Assembly (NCBI RefSeq): GCF_900112025.1
Contig: NZ_FOKL01000001.1
Span: 797,084 to 861,083 of the forward strand
Length of the DNA stretch: 64,000 nt
DNA from: Janthinobacterium sp. 344
GTDB lineage: Bacteria > Pseudomonadota > Gammaproteobacteria > Burkholderiales > Burkholderiaceae_D
Reading direction: 5' to 3'
In this document: piece by piece, positions 1 to 64,000 of the stretch
How positions within the stretch are numbered: position 1 is the stretch's first letter
Layout of the letters: each line of letters starts with the position of its first letter
Translations under genes and position numbers: made by a program
The notes under the pieces: generated by a model
The model's input: only the letters and a program-made list of their open reading frames with translations
The model's database searches: none
Told to the model about the DNA's origin: nothing

Positions 1-495
1 CGTCGCCAGCTTCAGCTGGCGGCCCTCTTCCATGCGCGCCGTCAATTCCAGTGCCGTGCACAGCACGCCATCGACCTGGCCGCCCTCGCCATGCACGGGC
101 GTATAGAACAGGTCGAAGCAGACGTCCGTCGCTTGTCCATCACGCAGCAGCGGCAGACAGCTCTCGCGGTGCACCTGCCTCTCGCCGCGCATGCCCGCTT
201 CCAGGATGCGCGCGTTCCAGTCCCAGATCTCGGGCCAGATGGCCGGCACCGTGCCGCCCAGCGCCACCGGATGGCGCGCGCCGGCGATCTTGATGTAGTC
301 GTCGTTATAAATCATCACGTGCTGCGGGCCCCACATCAGCACCATGGCCATCGGCGAATTGAGCACGATGTCGACGCTGGCGCGCAAATTGGCGGGCCAG
401 CTCTCGGGCGCGCCGAGACTGGTGGCGGCCCAGTCGTGCCGGCGCACCAGTTCCCCCATGATGCCGCCGCCGCGCGGCCAGGTCGGCATGCTCAT
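1..495 (-). CDS. PAS-domain sensor protein, N-terminal part (runs off the window)
   Basis: The reverse strand is open from an ATG at 495 to the window edge (165 codons). The start is preceded by GAGGGCGG. The visible part resembles the PAS domain at the start of many sensor histidine kinases: a G-A-P-E-S-W-P-A-N-L-R stretch at about residues 25-35, then M-W-G-P-Q and Y-N-D-D-Y. It lies 10 bp after the stop of the REC-kinase gene, so the two are probably one transcript. The kinase domain would lie outside the window and is inferred, not seen. Confidence 0.75.
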   Translation of the reverse strand, partial: MSMPTWPRGGGIMGELVRRHDWAATSLGAPESWPANLRASVDIVLNSPMAMVLMWGPQHVMIYNDDYIKIAGARHPVALGGTVPAIWPEIWDWNARILEAGMRGERQVHRESCLPLLRDGQATDVCFDLFYTPVHGEGGQVDGVLCTALELTARMEEGRQLKLAT

Positions 496-505
496 GTGGC
501 CGCCC

Positions 506-1651
506 TCATTTCGCCACCGCATCGGCTTGCACGCACACCTGGCACTGGCGCGGAATGCGCACCGTCGCCACCGTGCCCTGCGTTTGCGTCGAGCTGAGCT
601 CGACCGTGCCACCGTGCGCCTTGACGAACATGTTGACGGTGTACAAGCCCAGCCCCAGGCCCTGGCCCGTCTTGCGCTTGTCGCCCGCCTGCTGGAACGG
701 TTCGAACAGGGTGGGCAGCAAGGCGGACGGGATCACGCCACGATTGACGATGCGCAGTTCGATGCTGTCGGCCGCGCGGCCATCGAGCGCCAGCTGCACC
801 GGCGCGCCCGGTTCGCCATGCGTGATGGCATTGTTCAGCAGGTTCGAGATGACTTGCGACAGCAGGCCCGCATCGCATAGCCCGTGCAGTTCGCCAATGC
901 TGCTGACCTCGATCGGCGTGGCCTGGCCCGGCGTGTCGAATTCATCGACGATGGCGCGCGCCAGCGCCAGGTAGTCCTGCATGCTGCTGCGCAATTCCAT
1001 GGTGCCCGAGCGGATGCGGGCCAGGTCCAGCAACTGGTCGACCATGCGCGCCATGCGCTTGGCGCTGCTTTCGATGCGCTGCGCCGTGACCACCACTTTC
1101 GGATGGTCGCTCATCATCGGCAGCAGCATGGCGCCATTCATCACCACCGACAGCGGCGTGCGCAAGTCGTGGCCCAGCACGGCCGTAAACAATTCGTTGA
1201 GGTGCAGCGCATGCTTGAGTTCATCGAGCTGGGCCGACAGTTCGCGTTTCTGCTGGTACAGCTGGACCAGCACCGCCACCTTGCTCTGCAAGGCTTTCAC
1301 GTCGATGGGCTTGTAGAGGAAATCGACGGCGCCCGCCTCGTAGCCACGGAAGCTGTAGCTGGGCTCGCGCGAGGCGGCCGTGAGGAAAATCAATGGAATG
1401 CTGCGCGTGCGTTCGCTGCCGCGTATCAGCTCGGCCAGCTCAAACCCGTCCATCTGCGGCATTTGCACGTCGATCAGGGCCAACGCCACCTCATGCGTCA
1501 GCAGCAGTTCCAGCGCTTCGGCGCCCGAGGCGGCCTTGAGGATGACAATCCCGGGCCGCGCCAGCACGGCTTCGGCGGCGGTCAGGTTTTGCGCGATGTC
1601 GTCAACGACGAGAATATGAATAGGTGCGGTCACGGAGTAGTCTTCTGGCAT
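506..1651 (-). CDS. Response regulator receiver-histidine kinase hybrid (REC-HisKA-HATPase)
   Basis: 381 residues. A receiver domain comes first (about residues 10-130), with HILVVDD at its start, the phospho-acceptor Asp in LIDVQMPQMDG and the conserved Lys in YKPID. A HisKA dimerisation domain follows, with the phospho-His in GHDLRTPL near residue 160. A HATPase domain carries an N box (NLLNNAITHG) and a G box (GQGLGLGLYTV). There is no membrane segment, so the kinase is cytosolic and is probably switched by its own receiver. It follows the CheB-like gene by 88 bp and precedes a PAS sensor by 10 bp on the same strand, suggesting one signalling operon. The input and target are not visible. 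Confidence 0.9.
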   Translation of the reverse strand: MPEDYSVTAPIHILVVDDIAQNLTAAEAVLARPGIVILKAASGAEALELLLTHEVALALIDVQMPQMDGFELAELIRGSERTRSIPLIFLTAASREPSYSFRGYEAGAVDFLYKPIDVKALQSKVAVLVQLYQQKRELSAQLDELKHALHLNELFTAVLGHDLRTPLSVVMNGAMLLPMMSDHPKVVVTAQRIESSAKRMARMVDQLLDLARIRSGTMELRSSMQDYLALARAIVDEFDTPGQATPIEVSSIGELHGLCDAGLLSQVISNLLNNAITHGEPGAPVQLALDGRAADSIELRIVNRGVIPSALLPTLFEPFQQAGDKRKTGQGLGLGLYTVNMFVKAHGGTVELSSTQTQGTVATVRIPRQCQVCVQADAVAK

Positions 1652-1739
1652 TGCAACGGCAGAATGCCATCGTATTTCTGTATAGAAATTATTATTGTTT
1701 CAGTCTTTGCGTATATTACACGCACTGTCATGTCTGCAT

Positions 1740-2381
1740 TCACTTGCTCTGCCCGTCACCGAGCAAGGCCAGGCTGGCCGCCATCTGCGCCAGGTCCAGC
1801 ACGCGGTCGGCGCCGGCCCGTTGCAGGGCGGCGGCCGGCATGATGCCACAACGGGCGCCCGCCGGCTCCTGCACCCAGGCGCCGCCGCCCAGTTGCCGCA
1901 CGCGCGCCAGGCCCGCCGCGCCATCGGCCGATGCGCCCGTCAGGATGATGGCCAGCATGGCGCGCCGGTAAGCCAGGGCCGCCGTTTCCAGCAGCACGTC
2001 GATCGACGGCCGCGAAAAATACACGGGTTCTTCCTGCGACAGGGAAAAACAGCCATCGGGCTCGATTTGCAGATGGTAGTCGGGCGGCGCGAAGTACACG
2101 GTGCCGGCGTGCAGCGGTTCCTTGTCGCGCGCTTCGCGCAACGGCAGCTGGCAACGCTCGGCATACAGCTGTGGCAACTGGCTGGAGCGGCCGGGCGCCA
2201 GGTGCAGCACCACCACCACGGCCGCGCGGCAGCTGGCGGGCAAGGCGCGCAACAGGATGCCCAGCGCTTCCACGCCGCCGGCCGAGGCGCCGATGGCGAT
2301 CAGGCGCAGGCCGGCAGGCGGCGGCGCCACCTCGCTGGTCGGCAGCGCGGACAGGACATCGGACGAGGGACCGGGCGTCAT
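1740..2381 (-). CDS. cheB: CheB-type protein-glutamate methylesterase, catalytic domain only
   Basis: About 213 residues consisting of the CheB methylesterase domain without the N-terminal receiver of chemotaxis CheB. The catalytic Ser lies in IGASAGG, the His in VVLHLAPG and the Asp in LTGASADG. The start is uncertain: a GTG at 2393 would overlap the cheR stop, while the ATG at 2381 leaves a 4-bp gap; neither has a good ribosome site. It follows the cheR homologue directly. CheB/CheR pairs next to hybrid kinases are common in environmental proteobacteria and often serve signalling other than chemotaxis. No chemoreceptor gene is nearby. Confidence 0.88.
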   Translation of the reverse strand: MTPGPSSDVLSALPTSEVAPPPAGLRLIAIGASAGGVEALGILLRALPASCRAAVVVVLHLAPGRSSQLPQLYAERCQLPLREARDKEPLHAGTVYFAPPDYHLQIEPDGCFSLSQEEPVYFSRPSIDVLLETAALAYRRAMLAIILTGASADGAAGLARVRQLGGGAWVQEPAGARCGIMPAAALQRAGADRVLDLAQMAASLALLGDGQSK

Positions 2382-2385
2382 GGGA

Positions 2386-3210
2386 TCAGGCACGCTGGTA
2401 GATTTTTTCAGCCGGGCACAGCTCGCGGAAGTCGGACGCGTAGCGGCTGAAGTGCAGGCTTTCCTTCATGCCCAGGCCCAGGAACCCCCGGTTCACCAGC
2501 GCCTCGTGGAACAGGCCCAGGGCGCGGTCCTGCAAGTCTTTGTTGAAATAAATCATGACGTTACGGCAGGACACCATGTGCACCTCCGAAAATACGCTAT
2601 CGGTCGCCAGGCTGTGGTCGGCGAAAACAAACTGGCGCCGCAGGCGCCGGTCGAAGATGGCGCCCTTGTAGGCGGCCGTGTAATAGTCGGACAGCGAACG
2701 CTTGCCGCCCGCCAGTTGGTAGTTTTCGCTGAACTGGGCGATGCGCTCGATCGAATAGATGCCTGCCTCGGCGGCGGCCAGCGCTTCGACATTGATATCG
2801 GTCGCGTAAATCATGCTGCGCTCCAGCAAGCCTTCCTCTTCCAGCAGGATGGCCAGCGACCAGACCTCTTCCCCGCTGCTGCAGCCCGCCACCCAGATCT
2901 TGATCGAGGGATAGGTATGCAGGATGGGCACGACTTTTTCGCGCAAGGCGCGGAAATACGCGGGATCGCGGAACATCTCGCTCACCTGCACCGTAAAAAA
3001 CTGCAGCATCTGGGCGAACACGGTGGGTTCGTGCAAGATGCGGTCCTGCAATTGCGACAGGCTGGCGCAGCCGAAGCGCTCCATGGCCTGGCGCATGCGC
3101 CGGCGCAGGGACGCCACCGAATAATCGCGGAAATCATGCTGATACCTCAGCAAGATTCCTTCAAGCAATAATTTCAGTTCTATCTCGAAAATATCATCAT
3201 CTAACAACAT
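2386..3210 (-). CDS. cheR: CheR-type S-adenosylmethionine-dependent protein methyltransferase
   Basis: 274 residues. An N-terminal helical CheR_N region (RYQHDFRDYSVASLRRRM) is followed by the SAM-binding domain, with WVAGCSSGEEVWSLA as motif I and VSCRNVMIYFNKD as the later conserved motif. The ATG at 3210 follows GAGGTGG closely. This is the first gene of a minus-strand run: cheR, cheB, REC-kinase, PAS sensor. In the family CheR methylates glutamates of chemoreceptors; here the substrate is unknown. The 139 bp upstream hold no gene. Confidence 0.9.
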   Translation of the reverse strand: MLLDDDIFEIELKLLLEGILLRYQHDFRDYSVASLRRRMRQAMERFGCASLSQLQDRILHEPTVFAQMLQFFTVQVSEMFRDPAYFRALREKVVPILHTYPSIKIWVAGCSSGEEVWSLAILLEEEGLLERSMIYATDINVEALAAAEAGIYSIERIAQFSENYQLAGGKRSLSDYYTAAYKGAIFDRRLRRQFVFADHSLATDSVFSEVHMVSCRNVMIYFNKDLQDRALGLFHEALVNRGFLGLGMKESLHFSRYASDFRELCPAEKIYQRA

Positions 3211-3349
3211 CCACCTCTTTCATCCTGGGGCATCCACGCCGCGTGCACTGGTCCGCGCACGCGGCCATGAAATGCTAGCAGATCACGCAGAATTATCCTC
3301 CAGGAAAAAAAGCCCTAGCGTTCGCCAGCGAACACTCAGCCCATCTTTT

Positions 3350-4336
3350 TCACGCATCCACGCCCTTCATGCCCTCTGGCGTGTAGCGCTCGCCTGCCGC
3401 CATGCCCAACGGAAAGGCAGCGGCGATGGCCGCCAGCTCGGCCCCGTCCAGGCGCACCTGCAGCGCGCCCAGGTTGTCGTGCAGATAGGCGATGCGCTTG
3501 GTGCCGGGAATCGGGATGATGTCGTCGCCCTGCGCCAGCAGCCAGGCCAGCGCCAGCTGCGCCGGCGTGCAGCCCTTGTCATGCGCCATCTGCCGCACCA
3601 GGCCGACGATGGCCAGGTTATGCGCCAGGTTGTCGCCCGCGAAGCGGGGATTGAACTGGCGGAAATCCCCCTCTTCCAGGCTGGCGGCATCGGCGATGGC
3701 ACCCGTCAAAAATCCCCGGCCCAGCGGGCTGTAGGCGAAGAAACTGGCGCCCACTGCGCGGCAGGCGGCCAGCACGCTCTGCTCCGGCTCGCGCGTCCAC
3801 AGCGAATATTCGCTCTGCACGGCCGCCACCGGGTGGATGGCCGCCGCGCGCCGCAAGGTGGCGGCGCTCACTTCGCACAGGCCCACGGCGCGAATCTTGC
3901 CTTCCTGTACCAGCTGCGCCAGCGCGCCCATCGATTCTTCCAGTGGCGTCTCCAGGTTCAGGCGGTGCAGGTAGAACAGGTCGATGCTCTCCACGCCCAG
4001 GCGCGCCAGCGACGCCTCGCACGCCTGGCGGATGTAGGCGGGGGCATTGTCTACGCGGCGCGCATAGCTGCCCGCCTCGCGCGCCAGGCCGCACTTGGTG
4101 GCGACCAGGGCCTGGCCGCGATGCTGCTGTAAAAAGCGCCCCAGCAATTGCTCGTTGTGGCCAAAGCCGTAGGCGTCGGCCGTGTCGAACAGGGTCACGC
4201 CAGCCGCCAGCGCCGCTTCCAGGGTGGCCAGCGATTGCGCCTCGTCCGTGGCGCCATAGAATTCCGACATGCCCATGCAGCCCAGGCCCAGTGCCGAACT
4301 GCTCAAACCGCTGTTGCCGATGCGTCGTTGTTGCAT
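3350..4336 (-). CDS. Aldo/keto reductase
   Basis: 328 residues, a full-length NADPH-dependent aldo/keto reductase of the general-stress/YakC type (TIM barrel). Visible tetrad positions are Asp and Tyr in FDTADAYGFG, Lys in VATKCG and His in FYLHRL. The C-terminal IPIPGTKR motif binds the cofactor phosphate. The reading frame stays open far upstream to 5311, but the ATG at 4336 begins exactly at the conserved start of the family (QQRRIGNSGL), so that start was chosen. It is divergent from a LysR regulator (90 bp between the genes), the usual arrangement for a LysR-controlled target. The substrate cannot be told. Confidence 0.93.
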   Translation of the reverse strand: MQQRRIGNSGLSSSALGLGCMGMSEFYGATDEAQSLATLEAALAAGVTLFDTADAYGFGHNEQLLGRFLQQHRGQALVATKCGLAREAGSYARRVDNAPAYIRQACEASLARLGVESIDLFYLHRLNLETPLEESMGALAQLVQEGKIRAVGLCEVSAATLRRAAAIHPVAAVQSEYSLWTREPEQSVLAACRAVGASFFAYSPLGRGFLTGAIADAASLEEGDFRQFNPRFAGDNLAHNLAIVGLVRQMAHDKGCTPAQLALAWLLAQGDDIIPIPGTKRIAYLHDNLGALQVRLDGAELAAIAAAFPLGMAAGERYTPEGMKGVDA

Positions 4337-4426
4337 GCTGTTCTCCTTCAAGGTGGATATCGATGCGGCCAGTCTAGGCCGCGCCGTCCGCCCGGGCAAT
4401 GAGCGATTTCGTGATACCTTTCCGGT

Positions 4427-5317
4427 ATGAGAGCCCTCGATACCCATGCCCTGACCCTGTTTTGCGCCGTCGCCCGCTGCCTGAATTTCCGCCAGGCGGC
4501 GGAACAATTGCACATGACCCAGCCGCCCCTGTCGCGCGCCATCAAGACGCTGGAAGACAAGCTGGGTACGCGATTGTTCGAGCGCGACACGCAAGGCGTG
4601 GCCCTGACGCCAGCGGGGCGCACCCTGTTGCCGCAAGCCTTGCACATCCTCGACTTGCTGGCGACGGCGCAAGCGTCGCTGCAGGCGGACAGCGCGCCGG
4701 CACGCCTGCGCCTGGGGCTGACCAGCTCGGTGGAAGCGGGCCTGTTCCGGCCGCTGCTGGCGGCGCTGGAGCGGCAATTGCCCGCCATGCGCCTGGAACT
4801 GACGTCCGCGCCATCGCCGCGCCTGGTGGCCGCCGTGCGCAAAGGCCAGCTCGACGCGGCCGTGATCGCCTTGCCCAGCGCCACGTTCGAGCTGGCCGTG
4901 CAGCCGCTGGCGCGCCAGCCCATGATGCTGGCCCTGCCCGCCGGGCACCGGCTGGCGAGAAAGCGCAAGCTCGGCCTGGCCGATATCGCGCTGGAACCCC
5001 TCTACTGGTTCGAACGGGCGCGCCAGCCCGCCTTCTTTGACCATTGCCAGCACGTGTTCCGCCGCCATGGCTTCGCGCCAGCTTTCCTGCGCGAACCGCT
5101 GGACCACCATGTGCTGCTCAGCGACGTGGCGGCCGGCAAGGGCATGGCCCTGCTGGCCGACTCGTTCCGCGCGCTGCGCCTCGATGGCGTGGCGTACCGG
5201 CAACTGCTGGAAGGCGAGGAATTGGCGGCCGGCATCGGCCTGGCCTGGCGCCACGAGCACGGGCATGCGGCCCTGCCCCTGCTGCGCCGGCTGGCGCAGG
5301 AAGCACTGCACCGCTGA
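4427..5317 (+). CDS. LysR-family transcriptional regulator
   Basis: 296 residues. The N-terminal winged helix-turn-helix (LNFRQAAEQLHMTQPPLSRA, residues about 22-42) is followed by the family signature KLGTRLFERD and a periplasmic-binding-like effector domain (from about residue 90). It is divergently transcribed from the aldo/keto reductase and probably controls it from the 90-bp shared intergenic region. No clear T-N11-A palindrome could be assigned. The effector is unknown. Confidence 0.93.
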   Translation: MRALDTHALTLFCAVARCLNFRQAAEQLHMTQPPLSRAIKTLEDKLGTRLFERDTQGVALTPAGRTLLPQALHILDLLATAQASLQADSAPARLRLGLTSSVEAGLFRPLLAALERQLPAMRLELTSAPSPRLVAAVRKGQLDAAVIALPSATFELAVQPLARQPMMLALPAGHRLARKRKLGLADIALEPLYWFERARQPAFFDHCQHVFRRHGFAPAFLREPLDHHVLLSDVAAGKGMALLADSFRALRLDGVAYRQLLEGEELAAGIGLAWRHEHGHAALPLLRRLAQEALHR

Positions 5318-5392
5318 AGATGCAAGCGACGGCGCACGCGCGCGCCAGACGCGCTACCATAGCGCCTTCCCATTTTTTTGAGCGCCACCATC

Positions 5393-5902
5393 ATGACGTT
5401 TACCATCAGCGACGCCGCCTACGCCACCGACACGCCCGAAGCCAAGCAGACCATGTATGCGGACCTGCGTTCGCAGCTGCAAGGCTTGCTCTCGGGCGAA
5501 AGCGATTTCATCGCCAACACGGCCAATTTCAGTTCGCTGGTGTTCAACACCATGCCGGGCTTGAACTGGGCGGGCTTTTATTTCCTGAAAGGCGATGAGC
5601 TGGTCCTGGGACCATTCCAGGGCAAGCCCGCCTGCATCCGCATCAAGAAGGGCCGCGGCGTGTGCGGCACCACCGTGGTCGAAGGCAAGTCCATCGTCGT
5701 GCAGGATGTGCACGCCTTTCCTGGCCACATCGCCTGCGACGTCAATTCGCGCTCGGAACTGGTGGTGCCCGTGTTTGCCAACGGCCAGATCATCGGCGTG
5801 TTCGACCTCGACAGCCCATTGATCGGCCGCTTCGACGAGGTCGACGCGCAAGGCGTGGAATCGCTGGTGCGCGTGCTGGAAGCGGCTATCGTCGCCGAAT
5901 AA
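5393..5902 (+). CDS. msrC: Free methionine-(R)-sulfoxide reductase (GAF domain)
   Basis: 169 residues, one GAF domain that reduces free L-methionine-(R)-sulfoxide. The three cysteines characteristic of the family are present at about residues 81, 91 and 115 (KPACIR, RGVCGTT, HIACDV), with the ELVVPV strand following. A TTG at 5378 would add five residues, but the ATG at 5393 fits the family length. It is convergent with the methyltransferase gene (stop codons 3 bp apart). It has no obvious operon partners. Confidence 0.93.
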   Translation: MTFTISDAAYATDTPEAKQTMYADLRSQLQGLLSGESDFIANTANFSSLVFNTMPGLNWAGFYFLKGDELVLGPFQGKPACIRIKKGRGVCGTTVVEGKSIVVQDVHAFPGHIACDVNSRSELVVPVFANGQIIGVFDLDSPLIGRFDEVDAQGVESLVRVLEAAIVAE

Positions 5903-5905
5903 GCC

Positions 5906-6493
5906 TTAGTTACCGGACTTGACGGCGATGAATTCGCCCTTGCCGACCGTCGCCAGGCACGTCGTGTAGCGGCTGTCGGCGCCGATGGCGTCAAGGAAGC
6001 CCGCCATGTCCGCGTAATGCGAGCTTGCGTTGTCGACCACCAGCACGCCGCCGGCGGCCAGCACGCGGTCCAGCTGCGGCCACCATTGTTGGTATTGCTG
6101 GCGCGCCGAATCGAGGAAGATGAAATCGTAGGCGCCGTCCGCCGCATCGCGCAGCACCTCGCCCGCGTCGGCCAGCAGCTGGCCGATCACGCCTTGCAAT
6201 TGCGCGCGCACAAAGTTGGCATGCGCCATGTCGAACTTGTCCTGCGCCACTTCCACCGTCACCACACTGCCGCCCAGCGCCTGCGCCGCGCGCGCCAGCC
6301 ACAGGGTCGAATAGCCGTTCGAGGTGCCGATTTCCAGCACGCGCCGCGCGCCGCGCGCGTGCACCAGCACGGCCAGCAGCTCGCCCGTGTCGCGCGTGAT
6401 GTTGAGCATGCGGCTGGCCCGCTGCGTGTGCGCCGCGTCATTGGCGTTGCCGAACGCTTCCAGTTCCTTCAACAGGGTATCGATACTGTGCAT
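5906..6493 (-). CDS. Class I SAM-dependent O-methyltransferase
   Basis: 195 residues, with the SAM-binding motif VLEIGTSNGYSTLWLA near residue 52, an acidic residue ending the second strand (VVTVEV) and the FIFLDSARQQ motif typical of family-3 (catechol/caffeoyl-CoA type) O-methyltransferases. The start at 6493 was chosen because the open frame further upstream (to 6853) lies inside the transporter gene on the same strand in another frame. It sits 35 bp behind the EamA transporter gene, so co-transcription is likely. The substrate is unknown. Confidence 0.88.
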   Translation of the reverse strand: MHSIDTLLKELEAFGNANDAAHTQRASRMLNITRDTGELLAVLVHARGARRVLEIGTSNGYSTLWLARAAQALGGSVVTVEVAQDKFDMAHANFVRAQLQGVIGQLLADAGEVLRDAADGAYDFIFLDSARQQYQQWWPQLDRVLAAGGVLVVDNASSHYADMAGFLDAIGADSRYTTCLATVGKGEFIAVKSGN

Positions 6494-6528
6494 GGCGCCT
6501 CCTTGTGGAAAGCGCCAGCATAGCAAAA

Positions 6529-7419
6529 TTACGTCGCTGCGCGCCGCAAGGGACGCTTCAGGTACTGCACCATGATCACGCCCAGCAGGGTCACGCCGCC
6601 GCCGATCACATCGTAGCCGTGCAGGGTTTCGCCGAGAAACAGCATGGCGATGATGACGGTAAACACCGGCAACAGATTCATCAATGTCGTCGCGCGGCTG
6701 GGGCCCAGCTTGGCCAGGCCGTGCATCCACAGGAACGGCGCGAGGATGGAAGCGGGGATGCCGGCAAACAGCACCAGCGGCAAGCCGGCGCCCGTGACGG
6801 GCGGCGCGGACTGGCTCAGGTAATACACGAACAGCACGGGCACGGCGCACCACACCTGGATCAGCAGCGAATGCCAGTTATTCAGGGGAATCTTCCAGCG
6901 CTTGAGCAGCACGCCATAGCCCGCATACGACAGGCAGGCCAGCAGCATCAGGGCGTCGCCGACGGCCGCGCCATGGGCGAGCAGCGCGGCCGGGTCGCCA
7001 TGGCTGAGCAGATATGCCAGGCCCAGCAGCGACACCAGGCCGCCGAACACGCCGCCCACGGTGGGCGCCTCGCCGAGCAGCAGCACGGACAGGCCCACGG
7101 CCAGCAGGGGCATCATCGAGGCCAGGATGCCCATGTTGGTGGCCGTCGTCGTCTGCGCGGCGATGTAGGCCAGGCACTGGTACATGACCATGCCCAGCAT
7201 GCCCAGCACAAACAGCTTGCCCAGATACGGCTTCACCACGGCCCGCTGCTTCCACACGGGCCGGGCAAACACGAGCGCCAGCAGCACGCCGGCCAGCAGC
7301 CAGCGGTAGAACGAGATGGCGGCCGGGTCGATGACGCCCACGGCCAGCTTGCTGACGATGGTGTTGATGGCCCAGATCAGCACGGCGATCACGGGTAACA
7401 GATAGTGCTTGGCTTGCAT
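6529..7419 (-). CDS. EamA/DMT-family inner-membrane transporter
   Basis: About 296 residues with roughly ten hydrophobic helices arranged as two EamA repeats (for example LLPVIAVLIWAINTIVSKLA at the N-terminus and VFTVIIAMLFLGETLHGYD in the second repeat). The start at 7419 is preceded by AAGGGAG at good spacing, better than an in-frame start at 7470. It is divergent from an AraC-type regulator and upstream of an O-methyltransferase on the same strand. The family exports metabolites or amino acids; the cargo cannot be assigned. Confidence 0.9.
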   Translation of the reverse strand: MQAKHYLLPVIAVLIWAINTIVSKLAVGVIDPAAISFYRWLLAGVLLALVFARPVWKQRAVVKPYLGKLFVLGMLGMVMYQCLAYIAAQTTTATNMGILASMMPLLAVGLSVLLLGEAPTVGGVFGGLVSLLGLAYLLSHGDPAALLAHGAAVGDALMLLACLSYAGYGVLLKRWKIPLNNWHSLLIQVWCAVPVLFVYYLSQSAPPVTGAGLPLVLFAGIPASILAPFLWMHGLAKLGPSRATTLMNLLPVFTVIIAMLFLGETLHGYDVIGGGVTLLGVIMVQYLKRPLRRAAT

Positions 7420-7526
7420 GCGGCGTACTCCCTTATTCAATACCGCCATTTTCGCATGGTCCGATTCCATGGATATAATGCTTAACGGACAAACGATGCG
7501 AAGAACCGGACAAAACAGGAGACACG

Positions 7527-8306
7527 ATGGCCAGCAACCAGCATTTCCCCGCCGTATCCGACACCCTGCCCTATCCCGTGTATTTCCGTCTCGACGATTA
7601 TCACGCGCACCAGCAGTTCGATTACCAGAGCCATCCGTGGGGCCAGCTCACGTATTGCTCCACGGGCGTGATGGAAATCATGGTGGCGGGCCAGCGCTAT
7701 CTGTCGCCGCCCCAGTACGCCGTGTGGATACCGCCCGACACCTTGCATGACGGCTACATCCGCCAGGATGTCGTGTTTCACTCGGCGTATATTGACGCCA
7801 GCCTGTGCGCGCAGCTGCCGGCGCAGCCGTGCGCGCTGGTCCTGAGTCCCTTGCTGAAAGCCATCCTCGGCGACTTCGCCGAACGGGGCGTCACCACGCC
7901 CGCCACCGAGGCCGACCAGCGCTTGGCGCAAGTGCTGGTCGACCAGCTGCGGCTGGCGCCGTGCAGCCGCAACTATCTGCCGGGCAGCGACGAGCCCGTC
8001 ATCGCGGCCCTGCTGGCCGCCCTGCAGGCGGAGCCGGGCAGTAACCGCTCACTGGCCGACTGGGCCGCGCAACTGCATGTTACCGAGCGCACCCTGGCGC
8101 GCCGCTGCCAGCGCGAACTGGGCATGCCATTTGGCGAATGGCGCCAGCGCCAGCGCTTCCTGGCCGCCCTGCCCCTGCTGGAACAGGGAGAAACCGTGCA
8201 GGCCATCGCACTGGAACTGGGCTACAGCACGGCGTCCGCCTTCATCGCCATGTTCCGCCGGCAAGGCGGCGGCACGCCGGACCAGTTCCGCCGCGGCATG
8301 CGCTGA
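7527..8306 (+). CDS. AraC-family transcriptional regulator
   Basis: 259 residues: an N-terminal cupin-like sensing domain (about residues 20-110, including HPWGQLTYCSTGVMEI and YAVWIPPDTLHDG) and a C-terminal double helix-turn-helix (SLADWAAQLHVTERTLARRC, then AIALELGYSTASAFIAMFRR). It is divergent from the EamA transporter and may control that gene. The architecture matches the AraC group with a short cupin domain often linked to efflux genes. Confidence 0.92.
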   Translation: MASNQHFPAVSDTLPYPVYFRLDDYHAHQQFDYQSHPWGQLTYCSTGVMEIMVAGQRYLSPPQYAVWIPPDTLHDGYIRQDVVFHSAYIDASLCAQLPAQPCALVLSPLLKAILGDFAERGVTTPATEADQRLAQVLVDQLRLAPCSRNYLPGSDEPVIAALLAALQAEPGSNRSLADWAAQLHVTERTLARRCQRELGMPFGEWRQRQRFLAALPLLEQGETVQAIALELGYSTASAFIAMFRRQGGGTPDQFRRGMR

Positions 8307-8388
8307 AAAAGCGGCCCAGGGGTAGCCGCCTTGTCATATGGGGATGCTAAAATTCAAACATCTTTCCAGAGAGCAAAAGGACGCGCGC

Positions 8389-10857
8389 ATGAATTCCAGC
8401 ACTGAAACGGCCCATGACACCCCAGGCAGCGAGGATGCGCCGCCGGTGACAGAGACGGCCGCGACGGCGCCCATCAGGCTCGACAAGGAAAAGACGGACG
8501 GCAGCCCCCCCACCGTGCTGGGCAAGCTGCGCACCCTGGTGCAGGACAAGACGCGCTTCGAGCCGCACGACATCACGCCTCTGGCCGAGGAAGATGTCTT
8601 GCAGGATTTTTCCTTGCAAGCCAACTACGCGCTGGAAGCGCGCTTCGAGCAGCGCGTCATCAACGGCTACTTCACCCCGTCGGGCAGCGACTGCCGCTGC
8701 GGCGCGCATGAAGTGGGAGCGCTCGCTCACGCGCAGGAAAAGGAGCGCCTGCGCCGCGCAGCGGCCAAGCTGGACAACGCCTTGCGCCAGCCGGGCCAGG
8801 CCTACAATGGCGTCGCGGCGGGCCTCTACCTGCCGCATGCCGTCAAGCACTGGCACCTGGACACCTGCAACAACTGCCATGGCAAGGGCCGCATCGGCTG
8901 CCATACCTGCCACGGCGCGACGACGGAAACGTGCTGGAGCTGCCACGGTGGGCGCACCGTCAGCTGCGACGCCTACGGCTGCTACGGCAGCGGCAAGGTG
9001 TCGTGCTCGTATTGCAGCGGCAGCGGCACGGTGGCCGAGCAAGTCACCGATTACGTGACGGTGCAAGTGCCCACTACCACCTACAGCAACGGCAGCTCGC
9101 ACACCAGCTACCACAGCGAGACGCGGCCCCAGTACCGCACCGAACACCGCAATTGCTACCATTGCAGCTTCGGCAAGGTCACGTGCAACAGCTGCCACGG
9201 CTCCGGCAACATCAATTGCGGCACCTGCCGCGCCAGCGGCAAGGTGACGTGCCGCACCTGCGGCGGCGTCGGCGATCTGCTCTGCAACCCCTGCGACGGT
9301 TCCGGCAAGGTGGGCAAGGCGGCGTGGGTCGACGTGCACGTGGCGCCCGGCTACAGCGTCAGCCTGCCCAAGCAGGCGCCCGACGACGCGCGCCGCATCC
9401 GCGACAAGGAGAGCGTGCACGCACTGGCCGCCATAGCCAGCAGCCTGGGCCTGGCGAAAGTGAGCATTTACAATGAAGACCAGCCCCAGGAAGTCGACGC
9501 CCTGTATGCCGGCAAGCTGCGCATCGTGCGCCTGGACGCGGCCTGCAACGCTAAAAAGCACCACCTGGTGGCGTATGGCACCGACCTGCGCTGGCTGACC
9601 CTCGACGACATCGTGGAAAAGCTGCTGCGCGGCGACCTCAAGGCGCTCAGCGACGCGCTGGCGGGCAGCGCCGACGACGGCCTGTTCTCGGCCCACGTGC
9701 AAGGCTTGCTGGCGCCGCTGCGCGACGTGGCCGCCTCGGAACTGAATGCGGACGTGATCGAGTCCGTCCTCAGCGGCGACGCGGCCCACGCGCACGTCGA
9801 CGTCGTCTCCGCCGAGTATGCGCAAAATGTGCGCACCTGCGTGCTGGGCGCGCTGCGCCAGGTCTACACGCGGCTGGCCAAGCAGTTCTGGTGGAAAAGC
9901 GCGCTGGCCGCGCTGGCCGCCGCCATCGCCACCTGGTTCTTCGCCGGACGCGGCATGGCGGCCGTCGCCGGCTTGCTCGTCACGGGCGCCGGCTACTGGC
10001 TGTTCAACCGCAAGGTGAAAGCCGTGCTGAGCGAGGCGCTCGGTGGCGAACAGCAGGCGCTGCGCGCCATGCAGATCGCCGGCAAGGGCCGCCGCAACCA
10101 GCTGGCGCAGGTGCTGATCCTCGCTCCCGCCAGCCTGGCCGTGCTGGCCGCCAGCTATGGCTTGCCCACGCGCGTGCGCCCGCCCGCGCCGCCGGTGCAG
10201 GCGGCCTTGGCGTCGGCGCCCGTCGCGCCGCATGCGGCGGCCGTGCCCGCGCCCGACGCCAGCACGCCGAAAGCCGTCAAGCTGTATGAGAACGGCGACA
10301 AGGTGCAGGCGCTGGCCATGCTGGAAAGCCTGGTCGGCAAGGGCGACGCCAGCGCATACGGCCTGTATGGCTGGATGCAGCTGATGGGCGAAGGCCAGCC
10401 CGGTCCTGTCACGGCGCCGACGGCGCAGCAGCGCGAAGCGCGCCAGCTGGCCGCCAAGCCCCTGGTCGGCAAGGGCCTGGTGAAGGGCGACAGCTATGCG
10501 CTGGCGGCGAAGGGCGTGATGCTGGCCGAGGGCTGGCAGGAACCGCGCAACATGGCGCGCGGCCTCGACCTGCTGAAGCAGGCGGCCGGCAAGGGCAATG
10601 CGCAAGCCATGCATCTGCTGGGCCTGTACAACGTGCGCGGCTACCAAATCCCCGTCAACCACAAGGAAGCGCGCAAGTGGTTCACCCTGGCCGCCGACAA
10701 GGGCAGCGCCGGCGACATCTACAACCTGGGCCTGATGGACTGGGAAGGCGCGGGATTGAAGCGCCCGGACCGCGCCAGCGCCATGCAGCGCTGGAAGATC
10801 GCCGCCGCCATGGGCGAGGAGCGCGCCATCAAGGCGCTGGCGCAAGGCAAACCTTAA
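8389..10857 (+). CDS. Membrane protein with DnaJ-like CxxC zinc-finger array and C-terminal Sel1 repeats (function unknown)
   Basis: 822 residues from the ATG at 8389, which has AAAGGA eight bases upstream; an in-frame ATG at 8338 lacks a ribosome site. Residues about 160-310 hold many CxxC units, several of the CxxCxG form known from DnaJ (CNNCHGKG, CHTCHG, CSYCSGSG, CNSCHGSG, CRTCGGVG, CNPCDGSG). These are interrupted by a Ser/Thr/Tyr-rich insert. Hydrophobic segments lie at about 500-542 and 573-592. After a Pro/Ala linker, Sel1-like repeats run from about 630 to the end (GWMQLMGEG, MHLLGLYNVRGYQ, IYNLGLMDWEGAG). Cysteine-rich and Sel1 domains both suggest protein-protein contacts. I do not recognise a named family for the whole protein. 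Confidence 0.85.
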   Translation: MNSSTETAHDTPGSEDAPPVTETAATAPIRLDKEKTDGSPPTVLGKLRTLVQDKTRFEPHDITPLAEEDVLQDFSLQANYALEARFEQRVINGYFTPSGSDCRCGAHEVGALAHAQEKERLRRAAAKLDNALRQPGQAYNGVAAGLYLPHAVKHWHLDTCNNCHGKGRIGCHTCHGATTETCWSCHGGRTVSCDAYGCYGSGKVSCSYCSGSGTVAEQVTDYVTVQVPTTTYSNGSSHTSYHSETRPQYRTEHRNCYHCSFGKVTCNSCHGSGNINCGTCRASGKVTCRTCGGVGDLLCNPCDGSGKVGKAAWVDVHVAPGYSVSLPKQAPDDARRIRDKESVHALAAIASSLGLAKVSIYNEDQPQEVDALYAGKLRIVRLDAACNAKKHHLVAYGTDLRWLTLDDIVEKLLRGDLKALSDALAGSADDGLFSAHVQGLLAPLRDVAASELNADVIESVLSGDAAHAHVDVVSAEYAQNVRTCVLGALRQVYTRLAKQFWWKSALAALAAAIATWFFAGRGMAAVAGLLVTGAGYWLFNRKVKAVLSEALGGEQQALRAMQIAGKGRRNQLAQVLILAPASLAVLAASYGLPTRVRPPAPPVQAALASAPVAPHAAAVPAPDASTPKAVKLYENGDKVQALAMLESLVGKGDASAYGLYGWMQLMGEGQPGPVTAPTAQQREARQLAAKPLVGKGLVKGDSYALAAKGVMLAEGWQEPRNMARGLDLLKQAAGKGNAQAMHLLGLYNVRGYQIPVNHKEARKWFTLAADKGSAGDIYNLGLMDWEGAGLKRPDRASAMQRWKIAAAMGEERAIKALAQGKP

Positions 10858-10863
10858 GGAGCA

Positions 10864-11324
10864 CCTGAGAAAAAGCCCATGGCGTTGTTGCGTTGCCTGG
10901 CCGTACGTTCGTACTGCCTGCGGCAACGCGCCTAGCCCTGGGCATTTTTCAGGCGCTCCAGCAGAGCGGCGGCAAAAAGACCTGAGAAAAGCCCATGGCG
11001 TTGTTGCGTTGCCTGGCCGTACGTTCGTACTGCCTGCGGCAACGCGCCTAGCCCTGGGCATTTTTCAGGCGCTCCAGCAGAGCGGCGGCAAAAGACCTGA
11101 GAAAAGCCCATGGCGTTGCTGCGTTGCCTGGCCGTACGTTCGTACTGCCTGCGGCCACGCGCCTAGCCCTGGGCATTTTTCAGGCGCTCCAGCAGAGCGG
11201 CGGCAAAAGACTTGAGAAAAGTCCATGGCGTTGTTGCGTTGCCTGGCCGTACGTTCTTACTGCCTGCGGCAACGCGCCTAGCCCTGGGCATTTTTCAGGC
11301 GCTCCAGCAGAGCGGCGGCAAAAG
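10864..11324. repeat. Four tandem copies of a 115-bp hairpin-forming repeat
   Basis: Copies start near 10864, 10981, 11096 and 11211 and are almost identical (scattered single-base changes; copy 1 has two extra A). Each contains nested inverted repeats: outer GAAAAGCCCA...TGGGCATTTTTC, middle GCGTTGCC...GGCAACGC and inner GTACGTTCGTAC. About 85 nt could therefore fold into one imperfect hairpin. The array fills the space between the end of the Sel1 protein gene and a convergent gene. Short open frames across it merely repeat with the unit and are not genes. It resembles REP/BIME-type elements but is of no family I can name. Confidence 0.9.
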
Positions 11325-11336
11325 TCGCCGCTTTTT
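11311..11336. terminator. Bidirectional Rho-independent terminator
   Basis: AGCGGCG and CGCCGCT form a 7-bp stem (11311-11317 with 11326-11332) followed by a run of five T. It lies at the edge of the last repeat copy, between the convergent genes ending at 10857 and 11342. The left arm belongs to the repeat unit, so this last copy supplies half of the terminator. Confidence 0.7.
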
Positions 11337-11341
11337 GATTT

Positions 11342-11986
11342 TTACACCGCCGCCAGCGCCTGCAAGGCCATCGGGTTCGGCGTCGGCTCGCCGATTTTCG
11401 TCAGCAGGTTGCGGTCCGTGTGGTGGAACGGTTCATCCTTGCCGCGAATGAGCATCACCGTGTCCTCGTCGTAGCCCCAGCTGCCGTCCGCGTGGATGTC
11501 GACCTTGATGCGGTATTCCACCGTGGTGAACGCGTGTTCGAGAAAGGGGTTCGAGCAGATGCCGTAGGCCGTCGAATCGCGCCTGGCCACCAGTTCGAAA
11601 CTGGTGGCGTCCGCCGTCGTCGTGCCCGAGGCCATGGCAATCTGGCCGCGCGGGATGGCCAGGGTCTGGATCACGGCGCCCGTGGCCGGCTCCCACAGCC
11701 AGTAGCCCACCTGCTCATGATACGTTTTGACCTGGTCCGGCTTGGTGATGTGGATGTAGTAGCGCAAGCCGTAGAACAGCTGCGGGCCGTTGGTGACGGG
11801 GTCGATCGGCTGCAGTTCGATGCGCTCGACGAAGGCCTGCTTGCGCGGGCCGTCGGCCTTCGGCTTGACGTCCAGGCCGCGCGTGCCCGTCCAGATGCCG
11901 GCCATGCCGGTCAAGGGGCCCAGGTTGTTCAGGGTGTGCACGTCGGCGGACGGCTCGGTGTAGATATCTTCGGGAAAATCGCTCAT
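11342..11986 (-). CDS. Nitrobindin-like / FABP-like heme-binding beta-barrel protein
   Basis: 214 residues from the ATG at 11986; a TTG at 12010 would add eight residues. The N-terminal LGPLTGMAGIWTGTRGLD and the alternating strand pattern (FYGLRYYIHI, VGYWLWEPATGAVIQTLAIPRGQ) match the DUF1794/nitrobindin-type barrel, where G-x-W-x-G marks the first strand. The family binds heme or small hydrophobic ligands; no ligand is evident here. It stands alone on the minus strand, 56 bp downstream of the hypothetical gene. Assignment rests on motif resemblance only. Confidence 0.75.
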   Translation of the reverse strand: MSDFPEDIYTEPSADVHTLNNLGPLTGMAGIWTGTRGLDVKPKADGPRKQAFVERIELQPIDPVTNGPQLFYGLRYYIHITKPDQVKTYHEQVGYWLWEPATGAVIQTLAIPRGQIAMASGTTTADATSFELVARRDSTAYGICSNPFLEHAFTTVEYRIKVDIHADGSWGYDEDTVMLIRGKDEPFHHTDRNLLTKIGEPTPNPMALQALAAV

Positions 11987-12042
11987 GCGGAAGTCTTCAA
12001 AATGGGGCAACAGTGCTTGCCGCTATTGTAAGACCCAGCCTG

Positions 12043-12441
12043 CTAGACGGGAAACAGCGTGATGTGGCGCTCGATGAACCGCACGGCGGCCGCCGCCAGC
12101 GCGGGGCGCTGCGCCTCGAACAGCGCCGCGTCGCGCAAGCGCAGCAGGTTGTCGGCGATATCGGGCAGCTGCAATTGATTGGCGAGCAGCGCCGCCACCG
12201 CATCGGGATGCGCATACAGGGCGCTGTCAAAACCTTCCCACTCCGCGTAGGCCAGCCACTCGGCCAGCAGCACCATGGCGGCGACGGGCGGCGCCAGGGC
12301 CGCGATGCGCTCGGCACGCAGCACGCTGTCGTCGCGAATGCCTTCCTGCTGCAGCACGGCCAGCGCCACCTGCTGCAGCGCGTCTTGCGGATCGCACCGG
12401 CATTTGTCCAGCAGGCGCTGCGTCAGGCTGGCGCTGTGCAT
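12043..12441 (-). CDS. Hypothetical protein, methionine aminopeptidase operon
   Basis: 132 residues, Ala/Leu-rich and probably all helical, with no signal peptide or recognisable motif. The ATG at 12441 lies 1 bp after the map stop codon, indicating translational coupling and a shared transcript. The composition (many A, L, Q, R and conserved-looking AALAPPVAAMVLLAEWLAYAE) resembles DUF-type helical proteins. I do not recognise a family; its position suggests a job linked to the TetR-map unit. Confidence 0.65.
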   Translation of the reverse strand: MHSASLTQRLLDKCRCDPQDALQQVALAVLQQEGIRDDSVLRAERIAALAPPVAAMVLLAEWLAYAEWEGFDSALYAHPDAVAALLANQLQLPDIADNLLRLRDAALFEAQRPALAAAAVRFIERHITLFPV

Positions 12442-12442
12442 C

Positions 12443-13246
12443 TCAGACCAGCGGGTCCGGCAAGCCGGTCAGGGTGAAGATTTCAAAGCCCGTTTCCGTC
12501 ACGGCCAGCGAGTGCTCGAACTGCGCCGACAGCGAGCGGTCTTTCGTCACCGTCGTCCATTTGTCCGGCAAGACCTTGACCTGGTAGCTGCCCACGTTGA
12601 GCATCGGTTCGATCGTGAAGATCATCCCCGGTTCCAGCACGATGCCCGTGCCGGCGCGGCCGTAGTGCAGCACTTGCGGCGTGTCGTGGAAGACCTGGCC
12701 CACGCCATGGCCGCAGAAGTCGCGCACGGACGAAAAGCCCTGCGCCTTGGCCACCGCCTCGATGGCGGCGCCCACGTCGCCCAGGGTCGCGCCCGGGCGC
12801 ACGGTGTGAATGCCGGCCATCATGGCGTCATACGCCGTGTTGACCAGGCGGTTGGCCAGGATGGACACGGCGCCCACCTTGAAGGTGCGGCTGGTGTCGC
12901 CGAACCAGCCGTTGAACTTCGGCGTCACGTCGATGTTCAGGATATCGCCCACCTTCAGGATCTTGGTCTCGGACGGGATGCCGTGCGTGACCACGTGGTT
13001 GACGGAGATGCAGCTGGCGTGCTTGTAGCCGTGGTAGTCGATGGTGCCGGGGATTGCGCCGGCGGCGCGCATGAACTCCTCGCACAGGGCGTCGAGCTTG
13101 GCCGTCGACACGCCGGGCTTCACGAAAGGCGTGATGTAATCGAGCGTGTCGGCGGCGATGCGGCCGGCCGCACGCATGCCGATGAAGCCTTCTTCATCGT
13201 GCAGGGGGATTTTCTTGCCGTGTTCAAGCTGGGTGGAATAGCGCAT
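12443..13246 (-). CDS. map: Type I methionine aminopeptidase
   Basis: 267 residues, the usual length for bacterial enzymes that remove the initiator Met. Metal ligands are visible: Asp in NIDVTP, Asp in FGDTSRTF, His in CGHGVGQVFH, Glu in FTIEPM and Glu in SAQFEHS. The substrate-side His is in YKHASCISVN. The ATG at 13246 begins the conserved region; the frame open upstream to 13798 is the shadow of the TetR gene. It lies 17 bp downstream of a TetR gene and 1 bp before a hypothetical gene. An essential map is normally near rpsB, so this TetR-linked copy is probably an additional, regulated isoform (inference). Confidence 0.93.
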   Translation of the reverse strand: MRYSTQLEHGKKIPLHDEEGFIGMRAAGRIAADTLDYITPFVKPGVSTAKLDALCEEFMRAAGAIPGTIDYHGYKHASCISVNHVVTHGIPSETKILKVGDILNIDVTPKFNGWFGDTSRTFKVGAVSILANRLVNTAYDAMMAGIHTVRPGATLGDVGAAIEAVAKAQGFSSVRDFCGHGVGQVFHDTPQVLHYGRAGTGIVLEPGMIFTIEPMLNVGSYQVKVLPDKWTTVTKDRSLSAQFEHSLAVTETGFEIFTLTGLPDPLV

Positions 13247-13263
13247 GGGGATTCTTTTCTTTG

Positions 13264-13863
13264 TTAATGTGTGGTGGTATGGGCGGCCCAGCCGCGCACG
13301 GCATCGTGCGAGGCGCGCAGCATGGCGTCGACGCTGGCCGGTATCGGCCGCTCCTGCGTCAGGTAAGGCTTGACGACGGCCACGGGGGCGTCGATCAGCA
13401 CGAATTTGAGCAGCATGTGATCGAGGTCCAGCTCCGTGGTGGACGGCATGGCTTCGGCGCAGCGGGCGAAGCAGGCATCGAGCGCCGCCTGCTCCTCTTC
13501 CACGGCGGCGGCCAGCTCCTCGCTGATGCCACCGTTGAAATCGGGACTGTCCGCGCATTGCAGCAGGAAGCGCGCATACACGGGCTTGCGCCGGCACCAG
13601 TCCAGCAAGCCATGCACGCCGGCCCAGGTGTCGCCGCCCAGCCAGCGGCTGGCCACTTCCTCGCGGAAGTCGCTTTTCACGCGCAGCCAGGCGCGCGCCA
13701 GGATGGCGTTGCGCGAATCGAAGCGGTGATACACGGAACCGATGGGCGCCCCGGCCTTGACGGCGATGGCGGCCATCGACACGGCACCGACGCCGCACTG
13801 GGCGGCGACGGCGATCGCGCTGTCGATGAAGTTGTTTTCGTTGAATTTAGCAAGTCTGACCAT
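13264..13863 (-). CDS. TetR-family transcriptional regulator
   Basis: 199 residues. The N-terminal helix-turn-helix (VSMAAIAVKAGAPIGSVYHR, about residues 28-47) is followed by a TetR-type ligand domain with two close cysteines (WCRRK, LLQCAD). It is the first gene of a TetR-map-hypothetical operon and is divergent from amn. A perfect 12-bp inverted repeat covers its own start codon, so autoregulation, with control of map, is likely. The ligand is unknown. Confidence 0.92.
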   Translation of the reverse strand: MVRLAKFNENNFIDSAIAVAAQCGVGAVSMAAIAVKAGAPIGSVYHRFDSRNAILARAWLRVKSDFREEVASRWLGGDTWAGVHGLLDWCRRKPVYARFLLQCADSPDFNGGISEELAAAVEEEQAALDACFARCAEAMPSTTELDLDHMLLKFVLIDAPVAVVKPYLTQERPIPASVDAMLRASHDAVRGWAAHTTTH

Positions 13864-13890
13864 TCAAATAGAATACAGATTCTATTTGAA
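13863..13890. promoter_or_regulatory. Probable TetR operator: perfect 12-bp inverted repeat
   Basis: TTCAAATAGAAT at 13863-13874 and ATTCTATTTGAA at 13879-13890, separated by ACAG, form a perfect palindrome. It is strikingly AT-rich against GC-rich surroundings and overlaps the first base of the TetR start codon. Its size and symmetry suit a TetR dimer. It is 85 bp upstream of the amn start, so it might also affect amn. Confidence 0.8.
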
Positions 13891-13962
13891 TCCGTCAAGC
13901 GCCCCGAGATGCACCGACAAGAGTTGCCCCGCTGCCTTACAATGGTATGCACGAACCGCTAC

Positions 13963-13978
13963 AAGGAGAATCCGCTTG
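13963..13978 (+). promoter_or_regulatory. Strong ribosome-binding site fixing a TTG start for amn
   Basis: AAGGAG at 13963-13968 stands seven bases before a TTG at 13976. No ATG or GTG in this frame is equally placed, and the protein's family similarity begins just after it. The start of amn is therefore taken as TTG. Confidence 0.75.
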
Positions 13979-15490
13979 CTTACGCCCCCCTTCATCGCCT
14001 CCTCCCGCTTCGACGATCCACGCCTGGCTTTGGCCCAAGTGCAAGCCATCTACCGCAGCAGCATCGAACACTTGCGCGATGCGCTGCAGCGCTTTGTCGC
14101 CGGCGAAGACATGCACGAGCGCGTGCGCGCCTGCTATCCCTTCGTGCGCATCCAGACCGACACCGTGGCGCGCGCCGACTCGCCGCTGGCCTACGGCTTT
14201 GTCGCCGGTCCCGGCGTGTTTGAAACCACCCTGACGCGCCCCGATCTGTTTGGCGACTACTACCTCGACCAGTTCACCCTGCTGCTGAAAAACCATAACC
14301 GGGGCCAGAAGGTGCACCTGGAAGTGGGCGTCAGCGCGCAGCCGATTCCCGTGCATTTCTCGTTCGCCGAGCATGACCACATCGAAGGCAATATGGATGC
14401 GGGCCGCCGCCTGGCCATGCGCGACCTGTTCGACCTGCCCGACCTGTCGGCCATGGACGACGGCATCGCCAACGGCACGCACGAACCGGCGCACGGCGAA
14501 GCGCAGCCGCTGGCCCTGTTCACGGGCCCGCGCGTGGATTATTCGCTGCAGCGCCTGCGTCACTACAGCGGCACCTCGCCGCAGCACTTCCAGAACTTCG
14601 TCCTGTTCACCAACTACCAGTTCTACATCGACGAATTCATCCGCCTGGGCCACGCCCTGATGGACCGCGCGCCCGACGCCGCCGCGCCGTCGGACGACGA
14701 CGGCTACATCGCCTTCGTCGAACCGGGCAACGTGGTCACGCGCCGCGTGGGCCAGACGGTGGAAAGCGAGGATGCGCTGGGCGCCGCCCCGCCACGCCTG
14801 CCGCAGATGCCCGCCTACCATTTGCTGCGCGCGGACGGCAGCGGCATCACAATGGTCAATATCGGCGTGGGACCGGCCAATGCCAAGACCATCACCGACC
14901 ACATCGCCGTGCTGCGCCCGCACGCCTGGCTGATGCTGGGCCACTGCGCGGGTCTGCGCACCACGCAAAGCCTGGGCGACTACGTGCTGGCGCATGCCTA
15001 TGTGCGCGAAGACCACGTGCTCGACGAAGACTTGCCGCTGTGGGTGCCGATCCCGCCGCTGGCGGAAATCCAGCAGGCGCTGCAAACGGCCGTGGCGGAA
15101 ATCACCCAGCTGACGGGGCATGACTTGAAACACATCATGCGCACGGGGACGGTGGCCAGCACGGACAACCGCAACTGGGAACTGCTGCCGCAGCGCACGC
15201 CGGAGCGCCGCTTCAGCCAGAGCCGCGCCATCGCGCTGGACATGGAAAGCGCGACGATCGCCGCCAACGGCTTCCGTTTCCGCGTGCCCTACGGCACCCT
15301 GCTGTGCGTCAGCGACAAGCCGCTGCACGGTGAGATCAAGCTGCCCGGCATGGCCAACCACTTCTACCGCGAGCGCGTCGACCAGCACCTGCGCATCGGC
15401 ATCCGCGCCGTGGAACTGCTGCGCCGCCAGGGCGTGGACCGGCTGCACAGCCGCAAGTTGCGCAGTTTTGCGGAAGTGGCGTTTCAGTAA
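13976..15490 (+). CDS. amn: AMP nucleosidase
   Basis: 504 residues, close to the E. coli enzyme (484). It hydrolyses AMP to adenine and ribose 5-phosphate in purine salvage. The N-terminal AMN domain (YPFVRIQTDT, SPLAYGFVAGPGVFETTLT) is followed by a nucleoside-phosphorylase-like catalytic domain (MVNIGVGPANAKTITDH, LMLGHCAGLR, ALDMESATIAANG, with the Asp of SDKPLHGEIK). The start is a TTG with a strong AAGGAG site. It is divergent from the TetR-map operon and followed by a secreted protein gene 56 bp on. Confidence 0.95.
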   Translation: MLTPPFIASSRFDDPRLALAQVQAIYRSSIEHLRDALQRFVAGEDMHERVRACYPFVRIQTDTVARADSPLAYGFVAGPGVFETTLTRPDLFGDYYLDQFTLLLKNHNRGQKVHLEVGVSAQPIPVHFSFAEHDHIEGNMDAGRRLAMRDLFDLPDLSAMDDGIANGTHEPAHGEAQPLALFTGPRVDYSLQRLRHYSGTSPQHFQNFVLFTNYQFYIDEFIRLGHALMDRAPDAAAPSDDDGYIAFVEPGNVVTRRVGQTVESEDALGAAPPRLPQMPAYHLLRADGSGITMVNIGVGPANAKTITDHIAVLRPHAWLMLGHCAGLRTTQSLGDYVLAHAYVREDHVLDEDLPLWVPIPPLAEIQQALQTAVAEITQLTGHDLKHIMRTGTVASTDNRNWELLPQRTPERRFSQSRAIALDMESATIAANGFRFRVPYGTLLCVSDKPLHGEIKLPGMANHFYRERVDQHLRIGIRAVELLRRQGVDRLHSRKLRSFAEVAFQ

Positions 15491-15546
15491 ATCTCGGGCA
15501 CCTACCGGCGGGCCACCGGGTCCGCCGTTCATTTCAAGAACAATAC

Positions 15547-16152
15547 ATGAACCTACTTCACAGCATCCCTTTCGCCCTGGCATTGGGCTTGTCAGTGCCG
15601 GCGCTGGCACAAACCACCGCCACTCCCATCTACATGTTGCTAAAGCCGTTAGTGCAAAACGATGCAAACGGTGTTGACATCTGCGGGGTGGACGCCACCG
15701 CTGCAGTAGTCATCGACAAGAAACTTGAAACCTATGAATTCCAGTTCTATGTTTCAGCATCTACATTCAGCGGCCACATCGATGCAGGGCAACTGAGTGA
15801 TCCAGCCACGCCAAAGCCGGCAGGAAAGCAGACAGAACTGCCGCGTCCGACGGGATTCCGGATCGCCAGGAAGGACAACGGCGAAGCGGTGCAGGCGCGG
15901 GACATCCAGGCGTCCGGCAAACCGGGACACATGGCCGGCACGGCCGATCTCATACAGACCACCCGGCAGTTGTGGAATCTGATCGGAGGCCAAGCGATGC
16001 AGCTTACCATCGAGTACCCGCACCAGCGGCGCCAGACCATCATCGAGTTTTCGCAAGAACTCGCGGATGAGGATCGCGATACCCTGCTGTCCTGCATGAA
16101 AGACCAGATGGTTTCGATACGCAGGCAATATGAGGCACATAAACAGAAGTAA
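15547..16152 (+). CDS. Secreted protein of unknown function
   Basis: 201 residues. A signal peptide is clear: a hydrophobic core (LLHSIPFALALGLSVPALA) with probable cleavage after A-L-A near residue 21. The mature part is soluble and mixed, with two cysteines (DICGVD, LSCMKDQ). It has noticeably lower GC and more even codon use than its neighbours, which may indicate transfer. It follows amn by 56 bp and is closed by a strong terminator. No family is recognised. Confidence 0.75.
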   Translation: MNLLHSIPFALALGLSVPALAQTTATPIYMLLKPLVQNDANGVDICGVDATAAVVIDKKLETYEFQFYVSASTFSGHIDAGQLSDPATPKPAGKQTELPRPTGFRIARKDNGEAVQARDIQASGKPGHMAGTADLIQTTRQLWNLIGGQAMQLTIEYPHQRRQTIIEFSQELADEDRDTLLSCMKDQMVSIRRQYEAHKQK

Positions 16153-16155
16153 AAA

Positions 16156-16178
16156 AACGGCGCCGTGAAGGCGCCGTT
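16156..16178. terminator. Bidirectional Rho-independent terminator
   Basis: AACGGCGCC (16156-16164) and GGCGCCGTT (16170-16178) form a perfect 9-bp stem with a GTGAA loop and flanking A and T tracts. It lies between the convergent secreted-protein gene and the DUF1854 gene. Confidence 0.8.
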
Positions 16179-16195
16179 CTTGATTGTTGCATCGC

Positions 16196-16666
16196 TTACA
16201 GGAAGCGATCCAAAATCTTGCGCGTCGTCTTGTCGATATTGAACATGTCGCGTATCAAAAAGTGGATGCCGTGGTTGTCGGCGATCAAGAGCGACGTGGC
16301 GCCGATGCGGCGGATGTCTTCCTCGCCCTTCAGCACGAACTGCGTCTCGCCGCGGTCCGTGTCGACATGCCAGGTGCACGGCGTGGCAAAACTGCTCACG
16401 CTTTTCACGCGCGCGATTTCCGGCATGAATTCGCGCCCTTCCAGCTCTTCCTGCAGCAGGCTGCGCGCCGGCTCCGGCAAGGCGTCGACATGGTCGATCC
16501 ACGCCACTTCCTTGCCATTGCCCAGCACCAGCGAGATGCCTTCGTCGGGCGACTGGATGGGAAAGGCGCGCACGGGCGCCACGCCTTCAAAGACCTGGCC
16601 GTCCGCGTCGGTCATCACCAGCTTGCCGAAAGGGTCGCGGTGTAATGTAAAAGTTGTGCTGGCCAT
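16196..16666 (-). CDS. Cyanophycin-locus DUF1854 protein
   Basis: 156 residues, cytosolic. The sequence (FGKLVMTDADGQVFEGVAPV, RGETQFVLKGEEDIRRIG, LLIADNHGIHFLIRD) matches the DUF1854 family, which in betaproteobacteria is encoded beside an ABC transporter and cyanophycin synthetases. It begins 2 bp after the ABC transporter stop, so the two are co-translated. Its role is not established; the conserved neighbourhood points to cyanophycin metabolism or transport of its precursors. Confidence 0.85.
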   Translation of the reverse strand: MASTTFTLHRDPFGKLVMTDADGQVFEGVAPVRAFPIQSPDEGISLVLGNGKEVAWIDHVDALPEPARSLLQEELEGREFMPEIARVKSVSSFATPCTWHVDTDRGETQFVLKGEEDIRRIGATSLLIADNHGIHFLIRDMFNIDKTTRKILDRFL

Positions 16667-16668
16667 GC

Positions 16669-18951
16669 TTATTCCTTGTCATCCAGGGCGAGTTCGTTAT
16701 TGCGCGCCTGTGCTTCGTAGAGGCGGAAATAGGCGCCCTCTTTCGCCATCAGTTCATCGTGGCTGCCCACTTCGACGACCTGGCCGCGGTCCAGCACCAC
16801 CAGGCGGTCGGCCCGGTGCAGGGTCGACAGCCTGTGCGCGATGGCGATCGTCGTGCGGCCCTGCACCAGGTTGTCCAGCGCCTTTTGAATCTCTTTTTCC
16901 GTTTCCGAGTCCACCGACGACGTGGCTTCATCCATGATCAGGATGCGCGGGTCGATCAAGAGCGCGCGGGCGATCGAGATGCGCTGGCGTTCGCCGCCGG
17001 ACAGACCCTGGCCGCGCTCGCCCACCATCGAATCGTAGCCTTGCGGCAGGCGCAGGATGAATTCATGCGCATGCGCGGCGCGCGCGGCGGCGATGATCTC
17101 CTGGCGCGTCGCGTGCGGCTTGCCGTAGGCGATATTTTCCGCGATGGTGCCGAAGAACAGGAACGGCTCCTGCAGCACCAGGCCGATATTGCGGCGGTAG
17201 TCGGACACGGCGAACGAGCGGATGTCGACGCCATCGAGCAGGATCGCGCCTTCCGAGACGTCGTAGAAGCGGCAGATCAGGTTGACCAGCGTGCTCTTGC
17301 CGGAACCGCTGTGGCCCACCAGGCCGATCATCTCGCCCGCCTTGATGTTCAGCGTGATGCCGCGGTTGACGGCGCGGTTGCCATAGCGGAAACCGACTTC
17401 GCGCAAATCGATGCGGCCTTCGACCTTCTCCAGTTTGACGGGCTGCGCCGGCTCCGGCACGCTCGACACGTGGTCGAGGATGTCGAAGATGCGCTTGGCG
17501 GCGGAGGCCGATTTCTGCGTCACGGAGACGATGCGGCTCATCGAGTCGAGGCGACCATAGAAGCGCGTGCTGTAGGCGATGAAGGCGGTCAGCACGCCGA
17601 CGGTGATTTCGCCGCGCGACAGCTGCCAGATGCCGAAGCACCAGATGACCAGCAAGCCCATCTCCGTCAGGAAGGACACGGTGGGCGAGAACAGCGACCA
17701 GACTTTATTGAGCTTGTCGTTGACGGCCAGGTTGTGCGCGTTGGCGTCGCGGAAGCGGGCCGCTTCGCGTTTTTCCTGCGCAAACGCCTTGACTACACGA
17801 ATGCCGGGGATGGTATCGGCCAGCACGTTGGTCACTTCGCTCCACACGCGGTCGATCTTTTCAAAGCCCGTGCGCAGGCGGTCGCGCACCAGGTGGATCA
17901 TCCAGGCGATGAAGGGCAGCGGCGCCAGGGTCATGATGGCCAGCCACGGGTTCATCGACCACAAAATGACGCCCGTCATGATGATCATCAGCACGTCGGA
18001 GGCGAAATCGAGCAAATGCAGCGAGAGGAAGACGCAGATGCGGTCGCTGCCGCTGCCGATGCGCGCCATCAGGTCGCCCGTGCGCTTGCCGCCGAAAAAT
18101 TCCAGCGACAGTTTCATCAGGTGTTCATACGTGGCCGAGCGCAAGTCGGCGCCCATGCGTTCGGACACCAGGGCCAGCACATAGGTCTTGCCCCAGCCCA
18201 GCAGCCAGGCCAGCAGGGCCGAACCGAGCAAGCCGCTCATGTAGTACACCACCAGCCACGGATCGATGTGCTTGCCGTTTTGATACGGAATCAGCACATT
18301 GTCCATCAGCGGCGCCGTCAGGTAGGGCGGAATCATGTGCGCGGCCGTGCTCAGCAGCATCAGCAGGAAGCCCAGGGCCAGCTGGCCGCGGTAGGGATGG
18401 GCGAAGCGCCACAGGCGGAACAGGGTCCAGGTCGACGGCGGCGTATGCAGCACCTTGGCGCAGATCGGGCATTCTTCCTGCTCCGGCTCCAGTGGCGCCT
18501 TGCAGCTGGGGCACACTTCCTGCTCCGCTTCCAGCACGGGCTGGCCCGTCAGGTGGCTGTCGAGGCGCTCGACGAACTGTTCCAGCACGCGGATGGCATG
18601 CAGGTTCTGGCCCAGGGTGAAGCGCCACGAGGCCAGGCGGCCGTGGTCGTCGAACAGTTCCAGGTGGCCGACCCCGGCGTGGTCATGGTGCGTCAGGCGC
18701 AGTCCGGGGCGGAAAGACCAGCTTTTCCACGCGCTTTCGCCCGGCGAACGGGCCAGCAGGCGCTGCTCGGTAACAACTATTATGCCTTTTGTGAAACGTA
18801 ATCGCGCATCGAGGTCAACCTCAACGCTACTTAAAACGTTCTCCCCTGGAGAAAGATTCTTTTCCACTTCCGCCAGCCAGGCTTCTGCCACAGGCGCCGG
18901 CTGGGAAGCGAGGGGGGTAGTTGTTGCAGGAACACTCAGTTCAGTTGTCAT
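16669..18951 (-). CDS. Cyanophycin-locus ABC transporter (fused permease-ATPase) with zinc ribbon
   Basis: 760 residues. An N-terminal region of about 150 residues resembles a PH-like lipid- or protein-contact domain. Then comes a four-Cys ribbon (CPSCKAPLEPEQEECPIC, about residues 167-184), a six-helix exporter domain (from about 205) and a C-terminal ATPase with Walker A GHSGSGKST, signature LSGGERQR, Walker B ILIMDEATS and an H-loop IAHRLST. The architecture is a homodimeric type IV exporter. It is divergent from cphA' across 511 bp and coupled to the DUF1854 gene. Database names for this family refer to cyanophycin metabolism; the transported substrate is unproven. Confidence 0.88.
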   Translation of the reverse strand: MTTELSVPATTTPLASQPAPVAEAWLAEVEKNLSPGENVLSSVEVDLDARLRFTKGIIVVTEQRLLARSPGESAWKSWSFRPGLRLTHHDHAGVGHLELFDDHGRLASWRFTLGQNLHAIRVLEQFVERLDSHLTGQPVLEAEQEVCPSCKAPLEPEQEECPICAKVLHTPPSTWTLFRLWRFAHPYRGQLALGFLLMLLSTAAHMIPPYLTAPLMDNVLIPYQNGKHIDPWLVVYYMSGLLGSALLAWLLGWGKTYVLALVSERMGADLRSATYEHLMKLSLEFFGGKRTGDLMARIGSGSDRICVFLSLHLLDFASDVLMIIMTGVILWSMNPWLAIMTLAPLPFIAWMIHLVRDRLRTGFEKIDRVWSEVTNVLADTIPGIRVVKAFAQEKREAARFRDANAHNLAVNDKLNKVWSLFSPTVSFLTEMGLLVIWCFGIWQLSRGEITVGVLTAFIAYSTRFYGRLDSMSRIVSVTQKSASAAKRIFDILDHVSSVPEPAQPVKLEKVEGRIDLREVGFRYGNRAVNRGITLNIKAGEMIGLVGHSGSGKSTLVNLICRFYDVSEGAILLDGVDIRSFAVSDYRRNIGLVLQEPFLFFGTIAENIAYGKPHATRQEIIAAARAAHAHEFILRLPQGYDSMVGERGQGLSGGERQRISIARALLIDPRILIMDEATSSVDSETEKEIQKALDNLVQGRTTIAIAHRLSTLHRADRLVVLDRGQVVEVGSHDELMAKEGAYFRLYEAQARNNELALDDKE

Positions 18952-19462
18952 CGTAAAGCATACTCCGGCTCGAGGCCAAGCCCATCAAAGGGCGGGATTT
19001 GGGGGATGGGGCAAGTGCCCGATCAATGTTTGTGTACTGCGCGATGGCGGGGTGATGCACCAGTGGCAATTTCCTGTATTGTATCGAATGGATGCTTGTC
19101 AGTAAGGAATGGATAGCAAAATGGCGCAAAAAAACGCCGGGGCGCGGCAGCAAGTGCCAGGCAGGCGCGGCGCTTTTGCAACGCGGCGCAAGGGCTGCAG
19201 TATACAACAGCTGGCCGCCGCGCAAATGTCTCCACCCAGCCACGAAGATGGTGTTTTTTTAGTAAGAATGGCAACATTTAGTAACAATTAGAATGACAAC
19301 ACCAGCAGAATACGAGAAGCAAACGCGACAAGAGGCCGCTAAAAGTGGCACACTGCGCATACCCGGGATAAAGAACCAAGCACGAGCCTGAAAAGACTCT
19401 GTAAAGCCAACATAAAGTATCTGGCGCCCAGACGCCTGGCTTGTTATCAAGAAACCACTTAC
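18952..19462. other. 511-bp divergent intergenic region of the cyanophycin locus
   Basis: No convincing gene is present; open frames here lack ribosome sites and family resemblance. The right half (19250-19460) is AT-richer than the flanking genes and should hold the cphA' promoter. The left edge should hold that of the ABC transporter. I could not assign firm -35/-10 pairs. Its length suggests regulated divergent promoters. Confidence 0.5.
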
Positions 19463-21640
19463 ATGATCAAGAAGAAGAACATCGAATTCGTCCGCGTCAC
19501 CCACTTGCGCGGCCCCAACATCTGGACTTACCGTCCGGTGATTGAAGCCTGGGTCGACATCGGCGAACTGGAAGATTACCCATCGAACACCCTGCCCGGC
19601 CTGTACGAGCGGCTCGTCGCCTGGCTGCCCGGCATGATCGAGCACCGCTGCGGTGTGGGCGAACGGGGCGGCTTTTTCGAGCGCCTGCGCGAAGGCACGT
19701 GGTCGGCCCACATCCTCGAACACGTGGTGCTGGAACTGCAAAACCTGGCCGGCATGCGCACGGGCTTCGGCCAGACGCGCTCGACCAGCCAGCGCGGCGT
19801 CTACAAGATGGCCTTCCGCACGCGCGAAGAGCACGTGGGCCGCGCCGCCCTGGCCGCCGCGCGCACGCTGCTGATGGCCGCCATCAACGATGAAGCCTAC
19901 GATCTGGAAGCGGCCCTGGCGCCGCTGCGCGACATGGTCGACGCGCGCTGCCTGGGCCCGAGCACGGCCAGCATCGTCGACGCGGCCACCGAGCGCCGCA
20001 TCCCTTCCCTGCGCCTGAACGACGGCAACCTGGTGCAGCTGGGCCACGGCGCCGCGCAGCGCCGCATCTGGACGGCCGAAACGGACCGCACCAGCGCGAT
20101 CGCCGAAGGCATCGCCAGCGACAAGGATCTCACCAAATTCCTGCTCAAATCGTGCGGCGTGCGCGTGCCTGAAGGCAGCCTGGTGCGCAGCGCCGAAGCG
20201 GCCTGGGAAGAGGCGCAGGACATCGGCGTGCCCGTCGTCGTCAAGCCATATGACGGCAACCACGGCCGCGGCGTGTCGCTGAACCTGATGACGGAAAGCG
20301 ACGTGAAGGCGGCCTACGAACTGGCCGCGCGCAAGGGCGACAGCTCGGCCGTGCTGGTGGAAAGCTTCATCACGGGCGACGAGCACCGCCTGCTCGTCGT
20401 CGGCAACAAGCTGATCGCGGCCGCCAAGGGCGAATCGCTGTGGGTCGACGGCGACGGCACCTCCAGCGTGCTGGAACTGGTGAACACGCAGATCAATACC
20501 GACCCGCGCCGCGGCGAAGGCGAAGATTTCCCGCTGGGCACCGTCAAGCCGCACGAATCGGGCGAGATCATCCTCGAACTGCAGCGCCAGGGCATGACGG
20601 CCCTGTCCGTGCCGCAGGCGGGCCAGAAAGTGCTGATCCAGCCGAACGGCAACGTGGCCATCGACGTCACGGACGACGTGCACCCTTCCGTCGTGCACGC
20701 GGCCCTGCTGGCCGCCAGGGTCGTCGGCCTCGATATCGCCGGCATCGACCTGGTGACGAAGGATATTACCCGTCCCCTGGAAGAGCAGCGCGGCGCCATC
20801 ATCGAAGTCAATGCCAGCCCCGGCCTGCTGGCGCATATCAAGCCGGGCGTGGGCCAGCCGCGCCCTGTCGGCGCGGCCATCGTCGACCACCTGTTTACGC
20901 AGGATGAAACGGGCCGCATTCCGCTGATCGGCGTGACGGGCACGCGCGGCACCAGCCTGATCGTGCGCATGCTGTGCAAACTGCTCAACCTGTCGGGCCT
21001 GCACACGGGCGCCGTCTGCAGCGAAGGCATGTACCTGGACCAGCGCCGCGTCGTCAGCAGCGATTGCGTGAACTGGGACGCGGGCCAGCGTTTGCTGCTC
21101 AACCGCACCGTGCAGACGGCCCTGTTCGAGAGCAATCCGCGCATGATCCTGGCCGAGGGCCTGGCCTATGACAAATGCCAGGTCGGCATCGTCACGGACA
21201 TGGGCAGTATAGAGAGCGTGAAGGATTTCGACGTGCTCGACGACGCCGGCCTGTACAAGGTCGTGCGCAGCCAGGTCGACGTGGTCGTGCCAAGCGGCGT
21301 GGCCGTGCTCAATGCCGCCCATCCGCAAGTGCTGGAACTGGCCGAACTGTGCGACGGCACGGTGACCCTGTACGCGCAGGATGGCAGCCTGCCCGCCGTC
21401 GCGGCGCAGCTGGCCGGCGGCCAGCGCGCCGCCTTCGTGCGCGGCAACCACATCGTGCTGGCCGAAGGCGGCATCGAAACGGTCTTGCTGTGCCTGGACC
21501 TGCTGAAACCGGCCACGGCCGGCAATGTCGACAGCGTGCTGGCCGTGGCCGCCGCCGCCTGGGCCCTGAACCTGCCCGTCGACCTCATTTGCGCGGGCCT
21601 GCGCACCTTCGACGCGGCCCCCGGCTGCATCGGCAACTGA
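19463..21640 (+). CDS. cphA': Cyanophycin synthetase-like protein CphA' with degenerate Mur-ligase domain
   Basis: 725 residues. The order is an N-terminal CphA domain (about 1-160), an ATP-grasp domain (about 200-470, with VPVVVKPYDGNHGRGVS, LLVVGNKLIAAAKGES and EVNASPGLLAHIKPG) and a Mur-ligase-like domain. In CphA the Mur P-loop reads GTNGKT; here the matching site (about residue 492) is GTRGTS, so the nucleotide-binding Lys is gone. The C-terminal lobe is also shorter. This resembles the second synthetase (cphA') known beside cphA in Burkholderiales and, in its loss, cyanobacterial CphA2, which joins Asp-Arg dipeptides. It precedes cphA on the same strand. Confidence 0.92.
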   Translation: MIKKKNIEFVRVTHLRGPNIWTYRPVIEAWVDIGELEDYPSNTLPGLYERLVAWLPGMIEHRCGVGERGGFFERLREGTWSAHILEHVVLELQNLAGMRTGFGQTRSTSQRGVYKMAFRTREEHVGRAALAAARTLLMAAINDEAYDLEAALAPLRDMVDARCLGPSTASIVDAATERRIPSLRLNDGNLVQLGHGAAQRRIWTAETDRTSAIAEGIASDKDLTKFLLKSCGVRVPEGSLVRSAEAAWEEAQDIGVPVVVKPYDGNHGRGVSLNLMTESDVKAAYELAARKGDSSAVLVESFITGDEHRLLVVGNKLIAAAKGESLWVDGDGTSSVLELVNTQINTDPRRGEGEDFPLGTVKPHESGEIILELQRQGMTALSVPQAGQKVLIQPNGNVAIDVTDDVHPSVVHAALLAARVVGLDIAGIDLVTKDITRPLEEQRGAIIEVNASPGLLAHIKPGVGQPRPVGAAIVDHLFTQDETGRIPLIGVTGTRGTSLIVRMLCKLLNLSGLHTGAVCSEGMYLDQRRVVSSDCVNWDAGQRLLLNRTVQTALFESNPRMILAEGLAYDKCQVGIVTDMGSIESVKDFDVLDDAGLYKVVRSQVDVVVPSGVAVLNAAHPQVLELAELCDGTVTLYAQDGSLPAVAAQLAGGQRAAFVRGNHIVLAEGGIETVLLCLDLLKPATAGNVDSVLAVAAAAWALNLPVDLICAGLRTFDAAPGCIGN

Positions 21641-21651
21641 AAACCAGGGAG

Positions 21652-21778
21652 GTCAAACCAAACCTACTGCGCGTCGCGATTTGCGGCCTCCGATGCTCAC
21701 TGTGCATCCGCACAGCGCCGCTTCTCGGGCCAGCGGGGGCGCCGAGCCTCCCATCCGCTCGCTATGGTTTGATTTGAC
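21652..21778. repeat. 127-bp element bounded by 13-bp inverted repeats
   Basis: GTCAAACCAAACC (21652-21664) and GGTTTGATTTGAC (21766-21778) pair at 12 of 13 positions. An inner hairpin CTGTGC/GCACAG lies at 21700-21715. The element fills most of the gap between cphA' and cphA, contains no gene, and looks like a small non-coding interspersed repeat. Confidence 0.65.
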
Positions 21779-21784
21779 GTAAAA

Positions 21785-21802
21785 GCCCGGCTACGGCCGG
21801 GC
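21785..21802. terminator. Short GC-rich hairpin between cphA' and cphA
   Basis: GCCCGGC and GCCGGGC form a 7-bp stem with a TACG loop. There is no T run after it, so it may attenuate or stabilise message ends rather than terminate fully. Confidence 0.4.
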
Positions 21803-21834
21803 CCACAAGAACACAACAGGATTACGGTTTAATT

Positions 21835-24405
21835 ATGGAAGTATCTCGCGTACGGGCCTTGCGGGGCCCTAACCTCTGGAGCCACGACACCGCCGTGGAA
21901 GCCATTGTTTCCTGCACCACGCAGGAACTCGACATCGCCCAGCTGCCCGGCTTCGAAGCCCGCCTGCGCGCGCGCTTTCCGCAACTGAGCCCGCTGCAAC
22001 CGCTGGGCAATTACAACGCCGCGCCGATGGCGCAGGTGCTGGAACTGGCGGCGCTGGGCCTGCAGGCGCAAGCCGGCTGCCCCGTCACCTTCAGCCGCAC
22101 CACGCCGACGCTGGAAACGGGCATCTTCCAGGTCGTCGTCGAATACTCGGAAGAAGCCGTCGGCCGTCTGGCCCTGGAACTGGCGCAGCAGCTGTGCCAG
22201 GCCGCGCTGGCCGACGCGCCGTTCGACCTGGCCGGGGCCCTGCACCAGCTGCAGGAACTCGATGAAGACGTGCGCCTGGGTCCGTCGACGGGCGCCATCG
22301 TCAACGCCGCCGTGGCGCGCAACATCCCGTTCCGCCGCCTGACCGAAGGCAGCCTGGTGACGTTCGGCTGGGGCAGCAAGCAACGCAAGATCCAGGCCGC
22401 CGAAATGGACGGCACCAGCGCGATCGCCGAAGCCATCGCGCAGGACAAGGAACTGACGAAAAAACTGCTCGATTCGGCCGGCGTGCCCGTGCCGCAAGGC
22501 CGCGTCGTCGTCGACGCGGACGACGCCTGGGCGGCCGCCTGCGAGATCGGCCTGCCGGTGGTCGTCAAGCCGAAGGACGGCAACCAGGGCAAGGGCGTCA
22601 CCGTGAACATCACCACGCGCGAGCAATTGACGGCCGGCTTCATCGCGGCGCAGGAATTCCGCGACGACATCCTCGTCGAACGCTATCTGCCGGGCCACGA
22701 TTTCCGCCTGCTCGTCATCGGCAACAAGATGGTCGCCGCCGCCCGCCGCGACCCGCCGCAAGTGGTGGGCGATGGCCAGCACACGGTGCGCGAACTGGTC
22801 GACCAGGTCAACCTCGACCCGCGCCGCGGCAGCGGCCATGCCACCTCGCTGACGAAGATCCGCTTCGACGACATCGCCCTGGCCAGCCTGGCCAAGCAGG
22901 GCTATGTGGCCGACTCGGTGCCGCCCGTGGGCCAGCGCGTCATCCTGCGCAATAACGCCAACCTGTCGACGGGCGGCTCGGCCACCGACGTCACCGTCGA
23001 CGTGCATCCGGAAGTGGCGGCGCGCGCCGTCGCCGCCGCGCACATGGTGGGCCTGGACATCTGCGGCGTGGACGTGGTCTCCGACAGCGTATTGAAACCG
23101 CTGGAAGAACAGAATGGCGGCATCGTCGAAGTGAACGCCGCGCCGGGCCTGCGCATGCACCTGGCGCCGTCGTTCGGCAAGCCGCGCCCCGTGGGCGAAG
23201 CCATCATCGCCGCCATGTTCGCCGAAGGCGACGATGGCCGCATTCCCGTCGTCGCCGTCACGGGCACCAACGGCAAGACCACCACCGTGCGCCTGATCGC
23301 CCACCTGCTGACCACCTCGGGCCTGCGCACCGGCATGACGAACACCGATGGCGTGTACATCGAAGGGCGCCAGATCGACAGCGGCGACTGCAGCGGCCCG
23401 CGCAGCGCGCGCAATGTGCTGCTGCACCCGGACGTGGACGCGGCCGTGTTCGAGACGGCGCGCGGCGGCATGCTGCGCGAAGGCCTGGCCTTCGACCGCT
23501 GCCAGGTCGCCGTGGTGACGAATATCGGCGCCGGCGACCACCTGGGCCTGAACTACATCACCACCGTGGAAGACCTCGCGGTATTGAAACGCGTGATCGT
23601 GCAGAACGTGGCCGATAGCGGCGTGGCCGTCCTGAACGCCACCGACCCGGCCGTCGCCCGCATGGCCAAGAACTGCAGCGGCACGGTGACCTTCTTCGCC
23701 GCCGACAAGACGCATCCCGTGATGGCCACGCACCGCGCGCAAGGCAACCGCGTGGTCTTCGTGGAAGACGGCAAGCTGGTCGCGGCGCAGGGCCAGGAAC
23801 GCCACGAGATCGCCCTGTCGCAGGTGCCGATCACGCGCAATGGCGCCATCGGCTTCCAGGTCGACAACGTCATGGCTTCGCTGGCCGCCGCCTGGGCCGT
23901 GGGCCTGGACTGGAAAACCATCGCGCTGGGCCTGAAAACCTTCGCCAATGAAGCCGACAACGCGCCGGGCCGCTTCAATGTGTTCGACTATCGTGGCGCC
24001 ACGCTGATCGCCGACTATGGCCACAATCCGGACGCCATCCTGGCGCTGGTGCAGGCCGTGGAAAGCATGCCGGCCAAGCGCCGCTCGGTGGTCATCAGCG
24101 GCGCCGGCGACCGCCGCGACGAGGACATCCGCCAGCAGACGGAAATCCTCGGCGCCGCCTTCGACGACGTGCTGCTGTACCAGGATCAATGCCAGCGCGG
24201 CCGCGCCGACGGCGAAGTGGTGGCGCTGCTGCGCCAGGGCCTCGACGGCGCCAAGCGCACCAGCCATATCGATGAAATCAACGGCGAGTTCGTCGCCATC
24301 GACAAGGCCCTGGCGCGCCTGGGCGAAGGCGACCTGTGCCTGATCCTGATCGACCAGGTGGAAGAGGCGCTGGCGCACATCGCCAAGCGCGTCGCCGAAG
24401 CCTGA
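21835..24405 (+). CDS. cphA: Cyanophycin synthetase
   Basis: 856 residues, the normal length. It polymerises aspartate and arginine into multi-L-arginyl-poly-L-aspartate using ATP. The N-terminal domain (about 1-160) is followed by an ATP-grasp domain (LPVVVKPKDGNQGKGV, LLVIGNKMVAAARRDP, EVNAAPGLRMHLAPS) that adds Asp. A complete Mur-ligase domain that adds Arg carries P-loop GTNGKTTT near residue 476, FETARGGMLREGLAFD and NIGAGDHLG. The C-terminal lobe has DYGHNPDAI and SGAGDRRDEDI. All catalytic motifs look intact. It follows cphA' after a repeat element and is closed by a terminator. Confidence 0.96.
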   Translation: MEVSRVRALRGPNLWSHDTAVEAIVSCTTQELDIAQLPGFEARLRARFPQLSPLQPLGNYNAAPMAQVLELAALGLQAQAGCPVTFSRTTPTLETGIFQVVVEYSEEAVGRLALELAQQLCQAALADAPFDLAGALHQLQELDEDVRLGPSTGAIVNAAVARNIPFRRLTEGSLVTFGWGSKQRKIQAAEMDGTSAIAEAIAQDKELTKKLLDSAGVPVPQGRVVVDADDAWAAACEIGLPVVVKPKDGNQGKGVTVNITTREQLTAGFIAAQEFRDDILVERYLPGHDFRLLVIGNKMVAAARRDPPQVVGDGQHTVRELVDQVNLDPRRGSGHATSLTKIRFDDIALASLAKQGYVADSVPPVGQRVILRNNANLSTGGSATDVTVDVHPEVAARAVAAAHMVGLDICGVDVVSDSVLKPLEEQNGGIVEVNAAPGLRMHLAPSFGKPRPVGEAIIAAMFAEGDDGRIPVVAVTGTNGKTTTVRLIAHLLTTSGLRTGMTNTDGVYIEGRQIDSGDCSGPRSARNVLLHPDVDAAVFETARGGMLREGLAFDRCQVAVVTNIGAGDHLGLNYITTVEDLAVLKRVIVQNVADSGVAVLNATDPAVARMAKNCSGTVTFFAADKTHPVMATHRAQGNRVVFVEDGKLVAAQGQERHEIALSQVPITRNGAIGFQVDNVMASLAAAWAVGLDWKTIALGLKTFANEADNAPGRFNVFDYRGATLIADYGHNPDAILALVQAVESMPAKRRSVVISGAGDRRDEDIRQQTEILGAAFDDVLLYQDQCQRGRADGEVVALLRQGLDGAKRTSHIDEINGEFVAIDKALARLGEGDLCLILIDQVEEALAHIAKRVAEA

Positions 24406-24426
24406 GCGTAGTCTCCTTGCGCACGA

Positions 24427-24451
24427 GGGCGGCCTGCGGGCCGCCCTTTTT
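24427..24451 (+). terminator. Rho-independent terminator after cphA
   Basis: GGGCGGCC (24427-24434) and GGCCGCCC (24439-24446) form an 8-bp stem with a four-base loop, followed by TTTTT. It lies 22 bp after the cphA stop. Confidence 0.85.
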
Positions 24452-24588
24452 ACTGGCGCGCGCCCTATCCCGCCGCGCACCGGCATGGTGCAAGCCCACC
24501 TGATATCCCCCTTGCAAGCTTGTAAATTCGGGCATGAAAATTGCTCATAAGAAAACACAAACTGGGCTGACAAGAAGGTGGGGCACGC

Positions 24589-27500
24589 ATGGTGGGCAGA
24601 ATCTCGCGCATGATCGGGAAATTGACGGTGGGGCGCAAACTGGCGCTGATCTATTTGCTCGACCTGTCCGCCGTGATCTTCATTTCCGGCATCCTCATCA
24701 ACGAAAAATACATCGCCATCGATTTCTCGCGCAAGGAAATGGCCGGCAACGACTACATCGCCGTGATCCGCGACGCGCTGCTGCCCCTGACGCGCGCGCC
24801 CGCCGATGCGGGCGAGTCAACGGCCGCCATCGAAGGGGCCGAACGCCGGTTCGGCAGCGGCATGCGCAGCGCGCAATTGAGCGAGGAATTTTCCGCCCTG
24901 CTGCGCCAGGCCGGCGCCCCGCCCGCGACAGAGGACGGCATCGCGCCCTCGCCCGCCTTTGCCGCCGGACGCGAGCTGCTCACGCGCGTGGGCAACCAGT
25001 CGAACCTGATCCTCGACCCTGACCTGGACAGCTACTACACCATGTCGCTGGTGATCCTGCGCTTTCCGGAACTGCTGGAAGTAATCAACAGCACGCGCGG
25101 CCTGGCGCTGCAGCTGGCGACAAGCGAAGGCGCGCAGCGCCAGCGCATGCAGACGCAGTTCCTCATCCTCGAAGGGCGCATGGACGCCACCATGGGCGGC
25201 ATCCGCAGCGACTACACGGAGGCGTTCGAGGCCAGCACGCCGCTGCTGCGCCAGCACCTCGACGTTTCACGCGCGGCCCTGCAGCAGGCCGTGGCGCAGT
25301 TCCGCGCCAGCACCCAGGCGCTGGCCGGCGCGCAAGCCAACCCGGCCGGCATGCAGGAACTGCTGCGCCGCGATGCCGTGGCGCTCGCCGCGCTGCGCCT
25401 GGCATGGCACGATGCGGCGAACGAATTGCAGCGCCTGATCCAGCTGCGCGTGGATGGCTTTTTCACGCGCATGTGGCTGCACCTGGGCACGGCGGTGCTG
25501 CTGCTGGCGATGATACTGGGGCTGGTGTTTTTCGTCGCGCGCCAGATCGCCCTGCCCATCCGGCGCCTGGCGCGCGTGGCGCAGGAGGTGCGCGAAACGG
25601 GCGACCATAGCCTGCGCGCCATCTGGGACAGCGAGGACGAAACGGGGCGCCTCGTCAGCGCCTTCAACACCATGCTGCAGCAGCTCGATTTCCAGCGCGT
25701 GGAGCAGCAGGACCTGGTGGCCCGCGCCAGCGCGGCCGATGCGCAGCGCCAGCTGGTGGACGCCATTCCCATCCCGCTGATGGTGACCTCGATCCCGCAC
25801 CACCGCGTGCTGCACGCGAATCAGGCCGCGCATGCGTGGCAAGGTGGACTGGAACTGGACCCGTGGGTCAGCGGCATGAGCGCGCACGCCCGTTCGCGCT
25901 TCTTCCAGCGCTTGAGCGACCTGGGCGCCGTCGATGAATTCGAAGTCTGCTGGAGCGGCGGCGGCACGCCCACCTGGGCCCTGATTTCGGCACGCCTGAT
26001 CGACTACCAGGGCCAGCGCGCCGTGCTGTCGACCTTCACGCCGATCAACAAGATGAAGCTGATGGAATCGCGCCTGGAACTGTGGGCCAAGGTCTTCGAG
26101 GCCTCGGCCGAGAGCCTGATCGTGATGGATGCCGACATGCGCATCATCACGGTCAACCAGGCCTTCCGCCGCCATTCGCTGTACGACATGGTTGAATTGA
26201 TCGGCAAGCGCCCGGCCTTTCTGCTGTCGCCGCAAAACAGCCACGAACAGCTCGACAGCCTGCGCCAGACGCTGGCGCGGCGCGGCTACTGGCAGGGCGA
26301 GATCTGGATCCAGCGCAAGTCGCTCGAAGCGTATCCCGCATGGCTGGTGATGAACGCCGTGCGCGACCTCGATGGCGTCACCACGCACTTCATCGCCAGC
26401 TCGCTCGACATCAGCGAGCGCAAGGCCAGCGAGCGGCAGATCGAGCACATGGCGCACCACGATGCGCTGACGGGACTGGCCAACCGCCACGTGTCGAAGC
26501 TGCGCCTGGCGGCCGCCATCGCGCAGGCGCGCCGCAGCGGCGAAAAGGTGGGCGTGCTGTTCGTCGACCTGGACCGCTTCAAGCATGTCAACGACGCGCT
26601 GGGACACCACGTGGGCGACGCGCTGCTGCAATCGGTCTCACAGCGCCTGCTGCAGCTGGTGCGCGAGGGCGACACCGTCAGCCGCCTGGGAGGCGATGAA
26701 TTCGTCATCATCCTGAACGGCATCGGCGATGCGGCCGCCATCGGCGACCTGCTCGATGCGCGCCTAATCCCCGCCATGCGCCAGCCGCACCAGGTCGAGG
26801 GCAGCGAACTGTATGTCTCGTGCAGCGTGGGCGTGGCCATCTATCCTGACCACGGCGCCGACATGGATACCCTGATGCGCCACGCCGATGCGGCCATGTA
26901 CCAGGCCAAGAGCGGGGGCCGCGACCATGCGCGCCTGTTCACGCCGCAGATGGAGGAACAGCAGCTGCAGCAGCTGCACCTGGAAACCGATCTGCGCCAC
27001 GCCATCGAGCGCCACGAACTGGTGCTGTACTACCAGCCGCGCATCGATGCGCGCACAGGCCGGCTGAACGGCGTGGAAAGCCTGATCCGCTGGCAGCATC
27101 CGCAGCGGGGCCTGATCGCGCCGGACAGTTTCATCCCCGCCGCCGAGGAATCGGGCCTGATCGTGCCCATCGGCGCCTGGGTCATCCGCGAGGCGTGCCG
27201 CCAGCACGTGGCCTGGCGCGCGGCTGGCGCGGGGGACATCGGCGTGTCGATCAACCTGTCGGCCATCCAGCTGAAACACGGCGGGCTGGTGGCCACCTTG
27301 CGCGAGGTGCTGCGCGACTTTTCCATCGCCCCGGGCCTGATCGAATTCGAGCTGACGGAATCGATCCTGATGGAGAACGTGGACGACACCATCGCCACCC
27401 TGCAGGCGGTCAAGGCGCTGGGCTTTGCCCTGTCGATCGACGATTTCGGCACCGGCTATTCGAGCCTCAACTACCTGTGCCGCTTCCCGCTCGACAAGCT

Positions 27501-27744
27501 GAAGATCGACATGAGCTTCGTGCAGAACATCCACAGTTCGCCACAGAACCTGGCGGTAACGAAAGCCATCATCGGCCTCGGTCACACGCTGGGCCTGACG
27601 GTGACGGCCGAAGGCGTGGAAAGCGCCGCCGATGCCGAGGTGCTGCGCCACGCCGGCTGCGATGAGCTGCAGGGCTATTACTTTGCCCGGCCCATGCCGC
27701 AGGCGCAACTGGTGGCATGGCTGGCGCAAGAGTGCATGGCCTGA
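24589..27744 (+). CDS. Membrane-bound GGDEF-EAL cyclic-di-GMP signalling protein with HAMP and PAS
   Basis: 1051 residues. TM1 lies at about 14-34 and TM2 at about 294-317, flanking a large periplasmic domain. A HAMP region follows (IRRLARVAQEVRETGDHSLR), then two PAS-like domains (about 390-610). The GGDEF domain has its active site SRLGGDEF near residue 700. The EAL domain reads ESL in the signature (GVESLIRW) but retains the later motifs FELTESIL, IDDFGTGYSSL and KIDMSFV. Both cyclase and phosphodiesterase activities are possible. The ATG at 24589 has GAAGGTGG upstream. It is convergent with the YbjN-like gene (stops 3 bp apart). Confidence 0.93.
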   Translation: MVGRISRMIGKLTVGRKLALIYLLDLSAVIFISGILINEKYIAIDFSRKEMAGNDYIAVIRDALLPLTRAPADAGESTAAIEGAERRFGSGMRSAQLSEEFSALLRQAGAPPATEDGIAPSPAFAAGRELLTRVGNQSNLILDPDLDSYYTMSLVILRFPELLEVINSTRGLALQLATSEGAQRQRMQTQFLILEGRMDATMGGIRSDYTEAFEASTPLLRQHLDVSRAALQQAVAQFRASTQALAGAQANPAGMQELLRRDAVALAALRLAWHDAANELQRLIQLRVDGFFTRMWLHLGTAVLLLAMILGLVFFVARQIALPIRRLARVAQEVRETGDHSLRAIWDSEDETGRLVSAFNTMLQQLDFQRVEQQDLVARASAADAQRQLVDAIPIPLMVTSIPHHRVLHANQAAHAWQGGLELDPWVSGMSAHARSRFFQRLSDLGAVDEFEVCWSGGGTPTWALISARLIDYQGQRAVLSTFTPINKMKLMESRLELWAKVFEASAESLIVMDADMRIITVNQAFRRHSLYDMVELIGKRPAFLLSPQNSHEQLDSLRQTLARRGYWQGEIWIQRKSLEAYPAWLVMNAVRDLDGVTTHFIASSLDISERKASERQIEHMAHHDALTGLANRHVSKLRLAAAIAQARRSGEKVGVLFVDLDRFKHVNDALGHHVGDALLQSVSQRLLQLVREGDTVSRLGGDEFVIILNGIGDAAAIGDLLDARLIPAMRQPHQVEGSELYVSCSVGVAIYPDHGADMDTLMRHADAAMYQAKSGGRDHARLFTPQMEEQQLQQLHLETDLRHAIERHELVLYYQPRIDARTGRLNGVESLIRWQHPQRGLIAPDSFIPAAEESGLIVPIGAWVIREACRQHVAWRAAGAGDIGVSINLSAIQLKHGGLVATLREVLRDFSIAPGLIEFELTESILMENVDDTIATLQAVKALGFALSIDDFGTGYSSLNYLCRFPLDKLKIDMSFVQNIHSSPQNLAVTKAIIGLGHTLGLTVTAEGVESAADAEVLRHAGCDELQGYYFARPMPQAQLVAWLAQECMA

Positions 27745-27747
27745 AAC

Positions 27748-28158
27748 CTAGTGGGCGCTGGCGCGCATTTCGTTGGCGAACAGCGATGCCGCATGCGCCA
27801 TCGAGCGCGTGGCGCGCGCCAGGAAATGCGTCCAGTGCTGCGGCTCCAGCAGCAGCATCTCGATGCAGAACCACACCTGGCCGCGCACCGCATGGCCCTT
27901 CACCAGCTTGATGCGGCGGTTGACTTCATCGAGCGCCACCAGCACCCGCTGCTGCTCCTCGGGCGACTCGATGGGCCAGACATTCGGCAGCAGCAATTTG
28001 CCAAACTGGACATCGTCGGCGTCCAGGCACAGCACATAAGCCATGCCTTCGAAACGGAAGACGATGTCGCCATCGCTGTCGGTCTGCGCCTGGTAGCCCT
28101 GCGCGCGCAGGTGCTGCAGCAGAAATTCGGTGGCGGTGGCGGTGATAAGCGTGGACAT
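27748..28158 (-). CDS. YbjN-like small cytosolic protein
   Basis: 136 residues. The ATG at 28158 follows AAAGGAAAACACC. The fold pattern (FLLQHLRAQGYQAQTDSDGD, VFRFEGMAYVLCLD, VLVALDEVNRRIKLVKGHA) fits the YbjN / type III secretion chaperone-like superfamily, where small alpha-beta proteins act in regulation or as chaperones. There is no signal peptide. It stands alone, convergent with the GGDEF-EAL gene and divergent from the TonB receptor. The assignment is tentative. Confidence 0.75.
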   Translation of the reverse strand: MSTLITATATEFLLQHLRAQGYQAQTDSDGDIVFRFEGMAYVLCLDADDVQFGKLLLPNVWPIESPEEQQRVLVALDEVNRRIKLVKGHAVRGQVWFCIEMLLLEPQHWTHFLARATRSMAHAASLFANEMRASAH

Positions 28159-28483
28159 GGTGTTTTCCTTTACGTGAGTGAGATGACGGCGTCCGGCATT
28201 GGCGCCGCGGCATCCCCACCTCAACGCGGCGCGCCACAAAAAATACAAAACTTTTTTCCGCCCGTGTGGAGCGCCTGCAACGGGCGTGCGCCGGCACGGC
28301 GGATACGCCCGCGCCGCCAGGGCGCATGAATGCAGCAGGGATACCGGAATTGATATTGACATCGCAAAAGAAGTGATTTGTGGGGCAAAGTCATTCCCCA
28401 TACCATGATTCTTGAGCAAGTTTCAGCTCTGGCGGCGGCTGCCGCGGCGATCTCAACATAACTAAAATACAGGTGGAGACAAG
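28159..28483. other. 325-bp intergenic region upstream of the TonB receptor
   Basis: No gene is seen. The left part contains a GC-rich inverted repeat (GCGCCGCG at 28202-28209 with CGCGGCGC at 28225-28232). The right half is AT-richer, with a possible -35 TTGACA near 28357 but no good -10. A ribosome site GGTGGAG precedes the receptor ATG. Confidence 0.4.
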
Positions 28484-31177
28484 ATGAACCAATCGATAGC
28501 AACGGGCACCCCCACGTCCCGGCACAACACACGCTTGACCTTGAAGGCCACGGTGGCCGCGCTGGCCGGCGCCGGCCTGCTGAGCAGCGCCTCCGTGTGG
28601 GCGCAGCAGGCGCCCGCCGCGGAGCCGGCGACGCTGGAAAGCACGCAGCCGGCGGCAGCGGAAGTGGCGGCGCAAGCGCCGGCCGAAGCGCAGGCTGACA
28701 CCACGAGCATGAACGTGGTGGCCGTCACGGGCGTGCGCCGCGCGGCGCAAAGCGCGCAGACAATCAAGAAGAACAACGACCAGGTGGTCGACTCCATCGT
28801 CGCCGATGAAATCGGCAAATTCCCCGACAAGAACGTCGCGGAAATCCTCGGCCGCGTGACGGGCGTGCAGGTGCGCCGCGAAGGCGGCGAGGCGGGCGGC
28901 GTCATCATCCGCGGCTTGCCCGGTGTCGTGACCTTGCTCAACGGCCGAGAAATGTTCACATCCGTGGGCCGCAGCCTGTACCTGGCCGACATCCCGACGG
29001 CCATGCTGCAGCGCGTGGACGTGTATAAATCGCAGGGCGCCGACATGGTCGAAGGCGGCACGGCCGGCGTGATCGACGTGCGCACCAACCGCCCCTTCGA
29101 CTTCAAGGGTTTCACCTCGTCGGTGAACACGCGCATCGAACACCGCGACAAATCCGGCTCGACCGATCCGAACGTCAGCGGCATGGTCTCGAACCGCTGG
29201 AAGACGCAGTACGGCGAAATCGGCGCCCTGGTCGGCCTGTCCTACCAGCGCAGCAAATACTATGACGAGACGATCTGGAACGCCGAACCGGTGGCGCGTC
29301 CGGAAGCGGGCAACATCACGGGTCCCGATTCCGTCGGCATGATCCCCACCGTGGGCGACCGCAAGCGCTATGCGGCCAACGCCGCCTTCCAGTGGCGCCC
29401 GAACTCGCAGGTGGAAATCTACGCCGAAGGCATGTCGACCCTGATCAAGCATGCGTTCGACAGCCAGTTCTTCGTCGGCTCGCTGCCTTGGGGCCAGGAC
29501 CCGGACATCACCCTGATCCCGGGCACCAACCAGGCTGGCACGGTGGGCAAGATCGACGGCCCATGGTCGCCATTCACGCTGGGCTCGACCCAGGCGCGCC
29601 GCGACCGCTCGATCGGTTCGCAAGGCGCCATCGGCGCGCGCTGGGACGTGACGCCGCAATTGCGCGTGACGACGGAACTGGCGCGCACGGTCAGCAACTT
29701 CGAGCGCGAATTCCCCATCCTCGACTTCCTCGCCCATCCGACCAGCGTGATCGGCAGCACGAATGTGAACGGCGGCGCGCAGATCAGCTACCCCGGCTAC
29801 AACATGGCCGATCCGAAGAACTACACCCTGCTCGGCTTCTACGATAACCACAGCCACGACGAAGGCAGCTCCACCGACTGGCGCGCCGATGCGACGTACG
29901 ACATGGACAGCACGGGCTTCTTCCGCGAGTTTTCCACCGGTATCCGCATGGCCAAGCGCAAGGCCGAATCGATCCGCGAAAAGAACGTGCAAGGCGGCCT
30001 GGCCTCGCCCATCACGGCCGACAGCATTCCCGGCCTGGCCTGCACATCGCACCAGAACACGGGCAACTTCGGCCTGCAAAGCTGGATCACGCCCTGCCGC
30101 GATTTCATGCTCAACAACACAGCCGCGCTGCGCCAGCTGTTTACGGGTAGCAGCGAACGCAGTCCGGAAGATCCGCTGACGCACTTCCAGGACGTGGAAA
30201 AAACCAATGCGATCTACGGCAAGGCGCGCATCGGCTTTGATCTGGGCGCGGTGCCCTTCGATGGCACGCTGGGCGTGCGCGTGGTGCAGACCAAGCAGGA
30301 CTTGCAGGGCAATTCCTCGCAAAACGGCGTGATCTCGCCCGTGCGCGTGAACACCTCCGACACGGATGTCCTGCCCAGCATGACCTTGAAAGCCATGCTG
30401 CGCCAGGACCTGATCGGCCGCATGACGGCTGGCAAGGCCATCCAGCGCGCCAACTTCGCCGACTTCAACCCGGGCGTGACCCTGAGCCAGAGCCTGGACA
30501 TGGTGCGCCCGACGGGCGGCGGCGGCAATCCCGACCTGAAACCGGTGGAAGGCAAGAACGTTGACCTGGCGCTGGAATGGTATTTCGCGCCGACGGGCTC
30601 CGTCACGGCCACCGTATTCCGCCACAACTTCAAGAACTACATCCTGTCCGGCTCGGCCAAGGAAACGTATAACGGCATCGAGTACGACATCACGCGTCCG
30701 CGCAATACCTCGAAAGGGCATTTGCAGGGCATGGAAATGGCCTACCAGCAGTTCTACGACAAGCTGCCAGGCTGGATGAAAGGCTTGGGCCTGCAGGCCA
30801 ACGCCACTTACATGACGGGCGAGCTGGAAGAGATGGATGGCAATGCGCATCCGTTCACGGGCATGTCGAAATGGTCGGCCAACGTCGTCGGCCTGTACGA
30901 GCAGGGTCCCTGGTCGGCGCGCCTGGCTTACAGCTGGCGCGACAAGTTCGTCGATGACTACAACTACCGCGGCAAAGGCATCCACCTGACCGTGGCGCCG
31001 ACGAAAACCCTGGACGCGTCGATCTCGTACAAGATCAACCCGACCATGACGGTGACGCTGGACGCCAACAACCTGCTCGATTCGACCTACCACGACTATC
31101 ACGACACGCCGGAGTATGTGCGCGATGTGCGCCGCTACGACAAGGTCGTCGGTTTGTCATTGCGTTGGAGCTTGTGA
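28484..31177 (+). CDS. TonB-dependent outer-membrane receptor
   Basis: 897 residues. A signal peptide (hydrophobic ATVAALAGAGLLSSASVWA, cleavage before QQAP near residue 41) is followed by an Ala/Pro/Glu-rich linker. The plug domain (about 85-230) has DEIGKFPDKNVAEILGRVTG, VIIRGLPGVVTLLNGREMF and GGTAGVIDVRTNRPFDFKG. The C-terminal beta-barrel ends in aromatic VGLSLRWSL. The plug motifs are those of the large group of Caulobacter/Xanthomonas-type receptors for carbohydrates or other carbon sources rather than classical siderophore receptors. The substrate is unknown. The downstream aminotransferase/RpiR genes are separate units. Confidence 0.93.
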   Translation: MNQSIATGTPTSRHNTRLTLKATVAALAGAGLLSSASVWAQQAPAAEPATLESTQPAAAEVAAQAPAEAQADTTSMNVVAVTGVRRAAQSAQTIKKNNDQVVDSIVADEIGKFPDKNVAEILGRVTGVQVRREGGEAGGVIIRGLPGVVTLLNGREMFTSVGRSLYLADIPTAMLQRVDVYKSQGADMVEGGTAGVIDVRTNRPFDFKGFTSSVNTRIEHRDKSGSTDPNVSGMVSNRWKTQYGEIGALVGLSYQRSKYYDETIWNAEPVARPEAGNITGPDSVGMIPTVGDRKRYAANAAFQWRPNSQVEIYAEGMSTLIKHAFDSQFFVGSLPWGQDPDITLIPGTNQAGTVGKIDGPWSPFTLGSTQARRDRSIGSQGAIGARWDVTPQLRVTTELARTVSNFEREFPILDFLAHPTSVIGSTNVNGGAQISYPGYNMADPKNYTLLGFYDNHSHDEGSSTDWRADATYDMDSTGFFREFSTGIRMAKRKAESIREKNVQGGLASPITADSIPGLACTSHQNTGNFGLQSWITPCRDFMLNNTAALRQLFTGSSERSPEDPLTHFQDVEKTNAIYGKARIGFDLGAVPFDGTLGVRVVQTKQDLQGNSSQNGVISPVRVNTSDTDVLPSMTLKAMLRQDLIGRMTAGKAIQRANFADFNPGVTLSQSLDMVRPTGGGGNPDLKPVEGKNVDLALEWYFAPTGSVTATVFRHNFKNYILSGSAKETYNGIEYDITRPRNTSKGHLQGMEMAYQQFYDKLPGWMKGLGLQANATYMTGELEEMDGNAHPFTGMSKWSANVVGLYEQGPWSARLAYSWRDKFVDDYNYRGKGIHLTVAPTKTLDASISYKINPTMTVTLDANNLLDSTYHDYHDTPEYVRDVRRYDKVVGLSLRWSL

Positions 31178-31252
31178 CAGTGACCTGAGCAAACCGGCCG
31201 CGCGGCGCGCCGCGCGCCGGCGATGGTTTGCTCAGGCATCGCAACGTCACTG
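31178..31252. repeat. 75-bp inverted repeat downstream of the TonB receptor
   Basis: CCTGAGCAAACC (31184-31195) and GGTTTGCTCAGG (31225-31236) are perfect 12-bp arms, enclosing a very GC-rich core of alternating G and C (CGCGCGGCGCGCCGCGCG). An outer CAGTGA/TCACTG pair lies at 31178-31183 and 31247-31252. It starts immediately after the stop codon. It could be a mobile hairpin element or a message-end stabiliser. Confidence 0.7.
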
Positions 31253-31289
31253 CCATTCAGCATTTTTTCTTCCTTGCGAGGGTTTTCAG

Positions 31290-31319
31290 CGCCAGCCGGC
31301 AACGGTTGGCGTTTTTTTT
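31290..31319 (+). terminator. Rho-independent terminator for the TonB receptor gene
   Basis: CGCCAGCC (31290-31297) pairs with GGTTGGCG (31304-31311), including one G-U pair, followed by eight T. Confidence 0.85.
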
Positions 31320-31421
31320 GCCGTATGGAATCTATCCGACAGAGGAATTGATTTAGCGCAAGATGGAGAACCACGGGCCTTTTATGCTGTCAGCTCGACC
31401 ATCCAAACCGGCGGCAGCACC

Positions 31422-31706
31422 ATGCGCGATGCACGGCCCATCGATGCACAATTATTCCAGCCCGACATCCCCATGCGGCTCGACATGCGCACGGCGGCGC
31501 TGGTCGAGCATGCGCTGGCCTTGCAGGAAATGGCCGGCACGGGCGCCGCCGCGCTGTTCCTGCATTGCCACGACGTGCCGCTGGCCACGGCCTTGCGCGT
31601 ATTGACGACGGGGCCGCGCCGGCAAGCGGCCGGGCCGCACCTGTTCGCCCGCCTGCGCCCGCGCACGAGTGCCATGGCGCCCGGCTTGCCGCTACCGGTG
31701 CGCTGA
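31422..31706 (+). CDS. Small hypothetical protein
   Basis: 94 residues from an ATG at 31422 without a strong ribosome site. It is predicted soluble, with Ala/Leu/Arg-rich helices (ALVEHALALQEMAG, ALFLHCHDVPLATALRVL). It lies 44 bp upstream of the RpiR regulator on the same strand and after a terminator, so it could head that transcript. No family is recognised; it may be a spurious frame in GC-rich DNA. Confidence 0.5.
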   Translation: MRDARPIDAQLFQPDIPMRLDMRTAALVEHALALQEMAGTGAAALFLHCHDVPLATALRVLTTGPRRQAAGPHLFARLRPRTSAMAPGLPLPVR

Positions 31707-31750
31707 CGAATCCTGTACCATCGCCGCAACCCATTCAATGAGGCACGGCG

Positions 31751-32647
31751 ATGCAGGCAGCGACACCCCCCGATAACCATGCGGCACTGATGGCCCTGAT
31801 CAAGGCGCGCTTTGCCGAACTGAGTCCGCAATTCCAGGCCGGCGCGCGCTACCTGGCCGACCATCCGGACGACGTGGCCGTGTTGTCGATGCGCAGCATC
31901 GCCACGCGGGCCCAGGTGCAATCGGCCGCCCTCGTGCGCCTGGCGCAGCAGCTGGGCTTTGCCGGCTGGCCGGAACTGAAAAGCATCTTCGTCGAGCGCC
32001 TGCGCGCGGGGCCGGCCGGCTACGCGGAAAAGGCCGGCGCGCTGGCCGGCAAGGACGGGCAGGAGCGCGACCTGGTCACCGAGGTCTTCACGGTGCAGCA
32101 GCGCAACCTGGCGACGACGGAAAGCGCCAACCACGCCGCCCTGGACGCCGCCGCCAACCTGCTGCAGGCGGCGCCCCGCGTGCACGTGGCCGGTTTCCGC
32201 GCCGCCCACCCCATCGCCTATACCCTGCACTATCTGTACCGCCTGCTGCGCCCCAGCGTGCAGCTGCTGAGCGGCCAGGGCGGCACGCTGGAAATGGACT
32301 TGCGCGCCCTGCAGCACGGTGAAGCCGTCGTCGTCGTCAGCTTCGCGCCGTATTCCAGCGAAGCGCTGCTGGTGGCGCAGGCGGCGCGCCAGGCCGGCTG
32401 CCAACTCATCGCCATCAGCGACAGCGCCATCTCGCCGCTGGCACTGCAGGCAGACGCCAGCATCGTCATCGCCGTCGACAGTCCATCCTTTTTTCCCTCC
32501 ATCGTGGCCGGCATCGCCGCCGTGGAAAGCCTGGCGGAATTGCTGGTGGCGCGCGCGGGAGCCGATGCCGTGCAGGCGATCGGCGTGGCGGAAAAGCAGT
32601 TGCGGGCGCTGGGCGCCTACGCAGACACATCAAATGATGTAAATTAA
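31751..32647 (+). CDS. MurR/RpiR-family transcriptional regulator
   Basis: 298 residues. The N-terminal HTH_6 domain (about 15-90, with VLSMRSIATRAQVQSAALVR and LGFAGWPELK) is followed by a SIS sugar-isomerase-type domain (about 130-270, with VHVAGFRAAHPIAYTLHY, VVVVSFAPYSSEALLVAQ and LIAISDSAISPLA). Such regulators usually sense phosphorylated sugars or related metabolites. It lies 80 bp upstream of a class III aminotransferase gene, and that gap carries candidate operator sites. Control of the aminotransferase is the likely role. Confidence 0.92.
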   Translation: MQAATPPDNHAALMALIKARFAELSPQFQAGARYLADHPDDVAVLSMRSIATRAQVQSAALVRLAQQLGFAGWPELKSIFVERLRAGPAGYAEKAGALAGKDGQERDLVTEVFTVQQRNLATTESANHAALDAAANLLQAAPRVHVAGFRAAHPIAYTLHYLYRLLRPSVQLLSGQGGTLEMDLRALQHGEAVVVVSFAPYSSEALLVAQAARQAGCQLIAISDSAISPLALQADASIVIAVDSPSFFPSIVAGIAAVESLAELLVARAGADAVQAIGVAEKQLRALGAYADTSNDVN

Positions 32648-32666
32648 AAACAAATACATCAAACGT
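32627..32666 (+). promoter_or_regulatory. Candidate regulator-binding sites upstream of the aminotransferase
   Basis: ACATC-AAAT-GATGT (32627-32640) is a perfect 5-bp inverted repeat overlapping the end of the regulator gene. ACATCAAACG follows at 32656, repeating ACATCAAA. The spacing of 29 bp is close to three helical turns. The segment is AT-rich compared with its surroundings, and the sites may bind the adjacent RpiR-type protein. Confidence 0.5.
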
Positions 32667-32727
32667 TGCAATCCGGCGCGGCGCGTCCTATACTCGGCTT
32701 CCCTCTCGTTGATATGAAAGCGATGCC

Positions 32728-34050
32728 ATGAGCCATGTCTTCCACCGCAGCCTGACCGCCAGCTACCCTGTCGCCGCCGGTGGCGACGGCCCTTACCTGA
32801 TCGATGCCGAGGGCAAGCGCTACCTGGACGCCTGCGGCGGCGCCGCCGTGTCGTGCCTCGGCCATGCGGATGCGGCCGTCATCGCCGCCGTGCAGCGGCA
32901 GGTGGCCGGCATGGCGTATGCGCACAGCTCGTTCTTCACCAGCGCGCCCATGGAAGAACTGGCCGACTTTCTCGTCGCCCGCGCACCAGCCGGCATCGAC
33001 AGCGTGTATTTCGTCTCAGGCGGCTCGGAAGCGGTGGAAAGCGCCTTGAAGATGGCCCGGCAGTTCTTCGTCGAACGGGGCCAGCCGCAACGCCGCCACG
33101 TCATCGCGCGCCGCCAGAGCTATCACGGCAACACCCTGGGCGCGCTGGCCACGGGCGGCAACGCCTGGCGCCGCCAGCAATTCGAACCGCTGCTGATCGG
33201 CGTCACCCACGTGTCGCCCTGCTACGCCTGGCGCGACCAGGCGCCCCATGAAACGGATGGCGACTACGTGGCGCGCCTGGGCCAGGAACTGGAAGACAAC
33301 ATCGCCGCACTGGGCGCGGAAAACGTCATGGCCTTCATCGCCGAACCTGTTGTGGGCGCCACGGCCGGCGCCCTGCCCGCCGTCGCCGGCTATTTCGCGC
33401 GCATGCGCGCCATCTGCCAGCGCCACGGCATCCTGTTGATCCTCGACGAAGTCATGTGCGGCATGGGGCGCACGGGCAGCCTGTTCGCCTGCGAGCAGGA
33501 AGGCATCACGGCCGACCTCATCTGCATCGCCAAGGGCCTGGGCGCCGGCTACCAGCCCATCGGCGCCGTGATGGTGTCGCAGGCCATCCGCGACACCATC
33601 CGCGCCGGCACGGGCTTCTTCCAGCACGGCCACACGTATATCGGCCACGCCACCGCCTGCGCCGCCGCCCTGGCCGTGCAGCAACAGATCGAGGAGCGCG
33701 ATCTGCTGGCCAACGTGCGCGCCATGGGCAGCCTGCTGCAACAGCGGCTGCACCAGCGTTTCGACGTGCATCCGCACGTGGGCGACATCCGCGGCCGCGG
33801 CCTGTTCCTGGGCCTGGAACTGGTGCGGGACCGCGCCAGCAAGCAGCCGTTCGACCCGGCCGGCCGCCTGCACGCGCGCATCAAGACGCAAGCCATGCAA
33901 AACGGCCTGATGTGCTATCCCATGGGCGGTACCATCGATGGCCTGCACGGCGACCACGTGCTGCTGGCGCCGCCCTACATCATCGACGCCAGCCACGTCG
34001 AGGAAATCGTCGACAAGCTGGGCACGGCCATCGACGCCTGCGTGGGCTGA
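32728..34050 (+). CDS. Class III (aspartate/ornithine-type) aminotransferase
   Basis: 440 residues, full length. Visible are the glycine-rich phosphate-binding turn (VSGGSEAVESALKMAR), the Asp contacting pyridoxal N1 in LILDEVMCGMGRTG, and the Schiff-base Lys in CIAKGLGAGYQPIG. The family moves an amino group between an omega-amino acid or diamine and a keto acid. The substrate cannot be fixed from sequence. It lies downstream of an RpiR regulator, suggesting induced catabolism of an amino compound. It converges on the PAAR gene with only 6 bp between stop codons. Confidence 0.92.
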   Translation: MSHVFHRSLTASYPVAAGGDGPYLIDAEGKRYLDACGGAAVSCLGHADAAVIAAVQRQVAGMAYAHSSFFTSAPMEELADFLVARAPAGIDSVYFVSGGSEAVESALKMARQFFVERGQPQRRHVIARRQSYHGNTLGALATGGNAWRRQQFEPLLIGVTHVSPCYAWRDQAPHETDGDYVARLGQELEDNIAALGAENVMAFIAEPVVGATAGALPAVAGYFARMRAICQRHGILLILDEVMCGMGRTGSLFACEQEGITADLICIAKGLGAGYQPIGAVMVSQAIRDTIRAGTGFFQHGHTYIGHATACAAALAVQQQIEERDLLANVRAMGSLLQQRLHQRFDVHPHVGDIRGRGLFLGLELVRDRASKQPFDPAGRLHARIKTQAMQNGLMCYPMGGTIDGLHGDHVLLAPPYIIDASHVEEIVDKLGTAIDACVG

Positions 34051-34056
34051 CCGTCT

Positions 34057-34320
34057 CTAGCCGCGCCCGCTGTTGCCCACCGTGGACATCAGGCTGGCGC
34101 CGCAGCTCGTCTTGTGCCCTTCAAACGCGACGGGCACGCCATCGATCAGTACCTGCGGATCGCCCTCGGCGATCACGCAGCGCACGTGCCCCTTGATGGG
34201 GCAGGTGCAAGGATCGCCCTTGCGCGCCACGGCCACGCCCAGCACCGTGCTGTTCGGCGCCGCCCCCACCACCTTGCCGCCATGACTGGTGGGATCGTTC
34301 AAGCGGATTACGCCACGCAT
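34057..34320 (-). CDS. PAAR-domain type VI secretion spike-tip protein
   Basis: 87 residues, start at 34320 behind AAGGAG. The sequence shows the PAAR pattern (LNDPTSHGGKV, KGDPCTCPIKGH, CVIAEGDPQVLIDGVPVAF, KTSCGASLMST), with His/Cys residues able to bind the zinc at the cone tip. It sits 28 bp after the second tla3-like gene, last in the T6SS operon. It has no C-terminal toxin extension, so effectors would be carried via VgrG or adaptor proteins. Confidence 0.92.
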   Translation of the reverse strand: MRGVIRLNDPTSHGGKVVGAAPNSTVLGVAVARKGDPCTCPIKGHVRCVIAEGDPQVLIDGVPVAFEGHKTSCGASLMSTVGNSGRG

Positions 34321-34348
34321 GCTCTTCTCCTTGAATAAGTCAAACCCA

Positions 34349-35647
34349 TCACTGCGAAAACCCCTGGTAATACTCGGGCGCATCGTGGCGCAAGCCCCAC
34401 CAGGGCAAATACGCATGGTTGCCGCCGCGCGCGCGGAACCACGGCTTGCCGGGCTGGATCGGCCGCACGACGGCGGGCGGCGCCACCACCAGCGCCACCG
34501 GGGCGGACAGGTCGCTGGTGCCGGCCACCAGCACGGGCTTGCCGAAATGGTGCGCGTAAGCGATGCCCAGCGCCACGTTCGTCAGGGCCGTACCCGCGCC
34601 CGTCTCGCCCAGCACGGCCGTCAGATTGAAGCTTTGCTTCAGCAGATCGAATTCCGGCAATTGCACGGTAAGCGTCTGCGCCAGCGCGCCGAGCCGCGCG
34701 GACGAATCCGGGTGCGTATTGCCGGCGTCGTGAATCAGATAGCCGATGTCAGTATCGGGCCTGTTCGCCTTCGCTGCCGCCTCCTCGATGGCCGCCGTCC
34801 ACGCCTGCACCAGGCGCGGCGGTTCGCCTTTTTTGACGTCAAAATCGGCAACCTTCTTGGTACTCGGATAGCCGAGCCACGCCAGCGGCGCCCGTTCCGT
34901 CTTGTAGTCGGGACCGGCCAACACCAGCAGCACGAGGTTCTCGTTGATCTGCCGGTCCAGGGGACGGCTGGGCGCATCCCAATTCATGGCCCAGACGGTT
35001 TCCTTGGGGTGGTTTTGCAGATAGTCGAGTGCGGCGGAGAGCGACGTAAAACCGGCGTTGGGGCCGCCCATGGTGACGCGGACGTCGGGCGGGGTGGAGC
35101 GGGTCCAGAGGGTGGGAGAGTGGATGTTGCCGATGCTAAAAATATCGGCAACATATTCCCGGACGAAATTGGCTGCTTCCACTGGGTCGAGCTTGCCTTC
35201 AGGTAGCGCATATTCAATGTGAATGCCTGCAAGCTCGCGCCAGCGCGATTTGTTTTCAGCAGAGTGAACGTTGTAGAAGTACTCTGGGTCGGAGTAATAC
35301 ACCCCATGAAAACGATCAAACATATCTTCGATATATTTATGGTGGTAGCCGAGAAAGGTTTCAGAGCCATTATTTCCAACCGCAATAGACGCAATGCTTT
35401 GCAGCCGCGTATATTTCTCTGGTTTTTCCTTGACCATATCGTCGCCTGGATTCGGCTGCACCAGCCCCAAGGTCCACAGCAATTGCCATTGCGTGGGGTA
35501 ATCCCGCCGTTGCAAGGGATTCAGCCATTGCAATCCCACCACCTGCGCCATAAACGGACCGCTGCGTGGCACCGTTGCCTCCGGCAATGGCGGTGTCGCG
35601 CACGCACCAAGCAAAAGCGACATGAGAACCGCGAGCAGCGCCCTCAT
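34349..35647 (-). CDS. tla3: Tla3-like (DUF2875) lipoprotein, second copy
   Basis: 432 residues. A lipoprotein signal ends in the lipobox LLLGAC, so the mature protein is anchored in an envelope membrane. The body matches the DUF2875/Tla3 family; in Pseudomonas aeruginosa Tla3 escorts the lipase Tle3 to VgrG. Its ATG overlaps the stop of the first copy (ATGA), so the two are translationally coupled. Its C-terminal half is almost identical to that copy while the first third differs more. Alternatively one of the two copies could act as immunity protein. Confidence 0.82.
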   Translation of the reverse strand: MRALLAVLMSLLLGACATPPLPEATVPRSGPFMAQVVGLQWLNPLQRRDYPTQWQLLWTLGLVQPNPGDDMVKEKPEKYTRLQSIASIAVGNNGSETFLGYHHKYIEDMFDRFHGVYYSDPEYFYNVHSAENKSRWRELAGIHIEYALPEGKLDPVEAANFVREYVADIFSIGNIHSPTLWTRSTPPDVRVTMGGPNAGFTSLSAALDYLQNHPKETVWAMNWDAPSRPLDRQINENLVLLVLAGPDYKTERAPLAWLGYPSTKKVADFDVKKGEPPRLVQAWTAAIEEAAAKANRPDTDIGYLIHDAGNTHPDSSARLGALAQTLTVQLPEFDLLKQSFNLTAVLGETGAGTALTNVALGIAYAHHFGKPVLVAGTSDLSAPVALVVAPPAVVRPIQPGKPWFRARGGNHAYLPWWGLRHDAPEYYQGFSQ

Positions 35648-36987
35648 TGCGAAAACCCCTGGTAATACTCGGGCGCATCGTGGCGCAAACCCCACCAGGG
35701 CAAATACGCATGGTTGCCGCTGCGCGCGCGGAACCAGGGCTTGCCGGGCTGGATCGGCCGCACGACGGCGGGCGGCGCCACCACCAGCGCCACGGGGGCG
35801 GACAGATCACTGGTGCCGGCCACCAGCACGGGCTTGCCGAAATGGTGCGCATAGGCGATGCCCAGCGCCACGTTCGTCAGCGCCGTACCCGCGCCCGTCT
35901 CGCCCAGCACGGCCGTCAGATTGAAACTTTGCTTCAGCAGATCGAATTCCGGCAATTGCACGGTGAGCGTCTGCGCCAGCGCGCCGAGCCGCGCGGACGA
36001 ATCACGATGCGTATTGCCGGCGTCGTGGATGACGTAACCGATCCTGCTCTCCGCTTGATTGGCTTTACTTGCCGCCTCCTCGATGGCCGCCGTCCACGCC
36101 TGCACCAGGCGCGGCGGTTCGCCCTTTTTGACTTCAAAATCGGCAACCTTCTTGGCACTCGGATAGCCGAGCCACGCCAGCGGCGCCCGCTCCGTCTTGT
36201 AGTCGGGACCGGCCAACACCAGCAGCACCAGGTTCTCGTTGATCTGCCGGTCCAGCGGCCGGCTGGGCGCATCCCAATTCATGGCCCAGACGGTTTCCTT
36301 GGGGTGCGTTTGCAGATAGTCGAGCGCGGCGGAAAGTGAAGTGAAACCGGCGTTGGGGCCGCCCATGGTGAGGCGGACGTCGGGAAGCGTAGAACGCGTC
36401 CAAAGGGTAGGAAAGTTGGGGTTACCAATGGTAAAAGTGCGTCGGACGTAGTCCTGCACGAAGGCTCCTGCATCCGCCGGATCGAGTTTCCCTTCAGGAA
36501 TGGCGTATTCGATATGGATCCCAGCCAACTCACGCCAGCGTGAGCGATTCTCGGCGGAATGAACGTTGTAAAAATATTCAGGGTCGGAATAATAAATATC
36601 ATGAAACAAATTGAATACCTTCCGAATATATTTACGATGATATCCAACAAACGTTTCCGCACCATCACTCCCTCCAACTATCGGTGAAATAGCCTGCAAG
36701 CTGGAATATTTTTTGGGATTTGCCTTGACCATGTCATCGTCAGAGTTTGGCGGCACCAGCCCTAAAGTCCACAGCAATTGCCATTGGGTGGGGTAGTCCC
36801 GGCGTTGAAGGGGATTCAGCCATTGCACAGCAACAACTTGCGCCATATATGGGCTTTTTTTAGTGTCAGGTGATTCGGCAACGGCCTTTTCCGGCGTAGG
36901 AAGCGATGAACGAAGACGCGCACAGGCAGTCAGGAAAATCAACGCCAGAAAAATCATCAAAGCATAAATCAAAGAGGATTTCGTCAT
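35644..36987 (-). CDS. tla3: Tla3-like (DUF2875) lipoprotein, first copy
   Basis: 447 residues from the ATG at 36987 (ribosome site GGAG). The lipoprotein signal is followed by the lipobox FLTAC. Conserved segments include MAQVVAVQWLNPLQRRDYP, TMGGPNAGFTSLSAALDYL and NLTAVLGETGAGTALTNVAL; the last resembles a ketoacyl-synthase-like fold region. It lies 74 bp after tle3 and 4 bp into the next copy. The N-terminal third is AT-richer than the rest and diverges from the second copy. Family knowledge: Tla3 is the Tle3 adaptor for VgrG loading. It may have a different partner here. Confidence 0.82.
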   Translation of the reverse strand: MTKSSLIYALMIFLALIFLTACARLRSSLPTPEKAVAESPDTKKSPYMAQVVAVQWLNPLQRRDYPTQWQLLWTLGLVPPNSDDDMVKANPKKYSSLQAISPIVGGSDGAETFVGYHRKYIRKVFNLFHDIYYSDPEYFYNVHSAENRSRWRELAGIHIEYAIPEGKLDPADAGAFVQDYVRRTFTIGNPNFPTLWTRSTLPDVRLTMGGPNAGFTSLSAALDYLQTHPKETVWAMNWDAPSRPLDRQINENLVLLVLAGPDYKTERAPLAWLGYPSAKKVADFEVKKGEPPRLVQAWTAAIEEAASKANQAESRIGYVIHDAGNTHRDSSARLGALAQTLTVQLPEFDLLKQSFNLTAVLGETGAGTALTNVALGIAYAHHFGKPVLVAGTSDLSAPVALVVAPPAVVRPIQPGKPWFRARSGNHAYLPWWGLRHDAPEYYQGFSQ

Positions 36988-37061
36988 ATTGAATTCTCCA
37001 TTTTTAAAACAGATCTTGAATGCAACATCCTGATATGACTGGAAGAGCAATCAACACAATG

Positions 37062-39311
37062 TCACCCATGGGCGCGCTCACCAGAGTTTGGTTTGACGTC
37101 CGGTGGAGAATTCTCACGCTTGTCTACTATTAAACTCGGCATACTGGCTGGGCCATCGTTGCAGCCAGCCCAATCGGTAATCGTTAATTCGTCGATAGTG
37201 GCACTTGCAAAATACTGTTCAAAAGCCTTTGCAGAATCAGTCTCATCCACCCACTCCAACAACCGCCAATCCGCCGCCACCCTCAACCTGCGCAACGGGT
37301 CCGGCTTGATGCGGCACACGCCCACCGCCACGTCATACGCGAGCGCCCGCTCTGAGTGCATGGGGTTGGTCAGGATGGTGGAGTGGTCGGTGGCATAGGC
37401 GCCGGCCTGGCTGGACATCATTTCCTCTACCCGCGTGCTGCGCCATTGCAGGTATTCGGCATCGGGCGTGGCGTTGGGCATTTCCTGCTGCACTTTTTGA
37501 CCCTCGGGACTCTTTCCTTCCCGCATGGCCAGGGCGCGTATCACCGCGCGCTGCTCGAATCGCAGGCGCGCCTCGTCATCGGCCGTACCCCTGGCGCTGT
37601 CCATGCGTTTGGCTGCGTTTTTCCCCGCCTGCCCCTGCAGGCCGCCGGGCGGAATTTCATGATCGGCAAGGAGATCGTCGCCGGGCGCGCGCTGCTTGCC
37701 GGCCTGGCGCGATTCGCCGGGCGGCTCGTAGCCTTCGTCGAATTCCTCGCTGGTCTGGCCAAAGCGCAAGGACTGCGGCTTGAAGGGCGGCAGCAGGTCG
37801 GGCGCGCTCAGTTCGATTTTCCAGTCTTTGTGGGGCGAGGCATTGCAGGGGCTGCGGGCCAGACCCGTTGCCACGATAAACAAGGGCGCAAACCCGACCG
37901 TCAGGATGGTGGAAAAGGCGCCCTGGCTGGCCTCGACACCGTGCTTGATGGAATACGACGCATATTTCTGCGCCGGAAACCAGAAGTCCTTGCCGCTCGG
38001 CGCGGGCTTGCGCCAGTGATCGGTCCAGTAGTGATAGCTGCCCTGCTTGCCCACCTCAAATCCTTGGGCAAACACGCGCTGCACGCAGACGCCTGCGGCC
38101 CCGGTGGCAGCCAGTTCGCCGCCATCCTTGCCGTCCTTGGCCAGCGAACCGGACAGGCCGCGCCAGCCGATGCCCTCGATGGCGACGGACGACACCACCA
38201 CGTCGTGCGGATTGCAATAGATGGTCACCCGGCCATACGATGATTTCTGGCCGCCCCGGGCGGCGCCGGCAATCCCGTATCGCTCACGGTCTTGGGCGGC
38301 GGAAAAGCCGTGCTCCAGGTTGGCCATGCAGCGGTCGATTTCCTCGTCCGTCTGCGCCTCGCCCAGGCTGGCGCGCTGGCCGATGATGGCAAAGAAGTTT
38401 TTCAGGGTGTCTATGCGCGCCTGCACCGTCACCCTGCCCGTGCTGCCGTCCTCCGCGCGCAGGTTGCCGGCCACCCAGTTCTCGGCGCTATTGCGTTTCG
38501 CCAGGCTGTACGGCGAATTGCAAATGACATAGTTGTCGGCCACGCAGGGAAAGCTGTCCTTCACCTTGGGCAGTTTTGCCCCCAGAAAGGCGGCCGCCAT
38601 CGCCACCATCGTGCCCTGGCTGTGGCACACGATGGTGACGGGCACGTGGGCCTGCTGCTGGCGGATGGATTCGACCAGCTTGGCCAGGCGGTAGGCGGCC
38701 AGCACGAAATACGGGCGTGGCGGGCAGCTGTACACTTGTCGTTCCGGGAATGGATTCATGTGCTGAATCTTGTTCCACAAGAATAAATCCTCGCTCAACC
38801 CTGCCTTCCACAGGTCGGCCAGCGCGCTGCAGCCATTGGCAAACGGCCCGCCACCCCAGTAATTGTCTTCGTTCAGGTAGATGCCCTTGCCGTATTGCTG
38901 CAGCTCCTCGCCGGAAGCCTTGTAGCCCCAGCGAAAACGGATCACGGGAGAAAAAGTGCCGGCATCGCGGATCAAGGTATCGGCCGACATTTCCGGGTTG
39001 AGAAAGCCTTCGGCCGTGATTTCGGCGCCATAGCTGACCGGCTTCAGTTCGCCGCCTTCCACGCCACGGTGCTGCATATGATGGCAGGAACGCTTGAAGC
39101 GCTCGTTGAGGCCGCTGCACAGTCCTTCTTCGGCCGCCGCGTACCACTCGCCATCGGAATTGACGCCGTGCACGAAGATCACGATGCCGGGCAGCGGCAG
39201 TTGCTGCAGCGTGTCGTGGTCGCTGCTCTGGAAATTGGCGTTGCAGGAAAACTGACCGAGGATGTCGATGTCGGGGTCGTCGCACAGCGGCGGGTGGGGA
39301 TCGAACTGCAT
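37062..39311 (-). CDS. tle3: Type VI secretion lipase effector, Tle3 family
   Basis: 749 residues without a signal peptide. An alpha/beta-hydrolase N-terminal half shows the oxyanion motif VIFVHGVNSDG (about 45-54) and the nucleophile elbow VCHSQGTMVAM with Ser near residue 231. A long C-terminal half resembles DUF3274. Tle3 enzymes are antibacterial phospholipases delivered to the periplasm. It lies 24 bp after vgrG and 74 bp before the tla3-like pair, matching the vgrG-tle3-tla3 grouping known in Pseudomonas, though the order differs. No separate Tli3-type immunity gene was recognised. Confidence 0.88.
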   Translation of the reverse strand: MQFDPHPPLCDDPDIDILGQFSCNANFQSSDHDTLQQLPLPGIVIFVHGVNSDGEWYAAAEEGLCSGLNERFKRSCHHMQHRGVEGGELKPVSYGAEITAEGFLNPEMSADTLIRDAGTFSPVIRFRWGYKASGEELQQYGKGIYLNEDNYWGGGPFANGCSALADLWKAGLSEDLFLWNKIQHMNPFPERQVYSCPPRPYFVLAAYRLAKLVESIRQQQAHVPVTIVCHSQGTMVAMAAAFLGAKLPKVKDSFPCVADNYVICNSPYSLAKRNSAENWVAGNLRAEDGSTGRVTVQARIDTLKNFFAIIGQRASLGEAQTDEEIDRCMANLEHGFSAAQDRERYGIAGAARGGQKSSYGRVTIYCNPHDVVVSSVAIEGIGWRGLSGSLAKDGKDGGELAATGAAGVCVQRVFAQGFEVGKQGSYHYWTDHWRKPAPSGKDFWFPAQKYASYSIKHGVEASQGAFSTILTVGFAPLFIVATGLARSPCNASPHKDWKIELSAPDLLPPFKPQSLRFGQTSEEFDEGYEPPGESRQAGKQRAPGDDLLADHEIPPGGLQGQAGKNAAKRMDSARGTADDEARLRFEQRAVIRALAMREGKSPEGQKVQQEMPNATPDAEYLQWRSTRVEEMMSSQAGAYATDHSTILTNPMHSERALAYDVAVGVCRIKPDPLRRLRVAADWRLLEWVDETDSAKAFEQYFASATIDELTITDWAGCNDGPASMPSLIVDKRENSPPDVKPNSGERAHG

Positions 39312-39335
39312 GGCGTGCTCTCCAGTGACGAGGGG

Positions 39336-42080
39336 TCAGGAACGGCGGCGGAAGAAAAAAACCTTCAGCCGCTGCAAGTGGTCGGTCGCCACCTTCGGCC
39401 CGCGCCCATCGGCACCGCTGAGGCCCGTCAAGGGACTGTCGCCTTCGCGCTCGATGTGCACTTCCACGCCTTCGACGGGCAAGCCATCGGTGGGACGCAG
39501 CAAGCGCGGCACGCGGCCCAGCTCGCCTTCGCCGAAGGTGGGCAGTTCCGCCTTCATGCTGCCCGGGCCGTTCCAGTGGTGGCCATCGGTCTTCACCGTC
39601 AGCGCGCCGGGACCGCCCAGTTCCACCGCGCCGCCGGACAGTTTCAGGTAGGCGCCGCCCGCCGTCATGAAGGTGATTTCGTCCTGCGCCATGCCGACCA
39701 GGCGCGTGCCGGCCGTCAGGCGGATGTCCTTGGCGGCATCCGCCTGCAGCAAGTCGTGCTGGCTTTGCAGCAGAAACTTGCCGAAGTGGGCCACCTGCAC
39801 GATGCCATCCTTGTGCGCGAACAGGGAAATGCCCTTGCCCCCGTTGACGTTACAGCGCTGGGCCGCGCTCAGTTGCAAATGCTGCTGGGCCACCAGGTCG
39901 ATATTCGCGCCCGCGTTGCCGCTGATGGTTTGGGGGGTGCTCAGCGCCACGCCCTCGGGCGCCGTGATGCTGACGGCGGGCTGGTCGGCGGCAATCGCCG
40001 CTCCCAGCGCCTTGCTGCCGGCCGCGTCCAGCGCCAGTGCCTGGTGCTGGGCGGCAAACTCGCCCAGGGAGCTAAACAATTCCAGGCACTCATTCATCAC
40101 GGCGGCATGCTCGTTGCCGTCGAGCTGCTTGCCGTTGGCGCCCAGCTGTTTCCAGGCCGAGATCAGCAGCGAGCGGGCCGTGCGCACGCTACCGCTGGCG
40201 TCGCTGCGCAACTCGAAGCCGTCGCCGCGCTGCCGCCCTGCGCCGTCGCTGCGCGGTTCGGTCAGATAGCCGAGGTTCAGTTGCGTGGCCGCCTGGTCGC
40301 TGGCCAGCTGCGCGCTGATCTGGGATGGCGTGTCGTCAAAGCACAGCTGGTTGCCGCGCCCGCCCCGCACTTCGCGGCTGCGCATGCCGGACAGATAGCG
40401 GTTGCCAGGCAAGGCGCCGCGCGCGCTCAAGCCCGGCGGCGCGCCCACGGCGTTGTACAGTTGGCCAACGATGATGGGCCGGTCCGGGTCGCCGCCGAGA
40501 AAGTCGATCAGCACTTCCGTGCCGATGCGCGGCAAGCTCAAGGTGCCGCATTGGCTGCCGCTGCCCGGGCCATTGCCGGTCCAGCTTGACGCTACGCGCA
40601 CCCAGGCCGAATCGCGCTCCGTACCGGACGCGCCAGAGCCGTTGGCATGCGCATGGTCGGGCGCCCGCGTGGCGCCAAAACGCACCTTGACGCGCCCCAG
40701 CGCATCGCAGTGCACTTCTTCGCCAGCGGGCCCGACGACCAGCGCGCTTTGCAGGCGGACGACAGGGAAATGGCTGCGCGGGTCAAAAACAGGCACGATG
40801 GCGATGCCGCGCCGCACGCAAGTAAAACGGTTGCGGTAGCGCAAGGCCGGCTGGCCATCGGCGCCTGTCCCTTGTGCCGGGCCGGCATCGCCCTGCCAGC
40901 CGCTCTGCGCAAACAGGCGCCCGACCCGCTCATCCAGGCCTGTCGGCAAATTATTGCTGGCCGATACGCTCAAGGCCGTGATGACGAAACTGCGCTCGGC
41001 CGCCGGGTGGCTGTCGATATCGGCATGCCCTTCCAGGCTGAACCATTGGCCCGCGCAAAAGTCGCGCACGCAGCCTTCTCCTTGGAAACACTTGCTGTCC
41101 ATATCGTGACGTGCCATCGCCAGCTGGCCCAGTTGCAGCCATTCATCATTGCTGCCGGCGGCCAGCGGCGGCTCCACGATATAGTCGTCGAGACTGGCGG
41201 CCAGGCGATTGCCATTCCCGCCCTGATCTGCGCCGCCGTGAGACTGCGTGACCATGAACTGCGGACTGTGCGGGTGGCCGTCGTCCCAGCTGTAGCGTTC
41301 GGACTTTCCCGCTTGCAAGCGGCGCACTGCGCTCCAGGCCGTCACGGCATCCCTTTCCTCGGTGGCGTCATCGCGGTGATAGCGCACCGTGCCAGCCGCG
41401 TTTTGCGCCAGCCGGCTGGCGTCGTCGAACAGCAGCAGGGCATGCACGGGCGTGGTGGTGGCGTTCGGACTGGACGGCGCTACAGCCTGGAAGCACCAGG
41501 CGATGCCGCGCCGGCTGAGCAAGCGGCGGATAAAGGCGGCATCGGATTCATTGTGCTGCATCGTGAATTCGCGCACGGGCAAGCTGCGCGCCGCCAGCGC
41601 CGCGTCGATGGACAGGTCCAGGCTGGCGGCGAGCACGCTATTGCCCTGCCGCCATTCCTCAAACAAAAGCTGGACGATCTGCAACTCGTGCTTGTCGCGA
41701 AACACGCGTGTGTTGACGCGTTTTTCCATCAAGGCCAGGCCGTCGCGCAGCACCAGCTGATACGTGGCCAGGCCGCCGTCGCTCTGCCCCGCGCACGCTT
41801 CGGCGACGATGGCGCAGACCCTGCGCAGCTGTCCCTGGTCCGTGACGATCTGCAATTCGGCCGGCACGGCGATGAACTGTTTCAGCGGCAACCGCGCCTC
41901 GGTGGCCACGCACAGGATGCGGTACTCGATCCCGCCGCAGATGGCCTCGCTGCCGCTGATGCGCTGCGGCAGCAAGACGTCCTCATTGATGCCTTCCGCG
42001 TAGGCGAGACGCAGCCGCAAGGCCCGGTTGCCGGCGTTCAAGGCCTTGTCCACGGCCATCCATTGCGCGAAGTCTTCCAT
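39336..42080 (-). CDS. vgrG: Type VI secretion spike protein VgrG
   Basis: 914 residues from the ATG at 42080, which has GGAAGGAAG upstream; an in-frame ATG at 42104 is less well placed. The gp27-like N-terminal part (EFTMQHNESDAAFIRRLLSR) is followed by the gp5-like OB-fold (DALGRVKVRFG, GTLSLPRIGTEVLIDFLGGD, RPIIVGQLYNA). The DUF2345 region follows (DDTPSQISAQLASDQAATQL, ISLFAHKDGIVQVAHFGK) with a short C-terminal extension. The tip extension probably docks the Tle3/Tla3 complex. It is 48 bp after tssG. Confidence 0.93.
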   Translation of the reverse strand: MEDFAQWMAVDKALNAGNRALRLRLAYAEGINEDVLLPQRISGSEAICGGIEYRILCVATEARLPLKQFIAVPAELQIVTDQGQLRRVCAIVAEACAGQSDGGLATYQLVLRDGLALMEKRVNTRVFRDKHELQIVQLLFEEWRQGNSVLAASLDLSIDAALAARSLPVREFTMQHNESDAAFIRRLLSRRGIAWCFQAVAPSSPNATTTPVHALLLFDDASRLAQNAAGTVRYHRDDATEERDAVTAWSAVRRLQAGKSERYSWDDGHPHSPQFMVTQSHGGADQGGNGNRLAASLDDYIVEPPLAAGSNDEWLQLGQLAMARHDMDSKCFQGEGCVRDFCAGQWFSLEGHADIDSHPAAERSFVITALSVSASNNLPTGLDERVGRLFAQSGWQGDAGPAQGTGADGQPALRYRNRFTCVRRGIAIVPVFDPRSHFPVVRLQSALVVGPAGEEVHCDALGRVKVRFGATRAPDHAHANGSGASGTERDSAWVRVASSWTGNGPGSGSQCGTLSLPRIGTEVLIDFLGGDPDRPIIVGQLYNAVGAPPGLSARGALPGNRYLSGMRSREVRGGRGNQLCFDDTPSQISAQLASDQAATQLNLGYLTEPRSDGAGRQRGDGFELRSDASGSVRTARSLLISAWKQLGANGKQLDGNEHAAVMNECLELFSSLGEFAAQHQALALDAAGSKALGAAIAADQPAVSITAPEGVALSTPQTISGNAGANIDLVAQQHLQLSAAQRCNVNGGKGISLFAHKDGIVQVAHFGKFLLQSQHDLLQADAAKDIRLTAGTRLVGMAQDEITFMTAGGAYLKLSGGAVELGGPGALTVKTDGHHWNGPGSMKAELPTFGEGELGRVPRLLRPTDGLPVEGVEVHIEREGDSPLTGLSGADGRGPKVATDHLQRLKVFFFRRRS

Positions 42081-42128
42081 GGTTTTCTTCCTTCCAGCAG
42101 TCATCGGGGTACAACATGTATGGCGGTC

Positions 42129-43157
42129 TCAGGCGGAACCATCGAATCGAATGTCGTAATGCATGTCGTCTCGGTCGCGGGCCGACAGCTTGCCGGCCAG
42201 AAAAGCATCCTCCGCCAGGCAGGCGCCCATGCCCAGCACGCAGGTGCGCACGTCTTCCCGGCGCAGCACCAGGCGTATTTCAAAGCTCATGCCGGGCAAG
42301 CCGAACAGCGCCAGCATCTGGCGCAGGGCCAGCGCGCCGGGCCGGCCTGGCAAGAAATCCGCGTAGGCGCGGCGCTCCAGCGGCCCCAGCACCAGGCGCA
42401 CGCGCAGGTCGGCGCGCCGGCAGCGCTCGCCCAGCATGGCGCCTTGTCCCAGCCGCACGTTGGCGCTCGCCAGCAAGGTGCGTTCCTGCGGCGCGCGCCG
42501 GATCCAGGCGCCAATAAACCGCTGCAAGCGCACGGGCACGCCGAAATACCCGGCCAGGACCGCCTGCATCACTTCGGCCGCCGCGGGACGATGCCGCAGC
42601 ACGGCCGCGTAATAGGCCAGCGCATGCGCGGGCAAGCCATCGGCCTGCCGCGCCACCTGGGCAGGCCATGCGCCCGCCAGGGCCAGTTGCAAGGGCAGGA
42701 AATCGCCGCCATCGGCATCCTGCTGACATTCGATGCGGTAACGTGCCCAGGCCTGGTAAAACAGGGCCAGCGCGCGGAACGACAGCGTATCGAGCCAATC
42801 ACGGGGACCGTCATCGCCCGTTTGCCGCTCGTGGCGGGCCAGCGTTTCCGTGTAATGCAGCGGCAAGCTCCCATGCACGCCCAGAAAACCCAGCATCGCT
42901 GCCCGCACATGCACCTGCATATCGCCGTTGGCCTGCGGCTCCAGCCACAGTTGTTCGATTTCACCCGGCGCAAACGACAGCGATGCGCTGCCATGCAGGC
43001 GCAGGCAATCATCAAACACCTGCTCCCGTGAGATACCCTGCTGCATCAGCCAGGCAGACAGCAGGCGCACTGCCTGAAAGAAACCGGTGCCGGACGGGTC
43101 GGCCAGCAGGCGCGCGACTACACCAGTGTCTGGCTTCCATTGCGTGGCAGGCAACAC
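42129..43157 (-). CDS. tssG: Type VI secretion baseplate subunit TssG
   Basis: 342 residues. It shows typical TssG segments (GTGFFQAVRLLSAWL, LGFLGVHGSLPLHYTE, FRALALFYQAWARYRIE, GYFGVPVRLQRFIGAWI). It forms the baseplate wedge with TssF and TssK. Its start overlaps the end of tssF by 40 bp, showing translational coupling. The remaining core T6SS genes (tssA-E, H-M) are not in this window and must lie elsewhere. Confidence 0.92.
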   Translation of the reverse strand: MLPATQWKPDTGVVARLLADPSGTGFFQAVRLLSAWLMQQGISREQVFDDCLRLHGSASLSFAPGEIEQLWLEPQANGDMQVHVRAAMLGFLGVHGSLPLHYTETLARHERQTGDDGPRDWLDTLSFRALALFYQAWARYRIECQQDADGGDFLPLQLALAGAWPAQVARQADGLPAHALAYYAAVLRHRPAAAEVMQAVLAGYFGVPVRLQRFIGAWIRRAPQERTLLASANVRLGQGAMLGERCRRADLRVRLVLGPLERRAYADFLPGRPGALALRQMLALFGLPGMSFEIRLVLRREDVRTCVLGMGACLAEDAFLAGKLSARDRDDMHYDIRFDGSA

Positions 43158-44950
43158 AGCAACTCCTTTCCTGTCTTCTGCGACAAGACGATCAGGCGGG
43201 TAAACGAGCCCAGGTGTACATACAGCCCGAGAAAGCGTTCGATCACCTGGGCAAAAGCGTGCAAGCCGCTGCCGACAAAGGCTTCCTCATCGACGGACAG
43301 CAGGACGTCGATGCCGAAGACGAGGCTGCCGCCCGCCTCGTCGTGCAGCCAGGTACTGGCGGCGCGCTGGCGCAGTCCCGTCAAGCCCGCGATCTGGCGC
43401 GCGGCGCTGGCCGAACCGGGCAAGTTGTACAACTCGAGTATTTGTTTGAGGAGCGGCAAGCCCTGTTCACTGAGCGACTGATGGTTCAGCGACAATTGCG
43501 CGATCAGCCGCCAGTGCGACGACGCACCCGCAGGGAAGCGGCACTGCGCGCTGGGCTTGCGCAGCAGGCGCACCGGCAAGGCGCTGGCCACGCCGTCATG
43601 GTGCAAATCGCCCGCGGCGTTGCCGAACACCAGGCGGCTCGGCAAATCGCGGTTGCTGCAGGTCAGCATGATGGACACCGTTTGCGTGGCGTCGTGCAGC
43701 GGCTGCATGGCGCCGTCGACAAAGGCGATGCGCATGTCGTAACCGGGATTGCTCAACGCCATGTCCTCGTCGCGCCGCGTTACCCAGTAGCGCCCCTGGC
43801 GGCCACCCGCCTCGCCGTGGCGCATCGAATAAAATGGGTGGAACGCGTCCAGCGTGCCGCCCTGCGCCGTTTCACCGAGCACCTGCACACTGTCGACGCT
43901 GTGGATATCGTAGCAATGCGCCTGCCTGACCGATGGCAGCAACACATGCTCGGCGCTCGCGTGCGTCAGGCGGATGGGGTTGGCCGCCTGGCGGAACAGG
44001 TTGACGACGGGCGTGCATCCCGTTAGCAGATGCCTGGCGGACAGAGGCCGCAGGATGCGCGCGATATCCGCATCGGCCTGCACGTCGGCCAGCAGCAGGT
44101 GCACCGTGCAGCGCCGGCATGCCGGAGGCAACAGCGGGCGCAGCGCGGCCAGATCCAGGTCGACGAAATTGAATTTATCCGGGAAGGCAAACCATTCGCC
44201 CAGCAGGCGGTAGGCGGGATGCGAGGCGGCCATGGCCGGCATCAAGGCATCCTCGGCGGCAAAGCCGGCCGGATGAAAGGGTGGCGCCTCCAGGGCCTGC
44301 CAGGCGCCGTCGGCTTCCACATAGGCACAACGCGCACGCAGGAACAGGCTGTCGCGCAAGGCGGCGCAAAAGGAAGACTCGCCATTGAGGAACAGGCGCA
44401 GCGCCGGCAGCGGCAGCGTCTCCAGCGTGGACGTAGCGCCCGTCGCTTCGAGCGTGATGCTGATCGCCGCCCCCACGTCCGGCGGCAGGCGCACTGCGGG
44501 CGGCGCCGCCACGATGGACTGGAAGCGCACCTCGGACAGGCGCAGCGGTGCCACGGCAACGTCATACGCGGTGGTGAACTTGCAGGCGACGCCCTGATGC
44601 TCCGCTGCATGCATGACCGTGCCGCGCGGAATGGTGGCCAGCTCGGTCACCGTGGCAAGGTCGTTATCGATGCGGGCAATGGCGCAGGCAGGAAACGGGC
44701 GCAAATAATGGGGAAAATTAACTTCCAGCAACGTTTCGCTGAAGGTGCCAAAGCCATCGGCCAGCCGCTTGGCCGTGCGCGCGTTGAACATGGCAAACGC
44801 CTGCAGCATGCGCGCCAGGTGCGGGTCGCCCATTTCGCCACCCAGGATGCCCAGCGCGCCGGCGATGGCCGGATAGCGGCGGGAAAACGCCTGATTATGC
44901 GCATGCAAGGTGCCCAGTTCGCGCTCGTAATATTGCAGCAACTCGTCCAT
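43118..44950 (-). CDS. tssF: Type VI secretion baseplate subunit TssF
   Basis: 610 residues. The ATG at 44950 (GGGAG six bases upstream) begins the conserved DELLQYYERELGTLHAHNQ start of the family; upstream in-frame starts at 44962 and 45061 fit less well. It contains ALGILGGEMGDPHLARMLQA, PHYLRPFPACAI and, near the C-terminus, FAQVIERFLGLYVHLGSFTR. It is first of the minus-strand T6SS run tssF-tssG-vgrG-tle3-tla3-tla3-PAAR. It is divergent from the Ser/Thr kinase gene. Confidence 0.92.
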   Translation of the reverse strand: MDELLQYYERELGTLHAHNQAFSRRYPAIAGALGILGGEMGDPHLARMLQAFAMFNARTAKRLADGFGTFSETLLEVNFPHYLRPFPACAIARIDNDLATVTELATIPRGTVMHAAEHQGVACKFTTAYDVAVAPLRLSEVRFQSIVAAPPAVRLPPDVGAAISITLEATGATSTLETLPLPALRLFLNGESSFCAALRDSLFLRARCAYVEADGAWQALEAPPFHPAGFAAEDALMPAMAASHPAYRLLGEWFAFPDKFNFVDLDLAALRPLLPPACRRCTVHLLLADVQADADIARILRPLSARHLLTGCTPVVNLFRQAANPIRLTHASAEHVLLPSVRQAHCYDIHSVDSVQVLGETAQGGTLDAFHPFYSMRHGEAGGRQGRYWVTRRDEDMALSNPGYDMRIAFVDGAMQPLHDATQTVSIMLTCSNRDLPSRLVFGNAAGDLHHDGVASALPVRLLRKPSAQCRFPAGASSHWRLIAQLSLNHQSLSEQGLPLLKQILELYNLPGSASAARQIAGLTGLRQRAASTWLHDEAGGSLVFGIDVLLSVDEEAFVGSGLHAFAQVIERFLGLYVHLGSFTRLIVLSQKTGKELLCCLPRNGSQTLV

Positions 44951-45116
44951 GTCCGCTCCCATCACCCGATCCGCACATGCCGATGCAGCCCCATCTGCAT
45001 TATTGAGGAAGCGGGAAAAGGAAAATTGAGTTTGAACAAGATTGCGCGCATGCGTCAACAAGGCATGTCATGCCAGCGCTGGCACCTCACTTTTGTTCAC
45101 TCCTTGCCAATATTAA

Positions 45117-45145
45117 TTGACTTATTCCAAACAATCGTTTTAAAT
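45117..45145 (+). promoter_or_regulatory. Putative sigma-70 promoter of the kinase operon
   Basis: TTGACT (45117-45122) and TTAAAT (45140-45145) are separated by 17 bp in an AT-rich stretch, about 100 bp before the kinase ATG. Confidence 0.5.
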
Positions 45146-45244
45146 CAGGAAGTTACTCAAAATCAATCATCTTGGGCTTTCAAACATCGCATTGACCCTC
45201 TCGATGCTGGACGTCCATGCTGATGCACTCTCAAGCCAAGGTAT

Positions 45245-47485
45245 ATGGAACTGCTCGACTCCCTGCGTCAGCCCTCGTTGCAAGACGGCACTATCAGTGG
45301 TCACTATGAAGTGCGCCGCTTGCTGGGCGAAGGCGGTTTCGGCCATGTATTCGAGGCCTGGGATGCCAAGCTGTGCCGTAGCGTGGCGCTGAAGCGGCTG
45401 AAACCGCAAGCGGACGTGCTGCATCCCGAAAAACTCATCAATGAAGCGCGCCTGGCCGCCTCGCTCAAGCATGCCGCCTTCGTGCGCATCTTTGCCATCG
45501 AGGGCCAGGGCACGAGCCAGTCCATCATCATGGAACTGGTCGAAGGCCAGACCCTGGGGCAATTCATGCACAGCGGCAAGGCTGACGTGCAGGCCGCGCT
45601 CGACATCGCCTACCAGATCGCCGACGCCATGGACGAGGCGCACGCCATGGACCTCGTCCATGGCGATTTGAAACCGTCGAACCTGATGCTGGAGGCGGAT
45701 GGCAAGGTGCGCATCCTCGACTTCGGCCTGGCGCGCCACATCGACCCGCAAGCGACGCAAACGACCACCCTGTGCGACTTGCAGGGCACCATCGCCTACA
45801 TGGCGCCCGAGCGCCTGATGGGCCGCCTGCCCGACACGCGCGGCGACGTGTATGCCTTGGGCGCCATGCTGTACGAAATGCTGGCCGGCCAGCGCCACTT
45901 CGCCCACCTGAACGGCCTGGCCCTGGCCGCCGCCCATATGCAGGCGACGGAGCCGTGGCCCGACCTGCCGGACTCCGTCCCGCCCGCCATCAACGCCCTC
46001 GTGCGCGCGATGACGGCGCACGACCCGGCCGAACGGCCACGCACCATGCGCGACGTGCGCGAGGCGATTGGCGCGCAGCGCGGCGAGCCGCTCCCCCTGG
46101 CCACGCCCCTTGCCGACGAGACACCCGCGCAGGAAGAACCGCCCGCCAGCGTCTCCATCCGCCTGCCCCTGCCCCGCAAGCGCACGCTGAAATGGGGCGC
46201 GGGCGTGGCCCTGCTGGCCGTCCTGGCGGGATGGCAGCTGCCCAATATCATTCCTGCCGTCAAATCGTTCGTCACGGGTGAAAAGGCTCCCGCGCCGTAT
46301 TCGGAAATGGCCAGCATGGCGGCGGGGATGGAGGCGTTGCGGGTGTTTGATCGCGACTCCAGTCAGGAACAAGCAATCGCCCACTTCAGCACAGTACTTA
46401 AACACAATCCTGCCAACGCCGCCGCCTCGGCGGGCCTGTCGCTGGCCTCTAGCCTGCGTTACATCGGCAATGGCCGCGATGATACTTGGCTGCAGCGGGC
46501 GGACGCTGGCGCACAACAGGCGCTTGCCCTGGACAATCAATTGGCATTGGCCCACGTGGCCCATGCCTGGGTGCTTGAATTTCAAGGCAAGCGGGACGAT
46601 GCGCTGGAAGCATCTGCCAAGGCCCTGAACCTGGATCCGCAGAACTTATTGGGACTCGTCGGCAAGGCACGCCAGTTGATTCATCTTAAAAAATTTGACC
46701 CGGCCAAAACAGTACTCGACGATGCGGCCGCTCTGTACCCCAAAGAGCGGTTGTTCCCGTCGCTGCAGGGAACAATGTTATTTAGGCAAGCAAAATACGC
46801 GGGGGCGGAACAGGCGTTTCGCAAAAGCATAGCGCTTGATCCGCGCTCAACCAATGGCTACGCCTATCTGAGTGCAGTCCTCTTGCGCCAAGACCGGAAT
46901 GACGAAGCCTTGCGCGTCTTACAGCAAGGCTTGCAATTCCAGCCGCACTGGGAACTGTATAACAATCTGGGCGCATCGCTGTTCGCCAAGGCCGACTATC
47001 TGGGCGCCGTGCAGGCCTTTGAAAAGGCCGTGTCCTCCAGCAAAGGTAATCCTGGCGCCTATCTCTTATGGGCGAATCTTGCCGATGCTCAACGTTGGAT
47101 ACCTGCACAGGCCGAAGCCTCGCAACGCTCTTACCAACGCGCTACCGAATTGCTTGCCCCAATCCTGGCGCGCATTCCTGACGATGCCACGGTCAACTCT
47201 CGTATGGCCTTGTATTCAGCCTATATAGGCGCAAAGAAAGAAGCCGTGGAGAAGGTCGGCAAAGCCCTCGCCAACTCAGCAAGCCAGCCCGACATTCAAT
47301 TCCGGGCAGCCTTGACCCATGAGCTGATCGGCAACCGTGATGCAGCCATGATGGCGCTACTGGAGGCCGCCAAGCTCGGCTACCCAATCAATCTGATCGA
47401 AACAGCACCCGATCTGTTGAACCTAAGGCGAGATGCTCGCTACCAGCAGTTTATTATCAACTTAAAAAGAGATCGTAAAACATGA
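45245..47485 (+). CDS. Membrane Ser/Thr protein kinase with C-terminal TPR repeats
   Basis: 746 residues. The kinase domain (about 20-280) has glycine loop GEGGFG (28-33), Lys50 in VALKRL, catalytic HGDLKPSN (139-146), DFG (159-161) and APE (187-189). The catalytic motif has Gly instead of Arg before Asp, so it is a non-RD kinase. One membrane helix lies at about 316-334. Tetratricopeptide-like repeats from about 355 to the end would then be outside the cytoplasm. GC content falls in the TPR half. The stop overlaps the next start (ATGA), so the 189-residue protein is co-translated. Its position before the peptide cassette suggests a sensing or control role (inference). Confidence 0.92.
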   Translation: MELLDSLRQPSLQDGTISGHYEVRRLLGEGGFGHVFEAWDAKLCRSVALKRLKPQADVLHPEKLINEARLAASLKHAAFVRIFAIEGQGTSQSIIMELVEGQTLGQFMHSGKADVQAALDIAYQIADAMDEAHAMDLVHGDLKPSNLMLEADGKVRILDFGLARHIDPQATQTTTLCDLQGTIAYMAPERLMGRLPDTRGDVYALGAMLYEMLAGQRHFAHLNGLALAAAHMQATEPWPDLPDSVPPAINALVRAMTAHDPAERPRTMRDVREAIGAQRGEPLPLATPLADETPAQEEPPASVSIRLPLPRKRTLKWGAGVALLAVLAGWQLPNIIPAVKSFVTGEKAPAPYSEMASMAAGMEALRVFDRDSSQEQAIAHFSTVLKHNPANAAASAGLSLASSLRYIGNGRDDTWLQRADAGAQQALALDNQLALAHVAHAWVLEFQGKRDDALEASAKALNLDPQNLLGLVGKARQLIHLKKFDPAKTVLDDAAALYPKERLFPSLQGTMLFRQAKYAGAEQAFRKSIALDPRSTNGYAYLSAVLLRQDRNDEALRVLQQGLQFQPHWELYNNLGASLFAKADYLGAVQAFEKAVSSSKGNPGAYLLWANLADAQRWIPAQAEASQRSYQRATELLAPILARIPDDATVNSRMALYSAYIGAKKEAVEKVGKALANSASQPDIQFRAALTHELIGNRDAAMMALLEAAKLGYPINLIETAPDLLNLRRDARYQQFIINLKRDRKT

Positions 47486-48051
47486 CGCCTGTCAGCCCCT
47501 GGATGAAATTATCCGTACACTTTGATGTAGATCAGATCACAAACCAGCTCGACTATAACTTTACCTCATGCGACGGCACGGCGGATCCGCGCCATGGCCC
47601 GTACATGGGTGGCGTGCACTTCCAGCAAGGTCAACATGTGTACCTGGACGTCACTTGCTGCGGCTCCGAGAAAAGCGGCTTCACCTCGTTCCAGATCGTC
47701 GATTGCTGCATCATCAGCGTGCCGCAACTGACGCAAATCGGCCCGAAAGTACCGACCGTATACTCCCCTCCCTCACCATTCCTGCAAGCCGTGGGGGCCA
47801 CCTACAGCTTGCCACTGGACTTCGAGGCCAAGGTATTGCTGGGAGAACAGGGAGACCCTGCCCAGCCGCCACTGCGCCGCATCCTCCAGGCGTGGAAACA
47901 TAACCTCGACGTAGGCTATGCAACGGGACGCTGGGAATTATCTTTCGTCATGACAGTGCGAATTATGCGCGGCGAAGGCGTGCAGCCCGAATTGCGCGTC
48001 TTTTCCTTCGACCCGGAAAGTTCGGTTGGCGGAACCTATGACTGGAACTAA
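47482..48051 (+). CDS. Protein of unknown function ending in a peptide-like tail (PESSVGG..DWN)
   Basis: 189 residues, no signal peptide, four close cysteines (TSCDGT, VTCCGS, VDCCII). Translation is coupled to the kinase by an ATGA overlap. The last 12 residues, PESSVGGTYDWN, match the mature part of the small peptides encoded just downstream (PEASVGGNSDWN in the first one). At DNA level, CCGGAAAG(T/C)TCGGTTGGCGGA is shared with the last peptide gene at 20 of 21 bases. Unlike the peptides it has no double-glycine leader. It may be a partner, immunity or substrate-mimic protein; the function is unknown. Confidence 0.85.
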   Translation: MTPVSPWMKLSVHFDVDQITNQLDYNFTSCDGTADPRHGPYMGGVHFQQGQHVYLDVTCCGSEKSGFTSFQIVDCCIISVPQLTQIGPKVPTVYSPPSPFLQAVGATYSLPLDFEAKVLLGEQGDPAQPPLRRILQAWKHNLDVGYATGRWELSFVMTVRIMRGEGVQPELRVFSFDPESSVGGTYDWN

Positions 48052-48136
48052 TCCTGCCATGTATGGTGACCTCGCCAGCGACGTGCGCCATGCTCCTGAG
48101 CTTCAGGAATTAACTTTCAACATTAAGGTGAATAAC

Positions 48137-48226
48137 ATGCAAGAATTGAACTTTGAAGAAATTGAGATAGTATCCGGTGGCAATATGCCTGAAGCCTCGG
48201 TGGGTGGCAACTCCGACTGGAACTAA
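48137..48226 (+). CDS. Double-glycine leader peptide 1
   Basis: 29 residues: leader MQELNFEEIEIVSGG, then NMPEASVGGNSDWN. Hydrophobic residues at -15, -12, -7 and -4 from the GG fit the consensus recognised by C39 peptidase-exporters. Ribosome site AAGGTG. An in-frame longer reading from 48026 overlaps the preceding gene and is rejected, because the ATG at 48137 starts exactly where all seven paralogues start. Confidence 0.85.
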   Translation: MQELNFEEIEIVSGGNMPEASVGGNSDWN

Positions 48227-48363
48227 ACGAGCGAGCCAGATTACATCTTAAAAGTAGGGAAAAAGAAAGACTGAGATCTTTCTGCCTCCTCTTGCCATCG
48301 AAAGAAAACCATCTTGTGATAAATTTAATTTCGCAATCCACCTAAAAAAATGGAGTAACCGAC

Positions 48364-48453
48364 ATGCAAGAATTAAACTTTGAAGAAATCGAAGTAGTCT
48401 CCGGCGGGAACATGCCAGAATCTTCAGTTGGCGGTTCGTCGGACTGGGGTTGA
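48364..48453 (+). CDS. Double-glycine leader peptide 2
   Basis: 29 residues: leader MQELNFEEIEVVSGG, then NMPESSVGGSSDWG. Ribosome site GGAG. The 3' end and downstream bases (TTGATATTATC) are shared with peptide 5, showing duplication. The 137 bp between peptides 1 and 2 are AT-rich, with a small AGAAAGA/TCTTTCT hairpin and no other gene. Confidence 0.85.
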   Translation: MQELNFEEIEVVSGGNMPESSVGGSSDWG

Positions 48454-48528
48454 TATTATCCAGCATGCGCGCGACTTGCCATACGCATCATTCCATATGA
48501 AAAGCAACTTCATCATTAAGGAAACAAC

Positions 48529-48615
48529 ATGCAAGAATTAAACACACACGAAATCGAAGTAGTATCCGGTGGAAACATGCCTGAAAGCTCCGTCGGCGGC
48601 GATACAGGCGGCTAA
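48529..48615 (+). CDS. Double-glycine leader peptide 3
   Basis: 28 residues: leader MQELNTHEIEVVSGG, then NMPESSVGGDTGG, lacking the Trp found in most siblings. Ribosome site AAGGAA. It is followed directly by the decayed transporter relic. Confidence 0.82.
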   Translation: MQELNTHEIEVVSGGNMPESSVGGDTGG

Positions 48616-48649
48616 ATTTAACTCCATTGATTGCAACTCCACAGAGTCC

Positions 48650-48893
48650 TCGTTTTACAGATCCTCTTCAGCACCACGAGCAAGGCGTAGTCGCAGGGCG
48701 TGCTGCTGCCGACCAGCCGCGTCATCGCCGGGGTGCGCGTCTAGGAGGGACAGGCCGTGCGCGCGGGCGAGGTGCTGTTCGTACTGTCGGGGGAGTGCAG
48801 CAGTGCCAATGCGGGGGCGCCCCAGCAGGTTGTTTCGACCCTGCTGAAAAGCCGGCGCGACAGCTATGACGCGCAATTGCAGCAGTCGCGCCA
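48650..48893 (+). pseudogene. Relic of a HlyD-type adaptor gene
   Basis: Closely similar to part of the intact adaptor gene (about 49920-50190): shared stretches include GGGCGTGCTGCTGCCGACCA and GAAAAGCCGGCGCGACAGCT. Compared with the intact copy it has a TAG in place of a CAA codon, a deletion of roughly 30 bp, and a second in-frame TAG in place of AAG. It lacks the start and most of the gene. It joins without a gap to a relic of the exporter gene, so one large deletion removed the middle of an adaptor-exporter pair. Confidence 0.85.
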
Positions 48894-49055
48894 GTTACCT
48901 TCCAGGTCTGCGCGCACTTGGCCGCCGTGCATGCAGAAATCGCCACCATGCCGACGGCCTTCCTACCTTGCTGGGCGATGGCGCAGCGGGTGGTGGCATT
49001 GCAACAGAGGGGAATCGTGCAGGATGTGATGCAGGAAACCCAGGCCACCGCTTAA
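48894..49055 (+). pseudogene. Relic of the C39 ABC exporter gene, 3' fragments
   Basis: Two short blocks match the intact exporter: one around 52855-52920 (CGCGCAC-TGGC/G-GCCGTGCATG region) and one from about 53110 to its stop, including GTGCAGGATGTGATGCAGGA. About 200 bp between them are missing. The stop codon and the following 60 bp up to peptide 4 match the intact exporter's own downstream sequence leading to peptide 7. No functional product is expected. Confidence 0.85.
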
Positions 49056-49133
49056 AGCTTAGCATACGGCAAGAATTGTCTTACGATGGATTAGGTTTGC
49101 AATTTCGCAAGTCTTAATTGTGAGGTGACAGCG

Positions 49134-49220
49134 ATGCAAGAATTAAACATCAACGAAATCGAGGAAGTCTCGGGCGGCTTGTTGCCGGAAGCGTCGATAG
49201 GTGGCCACACCGATACGTAA
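49134..49220 (+). CDS. Double-glycine leader peptide 4
   Basis: 28 residues: leader MQELNINEIEEVSGG, then LLPEASIGGHTDT. It belongs with peptide 7 (EEVSGG leader; both sit just after an exporter gene or its relic with a near-identical 60-bp upstream region). Ribosome site GAGGTG. The core lacks Trp. Confidence 0.82.
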   Translation: MQELNINEIEEVSGGLLPEASIGGHTDT

Positions 49221-49303
49221 ACCGTACGGGCACAGAAAGACCCGGCCATACATCCTGTTGGTGCGACTTGTTCATCTTAATCTTGAAAACTGAGGTAAAT
49301 ACC

Positions 49304-49393
49304 ATGCAAGAATTAAACGTCAACGAAATCGAAGTAGTATCCGGTGGAAATATGCCTGAAGGCTCAGTTGGCGGTTCGTTGGACTGGAGTTGA
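49304..49393 (+). CDS. Double-glycine leader peptide 5
   Basis: 29 residues: leader MQELNVNEIEVVSGG, then NMPEGSVGGSLDWS. Ribosome site GAGGT. Its 3' end and flank repeat those of peptide 2. Confidence 0.83.
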   Translation: MQELNVNEIEVVSGGNMPEGSVGGSLDWS

Positions 49394-49536
49394 TATTATC
49401 TACGGCACGGGCGCTGGGAAGCGCCTCTATTGCACCGGCGCCTGCCATAATAAATCTATGCTTTTTTAACAATTGCTTTACGATGTTGTTGTTGCAAAAA
49501 TACGTAAATTCTTATGACATCACCAAGGAGCAGAGC

Positions 49537-49623
49537 ATGCAAGAATTAAACACGAACGAAATCGACGCTGTGGCAGGTGGCCTGCTGCCGGAAAGCTCTG
49601 TTGGCGGCGATACCAACTGGTAA
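49537..49623 (+). CDS. Double-glycine leader peptide 6
   Basis: 28 residues: leader MQELNTNEIDAVAGG, then LLPESSVGGDTNW. Ribosome site AAGGAG, the strongest in the family. A longer in-frame reading from 49390 is rejected because only the ATG at 49537 has a ribosome site and the family start. The intact adaptor gene follows after 110 bp. Confidence 0.85.
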   Translation: MQELNTNEIDAVAGGLLPESSVGGDTNW

Positions 49624-49733
49624 GGCTGAGGCCCAAGCCATACCCTTGCAAATAACTGCGCTGGCGAACCACGAGCCTGTCAATACCACGGCTGTCGTCC
49701 TTACAGCCCTCATTCCCTGAAAAGTCCATCATC

Positions 49734-51041
49734 TTGCGTGACCAATCCAGCGATCCGACTGCCGCCACCAGCCCCGCCCCGCCCATCCAGCCACTGTTCC
49801 GCCAGCAAGCCATCGAGCATCTGAGCAACAAGCAATACGGCACGGTGCTGCTGGCGCGGCCCGTCAGCCATCTGTTCCTGACCTGCCTGTTCCTGGGCAT
49901 CGCGCTGGCCATCGTCGCTTTCTTCATCTTCTTCAGCACCACGCGCAAGGCGCAATCGCAGGGCGTGCTGCTGCCGACCAGCGGCGTGATTCGCGTCATG
50001 CCGGGGCAGTCTGGCGTCATTACCGAAGCGCGCGTGAAGGAAGGCCAGAGCGTGCGGGCGGGCGAGGTACTGTTCGTGCTGTCGGGCGAGCGCAGCAGCG
50101 CCAATGCCGGAGCGCCCCAGCAAGTCGTTTCGGACTTATTGAAAAGCCGGCGCGACAGCTATGACGCGGAATTGCAGCAGTCGCGCCTGCAATCGCGCCA
50201 GCGCATGGCGGCCGGCCAACGCCGCGCCAGGGACCTGGCGGCCGAGATCGCCCGCATGGACGACCAGATCGTGCTGCAGCAGCGCCGCATCACCCTGGCC
50301 GAGCAGTCCTATAAACGCTATAGCGATCTGCACGCCACCAATTACATTTCATCCGCACAATTGCAGGATAAGCAGGCCGAACTGCTGGACCAGCACCAGC
50401 GCCTGGGGGAGTTGCAGCGCATCAAGTCGGCCAACCAGCGCGACCTGGCCACCACGGAAGCGGACGTGCGCGACTTGCAGGTGCAGGCGCAGCGCGATAC
50501 GCAAGACTTGCAGCGCAACGCAACGGAGATCGAGCAGGAACTCACCGAAAACGAAGCGCGCCGCGAAATTCTCGTGCGCGCGGCGCAGGATGGCATGGTC
50601 ACGGCCATCACCACCGAACTGGGCCAGACCGTGGCGGCCAACAGCGTACTGGCCTCCGTGCTGCCGCAAGGCGCCCAGCTGGAGGCGGAAATCTATGCGC
50701 CGTCGCGCTCGGTCGGCTTCATCCAGCCGGGCATGACGGTGCTGCTGCGCTACCAGGCGTATCCGTACCAGAAATTCGGCCAGTATCCGGCGCTGGTGCG
50801 CGAAGTGGCCAGCACCTCGCTGCGGCCCGAAGAGCTGGCGGTGCCGGGCGCCGTCAGCGGCACGAATGGCGAACCCTTGTACCGCATCCGTTTGACCTTG
50901 CAGCGCCAAAGCGTGCAGGCGTATGGCGAAACGCTGCCGTTGAAGTCGGGCATGCTGGTCGACGCCAGCGTGCTGCTGGAACAGCGGCGCCTGTATGAAT
51001 GGGTGCTCGAACCGCTGTTCAGCATTTCCGGGCGCTTGTAA
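49734..51041 (+). CDS. HlyD-family periplasmic adaptor of the peptide exporter
   Basis: 435 residues from a TTG at 49734; no in-frame ATG or GTG is available before the conserved region, and the ribosome site is weak. One membrane helix (about 46-68) is followed by a lipoyl/barrel-sandwich half (GVIRVMPGQSGVITEARVKEG... and SVRAGEVLFVLSGE). A long coiled coil follows (about 130-290), then the second lipoyl half and a beta-barrel (VRAAQDGMVTAI, FIQPGMTVLLRYQAYPY). It links an inner-membrane exporter to an outer-membrane channel, which is not encoded here (TolC is the likely partner). It precedes the C39 exporter by 27 bp. Confidence 0.9.
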   Translation: MRDQSSDPTAATSPAPPIQPLFRQQAIEHLSNKQYGTVLLARPVSHLFLTCLFLGIALAIVAFFIFFSTTRKAQSQGVLLPTSGVIRVMPGQSGVITEARVKEGQSVRAGEVLFVLSGERSSANAGAPQQVVSDLLKSRRDSYDAELQQSRLQSRQRMAAGQRRARDLAAEIARMDDQIVLQQRRITLAEQSYKRYSDLHATNYISSAQLQDKQAELLDQHQRLGELQRIKSANQRDLATTEADVRDLQVQAQRDTQDLQRNATEIEQELTENEARREILVRAAQDGMVTAITTELGQTVAANSVLASVLPQGAQLEAEIYAPSRSVGFIQPGMTVLLRYQAYPYQKFGQYPALVREVASTSLRPEELAVPGAVSGTNGEPLYRIRLTLQRQSVQAYGETLPLKSGMLVDASVLLEQRRLYEWVLEPLFSISGRL

Positions 51042-51068
51042 GCCCCATATTGATCTTCCACAATACTC

Positions 51069-53204
51069 ATGCACCTTCCTGATCTTGCCCACCTGTCCTT
51101 CTGGCGCAGCCAGCGCCTGCCCGTCCTGCTGCAAACGGAAGCGGCCGAATGCGGCCTGGCCTGCCTGTCGATGGTGGCCAGCTACTGGGGCCACCAGACC
51201 GATATTTCCAGCATGCGCCGGCGTTTTTCCGTCTCCCTCAAGGGCGTGACTTTAAAAGGGCTGATGGCGATGGCGCAGGGGCTGGCGCTGCATACGCGGC
51301 CATTAAAGCTCGACATGCAGCATCTGCCCGAGCTGAAGCTGCCCGCCATCCTGCACTGGGACTTGAACCATTTCGTCGTGCTCAAGTCCGTCTCCGGCAG
51401 CCATGTGGTGATCCACGACCCGGCCGTGGGCGAGCGCCGCCTGGCGCTGGCGGAAGTGGCGAAACACTTTACGGGCGTGGCGCTGGAGCTGACGCCCACC
51501 GCCGAGTTCAAGAAGGCCGAAGAAAAGCAGCAGTTTTCCCTGCTGTCGCTGATGGGACGCGTGGTGGGCCTGAAGCGCGGCCTGCTGCAATTGCTGGTGC
51601 TGGGCCTGGCCCTGCAGGTATGCGCGCTGGTGGCGCCGTTCTACATGCAGTGGCTGGTCGACGAGGCGCTGCTGGCCGCCGACCGCGACCTGATCACCGT
51701 GCTCGGTTGCGGCTTCTTGCTGCTGGTGCTGGTGCAGACGGCCATCGGCGCCGTGCGTTCCTGGATCACCACCGTGCTGGCCACGAATTTGAACTTGCAA
51801 TGGCTGGGCAATGCCTTCGCCCACCTTTTAAAGTTGCCGCTGCCGTATTTCGAGAAGCGCCACACGGGTGACATCGTCTCGCGCTTCAACTCCATCCAGA
51901 CCATGCAGCGCAGCCTGACGACGCAATTCGTCGAAGGCGCCATCGATGGCGTGCTGGTGCTGGCCACCCTGGGCATGATGTTGTTCTACAGCCCGCTGCT
52001 GGCGGGCGTGGCCTGCATCGCCGTGCTGCTGTATGTCTTGCTGCGCTGGGCCCTGTTCAAGGCCATGCGCGAAGCGACGGCCGAACAGATCATCCACGCG
52101 GCAAAACAGCAGACGCACTTCCTGGAATCGGTGCGCGGCATCCAGAGCATCCGCCTGTTCGGCCGCGCCGCCGAGCGCCGCGCCAGCTGGACCAATGCGC
52201 TGGCCGACCAGTTCAACGCCGACCTGCGCATCGCGCGCTTGTCAGTGTCGTACCAGACGGCCAATACTTTTCTGTTCAGCGCCGAACGGGTGATCGTCAT
52301 CTGGATGGCGGCGCTGGCCGTGCTGGACAACCGTTTTTCGGTGGGCATGCTGTTTGCCTTCATCAGCTACAAGGACCAGTTCAGCCAGCGCATGGCCAGC
52401 CTGGTCGACAAACTGTTCGAGCTGCGCATGCTGCGCCTGCATGGCGAGCGCGTCGCCGACATTGTCCTGACGGATGCGGAAGAAAACGGCAGCGACGTCG
52501 AGGTGGACATGGACGATATCTCGCCATCGATTGAGATCCGCAACATCACCTTCCGCTATGCCGCCAGCGAACCGAATGTCTTGAGCGGCCTCAATTTGCA
52601 CATTCCCGCTGGCCAGTGCATCGCCGTCACCGGCCCGTCCGGCTGCGGCAAGACGACGCTCATGAAATTGCTATTGGGCTTGCTGGAACCGACGGAAGGC
52701 GAAATCCTCATCGGCGGTATCCAGCTGGGCAGCCTGGGCTTGGCGAACTACCGGCAATTGCTGGGCACGGTCATGCAGGAAGACACCCTGTTTGCCGGCT
52801 CCATCGCCGACAACATCAGCTTTTTTGCCCCCTCCCCCAATTACCAGCAGGTGCAGGCTTGCGCGCACCTGGCGGCCGTGCATGGGGAAATCGCCGCCAT
52901 GCCGATGGCCTTCAACACCCTGGTGGGCGATATCGGCAGCGGCCTGTCCGGCGGCCAAAAACAGCGCATCCTGCTGGCGCGCGCCCTATATAAAAACCCA
53001 AAGCTGCTGGTGCTCGACGAAGCGACCAGCCACCTGGACACGCGCAACGAACAGGCCGTGAACGCGGCGATCCGGAAAATCCAGCTCACGCGCGTGATCG
53101 TTGCGCATCGCCCGGAAACCATCGCCATGGCGCAAAGGGTGGTGATGCTGCAGCAGGGGAAAATCGTGCAGGATGTGATGCAGGAAACGCAGGCAGCCGC
53201 TTAA
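51069..53204 (+). CDS. C39 peptidase-containing ABC exporter (PCAT) for double-glycine peptides
   Basis: 711 residues. The N-terminal C39 cysteine peptidase is complete: Gln22 and Cys28 in QTEAAECGLACL, His101 in HWDLNHFVVL, Asp117 in VIHDPAVG. The six-helix exporter domain (about 165-440) precedes the ATPase with Walker A GPSGCGKTT (near 521), signature LSGGQKQR (near 625), Walker B LLVLDEATS and IVAHRPET. It resembles CvaB/RaxB exporters that cut leaders after Gly-Gly while secreting the peptide. The adjacent seven peptide genes with matching leaders are its evident substrates. It is followed by peptide 7. Confidence 0.95.
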   Translation: MHLPDLAHLSFWRSQRLPVLLQTEAAECGLACLSMVASYWGHQTDISSMRRRFSVSLKGVTLKGLMAMAQGLALHTRPLKLDMQHLPELKLPAILHWDLNHFVVLKSVSGSHVVIHDPAVGERRLALAEVAKHFTGVALELTPTAEFKKAEEKQQFSLLSLMGRVVGLKRGLLQLLVLGLALQVCALVAPFYMQWLVDEALLAADRDLITVLGCGFLLLVLVQTAIGAVRSWITTVLATNLNLQWLGNAFAHLLKLPLPYFEKRHTGDIVSRFNSIQTMQRSLTTQFVEGAIDGVLVLATLGMMLFYSPLLAGVACIAVLLYVLLRWALFKAMREATAEQIIHAAKQQTHFLESVRGIQSIRLFGRAAERRASWTNALADQFNADLRIARLSVSYQTANTFLFSAERVIVIWMAALAVLDNRFSVGMLFAFISYKDQFSQRMASLVDKLFELRMLRLHGERVADIVLTDAEENGSDVEVDMDDISPSIEIRNITFRYAASEPNVLSGLNLHIPAGQCIAVTGPSGCGKTTLMKLLLGLLEPTEGEILIGGIQLGSLGLANYRQLLGTVMQEDTLFAGSIADNISFFAPSPNYQQVQACAHLAAVHGEIAAMPMAFNTLVGDIGSGLSGGQKQRILLARALYKNPKLLVLDEATSHLDTRNEQAVNAAIRKIQLTRVIVAHRPETIAMAQRVVMLQQGKIVQDVMQETQAAA

Positions 53205-53282
53205 CTCTTGGCATGCAGCAAGAATTGTTTTACGATGGATTAGATTTGCAATTTCGCAAGTCTTATTCGTGAGGTGAAAGCT

Positions 53283-53372
53283 ATGCAAGAATTAAACGGC
53301 AGTGAAATCGAGGAAGTCTCTGGCGGGTTGATGCCGGAAAGCTCGGTTGGCGGATCGTCGACTTACGGGTAA
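53283..53372 (+). CDS. Double-glycine leader peptide 7
   Basis: 29 residues: leader MQELNGSEIEEVSGG, then LMPESSVGGSSTYG (Tyr instead of Trp). Ribosome site GAGGTG. It lies 78 bp after the exporter stop. Its core DNA is nearly identical to the tail of the 189-residue protein. Confidence 0.84.
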   Translation: MQELNGSEIEEVSGGLMPESSVGGSSTYG

Positions 53373-53724
53373 TATGACCGTTAAGTAAGAGTATGGCAAT
53401 CGCTTGGGACCAACCACATTCGTCCCCGAGCCTTAATTGACAGTTGTGCCGTAGGATGACCGCCCTGCGGAACACTGAGCTGGCGGAACGTTTAATTGAA
53501 GCTAACTCCGCGTTGCCTGCCACTAGCACACATCCAAGCCGCGCCACCTCCACCGGCGCGGCTTTTTCACATCCGCACGCAATACGCCGCCCCGCCCGCC
53601 GAAAGCGGTAAAATGACGGCCTTAACCCGAGCTGCGCCCACTGGCGCGGCCTGGCACGCACACAGCACCACCCACAGCCCGGCAGGCATGCGTTTCCTGC
53701 CGCCGGACCAACGACAAAGAACAC
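53373..53724. other. 352-bp intergenic region before mutS
   Basis: A terminator lies at 53537-53567. A TAAAAT -10-like hexamer at 53609-53614 could belong to the mutS promoter, but no good -35 is placed before it. A short frame from an ATG at 53614 (55 codons) lacks a ribosome site and is not taken as a gene. Nothing else is recognised. Confidence 0.5.
53537..53567 (+). terminator. Rho-independent terminator at the end of the peptide cassette
   Basis: AGCCGCGCC (53537-53545) and GGCGCGGCT (53555-53563) form a perfect 9-bp stem, followed by five T. Confidence 0.85.
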
Positions 53725-56427
53725 ATGACCACCGTCCCAAAAGAAATCAACGCCGCCGCGGCAAAGAAGAATTCCGCTGAAAAGCTCACACCCATGATGC
53801 AACAATATATGGGCATCAAGGAAAACCACCCGACGATGTTGGTGTTCTACCGCATGGGCGATTTCTATGAGCTGTTTTTCGAGGATGCGGAAAAAGCGTC
53901 GCGCCTGCTGGGCATTACCCTGACGGCGCGCGGCGTGGCCAGTGGCAACCCCATTAAAATGTGCGGCGTGCCGTTCCATTCGCTCGACGGCTACCTGGCC
54001 AAGCTGGTCAAGCTGGGCGAGTCGGTCGCCATCTGCGAGCAGATCGGCGACCCTGCCACCAGCAAGGGTCCCGTCGAGCGCAAGGTCATGCGCGTGGTCA
54101 CGCCCGGCACCCTGACGGATGCGGACTTGCTGCCCGAAAAGGCCGAGCGCCCGCTGCTGGCCATGTGCAGCATCACGCAGCGCAAGACGGTCACCACAGG
54201 CCTGGCCTGGCTGTCGCTGGCCAGCGGCGCCTTGAAACTGATGGAGTTTTCCGGCGACAGCGCCACCGTGGCGACGCGCCTGCAGCAGGAACTCGAGCGC
54301 ATCGTGCCGGCGGAAATCCTCAGCGGCGACAATGGCAGCCTGTTCGACGACTACGCGGGCACGCACATCAACCGCGTGCCGGACTGGCATTTCGACGTGG
54401 TCGGTGGCCACAAGGCCCTGCTGGACCAATTGGGCGTGGCGACCCTGACGGGTTTTGGCGCCGATGGCCTCGGCGCCGCGTTCGGCGCGGCCGGCGCCCT
54501 GCTGCGCTATGCGCAATCGACGCAGGGCCGCGGCTTGCAGCACGTGCGCTCGCTGACAACGGAAACGGAAAGCGAATTCATCGGCCTGGATGCGGCCACG
54601 CGGCGCAACCTGGAGCTGACGGAAACCATCCGCGGCCAGGAATCGCCGACGCTATTTTCCCTGCTGGACCATTGCCGCACCGCCATGGGTTCGCGCATGC
54701 TGCGCCACTGGCTGCACCATGCGCGGCGCGACCAGAACGTGGCCCGCGCGCGCCATGAAGCCATCGCCGCGCTGGCGCAAAGCGAGGCGGCCGGTCCGCT
54801 CGCCGCCACCCTGGCGCAAGTGCCCGACATCGAACGCATCACCACGCGCATCGCGCTGCTGTCGGCCCGTCCGCGCGACCTGGCCGCCCTGCGCGACGGT
54901 TTATTGCAACTGCCGGCCCTGCGCGGCGATGTCGTGCGCTGCTACAGGGGTGAACAATGCGGCCAGGGCGGCGAAAGCGGCTTGCTGGCCGCCATCCACA
55001 CGGCGCTGGCCACGCCGACGGCCTGCCTGGACTTGCTGGTGCGCGCCGTGGCGCAGGAACCGGCCGCCATGGTGCGCGACGGCGGCGTGTTTGCCACCGG
55101 CTTTGACGCGGAACTGGACGAACTGCGGGCCCTGTCGGAAAACGCGGGCCAGTTCCTGCTCGACCTGGAAACGCGCGAACGGGCGCGCACGGGCATCGCC
55201 AACCTGCGCGTCGAATACAACAAGGTGCATGGCTTCTATATTGAAGTCACGCACGGCCAGACGGACAAGGTGCCGGACGACTACCGCCGCCGCCAGACTC
55301 TGAAAAACGCCGAACGCTACATCACGCCGGAACTCAAAGTGTTCGAAGACAAGGCCCTGTCGGCGCAAGACAAGGCCCTGGTGCGCGAAAAGCTGCTGTA
55401 CGACCTGCTGCTGGCCGAGCTGGCGCCGCACATCGGCACCTTGCAGACCATCTCGCAGGGCCTGGCCCAGCTCGATACCCTGAATGCGCTGACGGAACAC
55501 GCGCAGCAGCACAACTGGACCGCGCCGCAACTGGTCGACGAGCCGTGCATCAACATCGTCGAAGGCCGCCACCCGGTGGTGGAAAAACAGATCGAGCGCT
55601 TCATCGCCAACGATTGCCGCCTCGTCAACGAACGTCGCCTGCTGCTGATTACCGGCCCGAACATGGGCGGTAAATCGACCTTCATGCGCCAGGTGGCATT
55701 GATTACCCTGCTGGCTTACGTGGGCAGCTACGTGCCGGCCGCGTCCGCCACCATCGGCCCCATCGACCGCATCTTCACGCGCATCGGCGCCACCGACGAC
55801 CTGGCGGGCGGACGCTCGACCTTCATGGTGGAAATGACGGAGTCGGCGGCGATTCTGAACGGCGCCACCGAGCACTCGTTGGTGCTGATGGATGAAGTGG
55901 GCCGCGGCACGTCCACCTTCGACGGCCTGGCCCTGGCCTGGGCCATCGCGCGCCATCTGATCGACAGCAGCCGCAGTTTCACCCTGTTCGCCACGCACTA
56001 TTTTGAGCTGACGCAATTGCCGGACAGCCACCCGAGCGCGGCCAACGTGCATTTGTCCGCCGTCGAGCACAAGGACAGCATCGTCTTCCTGCACGCCGTG
56101 CAGGCCGGTCCCGCCTCGCAAAGCTACGGCTTGCAGGTGGCGCAGCTGGCCGGCGTGCCGCAGCCCGTGATCAAGGCGGCACGCAAGCACCTGGCGCGCC
56201 TGGAAGCGCAGGCGCTCGACGCCACGCCGCAGCGCGACCTGTTTGCCGCGCCGTCCAGCGATCCGTATGCGCAGGAGGACGAAGAGGAAGCGGCGGCGCC
56301 GCTGGCCGCGCTGAACGCGGCGCAGCAAGCCTTGCTCGACGCGATCGCCGACCTCGACCCCGATGCGCTGACACCACGCGATGCGCTGGAACAGCTGTAT
56401 CAGCTGAAACGGCTGGCTGCCGCATGA
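53725..56427 (+). CDS. mutS: DNA mismatch repair protein MutS
   Basis: 900 residues (E. coli 853). The mismatch-binding domain carries the Phe-x-Glu-type motif in [15 protein letters not shown]. The connector, lever and clamp domains follow. The ATPase has Walker [23 protein letters not shown] and Walker [14 protein letters not shown]. The helix-turn-helix end is present, and an acidic Glu/Asp stretch near residue 850 is a lineage feature. It recognises base mismatches and recruits MutL. The stop overlaps the next ATG (ATGA). Confidence 0.97.
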
Positions 56428-57455
56428 TGACACGGCGCAGTACCCTGCGCCTGCTGGTGGCCGGCCTGCTGGCCGCCAGCCTGCAGTGCCAGACCGCGCT
56501 GGCCGTGCCGAACGACCAGGCCGGCTTCGAATTTGCCGTGCTGGGCCACTCCTTCAAGGCGGGCCCCGATGATGCGCCATTGAAAAAATCGATCGCCGAG
56601 ACCAGCGCTTTCAATGCTGCCTTTGTCGTGGCGACGGGGATCAAGGCCGCCAGCGAATCGTGCAGCGACAAGCTGTATAGCCAGCGCAAGGATTTGCTGG
56701 ACGCCAGCGGCCCGCCGCTGATCGTCTCGCTGTCGGCCAGCGACTGGGCGTACTGCCGCAATTCGCGCGGCAGGGTCAACGCCATCGAGCGCCTGAACCG
56801 CTTGCGCGACGTGTATTTCGCCGATGACCAGAGCCTGGGCCAGCGCAAGCTGACCTTGTCGCGATTGTCATCGACGGCAAAATTCCGCAGCTATGCGGAA
56901 AACTCCCACTGGGAATACGGCGGCGTGCTGTTTGCCACCGTCAACCTGCCCGCCAACAATAACCATTTCTTGCCGGAAGCGGGCCGCAACAGCGAGTTCG
57001 AAGACCGCCTGGTGGCCAACCGTTCCTGGCTGCAGCGCCTGTTCGCCATGGCGCAGCGCAAGAAGCTCGACGGCATCGTGCTGTTTTCCGATGGCGACGT
57101 GGGCGTGCTGGATGAAGAAGACCATTCGCTGCTGCCCAACTTCAGTTCCAGTTCGAAACAGGATGGCTTTGCCGGGCCGCGCAAGCAGATCCGTACCCTG
57201 GCGAAGAAATTCACTGGCAAGGTCTTGCTGGTCGATACAGGAAGAACGGGAGAGGAAGGCAAGGGCAAGAAAGCCGCCGCCGGGAGCGAGGGACCGAAAA
57301 TCCGCTGGAAAGGCAACCTGGGCCACGTCAGCATCGACAGCGACTGGGCTGCCATCGCCGTACGGCCAGGCAAGACCCCCTTGTTTGAGGTACGTCAACG
57401 GGCCGTCAGGCCATCGGCGCAGGCGCGCGCCAAAACGTCCACCGTGCGCCGCTAG
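56424..57455 (+). CDS. Secreted protein of unknown function coupled to mutS
   Basis: 343 residues. A signal peptide ([20 protein letters not shown]) is followed by a mature part with alternating strands. Segments such as [36 protein letters not shown] and [15 protein letters not shown] faintly resemble metallophosphoesterase-like proteins, but no complete metal-binding motif set is visible. The tail is very basic. The ATGA overlap with mutS implies translational coupling, though a secreted protein has no obvious link to repair. It is closed by a strong terminator. Confidence 0.82.
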
Positions 57456-57464
57456 CGCATAAGC

Positions 57465-57493
57465 AAACAGGCCGGCAATAGCCGGCCTGTTTT
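57465..57493. terminator. Rho-independent terminator
   Basis: AAACAGGCCGGC and GCCGGCCTGTTT form a perfect 12-bp stem with an AATA loop and a T run. It lies 10 bp after the secreted-protein stop. Confidence 0.88.
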
Positions 57494-57639
57494 GATCTGA
57501 CAGACGTCACGACGCCTGGCAAAACCGTCGCGAGCGGCAGTGATGTGTGGCCGAGCAGCGCAACCGCACCCGGTACAGGCGCCGAGCCGGTGAGCGTCGC
57601 CGGCCGCGCCCCGCAGCGCGCAGCAGGTTTGGTCAGGTA

Positions 57640-58185
57640 TTAATGAATCGGGTGGGTACGGAAGTGGTCGCCCTCTTCGCCTTCATCATCTTCATCGCCA
57701 TGGTCATGGCCATGCGCGCCATGCACGTGGCCATGGGCGATTTCTTCGTCGGTGGCTGCGCGCACGTCAGCGACGGTCAGCGAGAAGCGCAGCGCGATGC
57801 CGGCCAGTGGATGGTTGCCGTCCAGTACGACTTTGTCGTCGGCGATATCGGTGACGGTGAAGATCATCGCTTCCTCGTCCGGCGAATCGCTTTCCGGCAT
57901 GCCTTCGAACTGCATGCCCACTTCCAGCGGCTCGGGCAGGCGGTTGCGCGGCTCGACCTTGACCAGGGCGGGATCGTATTCACCGAAAGCATCATCCGGT
58001 TCGATCTGGATCGTGTTGGAATAGCCAACTTCCTTGCCGTCGAGCTCTTCTTCGATCTTTGGCAGGGTGTTTTCATAATCACCGTGCAGGTAAACCATCG
58101 GCTGGCGGCCATCTTCGATCAGATTGTCTTGCGCGTCTGACAGTTTGTAGTTGACAGTCACGACCGTATTCTTGGCAATCTTCAT
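57640..58185 (-). CDS. slyD: SlyD-type FKBP peptidyl-prolyl isomerase / metallochaperone
   Basis: 181 residues from the ATG at 58185 (AAGGAAG upstream). The FKBP core (VVTVNYKLSDAQDNLIEDG, VYLHGDYENTLPKIEEELDG, PEDAFGEYDP-like IEPDDAFGEYDP) is interrupted by the insert-in-flap domain typical of SlyD (residues about 70-125). The His-rich tail (HGHVHGAHGHDHG) can bind nickel or other metals. The enzyme speeds proline isomerisation and may help metal supply. It is divergent from roxA by 93 bp. Confidence 0.9.
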   Translation of the reverse strand: MKIAKNTVVTVNYKLSDAQDNLIEDGRQPMVYLHGDYENTLPKIEEELDGKEVGYSNTIQIEPDDAFGEYDPALVKVEPRNRLPEPLEVGMQFEGMPESDSPDEEAMIFTVTDIADDKVVLDGNHPLAGIALRFSLTVADVRAATDEEIAHGHVHGAHGHDHGDEDDEGEEGDHFRTHPIH

Positions 58186-58278
58186 TATGCTTCCTTTCAT
58201 TGTATAAGCTGGCAAATTATACCTTCACGCCGCCAACGGCAGGCGCATTCCTGCATTTCCGGTTGTTATAATGGGCGC

Positions 58279-59400
58279 ATGAAAACATTAACTCTCCTCG
58301 GCGATATCACGCCAGCGCAATTCCTGCGCGACTATTGGCACAAAAAACCCCTGCTGATCCGCCAGGCCGTGCCCGGTTTCAAGGCCCTGTTCGATTTCAA
58401 GGCCCTGGCCGAGCTGGCCAAGCTGGACCACGTTGAATCGCGCCTCGTCAGCCATGCCGATGGCCACTGGAACATGCAGCAAGGTCCATTGACCAGCCTG
58501 CCCTCCCCGAAACAGAAGGAATGGACCCTGCTGGTGCAGGGCGCCAACCTGCACAGCGCCAAGGCCGATGAACTGCTGCGCCAGTTCCGCTTCCTGCCGG
58601 ACGCCCGCCTGGACGACCTGATGGTCAGCTTCGCCACCGACGGCGGCGGCGTGGGCCCGCATTTCGATTCCTATGACGTGTTCCTGCTGCAAGGCCAGGG
58701 CAAGCGCCACTGGCGCATCGGCGCGCAGAAGGACCTGAGCCTGATCGACGGCTTGCCGCTGAAAATCCTCAGCAACTTCACGCCGGACGAAGAATTCACG
58801 CTGGAACCGGGCGACATGCTGTACCTGCCGCCCCACTATGCGCACGACGGCGTGGCCATCGGCGACTGCCAGACGTATTCGATCGGTTTCCGTTCGCCAT
58901 CGTTCCAGGAGCTGGGCGAAGCCTTTTTGCAATTCATGGCCGATTCGATCGACTTGCCGGGCATTTACAGCGATCCTGACTTGAAAGCCTCCGCCAAGCC
59001 AGCCGAGATTCCCCGTGAAATGCTCAGCACCATCACGGAAGAGCTGAACAAGGTGCGCTTCACGGAAGAAGACGTCACCATTTTCCTGGGCGAACATCTG
59101 TCGGAACCAAAACACAATGTGTTCTTTACGCCACTGTCGAAGCCCTTGACGGTGGGCCGTTTCACGGACGCCGCACAGAAGAAGGGTGTTGTGTTGTCGC
59201 GCAAGACGCTGATGCTGTATCGTGGCAAGAATGTCTTCATCAATGGCGAGTCGTTTGCCATTGGCAGGGCCGACAAAGCGGCCCTGGAAACCCTGGCCAA
59301 CGAACGCGCGCTCGACGGCGCCGCCGTGGCCAAGGCGTCCGATGACGTGATGGATGCGTTATATACGTGGTATCAGGATGGCTGGATCGAACTGGCCTGA
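58279..59400 (+). CDS. roxA: Ribosomal protein L16 arginine hydroxylase (JmjC/cupin oxygenase)
   Basis: 373 residues. The cupin-4/JmjC domain shows the iron ligands in PHFDSYDVFL (His-x-Asp) and LPPHYAHDGVA. The opening FLRDYWHKKPLLIRQA is typical of the RoxA/YcfD family. A winged-helix C-terminal region follows. The family hydroxylates an arginine of ribosomal protein L16 using 2-oxoglutarate, Fe(II) and oxygen. It is a single-gene unit. Confidence 0.93.
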   Translation: MKTLTLLGDITPAQFLRDYWHKKPLLIRQAVPGFKALFDFKALAELAKLDHVESRLVSHADGHWNMQQGPLTSLPSPKQKEWTLLVQGANLHSAKADELLRQFRFLPDARLDDLMVSFATDGGGVGPHFDSYDVFLLQGQGKRHWRIGAQKDLSLIDGLPLKILSNFTPDEEFTLEPGDMLYLPPHYAHDGVAIGDCQTYSIGFRSPSFQELGEAFLQFMADSIDLPGIYSDPDLKASAKPAEIPREMLSTITEELNKVRFTEEDVTIFLGEHLSEPKHNVFFTPLSKPLTVGRFTDAAQKKGVVLSRKTLMLYRGKNVFINGESFAIGRADKAALETLANERALDGAAVAKASDDVMDALYTWYQDGWIELA

Positions 59401-59586
59401 GTGAGCGTCGCCTGGGCGTAGTGGTATTACGGCAGCAGACATAAGGGCTTCTGCGCTGGCGCAATAAAACATATTATATTTATATCGTTTTGTCGCGCTT
59501 TCGCAAAACACTTACACTTGCTTGCAATTTGCCTCGGCAATTATTGCGATATCACAAAATAGTTGCGTTTTTGCCTCTTGCTCCTA

Positions 59587-59613
59587 TTGCGACGCACCAA
59601 AAATCGCTATAAT
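59587..59613 (+). promoter_or_regulatory. Putative sigma-70 promoter
   Basis: A perfect -10 TATAAT (59608-59613) is preceded by TTGCGA (59587-59592) with a short 15-bp spacer. It probably drives the small lipoprotein gene, about 140 bp downstream. Confidence 0.6.
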
Positions 59614-59685
59614 ATTCGGTTAGGAAGTTTCCGTTGTCTGGCAGGCACCACCTGGTACGAAAAGCCTTCGAAGACGACCTAACGA

Positions 59686-59713
59686 GCGATAATTACCGGT
59701 AATTATTCATCGC
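59686..59713 (+). promoter_or_regulatory. Perfect palindrome in the leader of the lipoprotein gene
   Basis: ATAATTACC/GGTAATTAT (59689-59706) is an 18-bp perfect palindrome, extended by GCG and CGC on either side of a short bulge. In RNA it can form a hairpin about 40 nt before the start codon; in DNA it could be an operator. Confidence 0.6.
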
Positions 59714-59754
59714 AACAATGTTGATTTATTTTTTGAAATAATTAAGGAAAACAA

Positions 59755-60009
59755 ATGAAAAAATCCCTGCTGATCGCCTCCCTGATGGTTGTTGCTCTGG
59801 CTGCTTGCAGCAAAAAAGAAGAAGCTCCTGCACCAGCACCAGTAGTTGAAACCCCAGCACCAGCACCAGCAGTTGAAGCTGCTCCAGCTGCTGCTGCTGA
59901 CGCTGCTGCTTCGGCCGCTACCGACGCTGCTGCTGCTGCTTCGAGCGCTGCTTCGGCCGCTTCGGACGCTGCTGCTGCCGCTTCGGCTGCTGCATCGGCT
60001 GCTAAGTAA
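59755..60009 (+). CDS. Small Ala-rich lipoprotein
   Basis: 84 residues. A lipoprotein signal with lipobox LAAC (Cys18) is followed by KKEE, a Pro/Ala/Val segment and a long Ala/Ser/Asp helix-forming tail. The heptad-like AADAAA and AASSAASAAS spacing suggests a coiled coil similar in style to Lpp-type lipoproteins. It is encoded with many GCT codons, unlike the GCC/GCG bias around it, which is a sign of high expression or recent repeat expansion. The ribosome site is AAGGA. It is closed by a terminator with a UUCG loop. Confidence 0.85.
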   Translation: MKKSLLIASLMVVALAACSKKEEAPAPAPVVETPAPAPAVEAAPAAAADAAASAATDAAAAASSAASAASDAAAAASAAASAAK

Positions 60010-60030
60010 TTTAGCACCCCGCAGGAAAGA

Positions 60031-60056
60031 AAGCCGGCCTTCGGGCCGGCTTTTTT
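60031..60056 (+). terminator. Rho-independent terminator with UUCG tetraloop
   Basis: AAGCCGGCC (60031-60039) and GGCCGGCTT (60044-60052) enclose TTCG, followed by TTTT. Confidence 0.9.
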
Positions 60057-60104
60057 GCGTCCAGCGCCAGATCCGCAGGATAAGCCGGTGGATGCCGCAG
60101 GAAT

Positions 60105-60143
60105 AAAAAAAGGCTGAGCCGGTTTCCCGGGCCAGCCTTTTTT
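60105..60143. terminator. Bidirectional terminator between lipoprotein and bamC
   Basis: AAAAAAGGCTG (60106-60116) pairs with CAGCCTTTTTT (60133-60143). An inner CCGG/CCGG contact lies in the loop. It serves the convergent bamC transcript. Confidence 0.8.
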
Positions 60144-60184
60144 ATGATGGGTGACAGCTTTTGATAGCCGCCACTCAGCAAACC

Positions 60185-61378
60185 TTATTTCAACTGATCG
60201 TTCAGCAGACCCAGGATCTTCTCGGCTACTGGCGAGACATCGGGCTGGCCCTCGTTGCTGAGGATGCTGACCAGGCTGCTCGATCCATTGCCGGCCTTGA
60301 CGAGGACGCGGTAGCGCTGGGCTTCCTTGTCCTTGTCGGAGGACGAGCCCCAGCTGAACAGTTTCGAGAAGAAACCGTCTTTTTTGGTGACATCGGGATC
60401 GACGTAACGCACGAAATACGTGCCTTGCGTGCGGTCGCGGTCTTCCACCGTGAAGCCGACACGGTCCAGCGCCAGGCCGACACGGCGCCAGGCGCGGTCA
60501 AACCCTTCATCGACTTCGATGGCGCGCGCCGGCGTGGCGGCATCGCCCACCAGCTTGGCGTGCTGCGGCTGCACGATGGCGCTATCGACGGCGGTTTTCG
60601 CTTGCGCGTCGTCGCTGGCCGCGCCCAGGCGCGTCATCAGCTTGGCCAGGAATTGCGCTTCCAGGCCAGGATCGTTGGGACGCGCCGTCCAGGTGGTGGT
60701 TTCCTTGTCGCGTCCCGTGACAACCTCTTCCACGCCGCGGTGGCTGATGTAGATCTCGGTCGAGCCATCGGCCAGGCGTTCCACGCGGGTACGGAACTTG
60801 TCTTTCTCGCCCGTCGAGTACATCGAATCGAAGGCCTTGCCGATGGTGTTGCGAATAAAGTCTTGCGGCAGCTTGGCGCGGTTCTCGTTCCACTCGGTTT
60901 CCATGATGCCGGCCGTTGGCTGGTCGATGGCAATGGTGAAACCGGAATCTTCCCAGAACTGTTTCAGCTGCGGCCACAGCACCTCAGGCGACTGCTTGAC
61001 CACCAGCCAGCGCTGGTTGCCCGCGCGCTCGACCTTGACGCCGCCCGCCGAGACCGGCACCACGCCCACCACGCCATCGGCACCGACGACAACGGGCGTG
61101 CCCGCCGTGGCGTTGCGCTGGGCGTTGTAGCCGGACGCCGTGGCCACGCCGTTTTTCGCATCCGGCAGCGAGTAGCGGTTGTCCTGTTGCAATTGCGTCA
61201 GGTCAGGCGGCACGTCCAGGGTGCTGGCTTTCTTGACCGACTTGTAGTCGACCTTGTCGCCACCGACCACCGAACTGATCATGCCGCAGCCCGCGAGGCT
61301 GGCTGCGACGGCGCCGATGACGATGCCGCGGACGGCGATGGTGGCAGGCGCCGATTGGGTTTTCTTGCAATTAGTCAT
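60185..61378 (-). CDS. bamC: Outer-membrane assembly lipoprotein BamC
   Basis: 397 residues. The lipoprotein signal has lipobox SLAGC. The unstructured N-terminal part (VDYKSVKKASTLDVPPDL) carries the conserved LDVPPDL segment that contacts BamD. Two helix-grip domains follow (RWLVVKQSPEVLWPQLKQFW and FDRAWRRVGLALDRVGFTVED). It is part of the BAM complex that inserts beta-barrel proteins. It follows dapA by 80 bp in the conserved dapA-bamC order. Confidence 0.95.
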   Translation of the reverse strand: MTNCKKTQSAPATIAVRGIVIGAVAASLAGCGMISSVVGGDKVDYKSVKKASTLDVPPDLTQLQQDNRYSLPDAKNGVATASGYNAQRNATAGTPVVVGADGVVGVVPVSAGGVKVERAGNQRWLVVKQSPEVLWPQLKQFWEDSGFTIAIDQPTAGIMETEWNENRAKLPQDFIRNTIGKAFDSMYSTGEKDKFRTRVERLADGSTEIYISHRGVEEVVTGRDKETTTWTARPNDPGLEAQFLAKLMTRLGAASDDAQAKTAVDSAIVQPQHAKLVGDAATPARAIEVDEGFDRAWRRVGLALDRVGFTVEDRDRTQGTYFVRYVDPDVTKKDGFFSKLFSWGSSSDKDKEAQRYRVLVKAGNGSSSLVSILSNEGQPDVSPVAEKILGLLNDQLK

Positions 61379-61458
61379 GTCGTAACTGGATAAGAAGCTA
61401 GTAGCAGCTGAAATCAGGGAAGGTCCGGACTGGGTGAGTCCGGGCTTAAAGTCCGGCC

Positions 61459-62337
61459 TTAAGACAGGATGCCGGCGTCGCGCAAGGCGTCACGCACGGT
61501 GCCATGGCAATTTTCAGCCAGCGGCACCAGGGGCAAGCGTATGCCGGCAGGCATCAGGCCCATTTCGGCCAGCGCCCATTTGACGGGCACTGGATTCGGC
61601 TCGACAAACAATTTCTGGTGCAGCGGGAAGACTTTATTGTTGATGGCAATGGCCGTGGCACGCTCGCCCGCCATGGCCGCCACGCACAGTTCATGCATGG
61701 CGCGCGGCGCGACGTTGGCGGTCACGGAGATATTGCCGTGGCCACCACAGAACATCAGCGCCATGGCGGTCGGATCATCGCCCGAGTAGACGGCGAAGTC
61801 CGCCGGCACCAGGCGCAGCAAATCGACGCCGCGGCCGATATTGCCCGTCGCATCTTTCACGCCGACGATATTCGGAATGGCCGACAGGCGCACGATGGTC
61901 TCGTTGCTCATGTCGGCAACCGTGCGGCCCGGCACGTTGTACAGGATCACGGGAATGTCGACAGCCTCGGCGATGGCCTTGAAGTGCTGGTACATGCCTT
62001 CCTGGGTAGGACGGTTGTAGTACGGCACCACTTGCAAGACAGCATCCGCGCCCGCTTCCTTCGCGTAACGGGTCAGCTTGATCGCTTCGGCCGTGGAATT
62101 GCCACCGGCGCCGGCGATGATAGGAATGCGTCCCTTGGCGTGCTCGACGGTCAACTGGATCAGTTCGCAGTGTTCTTCCACGCTCACAGTTGCCGATTCG
62201 CCCGTGGTGCCCACGATGACGATGCCGTCCGTACCCTCGGCGATATGCCAGTCGATCAGCTTGCGCAGACCTGGAAAGTCCAGACTGCCGTCCGCGTGCA
62301 TCGGGGTGACGATTGCTACAATGCTGCCCTTGATCAT
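61459..62337 (-). CDS. dapA: 4-hydroxy-tetrahydrodipicolinate synthase
   Basis: 292 residues, the normal length. It condenses pyruvate with aspartate semialdehyde in lysine and meso-diaminopimelate synthesis. Visible are [10 protein letters not shown] (substrate loop), the catalytic Tyr in LYNVPGRT and the Schiff-base Lys in VGVKDATGN. The TIM-barrel fold is intact. It lies upstream of bamC and downstream of a methyltransferase gene on the same strand. Confidence 0.97.
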
Positions 62338-62421
62338 AGTAAGTTTATAGCGCCGATAAATAAAACAACGATTGTAGCGGATAGCCCGCGCCTGTGGTGC
62401 ATTCTGACTTAGAAAGCCCGT

Positions 62422-62994
62422 TCAAAACGTCGGCAGCAGGGCTGCCAACCGTGGAAAATCTGGCCGGACGGCGCAAATTCGTTGCACCAGAGCAGCTTTT
62501 GGCTGTTCCACGCGCCCATCTTCATACGCCACCACGCGCAAGCCGTGCTCCAGCGCCCAGGCCAGCATCTCGCCTTCCTTCAGCAGGAATTTCGGATTCG
62601 ACGGCTTGCCGAACTGCTCATTGCCTTCGGCAAAGGTTTCGTACAGCAGCACGCCATCGGGCGCCAGGCTGGCGATCATCGCTTCCAGCAAAGGCCGGTG
62701 CAAATAATTCGTCACGACGATGCCGGCAAAACGGCCGGGGGCGAACGGCCAGACGGCGCCCGGCGCTTCCAGGTCCACCAGCGAGGTGGTGATGCCCGCT
62801 CCGGCCGCCTTTTCCAGCATTTCCGGATCGTGGTCGAGCGCGATCACGGGATGCCCCAGGCTCACCAGGTGGCGCGCATGGCGGCCGCTGCCGCAGGCCA
62901 GGTCCAGCACTTCGCCGCCGGGGATCAGGGGCGCCCAACGGCGCAGCCAGCCGGAAATCGTTTCAGTGTCTACTACTTGTTCAGTTACTTGCAT
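62422..62994 (-). CDS. Class I SAM-dependent methyltransferase
   Basis: 190 residues. SAM motif I is VLDLACGSGRHARHL and the acidic second motif is VIALDHDPEML, resembling TehB-type small methyltransferases. The ATG at 62994 has GGAAG six bases upstream; starts at 63006 and 63009 lack one. It lies 42 bp downstream of the M50 peptidase gene and 84 bp upstream of dapA. The substrate is unknown. Confidence 0.88.
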   Translation of the reverse strand: MQVTEQVVDTETISGWLRRWAPLIPGGEVLDLACGSGRHARHLVSLGHPVIALDHDPEMLEKAAGAGITTSLVDLEAPGAVWPFAPGRFAGIVVTNYLHRPLLEAMIASLAPDGVLLYETFAEGNEQFGKPSNPKFLLKEGEMLAWALEHGLRVVAYEDGRVEQPKAALVQRICAVRPDFPRLAALLPTF

Positions 62995-63036
62995 CGGTAC
63001 TTCCATCAATTATTTGCGTAAATCCAGTGACGGGCA

Positions 63037-63714
63037 TCAAGTCAGCAGCGCGGTCAGCGGCGTGACCAGGGTGACAAAAATGCCAATGACAAATTCGATC
63101 GCCGCCAGCAAGGCGCGGTTCAGGATGCCCGTGTACATCAGCAGCACCAGGGCGCCAAACACGTACAGGCTGTAGCGCTCGATGCTGGCATACGGACGCG
63201 CCAGCTGTATCGGCAGCAAGCCTGTCATGATGCGCCCGCCATCGAGCGGCGGCACGGGAATCAGGTTGAAGACGAACATGGCGGCGTTGACGCTGACGCC
63301 GGCGCCGGCCATCTTGCGGAAAAACGTGCCCATTTCCGTCGGCGGCATGACGCTGAGCACGACGAAGGCGATCATCCAGCCGAAGCCCATGACGAAATTG
63401 GCGCCAGGCCCCGCAAATGCCACCCAGGCCATCTGCTTCTTCGGATTGCGCAGGCGGCTGAAATCGACGGGCACCGGCTTGGCATAACCGAACGGTACCT
63501 GGATGGTGAAATACAGCATCAAGGGCAGCAATATCGTGCCGAAAGGATCGATATGCCGCATGGGATTGAGGCTCAGCCGGCCCTCGTTCGAGGCGGTGGG
63601 ATCGCCGAAATAACGGGCGGCATAGCCATGCGCCGCCTCATGCAGGGAAATGGCAAACAGCACCGGCACCAGGTACACCGCAACGGTCTGGACTATCGTA
63701 TTGAAATCGCTCAT
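63037..63714 (-). CDS. Site-2 protease family (M50) membrane metallopeptidase
   Basis: 225 residues with about five or six membrane helices. The zinc site is ISLHEAAHGYAA (HExxH) and the third ligand is in NLIPVPPLDGGR. This is the short M50 form without PDZ domain, seen in many bacteria next to Sua5/YciO and trpS genes. Substrates are unknown. It belongs to the minus-strand run Sua5-like, M50, methyltransferase, dapA, bamC. Confidence 0.92.
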   Translation of the reverse strand: MSDFNTIVQTVAVYLVPVLFAISLHEAAHGYAARYFGDPTASNEGRLSLNPMRHIDPFGTILLPLMLYFTIQVPFGYAKPVPVDFSRLRNPKKQMAWVAFAGPGANFVMGFGWMIAFVVLSVMPPTEMGTFFRKMAGAGVSVNAAMFVFNLIPVPPLDGGRIMTGLLPIQLARPYASIERYSLYVFGALVLLMYTGILNRALLAAIEFVIGIFVTLVTPLTALLT

Positions 63715-63787
63715 GACCGCGATTCTACCAGAGCGCCCACTCGCCCTTTCTTATGTTGCCATTAAAGATAGGTAAATGCGGACAAGC

Positions 63788-63812
63788 AAAGCCGGCGCCC
63801 CGCCGGGCTTTT
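63788..63812 (-). terminator. Possible weak terminator after the Sua5-like gene
   Basis: AAAGCCGGCG and CGCCGGGCTTT pair with one bulged G. On the minus strand it directly follows the stop codon and has only a short broken T tract. Confidence 0.4.
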
Positions 63813-64000
63813 ACAACCCCAGCACGGCCGGGTCGCCGCGGCCCACGCGCACCACTTCCGGTTCCGGTCCCGTCAGGTCGATCACCGTGCTGGGGCCGTG
63901 CGCGCAGACGCCGCCATCGATGATCAGGTCGACCAGTTTTTCCAGGCGCTCGCGGATGGTGTCGGCGTCCGTCAGGCTCTCTTCGTCGCCGGGCAGGGTC
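63811..64000 (-). CDS. Sua5/YciO/YrdC-family protein, C-terminal fragment (runs off the window)
   Basis: The reverse strand codes for 62 residues ending at TAA (63811-63813). The sequence TLPGDEESLTDADTIRERLE, then LVDLIIDGG and GPSTVIDLTGPEPEVVRVG, matches the end of the Sua5/YciO family. Members make threonylcarbamoyl-AMP for the tRNA t6A modification, or are YciO paralogues of less certain role. The start lies beyond the window. Confidence 0.85.
   Translation of the reverse strand, partial: TLPGDEESLTDADTIRERLEKLVDLIIDGGVCAHGPSTVIDLTGPEPEVVRVGRGDPAVLGL

Follow-up and report, generated by a model that had tools for sequence, protein, structure and literature searches.

We analyzed a 64,000-nt window (positions 797,084–861,083) of contig NZ_FOKL01000001.1 from Janthinobacterium sp. 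344 (GCF_900112025.1). In this window, seven intact double-glycine (GG) peptide genes of 28–29 codons each, identified by ORF reading, are arranged around an intact HlyD/C39 exporter, and the gene of a Ser/Thr kinase with a TPR domain lies two genes upstream of peptide 1 (Table 1). The intervening gene encodes a 189-residue protein, p189; its start codon and the stop of the kinase gene overlap by 4 nt. The original prediction had described seven peptide genes, an intact C39 exporter with HlyD adaptor among them and the absence of any modification enzyme, all of which is borne out: each peptide gene is an ORF at its predicted start, adaptor and exporter are supported by Pfam, and the only large genes between the kinase and mutS are p189, HlyD and C39-ABC, with no modification enzyme there, on which ground a modified peptide (RiPP) was rejected.

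Table 1. Features of the peptide locus, in window coordinates.
Feature	Coordinates	Strand	Evidence
Ser/Thr protein kinase with TPR domain	45245..47485	+	Pfam Pkinase 3.8e-46 and TPR families
p189, 189-aa beta-sandwich protein	47482..48051	+	ORF; AF2 pLDDT 86.4
p189 C-terminal tail, DPESSVGG + TYDWN, motif copied by the peptides	48010..48048	+	sequence
Peptide 1, MQELNFEEIEIVSGG / NMPEASVGGNSDWN	48137..48226	+	ORF and leader match
Peptide 2, MQELNFEEIEVVSGG / NMPESSVGGSSDWG	48364..48453	+	ORF and leader match
Peptide 3, MQELNTHEIEVVSGG / NMPESSVGGDTGG	48529..48615	+	ORF and leader match
Decayed second HlyD/C39 exporter copy, internally deleted	48661..49055	+	blastn
Peptide 4, MQELNINEIEEVSGG / LLPEASIGGHTDT	49134..49220	+	ORF and leader match
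Peptide 5, MQELNVNEIEVVSGG / NMPEGSVGGSLDWS	49304..49393	+	ORF and leader match
Peptide 6, MQELNTNEIDAVAGG / LLPESSVGGDTNW	49537..49623	+	ORF and leader match
HlyD-type periplasmic adaptor, intact, TTG start as listed	49734..51041	+	Pfam HlyD_3 1e-13
C39 peptidase-containing ABC exporter (PCAT), intact	51069..53204	+	Pfam Peptidase_C39 3.5e-36, ABC_membrane, ABC_tran
Peptide 7, MQELNGSEIEEVSGG / LMPESSVGGSSTYG	53283..53372	+	ORF and leader match

Each precursor, running from ATG to a stop codon, consists of a 15-residue leader, MQELNxxEI(E/D)xV(S/A)GG, and a predicted product of 13–14 residues. As anticipated, leader positions -15, -12, -7 and -4 are hydrophobic, being M, L, I and V in all seven peptides; together with the GG-ending leader and the adjoining C39-ABC exporter, these are the features of a C39/PCAT substrate. 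Searches throughout the 6.44-Mb genome show that a degenerate DNA pattern of the leader start has seven matches, all at the peptide locus (reversed control, 0), and that the core pattern PExS[V/I]GG has eight, namely the seven peptides and the p189 tail (control, 1). For 29 peptides drawn from four genomes, pN/pS values are 0.28 for the leader, 0.32 for the core and 0.86 for the last residues; the former two values are consistent with purifying selection on leader and core. Chance ORFs were rejected on the basis of these pattern counts and pN/pS values. No curated family was matched above its cut-off in NCBIfam (six of the seven peptides scanned) or Pfam (two of the seven), in keeping with the expectation that the family is undescribed. 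With those six peptides, the best NCBIfam profile, TIGR03949, reached 18.2 bits versus a cut-off of 21.5, mostly over the leader, and the pheromone VP1 profile NF033772 14 bits versus 85. Complete peptides occur in only 4 of 40 genus genomes, the present one included, which tells against a receptor–ligand reading. Homologues beside C39 exporters, which had been foreseen, are indeed present: homologous arrays adjoin the same exporter in three further genus genomes.

The core, originally regarded as an orphan sequence, is instead a copy of a neighboring protein's end: p189, encoded just upstream, has as its C-terminal tail the motif of the predicted mature peptides, PExSVGG followed by a few variable residues. 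At all 30 genus loci listed, the p189 tail is kept and its end is hypervariable. At 16 loci chosen via TPR-domain matches, without known p189, the next gene ends in xPExx[V/I] in 14 cases, and the partner bodies there show no or marginal p189 similarity. When 28 further loci found through p189 itself, a biased set, are added, a partner with a PExx[V/I] end is present at 42 of 44 loci; such an end occurs in 4 of the 1677 other ORFs of these TPR-kinase loci. In genus g11, a second PExx[V/I]-type copy lies inside the partner, after a linker, at eight of the nine loci read. At two loci, six TPR-kinases lack a partner with the tail, which counts against a receptor–ligand reading.

Five tail variants are identical between p189 and peptides, always from different genomes; for the 27 distinct p189 tails and 28 distinct peptide tails compared, positional shuffling gave a mean of 0.23 identical tails and reached five in none of 20,000 rounds. 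The tail of peptide 4, for instance, is identical to the p189 tail of G004. Peptide 3' flanks equal p189 3' flanks in 17, 16 and 15 of 20 nt (200 shuffles gave at most 14), the core and 3' flank of peptide 2 are homologous to the p189 3' end of G030, and this G030 end is homologous to G000 peptide cassettes through tail, stop and the following stretch (176 nt, 85%). G036 lacks an array; its p189 tail, TLGVD, and the flank before mutS resemble the last peptide of the G030 array (also TLGVD) and its flank. At the level of sequence, the flanks reveal that p189 ends and peptide genes have exchanged sequence, and the comparisons as a whole establish the anatomy of the peptide array and its origin from the p189 tail. 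The tails common to both gene types and the G030 and G036 homologies also speak for a tail-switching reservoir, likened to the orphan C-terminal cassettes of polymorphic proteins, in which the array would mainly store variant tails that recombine into the p189 3' end, secretion being secondary. A pure store, however, has no need of start codon, leader or exporter, yet the leader has a pN/pS of 0.28 and all four array genomes retain an intact exporter; furthermore, by inspection, in no array genome is the p189 tail matched by a peptide tail of the same genome, although this is not significant. We therefore consider such a reservoir unlikely.

The C39-ABC exporter shares 92–97% identity with its counterparts in five other genus genomes and 88% with that in a sixth. 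NHLP bacteriocin export was rejected, as TIGR03796 scored 492 versus a cut-off of 853 bits and TIGR03797 371 versus 709. The decayed exporter region matches 49926–50187, 52854–52942 and 53124–53289 at 78–85% (blastn), and the stretch from this region to peptide 4 is homologous to that preceding peptide 7 (blastn). Contrary to the original prediction, the exporter type is not dedicated to the short peptides, since 92–93% identical exporters in two genus genomes (G016 and G028) adjoin bacteriocin-like GG precursors of 46–52 residues. This leader and exporter type, and the representation of other species' tail types in the arrays, would suit very small, class II microcin-like antimicrobials that inhibit competitors, perhaps by jamming the kinase–p189 contact. 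That the peptides act in this way is nevertheless quite improbable, because the 28–29 aa precursors, whose short mature parts had been rightly recognized, fall below the 75–120 aa of verified class II microcin precursors in the accessible part of PMC9746304, and the array shows no immunity candidate; in G028, by contrast, a 115-residue ORF judged hydrophobic by eye lies between the precursors and the exporter. The ORF listings of the window and of L038–L040, in which small ORFs carry no membrane-helix screen, contain no recognizable immunity gene, and class II bacteriocin profiles gave no curated match above cut-off with six of the seven peptides.

The upstream kinase comprises a kinase domain (residues ~20–270), one predicted TM helix (~318–338) following RKR and a TPR superhelix (~354–746; model pLDDT 90.9), which is predicted to be extracytoplasmic because of the kinase domain and the predicted TM helix. 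This helix was assigned from hydropathy, which makes it a borderline prediction in some sister genomes (top 19-residue scores 1.3–1.8 in the four looked at); the TM region is retained in 15 of 16 distant kinase homologues read. A phage-defence kinase was rejected, the PADLOC matches (PD-T4-6, mad6) lying mainly over the generic kinase domain. p189 has no obvious signal peptide by eye, which counts against its tail meeting an extracytoplasmic TPR domain, and it matched no Pfam or NCBIfam family. Its best PDB matches in Foldseek are PixA proteins (E from 3.7e-4), a weak likeness at the structure level only; PF12306 gave no match to the p189 sequence at E up to 10, and none of 30 p189 members matched it at E up to 1. 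Given this weak likeness to the PixA fold and a strand modelled by AF2 at residues 179–183, the tail might be the last strand of the sandwich, which the peptides would cap or swap, altering p189 assembly and not the kinase. We deem this highly unlikely: the last p189 block is of low confidence (mean pLDDT 57), and partners that differ in size and sequence also end in the motif, which in g11 occurs a second time after a linker, so that a free linear motif fits better than a structural strand.

When kinase domain and p189 body are controlled for, tail distance still follows TPR distance (partial r 0.40, p 0.0003), as it does with all controls included (r 0.19, p 0.0017), and the correlation of tail with p189 body distance given TPR is near zero. 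Since the tail is likewise correlated with TPR distance at third positions (r 0.34), much of the tail–TPR correlation may reflect co-inheritance of the locus and not binding specificity. The structural co-variation test was negative, with the TPR columns most strongly associated with the tail showing no enrichment on the presumed concave face (p 0.67).

Taken together, we infer a function from these genomic comparisons and hold it with evenly balanced confidence: the seven genes would encode exported, leader-fused copies of the kinase-partner tail, acting as ligands or decoys for the TPR receptor kinase. Cleavage by the C39 domain would follow GG, and peptides of 13–14 residues would be released through the exporter together with an outer-membrane channel whose gene lies elsewhere. 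The kinase TPR, placed by prediction at the outer side of the inner membrane, would recognize the PExxVG tail, the variable tail end setting the specificity of recognition, and the secreted copies would be agonist or competitor ligands on TPR-kinases of the producer or of relatives with other tails. Recombination would move tails between p189 genes and peptide genes, so that the array may constitute a secreted repertoire of tail types. The original prediction was right about a GG peptide family with short products and overlooked the p189 tail motif, the upstream kinase and the decayed exporter; its choice among signals, antimicrobials and assembly subunits narrows towards a tail ligand or mimic, with nothing found in favor of assembly subunits. 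In a bolder and rather doubtful version, the locus would be a polymorphic recognition system: the TPR-kinase would read the p189 tail as a tag specific to species or strain, and the peptides would form a secreted collection of tags from other species, assembled and reshuffled through recombination with p189 ends, with which the producer could address, mislead or silence the kinases of relatives. Peptide signalling through TPR receptors is so far known in Gram-positive bacteria and their phages; if our reading is true, a Gram-negative equivalent, in which a receptor kinase is combined with a partner bearing the tail and with secreted tail copies, would be new. The PExxVG tail would then offer a ligand with which a group of as yet uncharacterised bacterial receptor kinases could be tested, and the locus would illustrate a new cargo for bacteriocin-type export, a leader fused to the end of a cellular protein.

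Like class II microcins and double-glycine bacteriocins with PCAT exporters, the peptides combine a GG leader bearing the expected hydrophobic positions with C39-ABC and HlyD proteins, and close relatives of their exporter adjoin bacteriocin-like precursors; unlike class II microcins, their precursors lie outside the length range cited above and their core is copied from a neighboring cellular protein. The PixA/AidA inclusion-body family (PF12306) provides the best Foldseek matches of p189, yet p189 lacks a match to the Pfam model and its PExxVG tail is tied to a TPR-kinase gene. EbfG of Synechococcus and Nap of Neisseria are larger proteins with other cores than our peptides, and we know of no kinase-partner tail for either. 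As far as the source excerpts extend, both are GG peptides with roles other than killing competitors, and they share with our peptides a small size, the GG motif and a known or predicted dependence on a C39-type peptidase. The comparison with RRNPP systems draws in part on general background. TPR receptors of short secreted peptides are established there, and Rap-Phr and AimR-AimP (RRNPP(A)) resemble the present locus in that short secreted (here predicted) peptides are encoded near a TPR receptor, with a variable peptide end and a diverging receptor. In the Janthinobacterium locus, however, the host is Gram-negative and export is predicted to be C39-dependent, the candidate receptor is predicted to be not cytoplasmic but a membrane Ser/Thr kinase with its TPR domain outside, and a full-size protein bears the same tail as the peptides.

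The seven double-glycine peptide genes of the original prediction were all found as described, and the exporter, claimed to be intact, indeed has intact HlyD and C39-ABC genes. Across the 6.44 Mb genome (27 contigs), the leader pattern matches seven times, always at the array (reversed control, 0), and the core-motif pattern eight times (control, 1): in the seven peptides and in p189, a 189-residue protein encoded directly 3′ of a TPR-kinase gene. The C-terminal end of p189 is FDPESSVGGTYDWN; in the peptides, PExS(V/I)GG is followed by the last four or five residues. p189 was detected in 34 of 40 genus genomes, with a close orthologue (at least 76% identity) in 32; the tail is kept, with variable last residues, in all 30 close orthologues listed, those of peptide-less genomes included.

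Features of the peptide and TPR-kinase locus (window positions)
Feature	Position	Remark
TssF and TssG genes (type VI secretion system)	42129-45061	divergent, upstream of the kinase gene
TPR-kinase gene	45245-47485	746 residues
p189 gene	47482-48051	start overlaps kinase-gene stop by 4 nt
Peptides 1-7	48137-53372	28-29 codons; 15-residue leader, 13-14-residue core
Second exporter copy	48661-49055	decayed and internally deleted
HlyD adaptor gene	49734-51041	
C39 peptidase-ABC gene	51069-53204	
Promoter-like match	53208-53236	TTGGCA-17-TACGAT, 5′ of peptide 7

The TPR-kinase comprises a Ser/Thr kinase domain, one predicted transmembrane helix preceded by RKR, and a C-terminal TPR domain. Hydropathy of the helix is 1.3–1.8 in the four genus members examined and reaches 1.5 or more in 15 of the 16 distant homologues readable by script, the exception being a broken gene. 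The TPR structure model, a confident one (pLDDT 90.9), finds its best PDB matches among TPR superhelices, e.g., O-GlcNAc transferase. In some sister genomes (e.g., loci L047, L101 and L104), the upstream neighbor of the kinase is an aminotransferase gene instead.

At the family level, 45 of 294 genomes have a p189 homologue (E up to 1e-8), and DPExx[V/I] comes after the p189 body in 25 of the 26 distant ORFs read. The TPR domain is spread more widely (70 of 288 genomes, E up to 1e-60). At 16 extra loci, chosen from TPR-domain matches and none with a known p189, the next gene ends in the tail motif in 14 cases. Matches of these 14 partner bodies to the p189 profile are absent or marginal (E 0.003–0.005, four stretches in three proteins), and a Pfam scan of ten partner proteins from the TPR-chosen loci gave none above family cut-off. 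Lying next to TPR-kinases on unrelated-looking partners, the motif thus behaves like a short module of its own that goes with the TPR-kinase, and nothing argues more strongly for its role than this tie. Overall, 42 of 44 loci examined have a TPR-kinase and, after it, an ORF with an xPExx[V/I] end; the set is biased by the 28 loci that were found via p189 itself. Among the 1,719 ORFs of at least 100 codons at the 44 loci, such an end is present in 46, of which 42 are kinase partners. The two exceptions, L196 and L197, each carry three TPR-kinases and no tail partner, and four of these six kinases lack a catalytic-loop motif. A gene for a 456–460-residue protein lies near them. In another genus, g11, eight of nine loci read have a partner with a second copy of PExx[V/I] type, usually MPExxV, the form found in the peptides. 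The duplicated motif follows a linker of about 15–22 residues at g11 loci L138–L145; the second copy is degenerate at L142, and L146, also of g11, has a single copy. At L145, the partner ORF is open and the TPR-kinase is broken into several frames.

Among 31 genomes, the mean amino-acid distance is 0.056 for the kinase domain, 0.18 for the p189 body, 0.34 for the TPR and 0.70 for the tail. Within the one kinase gene, the mean third-codon-position distance is 0.17 for the kinase domain versus 0.56 for the TPR part, and the gene is a mosaic across the genus. Once the kinase domain and p189 body are accounted for, tail and TPR distances correlate (r 0.40, p 0.0003), and the correlation persists when third-codon-position distances, those within the TPR included, are also removed (r 0.19, p 0.0017). 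For tail and p189 body, with TPR and kinase controlled for, the value is 0.005. Since the p189 body sits between TPR and tail on the chromosome, simple linkage is not an easy explanation. Locus co-inheritance is part of the signal, since the tail correlates as well with TPR distance at third positions (r 0.34). The TPR columns associated with the tail show no clustering on the presumed concave face, and the TPR could also be no more than the better clock.

Comparison of 31 p189 tails (27 distinct) with 29 peptide tails (28 distinct) revealed five identical variants, HTDT, NGSL, SIDM, TLGVD and TFGLG, each pair from different genomes. Shuffling residues within positions gave a mean of 0.23 identical variants, and five were reached in none of 20,000 trials. 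In the first 20 nt 3′ of p189 in genus genome G030, 17 positions match the flank of the SSDWG peptide of G030 and 16 that of G000, and 15 of 20 positions agree between the flank of the HTDT peptide and that of p189 in G038; the maximum in 200 shuffles was 14, which none of the remaining pairs of 899 exceeds. In the array-less genome G036, the p189 tail (TLGVD) and its flank towards mutS resemble the last G030 peptide (TLGVD) and its flank, a resemblance that gain or loss of arrays through recombination inside the motif would produce. As much of the flank is shared by synteny, the case is no more than suggestive.

The peptide profile finds some match in 10 of the 40 genus genomes: complete peptides in four, the leader part only in five and the core part in one, the last being that genome's p189 tail. 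The four arrays hold 7, 7, 7 and 8 peptides. In the family draw of 294 genomes, which did not include G030, eight match (E up to 1e-4), with complete peptides in three, all of the Janthinobacterium genus, and the leader only in five. The G034 array (L040, 6398-7401) is interrupted by two opposite-strand ORFs, which we take to be transposase-like. The decayed exporter copy and the 85% identity between the stretches 5′ of peptides 4 and 7 argue that duplication of exporter plus peptide accounts for at least part of the array's growth. A sequence similar to the promoter-like match also lies 5′ of peptide 4, and peptides may be transcribed separately. The C39-ABC protein is 93% and 92% identical to those of G016 and G028, whose exporters adjoin double-glycine precursors of 46–52 residues, arguing that leader and exporter are of bacteriocin type and that the cargo is new here. 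Exporter relatives at L041, L042, L046, L096 and L099 adjoin other small double-glycine precursors (about 40–52 residues), bacteriocin-like by eye.

The gene structure, the identity of the motif, its link to TPR-kinases in the genomes, the selection on leader and core, and the shared tails are best explained if the peptides are copies of the tail that are exported and act on TPR receptor kinases. The precursors would be processed and then secreted, and the tail copies would bind the TPR receptor kinases and affect them. Topology is the main gap: with the TPR predicted to lie outside and no obvious signal peptide on p189, how the two would meet is unexplained; release by lysis and an unrecognised export route are both possible.

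The claim that the peptides belong to no described family held in the Pfam and NCBIfam libraries searched, where none of the peptides scanned (two of the seven in Pfam, six in NCBIfam) passed a family cut-off; nor did these searches yield a family for a peptide cargo with a receptor-kinase tie, and the motif strings searched do not occur in the open-access literature searched. Double-glycine peptides with C39 exporters are themselves of a known kind. Precursors of verified class II microcins measure 75–120 aa, in contrast to 28–29 aa for our peptides, which the published pipeline, retaining sequences of 30–150 aa, would miss (PMC9746304). In the proposed reading, the peptide/TPR-kinase locus would work most like an RRNPP system, yet the RRNPP receptor is cytoplasmic, whereas the TPR of this kinase is predicted to lie outside.
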